Shown here piece by piece: positions 1 to 41,588 of a stretch of DNA of 41,588 nucleotides. The position numbers and the translations under genes are program-made. The stretch comes from Alphaproteobacteria bacterium (lineage in GTDB: Bacteria; Pseudomonadota; Alphaproteobacteria; SHVP01), in contig JAPYRS010000007.1 of the NCBI GenBank assembly GCA_029936875.1, forward strand, positions 1 to 41,588. The letters run 5' to 3'. Below the pieces are notes generated by a model. The model was not told the origin of the DNA and made no database searches. It saw only the letters and a list, made by a program, of their open reading frames with translations. Numbering within the stretch: position 1 is the first letter of the stretch; each line of letters opens with the position of its first letter.

Positions 1-2554
1 CCTGTTCACGCAGGTTGGTGTACTGCCCGCCCGGCATCGCGTGTTCGTAAACTTCCGCCATGCCGCCCCTGAGATCGCTTTCAAAGGCGACGTAATAACG
101 CCGCACCCCTTCCCAATAGGCGGCGGCGGATCGAAGCGTTTCCCGCTTGAGGCCGGTGTCGCGCGGCCCATTGGCGAGCGCGGCTGCAATGCCGCCCAAG
201 GTTGGTTGTGAGGTCAGGCCCGACATCGAGTCCATCGCCGCATCAACCGCATCAACACCGGCGTCGGCCGCAGCCAGCACGGAAGCAGACGCAATGCCAC
301 TGGTGTCGTGGGTATGAAAATGAATTGGGATCGCGACTTCGTTTTTCAGCGCGGTAATCAGTTGCCGTGCCGCTTCCGGTTTGCAGAGGCCGGCCATGTC
401 TTTCAGCCCGAGAATGTGTGCGCCTGCGGCCTCCAGCTCCTTGGCCATTTTCACGTAATACTTGAGGGTGTACTTGTCTTCCGCCGGGTTGGAAAGATCG
501 CCGGTGTAACAAATCGCCGCCTCACACAGCGCGCCCGATTCGAGCACGGCGTCCATCGCGACCCGCATGTTTTCGACCCAGTTGAGCGAATCGAAAACCC
601 GGAACACATCAACGCCGGCCTTGGCCGCCTCGGCGACAAAATACTGCACCACGTTGTCGGGATAGTTGGTGTAACCGACCGCGTTCGATGACCGCAGCAG
701 CATTTGCAACAGTGTGTTTGGCACGGCTTCGCGCATCGCATGGAGGCGGTCCCACGGGTCTTCCTTCAGGAACCGCATGGCGACATCGAAGGTCGCCCCG
801 CCCCAGCATTCGAGCGAGAAAAGTTCCGGCAGCGCGCGGGCGTAATAGGGCGCGATTGCCAGCATGTCATTGGTGCGAAACCGTGTCGCCAGTAACGACT
901 GATGCGCATCCCGAAACGTGGTGTCCGTAATCAGCAGGCGCTCTTGTTCCAGCATCCAGTCGGTGAATTTTTTCGGACCGAGTTCGTTGAGCAGGTCTTT
1001 GGTGCCGTACTGCGGCTCGTGGCCCGGCAATTCCGGATGATGCGGTTCGGGAAATGATGCCGGGACGATCCGCCCAGCCACTTCAGGGTTGCCGTTCACC
1101 GCAACTTCGCCGAGGAATGTGAGCAGCCGCGTTGCGCGGTCGCGCCGCGGCTTGAACTGAAACAGCGACGGGGTCTCGTCGATAAACCGCGTTGTTGTTT
1201 CCCAATTTAGAAACTTTTCATGGCCGATCAGTTCTTCAAGGAAGGCGAGATTGGTTTTGACGCCGCGAATGCGAAATTCTCTGAGCGCGCGGTCCATGCG
1301 CTTTGCCGCCTCTTTGTCGGTCGGCGCCCAGGCGGTAACTTTTTCCAGCAGCGAATCGTAATAGGGCGTGATGACCGCGCCCGAATATGCGGTGCCGCCG
1401 TCAAGCCGAATACCGAATCCGGTCGCACCGCGGTAGGCGCTGATGCGGCCGTAATCGGGCGTGAAGTTGTTTTCCGGATCTTCGGTGGTAATCCGGCATT
1501 GCAGCGCATGACCGTTGAGGGTGATTTCATTTTGCGGCGGCACGCCGGAACTGGGATCGCCGATCGGCGCGCCACTGGCGATACGAATTTGCGCTTTAAC
1601 AAGATCGATCCCGGTAACCTGTTCGGTGACGGTATGTTCGACCTGAATGCGCGGATTCATTTCGATGAAATAAAACGCGTCCGTGCCGGCATCCATCAGG
1701 AATTCGGCGGTGCCCGCACCTTGATATTTGGCGTGGGTGGCGAGGCGTATGGCGGCGTCGCAAAGATTGGCCCGTGCGCCTTCGTCGAGGAAGGCCGCCG
1801 GTGCGCGTTCGGCAACTTTTTGGTGGCGGCGCTGCATGGTGCAATCGCGTTCAAACAAATGAACGATGGTGCCATGGCTATCGCCGAGCAATTGCACCTC
1901 GACGTGGCGCGCCCGTTCAACCAGTTTTTCGAGAAACACTTCGTCGTTGCCGAAGGCGGCTTTGGCTTCGCGTCGTCCGGCCGAAATTGCTTCGCCGAGT
2001 TCGGATTCGTTTTCGACGATGCGCATGCCGCGGCCGCCGCCGCCCCAGCTTGCCTTCAGCATCACCGGGTAACCGACCTCCTTGGCCAGCGCCTGACATT
2101 CAGTTGGGTCGGTGGGCAGCGGGCCTGTTGCGGGCATGACCGGAACGCCTGCGGCCTCGGCGAGTGCGCGCGCAGCCACTTTGTCACCGAGTGAGCGCAT
2201 CACATCGGCAGGCGGGCCGACCCAGGTGATGCCGGCAGCCACGCAAGCCTCAGCAAAATCTGGGTTCTCGGAAAGAAAACCGTAGCCCGGATGGATCGCA
2301 TCGACATGGGCTTCGCGCGCAATCCGGATGATGTCGGCGCTGTCCATATAGGCGCCGACCGGCCCATTGCCCTCGCCGACCAGATAACTCTCATCGGCCT
2401 TGAAGCGATGCAACGCGAAGCGGTCTTCCTGGCTGTAGATCGCGACCGTGCGCAACCCGAGCTCAGTCGCCGCCCGGCAGACCCGAATTGCGATCTCGCC
2501 GCGGTTGGCGACGAGCAGTTTTTTGATGCCGACAGGGCGTTTGGTGGCTGGCAT
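1..2554 (-). CDS. pyc: Pyruvate carboxylase, N-terminal biotin carboxylase and part of carboxyltransferase domain (partial, 3' end off window)
   Basis: Manual minus-strand translation from ATG at 2554..2552: MPATKRPVGIKKLLVANRGEIAIRVCRAA..., later ...LLITDTTFRDAHQSLLATRFRT... and ...HAMPGGQYTNLREQ at the window edge. Biotin carboxylase followed by DTTFRDAHQS carboxyltransferase is pyruvate carboxylase architecture. Missing from the ORF track because no stop lies in the window. Confidence 0.93.
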   Translation of the reverse strand, partial: MPATKRPVGIKKLLVANRGEIAIRVCRAATELGLRTVAIYSQEDRFALHRFKADESYLVGEGNGPVGAYMDSADIIRIAREAHVDAIHPGYGFLSENPDFAEACVAAGITWVGPPADVMRSLGDKVAARALAEAAGVPVMPATGPLPTDPTECQALAKEVGYPVMLKASWGGGGRGMRIVENESELGEAISAGRREAKAAFGNDEVFLEKLVERARHVEVQLLGDSHGTIVHLFERDCTMQRRHQKVAERAPAAFLDEGARANLCDAAIRLATHAKYQGAGTAEFLMDAGTDAFYFIEMNPRIQVEHTVTEQVTGIDLVKAQIRIASGAPIGDPSSGVPPQNEITLNGHALQCRITTEDPENNFTPDYGRISAYRGATGFGIRLDGGTAYSGAVITPYYDSLLEKVTAWAPTDKEAAKRMDRALREFRIRGVKTNLAFLEELIGHEKFLNWETTTRFIDETPSLFQFKPRRDRATRLLTFLGEVAVNGNPEVAGRIVPASFPEPHHPELPGHEPQYGTKDLLNELGPKKFTDWMLEQERLLITDTTFRDAHQSLLATRFRTNDMLAIAPYYARALPELFSLECWGGATFDVAMRFLKEDPWDRLHAMREAVPNTLLQMLLRSSNAVGYTNYPDNVVQYFVAEAAKAGVDVFRVFDSLNWVENMRVAMDAVLESGALCEAAICYTGDLSNPAEDKYTLKYYVKMAKELEAAGAHILGLKDMAGLCKPEAARQLITALKNEVAIPIHFHTHDTSGIASASVLAAADAGVDAVDAAMDSMSGLTSQPTLGGIAAALANGPRDTGLKRETLRSAAAYWEGVRRYYVAFESDLRGGMAEVYEHAMPGGQYTNLREQ

Positions 2555-2613
2555 GGCGCACTATGTAAAGGATCGCGGGTTTAGATGCCATGAATCGCAG
2601 AAAATAAGGCGAT

Positions 2614-2973
2614 TTGAGCCAGAAATCGCGCCTGATATTGCGAAATTGCCTGCTCATCGCCATCTTTTCAGCATGGTTAATGGTAATATCAGACCCAAAA
2701 TATGGGCTGTGGGCAGGTTTGGATGTCGATGACGAATGCGCCCATCAGAGGCTCAATGTGACCAGCCTGATCAGCGTCGTTTTCGGCGCGCTGTCGATCA
2801 TCATGCTGGGATTTATCTTTGGGCCGCTCGGCGGAATTTTTGGCCTGATGGCAATCTTTCGCGGCCAGATCGGCCTCGGCCTGCTCGGCATGTTTTTGTC
2901 GGGCGTGGGCTTCGTCACGTCCCTGCTGGGGATCGCGCTGTTCGTAATTCTATTCGGCTTCTCGCTGTTCTAG
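2614..2973 (+). CDS. Small hydrophobic membrane protein (unknown function)
   Basis: 119 aa ORF with TTG start and Gly-rich transmembrane segments (GALSIIMLGFIFGPLGGIFGLMAIFRGQIGLGLLGMFLSGVGFVTSLLGIALFVILFG). Confidence 0.55.
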   Translation: MSQKSRLILRNCLLIAIFSAWLMVISDPKYGLWAGLDVDDECAHQRLNVTSLISVVFGALSIIMLGFIFGPLGGIFGLMAIFRGQIGLGLLGMFLSGVGFVTSLLGIALFVILFGFSLF

Positions 2974-2975
2974 CG

Positions 2976-4469
2976 TTACTTCATCACCGGCATGACGTAT
3001 TCGGCACCCTTGCGAATGCCGTCGGGCCAGCGCGACGTGACGGTTTTCATCTTGGTGAAAAACTGTACGCCTTCGGGGCCGTGCATGTGATGGCCGCCGA
3101 ACAGCGAACGCTTCCAACCGCCAAACGAATGAAACGCCATCGGCACCGGGATCGGCACGTTGACGCCGATCATGCCGGCAGTGGCGCGCGTTGAAAATTC
3201 ACGCGCCGCATCGCCGTCGCGGGTGAAGATCGCCGCACCGTTTCCATATTCGTGATCGTTGACGAGTTTGAGCGCGCTATCAAAATCGTCCTCGCGAACG
3301 ACCGATAACACCGGCCCGAATATTTCTTCTTTATAAATGCGCATGTCGGGCGTGACGTTATCGAACAGGTTGCCGCCGAGGTAATAACCGCCCTCGTACC
3401 CCTGCAGTGAAAGTCCGCGTCCATCGACGAGAAGTTTGGCCCCCTCTTCGACACCGAGATCGATGTAACCTTTGACGCGATCAAAATGCGCCTTGGTGAC
3501 CAGCGGCCCCATCTCTGATTCGGGATCGTTGCCGGGACCAACTTTAAGGGCGGCAACACGCGGGGTGAGACGTTCAACAAGTTTGTCGGCAGCGTCGCCG
3601 ACTGCGACCGCAACCGAGACCGCCATGCAGCGTTCGCCGGCCGACCCGAAGGCCGCCCCCATCAGCGCGTCAGCCGCTTGATCAAGGTCGGCGTCCGGCA
3701 TGACGATCATGTGGTTTTTTGCCCCGCCCAATGCCTGCACGCGTTTGCCGTGGGCGGCACCGGTCGTATAGACGTGTTCGGCAACCGCAGTGGAGCCAAC
3801 GAAACTGATCGCCGAAATGCGCGGATCGGTGAGCAACGCGTTGACGGCTTCGGCGTCACCGTTGATGACGTTAAAGACGCCGTCCGGCAGCCCCGCCTCG
3901 GTCATAAGTTCGGCCATGCGGATGCCGCACGACGGATCTTTTTCCGACGGCTTCAGGATGAAGCAATTGCCCGCCGCGATCGCCACCGGGAACATCCACA
4001 TCGGCACCATCGCCGGAAAGTTAAACGGGGTAACGCCCGCGCAGATGCCCAAGGGTTGGCGCAGCGACCATGAATCAACGCCGGTGCCAACCGAATCCGA
4101 ATACTCGCCCTTGAGCAGATGCGGAATGCCGCAAGCAAATTCGACAACTTCAAGCCCGCGGGCGACGGACCCTTGCGCATCAGAGAAAGTCTTGCCGTGT
4201 TCCGCGGTTACCAGCCGCGCGAGATCATCGCCGTGTTTCTCGACCAGTTCCTTGAATTTGAACATGACGCGGGCACGGCGGACCGGCGGCGTCGCCGCCC
4301 ATTCTTCGAACGCGGTTTCAGCCGAAACGATCACCTGATCAATTTCGGCGGCGTTTGCTAAAGCAACATCGGCTGATTTTTCACCCGTCGCCGGGTTGAA
4401 TACGTCACCGAAGCGGCCGCTTTGGCCCTCGACAATTCCACCGTTTATGAAGTGATTAATGGTTGGCAT
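2976..4469 (-). CDS. mmsA: CoA-acylating methylmalonate-semialdehyde dehydrogenase
   Basis: Full-length aldehyde dehydrogenase; GICAGVTPFNFPAMVPMWMFPVAIAAGNCFILKPSEKDPS and GSAGERCMAVSVAVAVG are typical of MmsA. Start chosen at MPTINHFINGG (ORF track starts 7 codons upstream). Confidence 0.93.
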   Translation of the reverse strand: MPTINHFINGGIVEGQSGRFGDVFNPATGEKSADVALANAAEIDQVIVSAETAFEEWAATPPVRRARVMFKFKELVEKHGDDLARLVTAEHGKTFSDAQGSVARGLEVVEFACGIPHLLKGEYSDSVGTGVDSWSLRQPLGICAGVTPFNFPAMVPMWMFPVAIAAGNCFILKPSEKDPSCGIRMAELMTEAGLPDGVFNVINGDAEAVNALLTDPRISAISFVGSTAVAEHVYTTGAAHGKRVQALGGAKNHMIVMPDADLDQAADALMGAAFGSAGERCMAVSVAVAVGDAADKLVERLTPRVAALKVGPGNDPESEMGPLVTKAHFDRVKGYIDLGVEEGAKLLVDGRGLSLQGYEGGYYLGGNLFDNVTPDMRIYKEEIFGPVLSVVREDDFDSALKLVNDHEYGNGAAIFTRDGDAAREFSTRATAGMIGVNVPIPVPMAFHSFGGWKRSLFGGHHMHGPEGVQFFTKMKTVTSRWPDGIRKGAEYVMPVMK

Positions 4470-4558
4470 CCGGCCCTCCGCCTCGCTCACGAATTGGCCT
4501 CATGGGTGCCTGAATTTCAGCGCCCTTGCAAGGCCCAGGAGAGGCTGTGAGGTGGTGG

Positions 4559-5524
4559 TCATTCCCAGGGTGCGGGCAAAGTATTGACGGATGTGGCCTT
4601 TTGCCGGGCAGCGAAATCGCCCAAACTTTGGGTCTGGACCCCAAGGTAAAGTGGCTCGGCGCCGTCCCGGTAAATATTCATCTTGGCGTTATACGCAGAA
4701 TGGGCGAGCCCGTGTTTGTTGATCACATTGTATTTGCTGACAAAAAACCGCCCGTCTTCCTGTTTTTCGCCGGTGAAATAACAGCGGATGCCGCTGATAC
4801 GCCCCGAATCAAGATCAGCGCCGGTAAAGTCATCAAGGCGGCGCTACACCGCGCCCATGAATCCGAGTGAATCGAGTGGCTCGCCGCCGGACTCGAGCGG
4901 GCGATAAAATTCCCCAACCAAAATCTGATCCGGCATGGTTTGGTCGACAAGGCGGGCGAGTTCGATGGTCGCATCACCAACGATATATTCGGTGTCGCTC
5001 GGCTGCAGGCCTTTTACCTGGTAATAGGAAAAGTGACTGCCAATGGTCAGGCAGGTCCGAAGGCGCGGAACCATGCGCGGTCCAACGACGCCCCGGCTGA
5101 TTGCGTTGTCGGCAAGCACGAGCATCATCAGGAAGCTGAGTTTGATGTCGTCCTCCGGGCCCTTGCCCCGGTTCCAGATGTAATAGCCGTCGCCCGTTGT
5201 CGAGCGGCCGAGATTGATGTTGAGGCCGGCCTGGTGCATGCACCGGAGCGCGACATTTATCGACACTTCGAGAGAATTTAGCTGCGCGACCTGTTCGACC
5301 TGAGACAGCAAGGAAAAGCCAACGATGTCGAATAGCGCGATGGTCCGGCTGCGGGTCCGGGAAATGGAATATCGAACGGCGAGCCTTTCAATCGCTGCCA
5401 CCGTTACCGCGCCGGCGTCATCGCCAATCGGGGCCGCAAAAGGCACGAATTCGGATTCAATTCCAAGAACCTCGGCGACCGCCGCAAATGCCCGGTTGCC
5501 CATCATCCGGGTGCCGTCGGTCAT
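4559..5524 (-). pseudogene. Class III adenylate/guanylate cyclase-like gene interrupted by one in-frame TAG (4844-4846)
   Basis: ORF 4844..5524 contains IALFDIVGFSLLSQVEQVAQLN and TTGDGYYIWN (cyclase-like metal-binding Asp motifs). The same frame continues after TAG: RRLDDFTGADLDSGRISGIRCYFTGEKQEDGRFFVSKYNVINKHGLAHSAYNAKMNIYRDGAEPLYLGVQTQSLGDFAARQKATSVNTLPAPWE, then TGA at 4559-4561. Confidence 0.65.
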
Positions 5525-5637
5525 GCGGTGATGGGCTTCGGCGTGCTCAAGCAGTGCGTAGGAGGGCGCATGCCTGGAAGGGCTGTGTTACCGCTCAGGC
5601 TTGGAGCCGCGGGTATCGCACAGATGGCGATGTGCTG

Positions 5638-6183
5638 AAGGAAATCGAACACCATCTTCGAAGAGCGTATGAACTCGACCCCAATGATCCCGAATGCCAC
5701 CGGATACTGGCCGCAATCGCGCTCATGAGAAAAAATTTCGACGATGCTATTTCTCATCAGTAGCGCGGGCTTCAACTCAACCCCAATTACGACTTAATCG
5801 TTGTGCAACAAGGCGAACTTCTGACCTGGACCGGCGACCCCGACGGGGCCGTCGAATGGATCGAAAAGGCAATGGCCCTAAATCCGTTTCACCCGGAACG
5901 GTTCTGGAGCCATCTTGGCCGTGCCTTGTTTCTGGGTAGCAATTACGAGCCCGCCATTCGGGCCTTCAAGAAACTCTCCTATCTTGACGCCGGCCAGCAC
6001 GCCTTTGTTGCCGCTTCGAACGCCGGCCTCGATCAGCTCGAATTCGCCGCCAAACATGTGGAGAAAATAAAGAGTCTTGATCGCGATATGACCGCGGAGA
6101 GCTACATTGCTTCGCTGCCCTTTCGAGACAACGCCGACAGCGAACATTTGCGCGACCTGCTGATCAAGGCCGGAATGAGCTGA
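5638..6183 (+). pseudogene. C-terminal TPR fragment of a cyclase/TPR-type protein, N-terminal part absent, with in-frame TAG (5761-5763)
   Basis: Frame reads ...KEIEHHLRRAYELDPNDPECHRILAAIALMRKNFDDAISHQ*RGLQLNPNYDLIVVQQGELLTWTGDPDGAVEWIEKAMALNPFHPERFWSHLGRALFLG...LLIKAGMS. TPR signatures lie on both sides of the TAG in the same frame; the upstream sequence does not look like a cyclase domain. Left boundary approximate. Confidence 0.65.
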
Positions 6184-6206
6184 CCGCGGGAACAAAAATC
6201 GCCGCG

Positions 6207-6236
6207 AAAACGCGTAACATTGTTGCGCGTTTTTTT
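6207..6236 (+). terminator. Rho-independent terminator
   Basis: aaaacgcgtaac-att-gttgcgcgtttt: 12-bp stem with one G-U pair, 3-nt loop, run of 7 T; lies 24 nt after the TPR fragment stop. Confidence 0.75.
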
Positions 6237-6589
6237 CGTTGCATCGCCGCATCAAAGTCTTGTGTTTGTGTTGCAGTGCGTAGCAGATATCCCCAACTTT
6301 TATTGCTCGCAAAGCAGAAGTTTTCTTGTGCGCCCTCGAAATGAGTCGTTCAGTAGTTCTCGACGGTAGCGTTGTTCAGTGGACACTTCATAAGTTGGAT
6401 GATGCGGCTGTTGGGAGGGTGGACGGACTCAGTAGGGCGTCGGTGTCAGACAAACTGTTGAGGAAGGCCAAGGGCTTGACCGGGGGCGGTCAGGTCCATT
6501 TTTTTTGCGTAAGGCTCAACGCTTTTTTGGCTTCAACATTTGGGTCGCTCTTTTGCCAAGCGGACGCAGAAATCAATGTATTGAAAAAA

Positions 6590-6665
6590 TGGTGCCGCCT
6601 GCAGGACTCGAACCTGCGACCCCCGCATTACGAATGCGATGCTCTACCAGCTGAGCTAAGGCGGC
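6590..6665 (-). tRNA. tRNA-Thr (anticodon CGT), CCA encoded
   Basis: Minus strand GCCGCCT TA GCTC AGCTGGTA GAGC A TCGCA TTCGTAA TGCGG GGGTC GCAGG TTCGAGT CCTGC AGGCGGC ACCA: complete cloverleaf, loop TTCGTAA gives anticodon CGT. Confidence 0.96.
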
Positions 6666-6841
6666 ACACTTCAGGCTGCGAATGCGCCAGAATTTAGCAC
6701 CTCGCAGGCGGCGGCAAAACTACTCCCGGCGCATTGTTGCGTCAACGGAGGGCGTTATGGTGGCTCATTTCCGGATCGACTGCGCTAAACCGGGCCCGGC
6801 GAATAATTGCCAAACTTCAACTTCCACGTTAGTGGTGGTGC

Positions 6842-7297
6842 ATGGCACTCGCGCGACTTTCTAATACCAGCGGCGCACAAATACGTACGGCCGATTCCAG
6901 CGATCTTCCGGCAGCCGCGAAAATCTATCTCGAAGGTCGAGACCACCTGCCAGACCGCGCCGATTCGACACAGTTCCGGGTTCAGGATTTTTACGCCGAC
7001 ACCCAGGGCGAAGTAATTTGGATTGCCGAAAGGGGCGTGCGGGTTGTCGGATTTGTCTCGGTCTATCGCCCGGGGCAATTTATTCACAATCTCTATGTTG
7101 AGAAGAAATTCCAAGAGCAGGGAATTGGCAGGTTGTTGGTCGAAGAAGTGGCGGCGCAAATTCCGGGAACGCTGCGCTTAAAATGTATTCTCGCCAATGA
7201 AGCCGCTCTCAGTTTTTATGAAGCGACCGGATGGGTCGAAGAATCTCGCGGCGAGAGCGAGTACGACGGGGCATATGTTTTATTGAAGCGTTCGTAA
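6842..7297 (+). CDS. GNAT family N-acetyltransferase
   Basis: 151 aa; FIHNLYVEKKFQEQGIGRLLVEEV...LANEAALSFYEATGWVEE matches GNAT acetyl-CoA and C-terminal motifs. Confidence 0.88.
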   Translation: MALARLSNTSGAQIRTADSSDLPAAAKIYLEGRDHLPDRADSTQFRVQDFYADTQGEVIWIAERGVRVVGFVSVYRPGQFIHNLYVEKKFQEQGIGRLLVEEVAAQIPGTLRLKCILANEAALSFYEATGWVEESRGESEYDGAYVLLKRS

Positions 7298-7313
7298 TCG
7301 AACGTAAATCGGT

Positions 7314-8735
7314 TCAGCTCGTCTGGTCTCTGTCTTCCGGTTCAATATTTCGCGCAAGGTCTGGTGGCAATGGCGTCGACTGATCGACTGCGGCGGCAAT
7401 GTCACTCGCCGGGATTTCAGGCATCTCGGGCGGCGGAACGAGGACATCACGACCATTGACGGCCCGCCAGCGAAGCGAATTGAAGCTTCGGCAATCGCTG
7501 CAATGCGCATCCCAACCGGCATGAACGTGATGGCAAACCGTACACACCCAGCGCGGGCCGGACGGCGCCTTTTCCAAATGGGCGAGCCAGGTTCGGGCAA
7601 ATGCGGGCCCCTTTGATTTCTCTTCAAGATCGGCCATCAGGCGGCAGGTTTCCGCGTCGGGATTATCAGCCGCCAACGGTTCCAGCGCCTTTCGCGCTTC
7701 ATCAAAATGCTTTGCCGCAATCGCCGCGCGGGCGACCGAAATACGGGACTGGCGATCATCAGCGCTGAATGCGGCGAGACGTTCGATCCGCTGCAGTCGA
7801 CGTTCGGGCGTTTCATCGGCAATGGCCCGGTCGTAAATTTGACCGAGATCGGGATGCGGCTGGATCTGCCAGGCCTGTTCGATCAGGTGCATGGCGCGCC
7901 GCCGTTTGCCCTGGGCGAGCAATATGTCGCCGGCAAAGGCGGCCGCCGGGACCAACGCCGGGCTAAGCGTGAGGGATTCAAGCGCGAGCCGCCGCGCAGC
8001 CACACCGTCGCCGTTGCCGCGGGCCATGCGCGCCTGCTGAAACAGGGTTACGGCCTTGCGGCTGTTGGCCTCTTCAACCGTCATCGCCTTTTGCCGAACG
8101 GCATGGTCGATCACCCGCCCAGCTTCAACCCAATTCCCGGCTTCGGCTTCGAGATCAAAAAGTGCCGTCAGCAGCCATGGCGTTTTCGGTTTGAGGACAA
8201 ATGCCCGGCGCGCGAGATTAAGCGCGCTTTCAGTACTGCCGGCGCGTTGCGCCTGGGTGAGTAGGCCTCGGAGCCCGAGAAACTCCATCTCCGGGCGATC
8301 GAGCATCGCCGCAAAGTATCGCCTTGCCGCCAATTCGTCGCCGTTGATTTGCGCCGCCTGCGCCGACAAAAGCATCGTCAGCGGCGCATCATCAAGAAAG
8401 GTTTCGGCCTGACGCGCGTAGCGCAAGGCGGCAACCCCGTCTCCTGCTGCGACCGCGACCATGCCTTGTGTCAGCGCGAGCTGGCCCTTGCGCGACTGAC
8501 TTCGCGACCGTGCCGCGCTGAGGTAAAGCGGGCCTCGCCGAAGCCACCGCCAGAACCGGTACAGAAGGGCGGACGCCACCACCAGAACCGCGAGACCAGC
8601 GACAGCCACATCGAGCGATGTTTCAATTTGAACGCCCTCCCAGCTGAGCGAGACAACTCCTTCGCGGTCGGCAAGCCAGGTCGCGACGAAGGCGGCACCG
8701 ACCAGGACAATGAATGCGGCGAAAATCCGTGTCAT
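7314..8735 (-). CDS. hemY: HemY-like haem biosynthesis-associated TPR membrane protein
   Basis: N-terminal membrane segments (MTRIFAAFIVLVGAAFVATWLADREGVVSLSWEGVQIETSL), TPR-rich body, C-terminal CxxC pairs (WVCTVCHHVHAGWDAHCSDCRSFNSLRWR); gene order hemC-hemD-mitofilin-hemY. Confidence 0.88.
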   Translation of the reverse strand: MTRIFAAFIVLVGAAFVATWLADREGVVSLSWEGVQIETSLDVAVAGLAVLVVASALLYRFWRWLRRGPLYLSAARSRSQSRKGQLALTQGMVAVAAGDGVAALRYARQAETFLDDAPLTMLLSAQAAQINGDELAARRYFAAMLDRPEMEFLGLRGLLTQAQRAGSTESALNLARRAFVLKPKTPWLLTALFDLEAEAGNWVEAGRVIDHAVRQKAMTVEEANSRKAVTLFQQARMARGNGDGVAARRLALESLTLSPALVPAAAFAGDILLAQGKRRRAMHLIEQAWQIQPHPDLGQIYDRAIADETPERRLQRIERLAAFSADDRQSRISVARAAIAAKHFDEARKALEPLAADNPDAETCRLMADLEEKSKGPAFARTWLAHLEKAPSGPRWVCTVCHHVHAGWDAHCSDCRSFNSLRWRAVNGRDVLVPPPEMPEIPASDIAAAVDQSTPLPPDLARNIEPEDRDQTS

Positions 8736-8742
8736 GACAGGC

Positions 8743-10038
8743 TCACGATGCCCCGAGGCGCTGCATCGCGCCAAGCGTTAGTTGATCGACCGCCTGATGC
8801 GCGCGAAATCGGAGATCCGCTCGTCCCCGCCATCCGGACATCTGGTTGGCTGTTTCGCCGTCGAGAGAATCAATTTCTGCAATCGCGCCTTTCAGATCAC
8901 CCGCGGCCAGGCGCGCTTCAGCTCGCGCCATGATTGCTTCGGAACCACTGCCCGTGACTTCGCCGGTTCGCCGCACCGTGACCACCGACGTCACCCGATT
9001 GAACGTGCGATCAAGCCACCCCGAATCGGCATCGATGCGACCGGCATGGACAACCGTGCCGGCAAGGCTGGCAAATTCCGAACGGAGGTCCGCCAAGGAC
9101 GGGATGCCCGTCGCCGCGGCCGAGGAAAGGACTGACAGTGAGGCTGAGAGTTCGGCATCAACGGCAGCATCGACGAGAATCTTCAGTTGTGTGAAGGCCG
9201 TTTGATAGGGCGCACCGGTCCCAACCTGTTCACTGAGATGCATGACAGCGGCGAGCAACGCGGTGCCCTCGACCCGGGTTGCGGCGGCCGCCTCAAGACG
9301 GGAAAGCGTCGTCGCAATATTGGCGAGGCCTTCCGGCATTGCGGCTTCCAGAGATTCGATGTCGGCCCTCAGCGCCGCCAATTGAGCGGCGGTATTTTCA
9401 GGCATCGTCTCTGCTTCGAGCGAATCGATCCGTGCAGATAGGCCATCGATCCGACCGCGAAGATCGGCGACCTCCAAGCTCGGAAGATTGGCAGCGCCCG
9501 TCTCCGCCGTTTGAGCGACAGATTGCAAATCCTCAATATCGGCGATACGCCGTTCAAGGACGGCCACGACACCGGCAATTTCTCCCTGCTCCCGCAGCTC
9601 GCCAGCGATGTTGATCATCGCAGCACCGAGGTTGGTTACATCGGCATTCGCCTCTGCCAGCGAGGTACGAACGGCTGCAAAGTCTCTGGCCCTTTCTGCA
9701 GCGTTCGATTCTTGTGCGGTTGCCGCCTGAACGCGGAGGGCTTGAAGATCGCCCTTCTGCAATTCCAATTGGCGACGGAGATCATCCAGCGCACTTTGCA
9801 AAGTCGCGATTTGTGATTGAAGGGCGGCGTCGGCCTGTTCGCGATCTTCGCCCAGCCCGTAGAGGTCACCAAAATTGACGCCGATTAGGCGTTGCCCGTA
9901 GGGACTGGCAATCAGGCCCGCAGCGAACACAAATACGAGAAAAATGCCGATCCAACCAAATCCTGCACGACCCGAACCAGACGACGCCCGACGTGCGGTA
10001 GGCGCACGCACCGCTGGTTCATTCGGATTTTCAGTCAT
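8743..10038 (-). CDS. Mitofilin/HemX-like inner-membrane protein
   Basis: One N-terminal TM segment, long coiled coil, C-terminal GDLKGAIAEIDSLDGETANQMSGWRGRADLRFRAHQAVDQL; between hemD and hemY. Start MTENPNEP. Confidence 0.85.
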   Translation of the reverse strand: MTENPNEPAVRAPTARRASSGSGRAGFGWIGIFLVFVFAAGLIASPYGQRLIGVNFGDLYGLGEDREQADAALQSQIATLQSALDDLRRQLELQKGDLQALRVQAATAQESNAAERARDFAAVRTSLAEANADVTNLGAAMINIAGELREQGEIAGVVAVLERRIADIEDLQSVAQTAETGAANLPSLEVADLRGRIDGLSARIDSLEAETMPENTAAQLAALRADIESLEAAMPEGLANIATTLSRLEAAAATRVEGTALLAAVMHLSEQVGTGAPYQTAFTQLKILVDAAVDAELSASLSVLSSAAATGIPSLADLRSEFASLAGTVVHAGRIDADSGWLDRTFNRVTSVVTVRRTGEVTGSGSEAIMARAEARLAAGDLKGAIAEIDSLDGETANQMSGWRGRADLRFRAHQAVDQLTLGAMQRLGAS

Positions 10039-10748
10039 TGACGTTCCGGTATGGGCAACATGGCAAATAGCGCCTCTACATCGGGACGCGGCGATACCAC
10101 GACGCGGCGCCAATCGAGGCCTTCGATTGCACGGGCGATCCGGTCACTGAGGCAATAGACCTCAAGTTCTCTGAGTTTATCGCTGAGGCCGGCCATTCGA
10201 ATCAGCTTTTCAAATATTTCGGCGGTACGGGTTGAGAATAAAGCAACCGCGTCGAGGTCACCATTTCCGAGTGCGGCCACAGCTTCCGGCGTGAAGGAAG
10301 GAACCGCGAAAGCCGCATAGGTCACGGCCTCTTCGATTTCAAATCCCTCTTTTTCAATTTGGGACCGGACATCGCCGGTGGAATCACGGCCTCGAACGAA
10401 CAGAACCGGGCCGTCGGAAGGTTCCAGAACCGAGGTCGCGAACGAGACCAGGGCATCGGCATCTCCGCGCGCGTTTCGCACGCGCGTGAACCCGAGCGCG
10501 GTTGCGGTTTCGGCGGTGGCCATACCGACAGCAAGTATCAGGATATGCCTAGTCTCGGTTACCTCGGCGAGAGACCGCACGCCGTTTCGGCTGGTGGCGA
10601 GGATCGCCTGAAACCGGGAAACATCGAGCGGCTGACTATCCATTTCAATGACCAGCATTGGCTCGACAATCGATTCAATTCCAACTTCTGCCAATGTCTT
10701 GGCAATACTGGTGGAATCCGCTTCTGGTCGCGTCAGCAATATCCGCAT
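10035..10748 (-). CDS. hemD: Uroporphyrinogen-III synthase
   Basis: 237 aa MRILLTRPEADSTSIAKTLAEVGIESIVEPML... next to hemC; overlaps the next gene by ATGA. Confidence 0.9.
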   Translation of the reverse strand: MRILLTRPEADSTSIAKTLAEVGIESIVEPMLVIEMDSQPLDVSRFQAILATSRNGVRSLAEVTETRHILILAVGMATAETATALGFTRVRNARGDADALVSFATSVLEPSDGPVLFVRGRDSTGDVRSQIEKEGFEIEEAVTYAAFAVPSFTPEAVAALGNGDLDAVALFSTRTAEIFEKLIRMAGLSDKLRELEVYCLSDRIARAIEGLDWRRVVVSPRPDVEALFAMLPIPERQ

Positions 10749-10750
10749 GT

Positions 10751-11692
10751 CTATAGATCCGCGAAAAAATCGGCCCCCCCTGCCAGGCGAAGGACTTCGC
10801 CTGCGTCGTGCCCGACGGCGACCGCGTCAGCTTTAACGCCGCCGCCTTCGGTTTTGTGAACCGTAGTGCCGTCTGGCGACACAATCAGGCCCCGCAACGC
10901 GATCTTGTCTCCATCAAGCATCGCAAGCGCCGCAATCGGCGTGCGGCAGGAGCCATCGAGGGCGGCAAGCAATGCCCGTTCGGCGGAAACACAAATTGCC
11001 GTATCCGGATGATTAAGCGGTGCAAGCAACTGATGGATGGCCTGATCATCGGCGCGGCATTCGATTCCAACGGCGCCTTGCGATACGGCCGGCAGCATAT
11101 CGTCGGTCTTGATCGCGCTGGTGACAACCTCTGGCATGCCGAGCCGGTTTAGTCCGGCCATAGCAAGCAGCGTCGCATCGACTTCGCCGTCTTTCAGTTT
11201 GCGCAGACGGGTGTGAACGTTGCCGCGAAAATTGACGATTTTGATATCGGGACGGCGGTTGAGAATCTGTGCGCCGCGGCGGAGCGATGAAGTCCCGACA
11301 ACAGCGCCTTCAGGCAACGCCCAAAGGTCGGTTGATTTATGGCTGATGAAGGCATCGCGCGGATCTTCCCGCTCCAGGAGGCAGGGCAGCACGAGGCCAT
11401 CCGGCAACACCGTCGGCATATCCTTCATCGAATGGACGGCAATATCGATCGTCCCGGCCAATAAGCCTTCTTCAATTTCCTTGGTGAACAATCCCTTGCC
11501 GCCAACATCGGCCAAGGATCGATTCTGAATGCGGTCGCCAGAAGTTTTGATGATGTTGATCTCAATCGATTCCAGCGTCAGATCATCGTGTGCGGCGATC
11601 AGCAGGTTCCGAACCATATTGGCCTGGGCGAGCGCCAGGGGACTGCCGCGGGTCCCGATTCGAAGCTGGATTTTATTTTGATTGGCGTTCAT
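10751..11692 (-). CDS. hemC: Hydroxymethylbilane synthase (porphobilinogen deaminase)
   Basis: MNANQNKIQLRIGTRGSPLALAQANMVRNLL...; start corrected from the longer ORF-track start at 12121, which runs antisense into tsaD. TAG stop. Confidence 0.97.
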   Translation of the reverse strand: MNANQNKIQLRIGTRGSPLALAQANMVRNLLIAAHDDLTLESIEINIIKTSGDRIQNRSLADVGGKGLFTKEIEEGLLAGTIDIAVHSMKDMPTVLPDGLVLPCLLEREDPRDAFISHKSTDLWALPEGAVVGTSSLRRGAQILNRRPDIKIVNFRGNVHTRLRKLKDGEVDATLLAMAGLNRLGMPEVVTSAIKTDDMLPAVSQGAVGIECRADDQAIHQLLAPLNHPDTAICVSAERALLAALDGSCRTPIAALAMLDGDKIALRGLIVSPDGTTVHKTEGGGVKADAVAVGHDAGEVLRLAGGADFFADL

Positions 11693-11776
11693 GTTCCGGC
11701 GAGATCCTCGATAATACTGACGTGCTGAAATTATACCGAATTTGCCTGAACAAAGAGAAAAGCAATTGGTCCCGTC

Positions 11777-12838
11777 ATGATCGTACTCGGAATTGAAACG
11801 AGTTGCGACGAAACCGCTGCTGCTGTGGTCAGCGGTACGCGCGAAATATTGGCTGACCGGGTGAGAACCCAGATCGAAGACCACCATCCCTACGGCGGCG
11901 TTGTGCCGGAGATCGCTGCCCGCGCCCATATCGAACATCTCGACCGCCTGATTGATGAGGCGATGTCGGAGGCCGGCGTGTCCTGGTTTGAAATTGACGC
12001 GATTGCGGCAACGTCCGGTCCCGGATTGATCGGCGGACTGATGGTCGGGCTGACGTCGGGCAAGGCGCTGGCGGCGGCACTCGCCAAACCCTTTATCGCG
12101 GTCAATCATCTGGAAGCGCACGCTCTATCCGCGCGCCTCACCGACGGAATCGAGTTCCCGTATTTACTACTGCTGGTCTCGGGCGGCCATTGCCAGCTTT
12201 TAATCGTCAAAGATGTCGGGCAATACGTTCGCCTTGGCACCACCGTCGATGATGCCGTCGGCGAAGCTTTCGACAAGGCCGCCAAACTGATGAATCTGGG
12301 CTATCCCGGCGGCCCGGCAATCGAACGGGCGGCGAAGGACGGCGACCCCACGCGATTTGATATGCCACGACCGATGTTGGGCCGGGACGGCTGTCACTTT
12401 TCGTTCTCAGGTTTGAAAACTGCGCTTCGGTACAAAGTGAGGGACCTTACGTTGAGCGAGAAATTGTCAATTATCGACATCGCTGACCTTGCCGCCGGGT
12501 TTCAGGCCGCGGTTGCCGACGTGCTGGTTGATCGGAGCCGTCATGCCATCCAGGAGATGCGGGCGCGATACCATTATGCGCGGACGTTTGTTGTCGCTGG
12601 CGGCGTCGCCGCCAACCAATCTCTCCGCGCGCGGCTTTCAAAGCTCGCAGAGGAAGAAGGCTTCACCCTTGTCGTGCCGCCGCCCGCGCTTTGCACCGAC
12701 AACGGCGCGATGGTCGCCTGGGCGGGGCTGGAACGATTTTCCCGAGGCCTGACCAATTCACTGGCCGAGCCGCCGCGCGCCCGTTGGCCGCTTGACCCGG
12801 ACGCGGCAAAAGCGCCTGGGGCGGGCGCGAGAGGTTAG
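11777..12838 (+). CDS. tsaD: tRNA N6-adenosine threonylcarbamoyltransferase
   Basis: [18 protein letters not shown]..., [31 protein letters not shown]: TsaD signatures; divergent from hemC. Confidence 0.98.
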
Positions 12839-12847
12839 GACAAGTCG

Positions 12848-13156
12848 ATGATCGCGGTGATTTTTGAATTTGAAGTGGGATCCGGTCAGGAAGACGACTA
12901 TTTCGAGATTGCCGAACAATTGCGAAGCGCGCTTGACGATGTTGATGGGTTTGTCTCGATCGAACGGTTTGAGAGCCGGACAACGCCGGGCAAGTTTCTG
13001 TCACTATCGATGTGGCGGGACGAAGCGGCAATTCAGGTTTGGCGTGATTTTCCGAACCACCGCACGGCACAGAACCGGGGCCGTCAGGATATTTTCTCGC
13101 ACTACCGGATTCGGGTGGCCAACGTCATTCGGGATTACGCGAAAGACCCGGAATAA
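12848..13156 (+). CDS. Antibiotic biosynthesis monooxygenase (ABM)-domain protein
   Basis: 102 aa, MIAVIFEFEVGSGQEDDYFEIAEQLRSALDDVDGFVSIERFESRTTPGKFLSLSMWRDEAAIQVWR: ABM fold pattern. Confidence 0.8.
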   Translation: MIAVIFEFEVGSGQEDDYFEIAEQLRSALDDVDGFVSIERFESRTTPGKFLSLSMWRDEAAIQVWRDFPNHRTAQNRGRQDIFSHYRIRVANVIRDYAKDPE

Positions 13157-13281
13157 ACCGCAGCACACCGGTTGCCCGAACCATTCCGCGACCTGAATGC
13201 GCTTGCGATCCCGCGTGATCGCTCCCTAAACTTAAACCAGCGCGTGGCACCAAAGCCGCAAACCCTTTTTTCGGAGAAATC

Positions 13282-13941
13282 ATGGCCAAAGAATTGCCAC
13301 CCCCTGAACATGTCGAGGTTCGGAATGCCTTTCCGACGCCGGTCATCATGGCAATGCTGCCGGACCATGAAAAACTGAACACGCGGCTGAAGAAAATGAT
13401 TTACGCGCGCGAGAAAAAAGAACCGGCGAGTGATGCCTACGATTCGAACATGGGCGGCTGGCACTCAACCCGAGACCTACAAAAGTGGGGCGGCAAGGCG
13501 GGCGAACAGATTATTGATTCGGCAAAGAGTATTGCCGACCGCATGACGGCGACACGGGACGGCCGGCCGGCCGACGTCGAATGGGAGGTAAACGCCTGGG
13601 CCAACATCAATCGCAAGGGCCATAGCAACGAATTTCACGTCCATCCCGGCGCCTATTGGTCGGGAACCTATTACGTCGACGACGGCGGCTGCGGCACCGA
13701 TCCGTCGCTCGGCGGCCAGTTCGTGATCATGGACCCGCGCGGGCCGGGGCCGTCGATGTATGCGCCGAACCTTTGTTTTCAGGGCCCGGGCGGACAGGCG
13801 GTCGGCGCGACCGAGTTGGTGCCGCCGCGACCCGGCATCATGATAATGTTCCCGGCCTGGCTCTCACACGGTGTGCGGCCCTATTTGGGCGATCAAGACC
13901 GGATTTCGATTGCCTTTAATCTCGCGGTGAAAGCCGAGTAG
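13282..13941 (+). CDS. Putative 2OG-Fe(II) oxygenase (TIGR02466-like)
   Basis: 219 aa; NEFHVHPGAYWSGTYYVDDGG...GIMIMFPAWLSHGVRPYLGDQDRISIAFNL, consistent with HxD...H and a downstream Arg. Confidence 0.8.
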   Translation: MAKELPPPEHVEVRNAFPTPVIMAMLPDHEKLNTRLKKMIYAREKKEPASDAYDSNMGGWHSTRDLQKWGGKAGEQIIDSAKSIADRMTATRDGRPADVEWEVNAWANINRKGHSNEFHVHPGAYWSGTYYVDDGGCGTDPSLGGQFVIMDPRGPGPSMYAPNLCFQGPGGQAVGATELVPPRPGIMIMFPAWLSHGVRPYLGDQDRISIAFNLAVKAE

Positions 13942-14031
13942 GGGCGAACTCGACCTTGTTCCGCCCCCTCCCCACATCAATGGTCGGTGGTTATGATGCG
14001 CGCGGGCGGATGACATGAAGATCAAACACAC

Positions 14032-15024
14032 ATGAGTTTCAAACACATTGGAATCATCGGCGGCGGCGCGTGGGGAACGGCGCTTGGCGCAGTCGCTGCG
14101 CGAAATGCTAGAAAGGTCACATTGTGGGCGCGCGAAGCCGATGTGATCGGGGGCATCAATAGCGCGCATCAAAATCCGATATTCCTACCCGACGTCACGC
14201 TTGATCCGAAAATCCACGCGACCGGTGATATGGCGGAAGTGGCGCTGGCCGACGCCTTGTTATTGGTCGCGCCGGCACAACATTTGCGCCCCGTCGCGGG
14301 TGACCTTGCAAGCCATGTCCGGACCGGAACGGTGGTGGCGATCTGCGCCAAAGGTTTTGAGCAACAAAGCCAGAGCCTGTTGACCGATGTTCTTGCCGAC
14401 GTCCTGCCAGATGTCATACCCGCCGTGTTATCGGGACCGACGTTTGCCCGTGAAGTGGCGCTCGGTCAGCCGACTGCGGTCACCCTCGCCTGCGCCGATA
14501 GCGATGCGGCGAAAAGTCTGGCGGGTGCTTTGGGCGGCATGACATTCCGGCCTTACGTTTCTGATGACCTGATTGGAGCGCAGATTGGCGGGGCGGTAAA
14601 AAATGTTCTCGCCATTGCCTGCGGCATCGTCGCCGGTCGCGGCCTCGGCGATAACGCACGCGCCGCATTGGTGACGCGGGGTCTGGCCGAAATCATGCGC
14701 TTCGGCATCGCCTTTGGTGCAAATCCGAACACTCTGATGGGACTTTCGGGCCTGGGCGATCTTGTGCTCACCTGCACGTCACCGCAGTCCCGCAACATGT
14801 CGCTGGGATTGGCATTGGCCAAAGGGGCGAGCGCCAAAGAATACCTCTCTGAGCGGCAGTCCGTGGCCGAGGGCGCCTATACCGCGTCCGCCCTTCGCGA
14901 GATGGCGACCGCCAAAAACATCGAGATGCCGATCGCCTTTGCGGTTGATCAAATTCTCAATCACGACGCGCCGATAGAAGATGAAATTGAAGGATTGCTG
15001 AGCCGGCCGTTCCGGTCCGAATAA
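14032..15024 (+). CDS. gpsA: NAD(P)H-dependent glycerol-3-phosphate dehydrogenase
   Basis: HIGIIGGGAWGTALGAVAARN and GNARAA/GDLVLTCTSPQSRNMSLG type GpsA motifs. Confidence 0.96.
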   Translation: MSFKHIGIIGGGAWGTALGAVAARNARKVTLWAREADVIGGINSAHQNPIFLPDVTLDPKIHATGDMAEVALADALLLVAPAQHLRPVAGDLASHVRTGTVVAICAKGFEQQSQSLLTDVLADVLPDVIPAVLSGPTFAREVALGQPTAVTLACADSDAAKSLAGALGGMTFRPYVSDDLIGAQIGGAVKNVLAIACGIVAGRGLGDNARAALVTRGLAEIMRFGIAFGANPNTLMGLSGLGDLVLTCTSPQSRNMSLGLALAKGASAKEYLSERQSVAEGAYTASALREMATAKNIEMPIAFAVDQILNHDAPIEDEIEGLLSRPFRSE

Positions 15025-15107
15025 GACTTCAACAACAATATTAATTTGGCCCGTGGCGCCACCGCATGGCCATCGTTATCATCGATCCAAACCAAAAAGG
15101 GGAACTC

Positions 15108-15401
15108 ATGAATTACGTAATTTTCTGCACCGATTCAGACAACAGCGACGAACTTCGCGTGACCCACCGAGACGACCATCTCGCCCACATCAAAAGCATC
15201 AGCGGCAAACTGATGCTGGCCGGACCTTGCCCCGCCGACGGCGACCAGGCTGGTGCGAGCATGGTGATCGTTGAAGCCGACAGCGCCGACGACGCGCGCG
15301 GGATAATCGAATCCGATCCCTATTTCAAAGGCGGTGTCTGGAGCGATGTCATGGTCCGTCAATACAATGCCGTTGCCGGCGCATGGGCACCAAAGAGCTG
15401 A
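15108..15401 (+). CDS. YciI family protein
   Basis: MNYVIFCTDSDNSDELRVTHRDDHLAHIKSISGKLMLAGPC...ARGIIESDPYFKGGVWSDVMVRQYN: YciI-like. Confidence 0.88.
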   Translation: MNYVIFCTDSDNSDELRVTHRDDHLAHIKSISGKLMLAGPCPADGDQAGASMVIVEADSADDARGIIESDPYFKGGVWSDVMVRQYNAVAGAWAPKS

Positions 15402-15404
15402 GCC

Positions 15405-15821
15405 ATGGCCTATTGGCTTTTGAAGACCGAGCCCGAAATCGACTGGTCGTGGGACGATCAGGTTAAACAGGGCGTCGAGCCCTGGGACGGGATTCGCAAC
15501 TACCAAGCGCGTAACAATATGCAGCTGATGAAGAAGGGCGATAAGGCCTTTTTCTATCATTCCGGCAAAGACAAATGCGTGATGGGTATCGTCACCATTC
15601 ACCGCGAGGAATATCCGGACCCCGAGGATGAAAAGGGCGTTTTTGTACTCGTTGACGTAAAAACCGACCGCGCGCTGAAAACACCGGTGACGCTTTCGGA
15701 AATAAAAGCGACGCCGTCCTTATCGGAAATGCCGCTGGTCAAACACACCCGCCTTTCGGTGCAGCCGGTTGATGCTAAATCCTGGAAGACCATCTGCAAG
15801 ATGGGCGGCATCAAGCCTTAA
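15405..15821 (+). CDS. EVE domain-containing protein
   Basis: MAYWLLKTEPEIDWSWDDQ...WDGIRNYQARNNMQLMKKGDKAFFYHSGKDKCVMGIV: EVE domain. Confidence 0.93.
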   Translation: MAYWLLKTEPEIDWSWDDQVKQGVEPWDGIRNYQARNNMQLMKKGDKAFFYHSGKDKCVMGIVTIHREEYPDPEDEKGVFVLVDVKTDRALKTPVTLSEIKATPSLSEMPLVKHTRLSVQPVDAKSWKTICKMGGIKP

Positions 15822-15829
15822 GAACAGCG

Positions 15830-16201
15830 ATGCGCGACTATCGCCAATTCATCGGCGTGCCAAAGCCCGGTACCAAACTCGGCCGGGCGGACGCGATTGT
15901 CGAAAAAAAGGCCGGCGTCTATTCGTTCGGCACTGGCGCGGAAGTGTTTGAAATGTTCGTGCTGCGCCACGGCGGCGAATTATACGGATATGTTAACGAC
16001 TGCCCGCACGCGCGAAGCCCGTTGGACTGGCGGCCCGGCGAATTCCTCACACCCGATAAATCAAAAATCCTCTGCACCATGCACGGCGCCGAGTTTGATA
16101 TTAAGTCCGGCATCTGCGGCACAACACCTTGCCCCGGCGGCGAACTTGCGAAGGTGCCGATTGAATTACGCGATGGCGTTCTCTACATCGCCGAATCGTG
16201 A
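15830..16201 (+). CDS. Rieske (2Fe-2S) protein
   Basis: 123 aa with NDCPHARSPLDW...ILCTMHGAEFDIKSGICGTTPCPGGEL; CxH and CxxH cluster motifs. Confidence 0.85.
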   Translation: MRDYRQFIGVPKPGTKLGRADAIVEKKAGVYSFGTGAEVFEMFVLRHGGELYGYVNDCPHARSPLDWRPGEFLTPDKSKILCTMHGAEFDIKSGICGTTPCPGGELAKVPIELRDGVLYIAES

Positions 16202-16217
16202 GTTCGGTTTCCAAAGA

Positions 16218-17399
16218 CTAGCGCCGGACTCCGAGACGATTTAGCTCGGCGGTCGCGCCCATGACTTCGCGCGTTCGAAAGGCGCTGAGCCTTTCGGAGT
16301 CTCGCAATGATTGCACCGCCTGAACTATCTCGCCCTGTAGCAGTTGAAATTCACCGACATAAAATAAAATTCTCGCTTGGCGAACCACGGCGTCGCGGTC
16401 GGGCCTACCTGGCGCCGCCGCCGCAAACGCCTGATCCGTATCGATAAATCCCAGCAGTAGGGCAGCCGCAACCGCCTGCCATTCGCCGAGCTTGCCGGCC
16501 TCAAGAGCGGCCGCCAGCGCTCCGGAATTGGCCTGCCCGGCATGGGCAGCGGCAAGGTGATGCCAGAGATAAAGCTGTCCATCGTCGGCACCCGCCAACA
16601 ACGCCCGCGCATAATCCTCCTGCGCCGCGACAAATTTTCCCAGCAGGAACCGTGTGTCACCGCGCCGTTGATAGGGTGCTGAAGTTTTTTGGCCGCGGGA
16701 AATTGCATCGCCAAAATCTGTTTCGGCGCGGGCAAAATTTCCAATGTTGATCCAGGCATTGGCGCGATTGAAATAAGCCGCGGCATCCTCCGGCGTCAAT
16801 GCGATGACCCGATCGTAATCGGCAATGGCGTCGTCGTTCCGGCCCAGCTGAAGGTAGGCACTGGCGCGGTTGGTCATGGCCTTGGTCATTTCCGGTTCGC
16901 GGTCGAGTGCGCGACGATAATCCTCAAGCGCCTTCAACGGATCACCGGCACGAATGTACGAATTGCCGCGATTGTAAAACGTCGTGGCCAAATCCGGCCG
17001 CAGCCAAACCGCGCGGTCAAGCGCCTGCAAAGCATCCTCGTGGCGGCCGACGTCATCAAGTGCAAGACCAAGATTGGAAAAGGCATCGACCGAACGCGGA
17101 TAGATCTGAATCGAATCAAAAAAGGAATCGATCGCCCGGAGCGGATCACCAGACCGATGGAGGCCGATGCCGCGCAGCACATAGGCATGACCGAGCGCCA
17201 CGCCGGTCAGATCACCTGAATCAATCGCCTGATCAGCGAAGCGAATTGCGTTCAGGAGTCTGCCATTCTCAAGCGCGATCTGGGCGTCTTTGAGATCAAC
17301 CGCGCCGTCTGCATGTGCCGCTACCGGAAACAGGGCCAGCAATGCCGCGAACAAAATTGCGGTCCACAGAAAGAAATGCAGATTGCGTTCAGTCTTCAT
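16218..17399 (-). CDS. TPR repeat protein with N-terminal signal sequence
   Basis: 393 aa; repeated TPR units (SVDAFSNLGLALDDVGRHEDALQALDRAVWLRPDLATTFYNRGNSYIRAGDPLKALEDYRRAL). Confidence 0.85.
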   Translation of the reverse strand: MKTERNLHFFLWTAILFAALLALFPVAAHADGAVDLKDAQIALENGRLLNAIRFADQAIDSGDLTGVALGHAYVLRGIGLHRSGDPLRAIDSFFDSIQIYPRSVDAFSNLGLALDDVGRHEDALQALDRAVWLRPDLATTFYNRGNSYIRAGDPLKALEDYRRALDREPEMTKAMTNRASAYLQLGRNDDAIADYDRVIALTPEDAAAYFNRANAWINIGNFARAETDFGDAISRGQKTSAPYQRRGDTRFLLGKFVAAQEDYARALLAGADDGQLYLWHHLAAAHAGQANSGALAAALEAGKLGEWQAVAAALLLGFIDTDQAFAAAAPGRPDRDAVVRQARILFYVGEFQLLQGEIVQAVQSLRDSERLSAFRTREVMGATAELNRLGVRR

Positions 17400-17434
17400 C
17401 GCGAAATTCTCGGCAGATCTGGATGCCGATGAGG

Positions 17435-18181
17435 TTACGCCGCCCCGGCGAGGAATTTTTCATAGTCCTCAGCAATATCTTCGACGCAGGCGTCGAGAAT
17501 ATTTTTACCGTCCTCCGGCGTGGCAATCGAGGGATCGGAGCCCATCCGACCATCGGGGAATTTCTCGCGAAAATCGTCGGCGTCTTTATAGGACTGCACT
17601 TTGCCGGCATCACCCGCCATCGCAACATTCTTGATCACATCCGGTCGCAAAAACTGCGTGAGCGAAACTTCAGAAGGCGTCGCGTGGGCACCCTCTTTCT
17701 TGCCGTACAGCGATTGGCGCAATTTGGTGGTGCGGTCGCCGGTCCACCAGTTCACCGACCGGCACTGAATTTGCCCGGCGTTGCCGCCCTTGAGCTTCGC
17801 CGTTGCATAAACTTCGTCAAACGCAGACTTGATCGTTGCAATGTTTCCCCCGTGCGCGTTGATGAAATAGAAATGCGTGAGGCCGTGTTGGGCGAGTGAT
17901 CCAACCCAGTCGCCGATTAATTGAATTAATGTGGACGCGCGCACCGTCATCGAACCTTTGAAGGCCATGTGGTGCTGCGCCATGCCGACCGGAATTCCGG
18001 GGGCAACCAGGACATCCATCTTTTCACCGGCGGCTTCGGCAAGGGCGTCGGCGCAAATGGCGTCGGTGCCGATTAAGCCATTCGGGCCGTGCTGTTCGGT
18101 CGAGCCAATCGGGATAATGATCCCGGGTGACTTCGCCATTCGCTGTTCGGCTTCCGCCCAGGTGCAATTGTGAAGCAACAT
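17435..18181 (-). CDS. Creatininase family protein
   Basis: MLLHNCTWAEAEQRMAKSPGIIIPIGSTEQHGPNGLIGTDAICADALAEAAG...FYFINAHGGNIATI: creatininase metal-binding motifs. The ORF-track start at 19483 lies antisense within acs and is rejected. Confidence 0.87.
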   Translation of the reverse strand: MLLHNCTWAEAEQRMAKSPGIIIPIGSTEQHGPNGLIGTDAICADALAEAAGEKMDVLVAPGIPVGMAQHHMAFKGSMTVRASTLIQLIGDWVGSLAQHGLTHFYFINAHGGNIATIKSAFDEVYATAKLKGGNAGQIQCRSVNWWTGDRTTKLRQSLYGKKEGAHATPSEVSLTQFLRPDVIKNVAMAGDAGKVQSYKDADDFREKFPDGRMGSDPSIATPEDGKNILDACVEDIAEDYEKFLAGAA

Positions 18182-18385
18182 TGTCTGTCCATTCGCGTTT
18201 CGGTACCCAGCCCTCATGAAGATCACCGAGGGCCGACGACCTACGGGAGAACGACGATAGCCGCGCCCGCCACCGGTTCCAAGGGTCGGCGTTACCCCGT
18301 CACCCAACTTGCGGCAGGGAAACTCTTGATTCCATAATGGCCGCCATAAGGGGCAATGCCGATAATGCCCGCGGCAACGGGCAAA

Positions 18386-18433
18386 GCTGATAAAGCCCGC
18401 CGAAGGGGAAGCCCGGCAAAGGGGAAGCCCGAA
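18386..18433 (+). repeat. Short degenerate tandem repeat, period 16 bp, three units
   Basis: gctgataaagcccgcc / gaaggggaagcccggc / aaaggggaagcccgaa, immediately upstream of the acs ribosome-binding site. Confidence 0.6.
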
Positions 18434-18445
18434 TGGGAGGAAACC

Positions 18446-20383
<1,938 letters not shown>

Positions 20384-20411
20384 GCGGTCTTTAGGCGGGC
20401 CGAAGCAGCAG

Positions 20412-20557
20412 TTATTCAATGTCTGTGGATAACTACGTGAATAACTTATTGGACGGGAATCGGCTGAAAATTGGGATCCCCGAAAATTAAGGGAGTCTAT
20501 TTACCCTATTCGCGACTTTCGCCTGAGCCAATTCGGGAACATCCGAATTTATCCACT
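20412..20557. promoter_or_regulatory. DnaA-box-like cluster in the intergenic region downstream of acs
   Basis: TGTGGATAA at 20424-20432 is the exact reverse complement of TTATCCACA; CGTGAATAA at 20436-20444 (7/9, same orientation, 3 nt apart); TTATCCACT at 20549-20557 (8/9); TTATTCAAT at 20412-20420 (6/9). Confidence 0.35.
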
Positions 20558-20682
20558 TATTAGGACCGATTCATTGTCCTTCCCGTCCATTTGGCGCTGA
20601 ATCCGGAGGTTCGCCGGGTAGTCTTATTCGATGTTTTGACGTGTCAGGCAAAGCATGTCCGAATTGGGTGCGGACCTCCGAT

Positions 20683-21147
20683 TTAGTTTTGCGCGGTTTC
20701 AGGACACCAGGACGCCCTCGCGGCGCCGTCGTAGTACCGTGCATGACCCTAAATAACCAAGAGTTCGCCAAGACTGCTGCCGTCATCAAGCACGACCTCC
20801 GCGACAATGCGGCCCGCGTATTTGCCATATCGGATGGCAGTGAGATTGATCGAACGACCAGAAGTCTGATCGGTGACGAAGGCCTTCGCAGCAATCGCCA
20901 ATGCTTTTTCGCCGGGGCAACGACCGCGGATCTCGGGCGCATCAACGCCCTCGATACGAACGCGAATACGAACGTCCTGGCCGAGCCAGACGCGGGCCAC
21001 GACATCGAGTGTGTCGCCGTCAATCACCGACAGTACACGGGCGCTCACCGGTCCCGCCAGAACCTCGCCAGCCTTTGCCCAACCGCTCGAAAATACGATT
21101 CCAACTAAAAGAGCGGTCAGAACGGCGGATTTAAGCGCCACCTTCAT
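20683..21147 (-). pseudogene. Thermonuclease (SNase)-like secreted protein gene with in-frame TAG (20749-20751)
   Basis: MKVALKSAVLTALLVGIVFSSGWAKAGEVLAGPVSARVLSVIDGDTLDVVARVWLGQDVRIRVRIEGVDAPEIRG...GKYAGRIVAEVVLDDGSSLGELLVI*GHARYYDGAARASWCPETAQN*. The segment after TAG matches the usual SNase C-terminal (ARxYDGxxRxSWC-like) pattern in the same frame. Confidence 0.7.
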
Positions 21148-21286
21148 GTTACCAACCCAGTCAAATGGTTTCGCCAGATGTATAACCTAGATTGTAATTA
21201 TGTTTGTAATTTCAATTATTAGTTACCAACTTGACTAAGGAATTTTATCCTATCTTGGTACCCGGTCAATGACAAGGGGCGCGAAA

Positions 21287-21463
21287 ATGCTGGCTTTGCG
21301 ATTGCGAACCAGAAGCGGCCCGATATAGTCTGCGACCGAGCGGGCGATCAAGATCCACAGCCGGCGCTTTGATCGGCGGTTGGAAAAAGAAACTTGGCAA
21401 TCTCAGTTGCCGCATCTGGAGAACGCAGCCGACAGGCTGCGGCAAATCGCGAGGAGAAAATGA
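21287..21463 (+). other. Possible small basic ORF overlapping htpX by ATGA, with in-frame TAG at 21326-21328
   Basis: MLALRLRTRSGPI*SATERAIKIHSRRFDRRLEKETWQSQLPHLENAADRLRQIARRK, stop TGA at 21461-21463 overlapping the htpX ATG at 21460-21462. No recognised family. Confidence 0.25.
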
Positions 21464-22308
21464 GCTACGCGCGGACAGCAACATTGCTGGCTGCCCTGAC
21501 GGCATTGTTTGTCGGATTTGGGTTTGCCTGGCTTGGCGAGGGCGGACTGGTCCTTGGCTTGCTGGCGGCGCTCGCGCTCAACACGCTTTCCTATCGCCAA
21601 TTGGGCCGCCTGATTTTCAACCGATTTAGAACCCGTGAGGGAAATAAAACTGAAGACGGGAAGTTACTCGGCGAACTGCAGCACCTGTCGATGCGCGCGC
21701 GGCTCCCGGTGCCAAAGGTCCATATTTTGGCGAGCGAGCAACCGAACGCATTTGCAACGAGTGAGGGTCCTGGCACGGCGCGGATCGCCGTCACCGAAGG
21801 CCTGACCAAGTACCTCACGCCTGATCAGGTATCCGGCGTCCTCGCCCATGAACTCGGACACATTCGGAACCGCGACAATCTTGTTTTGACGATCACGGCA
21901 ACTGTGGCTGGTGGCTTGCTTGCCCTCGTCGCCCTGGTCGTGGTTTCGGTTCTCAGTGCCATCGGAATTTCCGCAGCCAATTTTGCGATTGCGGCAACCA
22001 TCGCAGCCGCTGTTAGTGCGGGCCTCGTTCAGACGGCAGTCAGCCGAAGTCGCGAATTTGCTGCTGACAGGGCCGGCGCCGAAATTTGCGGTCGCCCGCT
22101 TTGGATTGCGACAGCGCTTCAAGAGGTGGGGCGATTGCAGGCGCCGCTTCTTGCCACCGGGCCTCGCCGGTTTGGTGGTACGGCCTTACGATTCATGATG
22201 GCGTCATTTGCTGGCCATTCGCTGGGCGAGCTGATATCGACACACCCCTCTTCTTCCGATCGAATTGATCGGCTAAGACGTTTGAGCGACGGACGCGACC
22301 GGTCTTGA
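21460..22308 (+). CDS. htpX: M48 family zinc metalloprotease HtpX
   Basis: GVLAHELGHIRNRDNL (HExxH), N-terminal TM pair, SREFAADRAGAEI, STHPSSSDRIDRL. Confidence 0.92.
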   Translation: MSYARTATLLAALTALFVGFGFAWLGEGGLVLGLLAALALNTLSYRQLGRLIFNRFRTREGNKTEDGKLLGELQHLSMRARLPVPKVHILASEQPNAFATSEGPGTARIAVTEGLTKYLTPDQVSGVLAHELGHIRNRDNLVLTITATVAGGLLALVALVVVSVLSAIGISAANFAIAATIAAAVSAGLVQTAVSRSREFAADRAGAEICGRPLWIATALQEVGRLQAPLLATGPRRFGGTALRFMMASFAGHSLGELISTHPSSSDRIDRLRRLSDGRDRS

Positions 22309-23696
22309 CGCCAACGAACCGCTCTCCTTCCGGCCAGAACCGAAATTCACAACAATCTGATCTCGGCGCCCGCGGGGCGGCGGCGGGTCTACTGAATGCT
22401 GTCCTCGGCCAACAACAAACGCTGAACGACGCATTTGCGGCCGGTGCCAACGGCGAGGGCGAAGCCCGTGCGCTTGCGCCGCTGGAAGCACGGGACCGCG
22501 CATTTGCCCGGCTGATGGCAACGACAGTGCTACGCCGGTTTGGCGTGGTCGATTCGATTCTTGGAAACTGCCTCGACAGCCCGCTGCCGTCTGGCGAGGC
22601 CTTTGTGATGAATGTTCTTCGGTGTGGCGTGGTTCAGCTTTTGTTTTTGGGAACGCCGCCACATGCCGCTGTCGATGCGAGTGTGCGTTTACTGAAAAAA
22701 CAGCGCCCGCGCATGGCGGGCCTAGGGAACGCAATCTTGCGGCGGGTCGATCGGGAGCGGGAAAAACTACTCGCGCAATTTGACGGTGCCGGTCGCAACA
22801 CGCCCGATTGGCTGTGGCAGAAGTGGTGCCAACATTACGGCGAGGAAACCGCGGGCAAAATTGAAGCAGCCCACCTGAGTGATCCGCCAATCGACGTGAC
22901 TCTTAAAGGTGCTGCGGTCAACAACACCAAACACTGGCTGAAGGTCCTGGAAGCGGAGGCGCTTCCGACCGGTTCGCTTCGGCGCCAGGGCGGCGGGCGG
23001 ATTGAGACCTGGCCCGGATATAAGGGCGGCGCCTGGTGGATTCAGGATTGCGCAGCGGCCCTTCCGGCCGCGATTCTGATTTCGGGTTTGCGGCAGAAAT
23101 TTGGCGATGAGCCACAGGCGGTGCTTGATCTCTGTGCCGCACCCGGCGGCAAGACGGCGCAACTGGCCGCGGCCGGATACCGGGTGACGTCGGTCGACCG
23201 GAACCCCGCACGCCTCGCCCAGATGCGGGATAATTTGGCCCGTCTTCAGCTCAATGCCGGCATTCTTGATGCCGACGCGGCTCTCTACACGCCGGTGCGG
23301 CCGCCTGCGGGACTGTTGCTGGACGCGCCCTGCAGCGCCACGGGCACGATTCGCCGCCGCCCCGATGTGCCCCATCTCCGCAAGAAGTCTGATATTTCAA
23401 ACCTGGTCGGACTGCAAAAGAAACTGCTCGAACACGCAGCCAATCAGGTGATGCCCGGTGGCATTCTTGTCTACGCGGTCTGCTCGCTGGAGCCGGAAGA
23501 AGGTGAAGGGCAGATCGAGCAGTTTTTGAAAGCGCAGCCAAATCAATATCAACGTCTGCCCATCACCCAAGACGAAGTCGGCGGCATGAGCGAAATTCTG
23601 ACCGGTGACGGCGATATCCGGTCGATGCCCTACCACCTTTCCGACCGGGGTGGTCTCGATGGTTTTTACTGTGCGCGGTTGATCTGGACTCCGTAA
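22305..23696 (+). CDS. rsmB: RsmB/NOP family 16S rRNA m5C methyltransferase
   Basis: NusB-like N-terminus plus VLDLCAAPGGKTAQLAAAGYRVTSVDRN and LLLDAPCSATGTIRRRPDV catalytic motif; TTG start overlaps htpX stop. Confidence 0.92.
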   Translation: MTPTNRSPSGQNRNSQQSDLGARGAAAGLLNAVLGQQQTLNDAFAAGANGEGEARALAPLEARDRAFARLMATTVLRRFGVVDSILGNCLDSPLPSGEAFVMNVLRCGVVQLLFLGTPPHAAVDASVRLLKKQRPRMAGLGNAILRRVDREREKLLAQFDGAGRNTPDWLWQKWCQHYGEETAGKIEAAHLSDPPIDVTLKGAAVNNTKHWLKVLEAEALPTGSLRRQGGGRIETWPGYKGGAWWIQDCAAALPAAILISGLRQKFGDEPQAVLDLCAAPGGKTAQLAAAGYRVTSVDRNPARLAQMRDNLARLQLNAGILDADAALYTPVRPPAGLLLDAPCSATGTIRRRPDVPHLRKKSDISNLVGLQKKLLEHAANQVMPGGILVYAVCSLEPEEGEGQIEQFLKAQPNQYQRLPITQDEVGGMSEILTGDGDIRSMPYHLSDRGGLDGFYCARLIWTP

Positions 23697-23807
23697 TCCG
23701 AGCGTCCGACAATTGCCGGGCACCAAATTCTCAATTGATTATTCCCGGCAAAAACTTTCACGGCAGCCGTCTTGCCCCCGAGTCATGAAGTTGCTACAGA
23801 ATGCGAC

Positions 23808-24470
23808 ATGCAACAGGCCGTCCGGGTCGCCCCGTCGATCCTCGCCGCCGACTTCGCCAGACTGGGCGAAGAGGTTCAGGCCGTCGAAAAAGCGGGCGCC
23901 GATTACATCCACATTGACGTTATGGACGGGCATTTTGTGCCCAACATTACGATTGGCCCGACCGTCGTCGCTGCCCTTCGACCTTTGACCAAACTACCGC
24001 TTGATGTCCACTTGATGATTTCGCCGGTCGACCCGTTCGTGGCGCAATTTGCAAAAGCGGGCGCCGACATAATTACGGTGCACGCTGAGGCCGGCGCCCA
24101 TGTCCACCGCACCGTGCAGTCGATTCGCCAACTCGGCATTAAAGCGGGCGTTGCTTTTAATCCGGGCACGCCGGACGACGCCGTTGATCATCTTCTTGAC
24201 GACGTCGATTTGATTTTGGTGATGACGGTCAATCCCGGTTTTGGCGGTCAATCGTTTATCAAATCACAATTGGCCAAGATCGAATCCCTGCGAAAGAAAA
24301 TAGACGCGACCGGTCGCCAGATCGATCTCGAAGTTGACGGCGGCATTACAGCGGAAACAGCGGAACTTGTTATTTCTGCCGGCGCTGATGTTCTTGTCGC
24401 CGGGACCGCAACATTTTCCGGTGGCACAGATCAATACCAAAACAACATTTCAAATATTCGCGGCGCATGA
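23808..24470 (+). CDS. rpe: Ribulose-phosphate 3-epimerase
   Basis: [47 protein letters not shown]...[14 protein letters not shown]. Confidence 0.96.
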
Positions 24471-26173
24471 GTAGCGGAACCTTATTCGACGAACCGATTA
24501 AAGACGCGGCGCGCGCCCGTCCCAAAGCACGGACTTCTCGATCGAAGTCGAGCACCGGACTTTTTGCCCGCGTTTTGTTTCAAAGCGGGTTTTGGGAATC
24601 CTGGTTGCGGCGCGGACGGTCCCGTCCGGTGCTTTTGCATTTCACCGATCCCGTGCTTGGCAGCAAGGCCCGCGCGAACGATATGTTTCAGGGCCGCTTT
24701 ACGATCTCGGGGCATGTTTTGCATTGTCTCAATCGGCCACCGTGGTACGCGGCAGCGCCCAACCCGGTTCTTCTCGCCGAGTTACACAGCTTTGAATGGC
24801 TGCGCGACTTTGTCGCCGCCAATGGACCGGCGGCACGCAAACTTGCGCGCGACCTGATCCGTAGCTGGGCGGTACGATTCGGGCGGTGGAATGATTTGGC
24901 CTGGCGCCCCGACATCTTGGCGCGACGCCTGGCGGCCTGGTCGATGGCGGCAGAGTTTCTCCTGATCGACGGCGAAGACGCATTCGTGCGGGATTTTCAG
25001 AAGCTACTGACGTCCCAGCAACGTCATCTCAAAGTCGCGCTGCGGTCGGCACAACCGGGGACACCAAAAATCGAAGCGGGCGCAGGCATGGTGATTGTCG
25101 CGCTCGCACAAATCCAGAACCGGGTGGCAAACAAAAACCTCGGCCTGCTCGGCGCGGATATCACCCGTCATTTATTGCCGGACGGCGGCGCTTCCAGCCG
25201 CAACCCGGAAGACGCGATGCGAATTTTGCGCGCCCTTGTTGGCGTGCGTGCTGCACTTCAGGCGGCGTCAGTGGAAACACCGGAGTGGTTGCAACAGGGC
25301 ATCGATCGCGCCACGCCCTTCGTTCGCGGGCTCAGCCACGGCGACGGGGGAATTGCGGTTTTTAACGGCGCTTTTGAGGGCGACCCGGATCGCAACAGGG
25401 CCATCATCAAAGCCGCGCGAATGCAGTGTAAACCGCAGAAAAATGCGCATAATAGCGGCTATGAGCGCCTCGTCGCGGAGCGCACGCTGGTGATCGCGGA
25501 CGCCAACACACGGATACCCGGAAATCCGCCCGGATCCTCAGGCCATGCCGGCGCGCTGGCCTTTGAGTTGAGCGTTGGCAAAGACCGGCTCGTCGTCAGC
25601 TGCGGAACATTTGCCGGAGATGACCCGGCATGGCATGAAGCCAGCCGCGCGACGGCGGCGCATTCGACATTGGTTCTTGGTGACGAAAACGGCGTTAGCG
25701 ACGAATCGGATTCCGAGCGTGATGTTCTGCACGGCCGCGAAGAAGATGCGGCCTGGATAGAGCTTCGTAGTGACGCCTACCGCGAGCGTTTCGGCGTCGA
25801 ACATTTCCGCCGCATCTATCTAGCCGACGACGGGCAGGAAGTTCTCGGCGAAGATCACATCAGCGTGCCGCTCGCCCAAATCGCCAAGGCTGGCACCGAT
25901 ATCTCGATTCGTTTCCATCTGCACCCGCAAATTCAGGCCTCGCTCATCGGCAATAGTGAAGAAGTGCTGTTGCGCCTCGCAAACGGTGCCGGTTGGATGT
26001 TCGAAGCGCCGGGCCACCAAATTCAGGTCGAAGAAAGCATCTATTTGGGTCGACCAGGGGAAACACGGCGGAGCGAGCAGATCACGTTGAGCGCCAAAAT
26101 GACGCCGGGCGGGGCCAAATTAATCTGGCGTTTTGCGCGACTTCAGGGTGCAGCTAAAGGGTCCAGCGTTTAA
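24467..26173 (+). CDS. Heparinase II/III-like protein
   Basis: 568 aa; [26 protein letters not shown]..., [24 protein letters not shown]; starts overlapping the rpe stop. Confidence 0.85.
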
Positions 26174-27422
26174 CGGCGTCGGGCAATTTGATCTCCTGCC
26201 ACAAGCCCTTGACGTCGGCGACGACGCCCGCCGGCGCTAACATTTTTTCAATTTTGTCGGCATCGAAATTTGCGTACTCGGCGTGCGCGACCGCAACGAC
26301 AATTGCGTCATAGCCGGACGCTCCGGAGAGATCCGGCAATAAATCGACGCCGTAAATCGCCCGCGCCTCATCCCGGTTGGCGTGCGGATCGTGGGTATCA
26401 ACATCACAACCCCGCGCCTCGAGACCACGGATTACGTCGATCACTTTCGAATTCCGCAAATCGGGAATGTCTTCCTTAAACGTAAGACCGAGAACAAGTA
26501 CGCGGCCTTTTGCGTCCATCGCGTTCAGAATTTCAGTGGCGACAAACTCGCCCATCGAATCGTTGAGCCGACGGCCGGCCAATAGAATTTCGGGATCGTG
26601 TCCCAATTCCTGCGCCTTAAAGGCAAGATAATAGGGGTCCACGCCGATGCAGTGACCGCCAACCAGCCCCGGTTGAAAATCGAGAAAATTCCATTTGGTG
26701 TTGGCCGCCGCCAAAACATCTTTGGTGGAAATGTTGAGGCGGTGACAGATCATCGCAATCTCATTGACGAAGGCGATGTTGATATCCCGCTGTGCATTCT
26801 CAATCACCTTGGCAGCCTCTGCCGTCCGAATATCGATCGCGCAATACACGTTGCCGCCGGTGATTGTTTCGTAAACGGCGGCAATCCGCTTGGTGACCTC
26901 GAGCGACTGGCCGGCAACAACCTTGGTGATGCTTTCGATGCCATGTTCGGTGTCGCCGGGATTTATCCGCTCCGGCGAATAGCCGAGATGAAAATCTTTG
27001 CCGCAGGTGAGACCCGAAACCTGTTCGATGATCGGCCCGCAGATATCTTCGGTTACACCGGGGTAGACCGTGCTTTCAAAAACGACGACGGCGCCCGGTT
27101 TCAGGTGGCGGCCGACGCACTGGCTTGCCGCTTCCACGGCACTAAGGTCCGGCTGATTCTCGGAATCAACCGGGGTCGGCACCGTCACAATGAAAACTTC
27201 ATTATTGTCGAGCGCAGCTTCGTCGCCAATGACCTTTAGAGTACTGGCGCCCAAACGATCCGTTGAAATTTCGCCGGTCCGGTCATGGCCGGAATTCAGT
27301 TCGCTCACCCGGCCCTGATCGGTATCGAACCCGGTCACCGGAAAATGACGAGAAAGGGCCACCGCGAGCGGCAGCCCGACGTATCCCAATCCGATTACCG
27401 CAATTCGTTCGTTGGTAGCCAA
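26154..27422 (-). CDS. Nucleotide-sugar dehydrogenase (UDP-HexNAc 6-dehydrogenase, TviB/WbpA/WbpO type)
   Basis: MATNERIAVIGLGYVGLPLAVALSRHFPVTGFDTDQGRVSELNSGHDRTGEI...LVGGHCIGVDPYYLAFKAQELGHDPEI. Convergent with the heparinase gene, 20-bp overlap. Confidence 0.92.
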   Translation of the reverse strand: MATNERIAVIGLGYVGLPLAVALSRHFPVTGFDTDQGRVSELNSGHDRTGEISTDRLGASTLKVIGDEAALDNNEVFIVTVPTPVDSENQPDLSAVEAASQCVGRHLKPGAVVVFESTVYPGVTEDICGPIIEQVSGLTCGKDFHLGYSPERINPGDTEHGIESITKVVAGQSLEVTKRIAAVYETITGGNVYCAIDIRTAEAAKVIENAQRDINIAFVNEIAMICHRLNISTKDVLAAANTKWNFLDFQPGLVGGHCIGVDPYYLAFKAQELGHDPEILLAGRRLNDSMGEFVATEILNAMDAKGRVLVLGLTFKEDIPDLRNSKVIDVIRGLEARGCDVDTHDPHANRDEARAIYGVDLLPDLSGASGYDAIVVAVAHAEYANFDADKIEKMLAPAGVVADVKGLWQEIKLPDAVKRWTL

Positions 27423-27699
27423 TTTTGCCGCCCTTTGCGTCCAATCCGAAGCGCGCCCGTGGTACTTGCAGGTCTGGCGCTTGTCAAATTGCTGAACCGC
27501 GCCGGATATTTGTTAGAGCAGACGAAAAGACTTGACCACAACGGATTCCCCGTGGTTTTCTCGCGACCTTGGCGAAGGTCCGGCGTTGCACCCGGTGGGC
27601 GGAAGCGTGGCAAGCCAAGGACCAATCCAAATAAACCTATTGCCCGCGCCCAATTTCGGCGGCGGCATGAATGCGCATTGAATCTGAGATTATCAAGTT

Positions 27700-28713
27700 T
27701 TGAATAGTTCTTCGAAGATCGAATCCTGCCCGGTCGCGGTGATTGGCTGCGGCCACTGGGGCCAAAATCTGGTGCGCAATTTTGCTGGACTTGGCGCACT
27801 TGCCGCCATTTGTGACCCGGAGCCGGAGCCGGCCACGACGCTAAGTCGGGACTTCGACGCCCCCATTCGAACCTGGGCCGAAATTCTTGGTGACCCAGCG
27901 ATCCCTGCCGTCGCCATCGCCGCCCCCGCCGTCCACCACAGCTACCTTGCGAATGAGGCGCTCGACGCAGGCAAGCATGTCTTTGTTGAAAAGCCGCTGG
28001 CACTTGATGTCGATGACGCAACCAAAGTCGTCGCCAAAGCCGCGAAGAAAAACCATATCCTCATGGTAGGCCACCTGATGCGCTACCATCCGGTGTTTCA
28101 AAAACTGTATGAGATGGTGAGAAACGGTGACCTCGGAAAACTTCAGTATGTGTATTCGACGCGGCTCAACTTCGGCAAAGTGAGGCGCGAAGAAAATATC
28201 CTGTGGAGTTTTGCGCCGCACGATATTTCCATGATTTTGGCCCTGATGGGAGAAGATCCGATTGAGGTAACCGCCACCGGGGCGACCTACCTGCAACATG
28301 ACGTCGCCGACGTGACAACGACATACCTCCGGTTTTCAGAAGGACGCGTCGCTCACATTTTGGTATCGTGGCTCTACCCATTCAAGGAACAAAAGCTAAT
28401 CGTTGTCGGCGAAAAAAACATGGCTGTCCTTGATGACGGCGAAACATGGGAGCGGAAACTTCTGCTCTATCCGCATTCAATCGAAATGGATGCCGAAGTC
28501 CTTCGACCCAATAAAGCTGAAGCGGTGCCAGTGATCGTCGAGCACAGCGAGCCACTTCGGAATGAATGCCAGCATTTTCTGGATTGCATTGCGACTGGCG
28601 ATACCCCGATGACGGATGGCCATGAAGGCATTCAGGTGTTGAAGGTTCTTCGCGCTGCCGAACAATCAATCGCCGAATCAAAACCGATCACACAGGACGC
28701 GGGCCATACATGA
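27700..28713 (+). CDS. Gfo/Idh/MocA family oxidoreductase (WbpB-like)
   Basis: [32 protein letters not shown]...[19 protein letters not shown]; followed by acyltransferase and aminotransferase as in wbpB-D-E. Confidence 0.88.
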
Positions 28714-29261
28714 TTCACGAAACCGCAGTGATTGATGACGGCGTTGAGATCGGCGAAGGCACAAAAGTCTGGCACTTCGCCCACATCATTACCGGATCAA
28801 ACATTGGTAAAGACTGCACGATCGGCCAGAACGTGATGATCGGCCCCGACGTTGATATTGGCGACGGCTGCAAGATCCAGAACAACGTCAGTGTCTACAA
28901 AGGCGTGACCTTAGAAGACAACGTGTTCTGCGGACCAAGTCTCGTTTTCACAAACGTTCTCAACCCGCGCGCAGATGTCGACCGAAAAGAAGAATTCGAG
29001 AAAACACTTGTTTGCAGTGGCGCGACACTCGGTGCCAACGCGACCATCGTCTGTGGTGTGACGTTGGGCACCTATTGTTTTGTCGCCGCCGGTGCCGTTG
29101 TCACTAAAGATGTCGAACCGCACGCGCTTGTTGTCGGCGTCCCCGCCCGCAAGATCGGTTGGGTGTCACACGCGGGCGAACGATTGGACGACACACTTGT
29201 TTGTCCGCGCAGCGGCCGCCGCTACCAGGAAACCCCCGAAGGCCTTCAGGAGATTTCGTGA
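28710..29261 (+). CDS. Left-handed beta-helix N-acetyltransferase (WbpD-like)
   Basis: [70 protein letters not shown]: hexapeptide repeats; 4-bp overlap with upstream gene. Confidence 0.9.
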
Positions 29262-29264
29262 TCC

Positions 29265-30383
29265 GTGCGTAAACCCATTCCCTTTATTGATCTTGCCGCG
29301 CAAAGAGCGCGCATCCGTCCGGAACTGGATGCCGCAATCAAATCGGTCCTCGACCACGGCCGCTTTATTCACGGACCCGAAGTTGCCGAATTCGAAAATC
29401 AGCTCGCGGAATTTGCCCGCACCAAACACGCGGTTGCGTGCGCCAGCGGCACCGACGCGCTGATCCTACCGCTATTGGCCTGGGGCATTGGGCCGGGCGA
29501 CGCGGTGTTCGTGCCGACGTTCACGTTCAGCGCAACCGCCGAAGCAGTCGCCGTGCTGGGCGCAACGCCGGTGTTCGTGGACGTCGAACCGGACACCTTC
29601 AATATGGACCCGGACAGCCTGAAAGCGGCAGTTTCCGGCGATTTGGGCGGCCTTAACCCGCGCGCGATTATCGCCGTTGACCTGTTTGGCCTGCCCGCCA
29701 ACTACACCCGGATCGGCGAAATCGCCACTGAAAACGGCCTCAAAGTTCTGGCTGATAGAGCGCAAAGTTTTGGAGCGAGCCACGGCGGCGTACGGACCGG
29801 CAAGCTCGGTGACGCCGCCAGCACCAGTTTTTTCCCGGCCAAACCCTTGGGCTGTTACGGCGACGGCGGCGCTGTGCTCACTGACGATGCGGATTTCCTG
29901 CAAATCTTGAAAAGCCTGCGCGTCCACGGCCAGGGCACAGATAAATATGATGCCGTTCGCGTTGGTCTCAATAGCCGGCTTGATACAATTCAGGCGGCAA
30001 TCCTGATTGAGAAACTGAAAATCTTTGAAGACGAGATTGCGGCGCGAAACCGCGTTGCGACACGTTACAACGAGCAACTTCAGAACAGCGTTTCGGTGCC
30101 AACAATTCCGGATGGCAGCACCAGCGTCTGGGCCCAATACACAATCCGGTCGGGAAATCGCGACGCCATTGCTGCAGCGCTGAAGGCAGAAGAGATTCCG
30201 AGTGCAATTTACTACCGCGCGCCGTTGCATGTTCAGTCCGCGTACGAAGGTTACCCGCGCGCAACATTGGGCCTCGAAGTTTCCGAACGGCTTTCAATGG
30301 AAGTGTTGAGCCTGCCAATGCATCCTTATCTCGAACCAGATGCACAGGACCGCATCATCGCGACCGTTCGGGCCAACGCCTAA
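29265..30383 (+). CDS. DegT/DnrJ/EryC1/StrS aminotransferase (WbpE-like)
   Basis: IPFIDLAAQRARIRPELDAAIKSVLDHGRFIHGPEVAEFE...STSFFPAKPLGCYGDGGAV (PLP Lys in FFPAKPLG). Confidence 0.93.
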   Translation: MRKPIPFIDLAAQRARIRPELDAAIKSVLDHGRFIHGPEVAEFENQLAEFARTKHAVACASGTDALILPLLAWGIGPGDAVFVPTFTFSATAEAVAVLGATPVFVDVEPDTFNMDPDSLKAAVSGDLGGLNPRAIIAVDLFGLPANYTRIGEIATENGLKVLADRAQSFGASHGGVRTGKLGDAASTSFFPAKPLGCYGDGGAVLTDDADFLQILKSLRVHGQGTDKYDAVRVGLNSRLDTIQAAILIEKLKIFEDEIAARNRVATRYNEQLQNSVSVPTIPDGSTSVWAQYTIRSGNRDAIAAALKAEEIPSAIYYRAPLHVQSAYEGYPRATLGLEVSERLSMEVLSLPMHPYLEPDAQDRIIATVRANA

Positions 30384-30401
30384 ACAGAAGAACAAAAATT
30401 T

Positions 30402-31397
30402 ATGGATATTCGCGGAAAGAAATTTGTGATTGTCGGCGGTGCCGGATTAATCGGCTCGCATACGGTTGATGCCCTGGTGCGAAAAGATGTCGGCGAAATT
30501 GTCATCTACGACAACTTTGTGCGCGGCACGCCAGAAAATCTCAGCGATGCCCTAAAAGACCCGCGCGTAAAAATATTCGATATCGGCGGTGACATTACCC
30601 AACCCGATATTCTCGACGCGGCAATAAAAGATGCCGACGGCGTGTTTCATTTTGCCGCGCTCTGGTTATTGCAGTGTCACGAATTTCCGCAGGCCGCGTT
30701 CGACGTCAATATTCGCGGAACGTTCAACGTTTTGGAATCGTGCGTGAAAAATAACGTCTCGCGACTGGTCTATTCGTCATCGGCTTCGGTTTACGGCGAC
30801 GCACTGGAAGAACCGATGAGCGAAGACCATCCGTTTAACAACAAGACTTTTTACGGGGCGACAAAAATTGCCGGCGAGGCCATGGCGACCGCATATGCGC
30901 ATCGCTACGAGCTGCCCGTGGTCGGACTGAGGTACATGAACGTTTACGGATCACGGCAGGATTATTACGGCGCCTACATCGCCGTCATCATGAAAATTCT
31001 CGACCGCCTCGACCAGGGCGAGCCACCGGTTGTTTACGGCGACGGCAGTCAGGCATACGACTTTGTTCACGTCACTGACTGTGCTAGCGCCAACCTGTGT
31101 GCGATGGATGCCGATACAACAGCGTCCTATTACAACGTCGGCACCGGCAAACGGACCACCATTAAGGAGCTCGCAGAGCTTGTGTTGCGGCTTACCGGTT
31201 CAAACCAGGCAATTCAGTACGAGCCGGCGGGCCAGACGTTCGTCAAAAACCGCATCGGCGATACCCGGCTTGCGCAGAAAGATTTGGGATTTGAGGCCAA
31301 GGTAAAACTGGAAGACGGGTTACAGGAATTGATCGAATGGCGCGCCACTCATAAGGCGGAAGTTGCGGCGCGGCGCGCAAAGGTCAGTGAAGCGTGA
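30402..31397 (+). CDS. NAD-dependent epimerase/dehydratase (extended SDR)
   Basis: KFVIVGGAGLIGSHTVDALV, YSSSASVYGDALEEP, FYGATKIAGEAM (YxxxK). Confidence 0.93.
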   Translation: MDIRGKKFVIVGGAGLIGSHTVDALVRKDVGEIVIYDNFVRGTPENLSDALKDPRVKIFDIGGDITQPDILDAAIKDADGVFHFAALWLLQCHEFPQAAFDVNIRGTFNVLESCVKNNVSRLVYSSSASVYGDALEEPMSEDHPFNNKTFYGATKIAGEAMATAYAHRYELPVVGLRYMNVYGSRQDYYGAYIAVIMKILDRLDQGEPPVVYGDGSQAYDFVHVTDCASANLCAMDADTTASYYNVGTGKRTTIKELAELVLRLTGSNQAIQYEPAGQTFVKNRIGDTRLAQKDLGFEAKVKLEDGLQELIEWRATHKAEVAARRAKVSEA

Positions 31398-32542
31398 CAG
31401 AGGGCGTGAAAAAAATCGATATCGCGCGGCCTTCGCTCGGCAACGACGAATGGCAGGCGCTACGGGAGCCGATCGAATCCGGTTGGTTGACGCAAGGACC
31501 AAAGGTGCAGGCTTTTGAGACCGCCTTTGCGGAGCGGCACACGGTCTCTCATGCGCTCGCAACAACGAGCTGCACGACTGCGTTGCACCTGGCCTTGGCC
31601 GCACTCGATATCGGCCCCGGTGATGAAGTGATTGTGCCGTCGTTTACCTGGGTCGCAACCGCAAATGTCGTTATTTACTGCGGCGCAACACCGGTTTTGG
31701 TCGATATCGACGCGGCCACGATGAACATCGATATCGCCGCTGTGGCTGCTGCAATCACGCCAAACACCCGCGCGATTATTCCGGTTCATCTGTTTGGCCT
31801 TTGCGCCGACATCAACGCCCTGCGGGAAGTCTTGCCCGACCACGTCAAGATTATCGAAGACGCGGCCTGTGCCGCCGGCGCCAACTATCACGGCACGCCG
31901 GCTGGTGGCCTCGGCGACGCGGCAGCGTTCAGTTTTCATCCGCGGAAATCGATCACCACCGGTGAAGGCGGCATGCTGACCACCAACGACGACGCGATCG
32001 CCGAAATTGCCACCAAGATGCGCAACCACGGTGCCGCTGTCCCCGAGGAAATTCGTGTCGCGGGACCGAAACCGTATCTGCTGCCGGATTTCGAAGTCCT
32101 TGGCTTCAACTACCGGATGACCGACCTTCAGGGCGCGGTCGGACTGGTCCAATTGGGGAAACTCGATACTTTTATTGACGAACGGGCAAAGTGGGCGGCC
32201 TGGTACCGCGAGCGGCTCGCCGGTCTCGAATGGCTGCAACTGCCGGACGAACCCATTGGGGGCCGCCACGCCTGGCAGGCGTTTGTCACCCAAGTTGATC
32301 CGAAAACAGCGCCCTCCCCGCGCAATGTAATTATGGAGACGCTGGAGGCGGCGGGGATCGCGACCCGCCCCGGCACGCATGCGGTGCACATGTTGGGCTA
32401 TTACCAACAGCGATTTAGCTACATCGATGACAGCTTTCCGGCTTCCCGTGCGGCGGCAGAAAATTCGCTGGCACTTCCACTTCACAATCTAATGTCCAAA
32501 TCTGATTTTATCCGAATTGCCGACGCGCTGGAAAATGTCTGA
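31394..32542 (+). CDS. DegT/DnrJ/EryC1/StrS aminotransferase (second copy)
   Basis: VKKIDIARPSLGNDEWQALREPIESGWLTQGPKVQAFE...AAFSFHPRKSITTGEGGML; GTG start overlaps the SDR stop. Confidence 0.93.
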   Translation: MTEGVKKIDIARPSLGNDEWQALREPIESGWLTQGPKVQAFETAFAERHTVSHALATTSCTTALHLALAALDIGPGDEVIVPSFTWVATANVVIYCGATPVLVDIDAATMNIDIAAVAAAITPNTRAIIPVHLFGLCADINALREVLPDHVKIIEDAACAAGANYHGTPAGGLGDAAAFSFHPRKSITTGEGGMLTTNDDAIAEIATKMRNHGAAVPEEIRVAGPKPYLLPDFEVLGFNYRMTDLQGAVGLVQLGKLDTFIDERAKWAAWYRERLAGLEWLQLPDEPIGGRHAWQAFVTQVDPKTAPSPRNVIMETLEAAGIATRPGTHAVHMLGYYQQRFSYIDDSFPASRAAAENSLALPLHNLMSKSDFIRIADALENV

Positions 32543-33554
32543 GATGGCGCGCCCACAACCCGCCTGGCTTTATCAACTGCTCGGCGTCGCGGCTGCGGCA
32601 GACGGCAATAAATTTTCATCGGGCGGAACCGAGTTCGAAATTCGAGACGGCATTCCCCGGCAAGTCGTCCAACATACGGAAACGCAGCAACAAACTTCCG
32701 ACAGCTTCGGCTTCAAATGGGCGCAGACGGAAATATATGACCAACCGGAATTCCTCGCGCCGATCCGGGATTGGCTGGTCGAACGTTACGGCGATATCGC
32801 GTCTTACCTCGCGCCCGATTTGGGACATGTCCCTGTCATCCTTGATGCCGGATGCGGCGGCGGCATGTCGGCGATTGAGATGTTTGGCGAACACTTGGCC
32901 AGGTGCCATTACGTAGGTGCTGACGTATCAACTGCCGTCGACGTCGCGCAACAGCGACTTGCCGAGAAAAAGATCGACGGCGGATTTATTCAGTGCGATT
33001 TGGGCGCGCTGCCGATTCAAAATGATTCGATCGATGTAATATTCTCCGAAGGCGTCCTTCATCACACCGATACACCGCGCGAAACTTTCTTGCGCCTCGC
33101 CAAAATATTGCGGCCCGGGGGACACTTTCTTTTTTACATCTACCGGAAGAAAGGCCCACTGCGCGAATTCACCGATGATTATCTGCGCGACAAACTTCAG
33201 GTGATGACACCGCAAGAGGGATGGGATTCGTTGATGCCGCTGACGCTGCTCGGTAAAGCCTTGGGCGAATTAAATATCGAAATTGATGTCCCGGAAGATA
33301 TCGACCTGCTCGAAATACCGAAGGGCAAAATTAATCTTCAGCGTTTGTTCTATTGGCACGTCGCCAAAGCCTTTTACCGCGACGACTGGTCGATCGATCA
33401 GATGAACAAGATAAATTTCGATTGGTACGCGCCCGCCAACGCATCCCGCCATACCGAAAGCGAATTGCGCGAATGGTGCGATGAAGCCGGCCTCACGATC
33501 AAACGCGAGGTTATTGAAGACGCCGGCATTACGATGATCGCGCAAAGGTCCTAA
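32535..33554 (+). CDS. Class I SAM-dependent methyltransferase
   Basis: VPVILDAGCGGGMSAIEMFGE...CDLGALPIQNDSIDVIFSEGVLHHTDTPRETFLRLAKILRPGGHFLFYIYRKKG; overlaps the previous gene by 8 bp. Confidence 0.9.
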   Translation: MSEMARPQPAWLYQLLGVAAAADGNKFSSGGTEFEIRDGIPRQVVQHTETQQQTSDSFGFKWAQTEIYDQPEFLAPIRDWLVERYGDIASYLAPDLGHVPVILDAGCGGGMSAIEMFGEHLARCHYVGADVSTAVDVAQQRLAEKKIDGGFIQCDLGALPIQNDSIDVIFSEGVLHHTDTPRETFLRLAKILRPGGHFLFYIYRKKGPLREFTDDYLRDKLQVMTPQEGWDSLMPLTLLGKALGELNIEIDVPEDIDLLEIPKGKINLQRLFYWHVAKAFYRDDWSIDQMNKINFDWYAPANASRHTESELREWCDEAGLTIKREVIEDAGITMIAQRS

Positions 33555-33563
33555 CTCTCACCC

Positions 33564-35462
33564 GTGTGCGGCCTTACTGGCATATTTAATCGCGACGGCG
33601 CGCCCGCTTCCGAAAATGTGGTGCGTGCAATGGCCGATCGGCTGCAACATCGCGGCCCGGACGGAGAAGGAACGTTTTCTGAAGGCGGCATGGCACTCGG
33701 TCACCGGCGGCTCGCCATTCTCGACCTGACGACCGCGGCCCACCAACCGATGGTCAGCGCCGACGAACGTTATGTCCTTGCTTACAACGGCGAGGTCTAT
33801 AATTTTCCGGATCTTCGGCGCGAATTGGAAGGTTTGGGGCGGACGTTTATTTCGCGTTCCGACACCGAGGTTGTGCTTCAGGCCTGCATCGAATGGAGTG
33901 ACGCGGCAATCCCGCGCTTCAACGGCATGTTCGCGTTTGCGCTCTGGGACCGGAAGGAACGCACGCTTTTGCTGGCGCGCGACCGCTACGGCATGAAGCC
34001 GCTTTACCTAACAGAGTGGGGCGAGAGCCTGATGTTCGCGTCGGAGGTCAAAGCCTTCTACGCCCACGCCGACTTTCGGGCAGCGATCGACACCGACGGC
34101 GTTCGTGAATATTTCACGTTTCAGAATTTTTTCACCGACCGCACACTTTTCGAGAATGTTCGGATGCTGCCGGCCGGAACGACCCTGAAAGTTTCCGCCG
34201 GGAAGCCCGTACCTGAACCGGTAAAGTATTGGGACTTCACGTTCGGCGACAACGGATCGACCGAATCTGAAGCCGTCCATACCGAACGTGTCCGCGCTGC
34301 CTTCGAAGCAGGTGTTGAGCGGCAGTTGGTCAGCGACGTGCCGATTAGCGCGTATCTATCGGGCGGCGTTGATTCCGGTTCGGTCACCGCGATTACGGCG
34401 CAGCACACGCCCAACCTGAAGACATTCACCGTTGGTTTTGATCTCAGCTCGGCAAGCGGCCTGGAGCTCGCTTTCGATGAGCGCGAAAAGGCGGAACAGC
34501 TTTCGGCCCTCTACAAAACCGAACATTACGAAATGGTGCTGAAGGCCGGCGACATGGAACGGTGCATGGAACGCCTGGTCTGGCACCTGGAAGAGCCGCG
34601 CATTGGCCAATCGTATCCAAATTTTTACGCCGCCCAGCTCGCCGGGAAGTTCGGCAAAGTGGTGTTATCGGGGACCGGTGGTGATGAAATATTTGCGGGT
34701 TATCCGTGGCGTTATTACCGCGCTGCGGTGAACAGCCACTTCGATGATTATGTCGACAAATATTATTCGTTTTGGCAGCGGCTGATCCCCGACGATTCAA
34801 TTGAAGAGGTCTTCCGGCCGCTCGGCGGAAATTCCAGCATCGACACGAAAGAAATATTTCGTGACGTGTTTAAAGGCCACGCCTCTGATTTGTCCCGGCC
34901 AGAAGATTACATCAATCACTCGCTTTATTTTGAGGCGAAGACGTTCCTTAACGGCCTGCTGATCGTCGAGGACAAACTTTCGATGGCGCATGGATTGGAA
35001 ACGCGCGTGCCGTTCCTCGATAACCATCTTGTCGACGCCGCGATGAATGTGCCGGTCGGGATGAAACTCGGCAATCTCGGCGAGGTCATTCGCCTCAACG
35101 AAAACGATCCCGGGCAAAAGGTCAGCGCTTATTACAACAAAACCCGCGACGGAAAACTCATCTTGCGCAACGTCATGAAGCGTTACGTGCCAGAAGAAGT
35201 GAGTACCCGCGAGAAGCAGGGTTTTTCCGCACCCGACGCGAGCTGGTTTAAAGGCGAGAGCATCGACTTTGTCCGCGACCGCCTTTTTGCAACGAACGCA
35301 AGGATTTATGATTACCTCGACCGAAGTGCGATTCGCCGCCTCGTCGATGATCATTTGGACGGCAGCAACAACCGGCGCCTTTTAATTTGGTCTTTGCTTT
35401 GTTTCGAACAATGGCTTGAAACATTTCTCGACGGCGACGCGCGAGCTCCCGGTGCGGCCTAA
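33564..35462 (+). CDS. asnB: Asparagine synthase-family (glutamine-hydrolysing) amidotransferase
   Basis: GTG start then Cys2: MCGLTGIFNRDGAPASENVVRAMADRLQHRGPDGEG; YLSGGVDSGSVTAITAQH PP-loop; VVLSGTGGDEIFAGY. Confidence 0.93.
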   Translation: MCGLTGIFNRDGAPASENVVRAMADRLQHRGPDGEGTFSEGGMALGHRRLAILDLTTAAHQPMVSADERYVLAYNGEVYNFPDLRRELEGLGRTFISRSDTEVVLQACIEWSDAAIPRFNGMFAFALWDRKERTLLLARDRYGMKPLYLTEWGESLMFASEVKAFYAHADFRAAIDTDGVREYFTFQNFFTDRTLFENVRMLPAGTTLKVSAGKPVPEPVKYWDFTFGDNGSTESEAVHTERVRAAFEAGVERQLVSDVPISAYLSGGVDSGSVTAITAQHTPNLKTFTVGFDLSSASGLELAFDEREKAEQLSALYKTEHYEMVLKAGDMERCMERLVWHLEEPRIGQSYPNFYAAQLAGKFGKVVLSGTGGDEIFAGYPWRYYRAAVNSHFDDYVDKYYSFWQRLIPDDSIEEVFRPLGGNSSIDTKEIFRDVFKGHASDLSRPEDYINHSLYFEAKTFLNGLLIVEDKLSMAHGLETRVPFLDNHLVDAAMNVPVGMKLGNLGEVIRLNENDPGQKVSAYYNKTRDGKLILRNVMKRYVPEEVSTREKQGFSAPDASWFKGESIDFVRDRLFATNARIYDYLDRSAIRRLVDDHLDGSNNRRLLIWSLLCFEQWLETFLDGDARAPGAA

Positions 35463-35495
35463 AATTCTCCTGTCGTCGCGGCCGCAATTGCACGG

Positions 35496-36743
35496 GTGAC
35501 ACCCGATCTCAGCATCCCCTTGAACGACTCCCTTTCCGCCCATCGCCGCGTCATGTTTGTCGTGCCGACGGCATACGACGCCTTGGTTGAAAAAGGCGTG
35601 GACGGCATGATCTTGGATCGGGATGAGGGCGGGTATTTTTCACGTGTCGTGACGATCCACCCGTTCACCGCCCAAAACCGCGAAATCAATCTCAATTCGG
35701 TGCACCGGATTATCGAGTTTGGCCGGCCAAATTCAGTGGCGCGCGGCATGCCAAGATTTGCTCAACTTCCCGGCCTCGCGATTCACTTACTCTCGTTGGT
35801 TTGGCGCATCGCCCGCATTGCACGACAGGAAAAAGTTGAGATTATCCGCGCGAACGACCCCTATTTCGCCGGGCTGATCGGTTGGGCTGCCAGCGTCTTT
35901 GTCCCTGGCGCGAGACTTTGCGTTTCGATCCACGCCGATTACGACAAACGTTTTGAACTCGACGGGGCAGCCGGGGCGCCGGTAATTTTCGGGTCGCGGC
36001 GTCTGGCAAAGATTCTGGAGCAGTTTGTGCTACGCCGCGCTGAGCTTGTATTGCCGATCCGCGATCAACTCGGCGATATGGCGCGGGACGCTGGCGTCCC
36101 CACCACCCGGATCAAAGTCATTCCACATGGGATCGACTTTGAGCCATTTTTGGCTGATGCAGCCGCCGATTTTCGATCCCGTTATGACATCGAAGCGGAT
36201 GCAAAAATTCTTGGCTTTGCCGGTCGGCTCACCCGGGAAAATTATCTCGACGACATTATTGATTTGGCCAAGTCACTCGCCGCAAAACGCGACGACTTTG
36301 TTGTCGTTCTTGCCGGTGATGGTCCAGAACGGGAGCGGTTTGAGCGGTGCGTGAATGAATCTGCAGCTCTAAATGGTCGCGTTCAATTTACTGGCTTTAT
36401 TGCCCAGGCAGATGCCTTTGCACTTCGCCGGGAAAGCGCGCTCGGCCTCTGTTTGATGGCAGGCTACAGCCTGATTGAAGCCTGTGCTGGCGGCCGGCCG
36501 GTAGTCGCTTACGATGTCGAATGGCATGGCGAATTGGTCATCAACGGTGAGACAGGCGCGCTGATTGCGGAAGGTAACGTTCCGGCACTTGTCAAAGCAG
36601 TTACTGACATTCTCGACGATCCAACAAAAGCCGATGCCATGGGAAAGGCGGCAAGGACGCTCGCCTTTTCTCGCCACAGTCTTGAGGCTGCGCGCCTCGC
36701 CAAAATAGAAGCCTATGAATTGTTAGCGACCGATCCGCACTAA
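35496..36743 (+). CDS. Glycosyltransferase family 4
   Basis: IKVIPHGIDFEPFLADAAADFRSRYDIEADAKILGFAGRLTRENYLDDIIDLAKSL...SLIEACAGGRPVVAYDVEWHGELVINGETGALI: GT-B/GT4. Confidence 0.9.
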   Translation: MTPDLSIPLNDSLSAHRRVMFVVPTAYDALVEKGVDGMILDRDEGGYFSRVVTIHPFTAQNREINLNSVHRIIEFGRPNSVARGMPRFAQLPGLAIHLLSLVWRIARIARQEKVEIIRANDPYFAGLIGWAASVFVPGARLCVSIHADYDKRFELDGAAGAPVIFGSRRLAKILEQFVLRRAELVLPIRDQLGDMARDAGVPTTRIKVIPHGIDFEPFLADAAADFRSRYDIEADAKILGFAGRLTRENYLDDIIDLAKSLAAKRDDFVVVLAGDGPERERFERCVNESAALNGRVQFTGFIAQADAFALRRESALGLCLMAGYSLIEACAGGRPVVAYDVEWHGELVINGETGALIAEGNVPALVKAVTDILDDPTKADAMGKAARTLAFSRHSLEAARLAKIEAYELLATDPH

Positions 36744-36794
36744 GCCCGTTGCCGCGAACCAATACTTCGTGATCCTAAATACTGAAAATCTGAT

Positions 36795-38288
36795 TTGTTA
36801 AAAACCTACGGCAAACTCGCCGGTCATCAGGTCATCGCGATTCTGCTGTCGGTTATTTTTCTGGTGTTGCTACCGATTGCGATGCCGGCGGAAACTTATG
36901 GGCAATTCAGCCTTGTCCTTTCGGTCGCGCAAATTGTCACCATCGTCACGCTGTCCTGGCCAAACGACGGGATGATGCGATACGCCCGGGAAGATATTCA
37001 AAGCAGCGGGACCTTTGGCGGCACGATAGGCGCACGCCTTGGCCTGCACGCGGTGTTGCTTCTTATTGTCGTCCCGCTCGCCTGGTTTTTTTCGTCAGAC
37101 CTTGAACAGGTATTGGGCGTTCCGACCGGCGGGCTTCCATTCCTGTTGGTCGCATTCGTCGTTCTCTCGTTTAACGAGATGGGCCAGTACGCGGGACAGG
37201 CGGTCGAGAAGTTCGCCGGGTACGGCCTCTCGCCGGTGATGCTGCGGCTCGCGCAAGTGGTGGCACTCGGCGGTTTCGCGCTTGGTTGGTTTCAAGACTG
37301 GCCGGCGCTGATGGTCGGCACGTTGATCGGTTATGCACTTGGCGGCGCTGCTGCCTGGTGGCAGATCCCCCGTGCGGCCATCGGCAAAATCAAACTCAAC
37401 TTCAGTCGCCTCAAAGATATTCTCAAATACAGTTGGGCGGTGCCGTTCGGGGCGGCAGGCGGCGTCGTCGTCAACTGGATGGACCTCTGGTTTCTTCATC
37501 ACATGGTCGACGATGCGTCGGTTGGTGTTTATGCATGGGCCTATAATTTTTCGTTGCTGGCATCGGCATTTCTCATTCCGCTATCGGCGATGATCGCGCC
37601 GCGCATGATCGATATGAAACTGCGCGCCGATGCGAAAGGCACCGCGCGATACAGCCGCGCCGCCGGTGCCGCCTATTTCTTACTGATCGCGATCCTGCCG
37701 ATGCTGTTTGTGCCGGTTCTGGCGATTGAGGCGCTGGTTGGTTTTGGCGGATATTCACTGGCGCTAATGCCGCTCCTCATTTTAATGGCGGCAACAAGTT
37801 TCCAATTCGCGAGTTATCTGATCCGCCCGGTCTTGGTCGCCGATCCAAAACTGATCCCGATGACGGTGATCGCAAGCCTTGGTGTCGCGATCATCAATGG
37901 AATTGGAAATTATCTTCTGATCCCGATCTTTGGCGTAAGCGGCCCGGCACTGGCGACTGCCATCGCCTTTGCCTTCGGCATGGGCGCGCAGGCCTGGATC
38001 GTTGCCCGGTACACCGATTCCGATTTTCCGGCGATCTCCGTCCTCGTGATAGGTGGCGCCGCGGCGATCGCGGCGGTGGCAATTCCGGTATTTTGGGGCG
38101 TAAGGATCGGCATCCCGCTCTGTGCCGCGCTCAGCGTCGTCATGATCTTGGTCGCACGCAAGCTCGGGCTGTTTCGCGGCGGTTCAGCCTTTCAGATCTT
38201 GCTTGAGGAACTTCCAACGCGCCTACGGGGCCCGGCCGTTGCCGCCGTCCTTTGGTTAGATAACAAACCCCACACCGCAAAGGGTTGA
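36795..38288 (+). CDS. Oligosaccharide flippase/Wzx-like polysaccharide biosynthesis protein
   Basis: Polytopic 497 aa protein; MPAETYGQFSLVLSVAQIVTIVTLSWPNDGMMRYAREDI, MATE/MOP-like hydrophobicity, in a glycan cluster. Confidence 0.85.
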   Translation: MLKTYGKLAGHQVIAILLSVIFLVLLPIAMPAETYGQFSLVLSVAQIVTIVTLSWPNDGMMRYAREDIQSSGTFGGTIGARLGLHAVLLLIVVPLAWFFSSDLEQVLGVPTGGLPFLLVAFVVLSFNEMGQYAGQAVEKFAGYGLSPVMLRLAQVVALGGFALGWFQDWPALMVGTLIGYALGGAAAWWQIPRAAIGKIKLNFSRLKDILKYSWAVPFGAAGGVVVNWMDLWFLHHMVDDASVGVYAWAYNFSLLASAFLIPLSAMIAPRMIDMKLRADAKGTARYSRAAGAAYFLLIAILPMLFVPVLAIEALVGFGGYSLALMPLLILMAATSFQFASYLIRPVLVADPKLIPMTVIASLGVAIINGIGNYLLIPIFGVSGPALATAIAFAFGMGAQAWIVARYTDSDFPAISVLVIGGAAAIAAVAIPVFWGVRIGIPLCAALSVVMILVARKLGLFRGGSAFQILLEELPTRLRGPAVAAVLWLDNKPHTAKG

Positions 38289-38319
38289 GAATTGCGTCTG
38301 CAATTGTCAATTTAGGAAT

Positions 38320-39504
38320 ATGACCAGACCATCCGATACCATCGACGAATCGCGCCCGGTTCAGGGCAGTACGCTTTCCGGCAAGGCGCGCCGTGTTGCC
38401 GCCCTGTTGAGCAGCCGGCCAAAGGGTTGGAAGTCGCTGCTTTACAACACGGCGATGGCGAAGGCGCGAAGGCCCGGCCCGTTGATGCTGCCCGTCCATA
38501 TTTCGATTGAGCCGACCAATGTCTGCAACCTTCGTTGCCCGGTGTGCGAAACCGGAAATGGTTCGATGGAGCGCGGTAAGGGCCTGCTCGACAAGGCCAA
38601 GTTCGAAAAGCTGATCGATCAGGTCGCGCCCCATACCAGCGTGCTGATGTATTATTTCATGGGCGAGCCGTTTCTGAACAAACATGCCTATGAAAATATC
38701 CGCTACGCACGGGAGGCCGGGCTTTACGTCGAGACCTGCACCAACGGCGATTTTGTTGACGCTAAAAACATCATCTATTCGGATCTCAACGAGATCAGTT
38801 TTCAGATCGGCGGCATGACGCAGGAAACCCACGAGATTTACCGGGTCCGCAGCAATCTCGAAAAAGTTCTGCGCAACCTGACCGCCCTGATCGAAGAAAG
38901 AAAAAAACATCCGGATTCGGCGCTGCAAATCAACGTCGGGTTTATCGTCATGAGTCACAACGAACACGAGGTGCCGGAATTCCTGCACTGGGCGTCGGAG
39001 CTTGGCATTGATCAGGCCAATGTGATTGACCCGTGCGTGCGCAACGTTCTTGAAGGGCATGCGATGCTGCCCAAGGACAAGCGTTATTGGTTCTACGATG
39101 AAGAGGCGTTTGAGCGCGGCGTGTTGCGGCCAAAACACGTGCCCGACAATGAATGCACATGGATTTGGAATTCGATCATGATCAATTGGGACGGAAGCGT
39201 TGTTCCATGCTGCCGCGATCCGAATGGCCATCACGTTTTGGGCAACGTGTTCGAGACGCCGCTCAAAAAGATCTGGAACGGAAAACCCGCGCGCGATTTC
39301 CGGAAGCGCATCGTCACCAACCAGGGCGGCGTCGATATTTGTGCGCTGTGTTCGGGTTACGGCGTGCCCCGGCTCGAACCCAAAAGACCGATCAAGTTTC
39401 AGGTTTCGCGGCTCAGTCTGGATGAAGCGCCTATTGATTTCGTTTTTGACGAAGTTGAAGAGAGTGCCCAATTCGAGACGGCACCGACTAGCACCGCGCC
39501 TTGA
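38320..39504 (+). CDS. Radical SAM / SPASM-domain protein
   Basis: ISIEPTNVCNLRCPVCETGNGSMERG (CxxxCxxC), YYFMGEPFLN, C-terminal SIMINWDGSVVPCCRDPNGHHVLGNVFETPLKKIWNGKPARDFRKRI...CALCSGYG (SPASM-like cysteines). Confidence 0.92.
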   Translation: MTRPSDTIDESRPVQGSTLSGKARRVAALLSSRPKGWKSLLYNTAMAKARRPGPLMLPVHISIEPTNVCNLRCPVCETGNGSMERGKGLLDKAKFEKLIDQVAPHTSVLMYYFMGEPFLNKHAYENIRYAREAGLYVETCTNGDFVDAKNIIYSDLNEISFQIGGMTQETHEIYRVRSNLEKVLRNLTALIEERKKHPDSALQINVGFIVMSHNEHEVPEFLHWASELGIDQANVIDPCVRNVLEGHAMLPKDKRYWFYDEEAFERGVLRPKHVPDNECTWIWNSIMINWDGSVVPCCRDPNGHHVLGNVFETPLKKIWNGKPARDFRKRIVTNQGGVDICALCSGYGVPRLEPKRPIKFQVSRLSLDEAPIDFVFDEVEESAQFETAPTSTAP

Positions 39505-39542
39505 CTTTTCTATCGCCCATTTGAAATCCATTTGAATATTAA

Positions 39543-41048
39543 GTGACGGACTGGTTCTTTATCGCCAGTGCCGCAATTGCGGTTCTGGTTGCCGTCTGCG
39601 TTCGTGCCGCCTTTATCCGCCGCCGCGGCACCGAACGTGTCGATGAATTTTATTGGCGGCTGGTTGCGCGTGCCGCCCGTAAGAAGAGACGCCCGCCGTT
39701 TGTACTGCCGGGAAAATATATTCTCGAAACCGACGAACAGTATTATCCGCCGCTGTTCGGGATATTGCTCAGTCTTGTCAGCGATCAATGGCTGAAGCGA
39801 CGCGGTCCCTGGTTTAGTCATCTGCCGGACGCGGCCTTAATCGTCGGCGCGATTTTTGCGCTCGGATTTCTCGGCGTCGGTGCAGCGGGGACGGCGGCAG
39901 CGATCATTGTGCTCGCGCTCGCGCCTGCCTGGACCGTTTACAACGCGCAACTCAACCCAAGAAGCTGGGGAAATCTGTTTTTTGCTGCCTCGATGATGTT
40001 GCAGGTTGCGGGGCACTCCGGCGCCGGCAACTCGGAAACAATGTGGGGTGCAGCCATCGTGCTCACCGCGCTTGTCGTCCTCACCCACAAAATGACGACC
40101 CAAGTGATGCTGGCGCTGTGGCCGTTTTGGGTCTGGGCACTGGGATCGTGGGAGGCGCTACTAATTCCGCCCGCGGGAATCCTGATTGCAGGGCTGATGA
40201 CCGGGCTAAAATTTGCCGTCATGCAATGGCGCGCCCATTGGGACGTCGTTTCGTTCTGGGGGGAACACTGGCCCAATCTCGGCCGGCACGCATTTCGGCA
40301 CAGCCCGGTCTACGGCGATCCCGGCATTGAACGTGAACAGGCTTACCACCGGCCCGGCTTCACCGGCATCCGGTTTCATACCGGCAATATTCTCGGTTAT
40401 GCGCCGTTTAATATCCCGCTTGCTGCGCTGCTTCTGGTCTCAGACGCCGCTCCAAACTGGCTCCTGGTCTGGTTTTTTGGAATTTACGCGTGGGCGTTTG
40501 CAACCGCATTCCTACCCTCATTGAAGCGCTATGGCGGCGGCCACCTTTACGCCGCCAACGCCGTGATCCCCGGCGTAATCGGCTGGGGGATTGTCATCAA
40601 CGCCGCTGCATCAGGGGCGGAACTCGGATTTTTAGTTGGCCTGGCGCTGACCGCATTTGCCCTCTGGATCGCATGGCGGCGAAGTTCAGGCCGCCAAACA
40701 ACATCGGACGCTGGCATCTCCGCACTGACAGAATATTTGCGCGGCATGACGAAGACGCGGGTCGCGGTGTTTCCGTTGACGGCTGCCGAAACAATCGCCT
40801 TTGAAACCGACCACAGCGTTCTGTGGGGCGCGCATTCATACGGCTTCAAAAATATGCCGGCGATCTTTCCGATCATTTCGGAACCGCTAGCCAAAACATT
40901 AGCGCTGCATCAAATCGACTGGATTGCATGGAACGCGGGGTACTGGCCCGGCGGGTTTGAAGCCCTGACCAAAGAATCGGTCCTCAATGAATCGCCTCAG
41001 GAATTTGGTGACTGGCGTCTTGGCCGCCTTCGTCCTGACAAAAATTAA
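39543..41048 (+). CDS. Polytopic membrane protein, possibly a GT-C-like glycosyltransferase (uncertain)
   Basis: 501 aa, many TM segments, extracytoplasmic-loop-like DEQYYPPLFGILLSLV near the N-terminus; GTG start. Confidence 0.6.
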   Translation: MTDWFFIASAAIAVLVAVCVRAAFIRRRGTERVDEFYWRLVARAARKKRRPPFVLPGKYILETDEQYYPPLFGILLSLVSDQWLKRRGPWFSHLPDAALIVGAIFALGFLGVGAAGTAAAIIVLALAPAWTVYNAQLNPRSWGNLFFAASMMLQVAGHSGAGNSETMWGAAIVLTALVVLTHKMTTQVMLALWPFWVWALGSWEALLIPPAGILIAGLMTGLKFAVMQWRAHWDVVSFWGEHWPNLGRHAFRHSPVYGDPGIEREQAYHRPGFTGIRFHTGNILGYAPFNIPLAALLLVSDAAPNWLLVWFFGIYAWAFATAFLPSLKRYGGGHLYAANAVIPGVIGWGIVINAAASGAELGFLVGLALTAFALWIAWRRSSGRQTTSDAGISALTEYLRGMTKTRVAVFPLTAAETIAFETDHSVLWGAHSYGFKNMPAIFPIISEPLAKTLALHQIDWIAWNAGYWPGGFEALTKESVLNESPQEFGDWRLGRLRPDKN

Positions 41049-41588
41049 GTCTTCGAATGATCGGCGCGTGCACCAACAAGAAACGCCGCCATCAACCACG
41101 GGACGACTAGCCACCAATTCTGCCAGACGCCGAAACTCAAAAGCGAAAGCACCAACCAGCTTGCAAATGTCGCGGCAGCAGTGGCCTTTGCAACACGCGG
41201 CAATTCAGCGATGCGACGTACGACAACGGCAATCCCGAGCATCAGAATTAGAATGCCAACAAAGCCAAGTTCGAGCCAGATTTGAATAGCGCCGTTGTGG
41301 GGATGAAGCGGCAAGGCCTGAGCCTGAATGGCAATGGCGTCGGTGACCTGGGCGGCGCCGCCCTGGATGCCGCGCGACGCATCGAAGCCCCAGCCAAACA
41401 AGGGCCGTTCGAAAATGTGGTTGCCGGTGAATTCCCAGATGTAAAACCGATGGAGCCAGCTATCCGGCAAATTCGGGAACCAGGCGATCAAGCTTTCCGG
41501 ACTCGCCAGATAAAGTGAAATAAGCGGCGACAGCAGAACAACAAGGATGCTACCGACTGACAGAACGAACAATGCCGGGCGCGCCCTA
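41045..41588 (-). CDS. O-antigen ligase/polymerase family protein (partial, 5' end off window)
   Basis: ...WLHRFYIWEFTGNHIFERPLFGWGFDASRGI...LPLHPHNGAIQIWLELGFVGILILMLGI: WaaL/Wzy-type PLFGWG and HPHN motifs. Frame open to the window edge. Confidence 0.85.
   Translation of the reverse strand, partial: RARPALFVLSVGSILVVLLSPLISLYLASPESLIAWFPNLPDSWLHRFYIWEFTGNHIFERPLFGWGFDASRGIQGGAAQVTDAIAIQAQALPLHPHNGAIQIWLELGFVGILILMLGIAVVVRRIAELPRVAKATAAATFASWLVLSLLSFGVWQNWWLVVPWLMAAFLVGARADHSKT

Follow-up and report, generated by a model that had tools for sequence, protein, structure and literature searches.

Two truncated genes upstream of mmsA

The window analysed here is a stretch of 41,588 nucleotides from contig JAPYRS010000007.1, part of the draft genome of an alphaproteobacterium. 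Three features lie on the minus strand at its left end: a pyruvate carboxylase gene that runs off the end of the contig (2–2560), an intact mmsA gene encoding a CoA-acylating methylmalonate-semialdehyde dehydrogenase (2976–4490), and the remnant of a divergent class III cyclase-like gene (4559–5569). These are followed on the plus strand by the remnant of an adenylate cyclase-TPR gene (5563–6183), and then by a tRNA-Thr(CGT) gene on the minus strand (6590–6665). Elsewhere in the window, a run of genes between 26154 and 41048 resembles, by eye, a polysaccharide or O-antigen synthesis region – it includes genes for a UDP-sugar dehydrogenase, an oxidoreductase, an acetyltransferase, aminotransferases, an asparagine synthase-like protein, a glycosyltransferase, a flippase-like protein and a radical SAM protein.

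The reading frame of the cyclase-like gene at 4559–5524 has an ATG at 5524–5522, a TAG at 4846–4844 and a TGA at 4561–4559, with 226 codons before the TAG and 94 after it. No further stop or frameshift was found in this frame, just as the original prediction had described it. According to that prediction, the codons beyond the TAG look like authentic protein. This is the case: tblastn alignments to relatives cross 4844–4846 uninterrupted, and the closest ortholog (L002/L010, from genome G001 of the same family), which aligns over 336 codons without gaps at 54% identity, is 53% identical both before and after the TAG. The ortholog occupies the same locus, adjoined by mmsA and then pyruvate carboxylase as in the window, and its codon matching the TAG is CAG (Gln).

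The TAG column is a variable position. Among 41 aligned relatives it holds Asn in 14, Gln in 13, Ser in seven, and one of Ala, Gly, His and Leu in the others. None of the 41 has a stop or a protein end at this position, and the frame continues in all of them; relatives ending naturally at the MGAV that precedes the TAG are therefore not seen in this set. CAG to TAG takes a single transition. The very recent CAG-to-TAG nonsense mutation that was proposed as one of two origins of the stop is supported by the CAG of the syntenic ortholog, by the Gln in 13 of the 41 relatives and by the equally constrained appearance of both flanks.

The stop is not the only lesion. Homology to the family begins abruptly at 5569 (APSYALL), upstream of the ATG at 5524, which is an internal position relative to the family. 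The conserved N-terminal region of the relatives, which carries an LGxNxVLxW motif and is predicted to form a helix and two strands (residues 86–136 of the L002 frame), is absent from the window gene. The ortholog's N-terminal part, used as a query against the whole genome, hit nothing but this truncated copy. Both the TAG and the loss of the N-terminus are thus absent from the intact ortholog at the same locus.

The plus-strand neighbor is truncated as well. One relative of this gene has a frame of 635 residues, and the match in the window starts at its residue 428, past the cyclase domain (recognised by eye), so that ca. 427 upstream residues of the relatives' open frame are missing. Only the C-terminal TPR third is left, without the catalytic domain, and it has an in-frame TAG of its own (5761–5763, plus strand). 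A genome search for the missing catalytic half found several other adenylate cyclases, the best two of which (on contigs C73 and C168) have no matching junction. The junction of the two truncated genes, which are in head-to-head orientation, lies at 5563–5569: homology starts at 5569 for the minus-strand gene and at 5563 for the plus-strand gene, so the truncation points coincide within about seven bases. The 5' truncation, the broken neighbor with its own TAG and the coincidence of the two truncation points were all absent from the original prediction.

Gene order in related genomes

The tRNA-Thr(CGT) gene and mmsA are conserved anchors on either side of the junction. In three genomes of the same family (G002, G005 and G006), the genes hemD, a mitofilin-like gene, hemY, tRNA-Thr(CGT) and mmsA have the same order and orientation as in the window, and within the stretches fetched the synteny extends to hemC in G002 and G005 and to tsaD in G002. 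Between tRNA-Thr and mmsA there are 12.8–16 kb in these three genomes, as against 2.1 kb in the window. The gene content of the interval (L121, L122 and L124) differs in part among the three, and it is possibly a variable region beside a tRNA gene. Two aldehyde-dehydrogenase-like matches in these genomes contain a single internal stop each, a TAG in one (G006:C5:372501-373967) and a TAA in the other (G005:C68:11620-12879).

In relatives, a SEL1-repeat gene precedes either the cyclase-like gene or mmsA, and it was considered as a marker of the lost segment. It was rejected: in this genome a relative of it is found on a different contig (C65), next to fabI/aroC-like genes.

A family with a predicted cyclase fold, not covered by Pfam

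No Pfam or NCBIfam model matched the cyclase-like family, and a sequence-profile search against solved structures returned nothing credible. The predicted structure of the intact ortholog has a mean pLDDT of 79, with 279 of its 473 residues at 90 or above and the first 81 disordered. This model has a class III cyclase fold. Its Foldseek matches include adenylyl and guanylyl cyclase domains of class III, with a best E-value of 6.7e-9 and target TM-scores of 0.5–0.7 for isolated cyclase domains. The label "cyclase-like", first given on sight of the letters, is therefore sound at the level of the predicted fold, though no catalogued model covers the family. The likeness is to class III nucleotidyl cyclases such as the soluble domain of a bacterial adenylyl cyclase (5o5l) and Mycobacterium Rv1625c. 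The best E-value above goes with a target TM-score of 0.54, and target TM-scores reach 0.69, for 3et6_B.

Like class III cyclases, the family keeps the Asp of FDIVGFS and of TGDG. In the family alignment, read by eye, both metal-site Asp and the Arg are kept and the Asn is not: the GDATIELARL motif of the family seems to lack the transition-state Asn usual in class III cyclases, so the cyclase activity of the family is uncertain. It further differs from class III cyclases in having an extra N-terminal region and a C-terminal DKHG region. Members (L002, L003 and L011–L044), with the conserved N-terminal region and the DKHG motif, were found in Alphaproteobacteria, Halieaceae, Woeseiaceae and one Armatimonadetes record. 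As a cyclase-like family not yet catalogued, these intact relatives are of modest separate interest.

The TAG corresponds to residue 376 of the L002 frame, which in the ortholog model lies in a predicted helix ahead of the final strands. Those strands contain the invariant and near-invariant residues of the DKHG...YN region, which would be missing from a protein that stopped at the TAG.

Selection on the two sides of the stop

Relative to the closest ortholog, pN is well below pS both before and after the TAG. The dN is ca. 0.39 before it and ca. 0.41 after, with dS of ca. 2.4 and ca. 1.7, which is near saturation. The dN/dS comparison that had been suggested as a check thus finds both sides constrained and is not decisive, given the near saturation of dS. 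As judged from these substitution rates, both parts of the gene were under constraint for most of the time since divergence from the ortholog, and the values would fit recent inactivation and continued function alike. At 67 conserved columns, the window gene departs from the family consensus at 11 and the ortholog at five, which may be a slight sign of relaxed selection. In the window, Asn replaces the nearly invariant Asp of DKHG, a change that counts towards a pseudogene.

Probable gene loss at an apparent deletion junction

Very probably, the two genes are pseudogenes at a deletion junction, and the cyclase-like gene is decaying, with a TAG that arose by a recent CAG-to-TAG change. The ancestor would have had a full-length divergent class III nucleotidyl-cyclase-like gene directly upstream of mmsA. 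A deletion would have run from inside this gene into the adenylate cyclase-TPR gene on the opposite strand, stripping each gene of its 5' end with the start codon, promoter and N-terminal domain, and joining the remnants head to head at about 5563–5569. Its scale may have been roughly 10 kb or more, judging from the wider gap in the three family genomes, whose intervals differ in content. The remnants would since have been drifting, each gaining one nonsense codon that is TAG in both by chance, most simply by CAG to TAG in the cyclase-like gene. We infer that the junction goes back to a single deletion, which came before the nonsense changes or freed them to occur, and that no functional product is now made from the remnants.

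Two observations count against a pseudogene: the constraint at the codon level on both sides of the TAG, and the presence of only one nonsense change in each remnant. If the genes are pseudogenes, the same two observations require a recent inactivation.

A mis-joined contig would look just like a deletion junction, and the genome is a metagenome-assembled draft of 223 contigs with an estimated contamination of 2.3%. It is nonetheless improbable that the TAG, the junction or both are errors of assembly or sequencing. Both sides of the junction match the order and orientation of the three family genomes, and the same anchors with a wider gap in those relatives favor a true deletion from the chromosome rather than a chance chimera. 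A single miscalled base would leave two truncations and two stops unexplained.

The other origin suggested for the stop was read-through giving two C-terminal isoforms of a signalling enzyme, weighed here as read-through at some level that yields a functional cyclase. This is the more interesting option, and nothing specific speaks in its favor. In general terms it is helped by the open and constrained frame after the stop, and by the reported wide occurrence of in-frame stops in bacterial genes that are under purifying selection (Belinky et al. 2021, PMC7918605). In the same report such stops persist mainly at the level of polymorphism within populations, in keeping with a recent nonsense change. 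We regard read-through as very improbable. Programmed read-through would be expected in an otherwise intact gene and at a conserved stop position; this one is missing the conserved N-terminal region and the original start, it lies at a junction beside a gene that is also broken, and none of the 41 relatives shares the stop. In the short isoform the final strands would be absent, and with them the invariant positions of DKHG...N. There is hardly more than a trace of probability that the internal ATG at 5524 still serves as a translation start for the truncated gene, with low-level read-through of the TAG yielding a little stand-alone cyclase-like domain, so that the TAG would act as a brake on expression and not as an inactivation.

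Reassignment of TAG to a sense codon, to which the internal stops of both adjacent genes being TAG only would lend themselves, is practically ruled out, as TAG is an ordinary stop in this genome: it terminates 33 of 100 long coding ORFs sampled on 241 kb, prfA (RF1) is present with a score above the family cut-off, and none of the 33 tRNAs found in the incomplete assembly has a CUA anticodon.

Comparison with known systems

Decay of the two genes at a deletion junction, the reading preferred here, amounts to ordinary recent gene loss in a bacterium represented here by a draft genome, and matters little in itself. It does carry a caution, in that a clean single in-frame stop resembles read-through until the 5' end and the neighboring gene have been checked.

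Compared with the in-frame stops in constrained genes surveyed in PMC7918605, the likeness is a TAG where the ortholog has CAG, with constraint on both sides; unlike those, the TAG in the window is shared with no relative and the gene has an independent 5' truncation. The closer parallel is with bacterial pseudogenes formed by deletion and nonsense mutation. As in these, there is a 5' truncation, a premature stop, a set of intact orthologs and a neighbor cut at the same point. There is no notable difference from them: the decay here is at an early stage, with the frame past the stop still open and recognisable.
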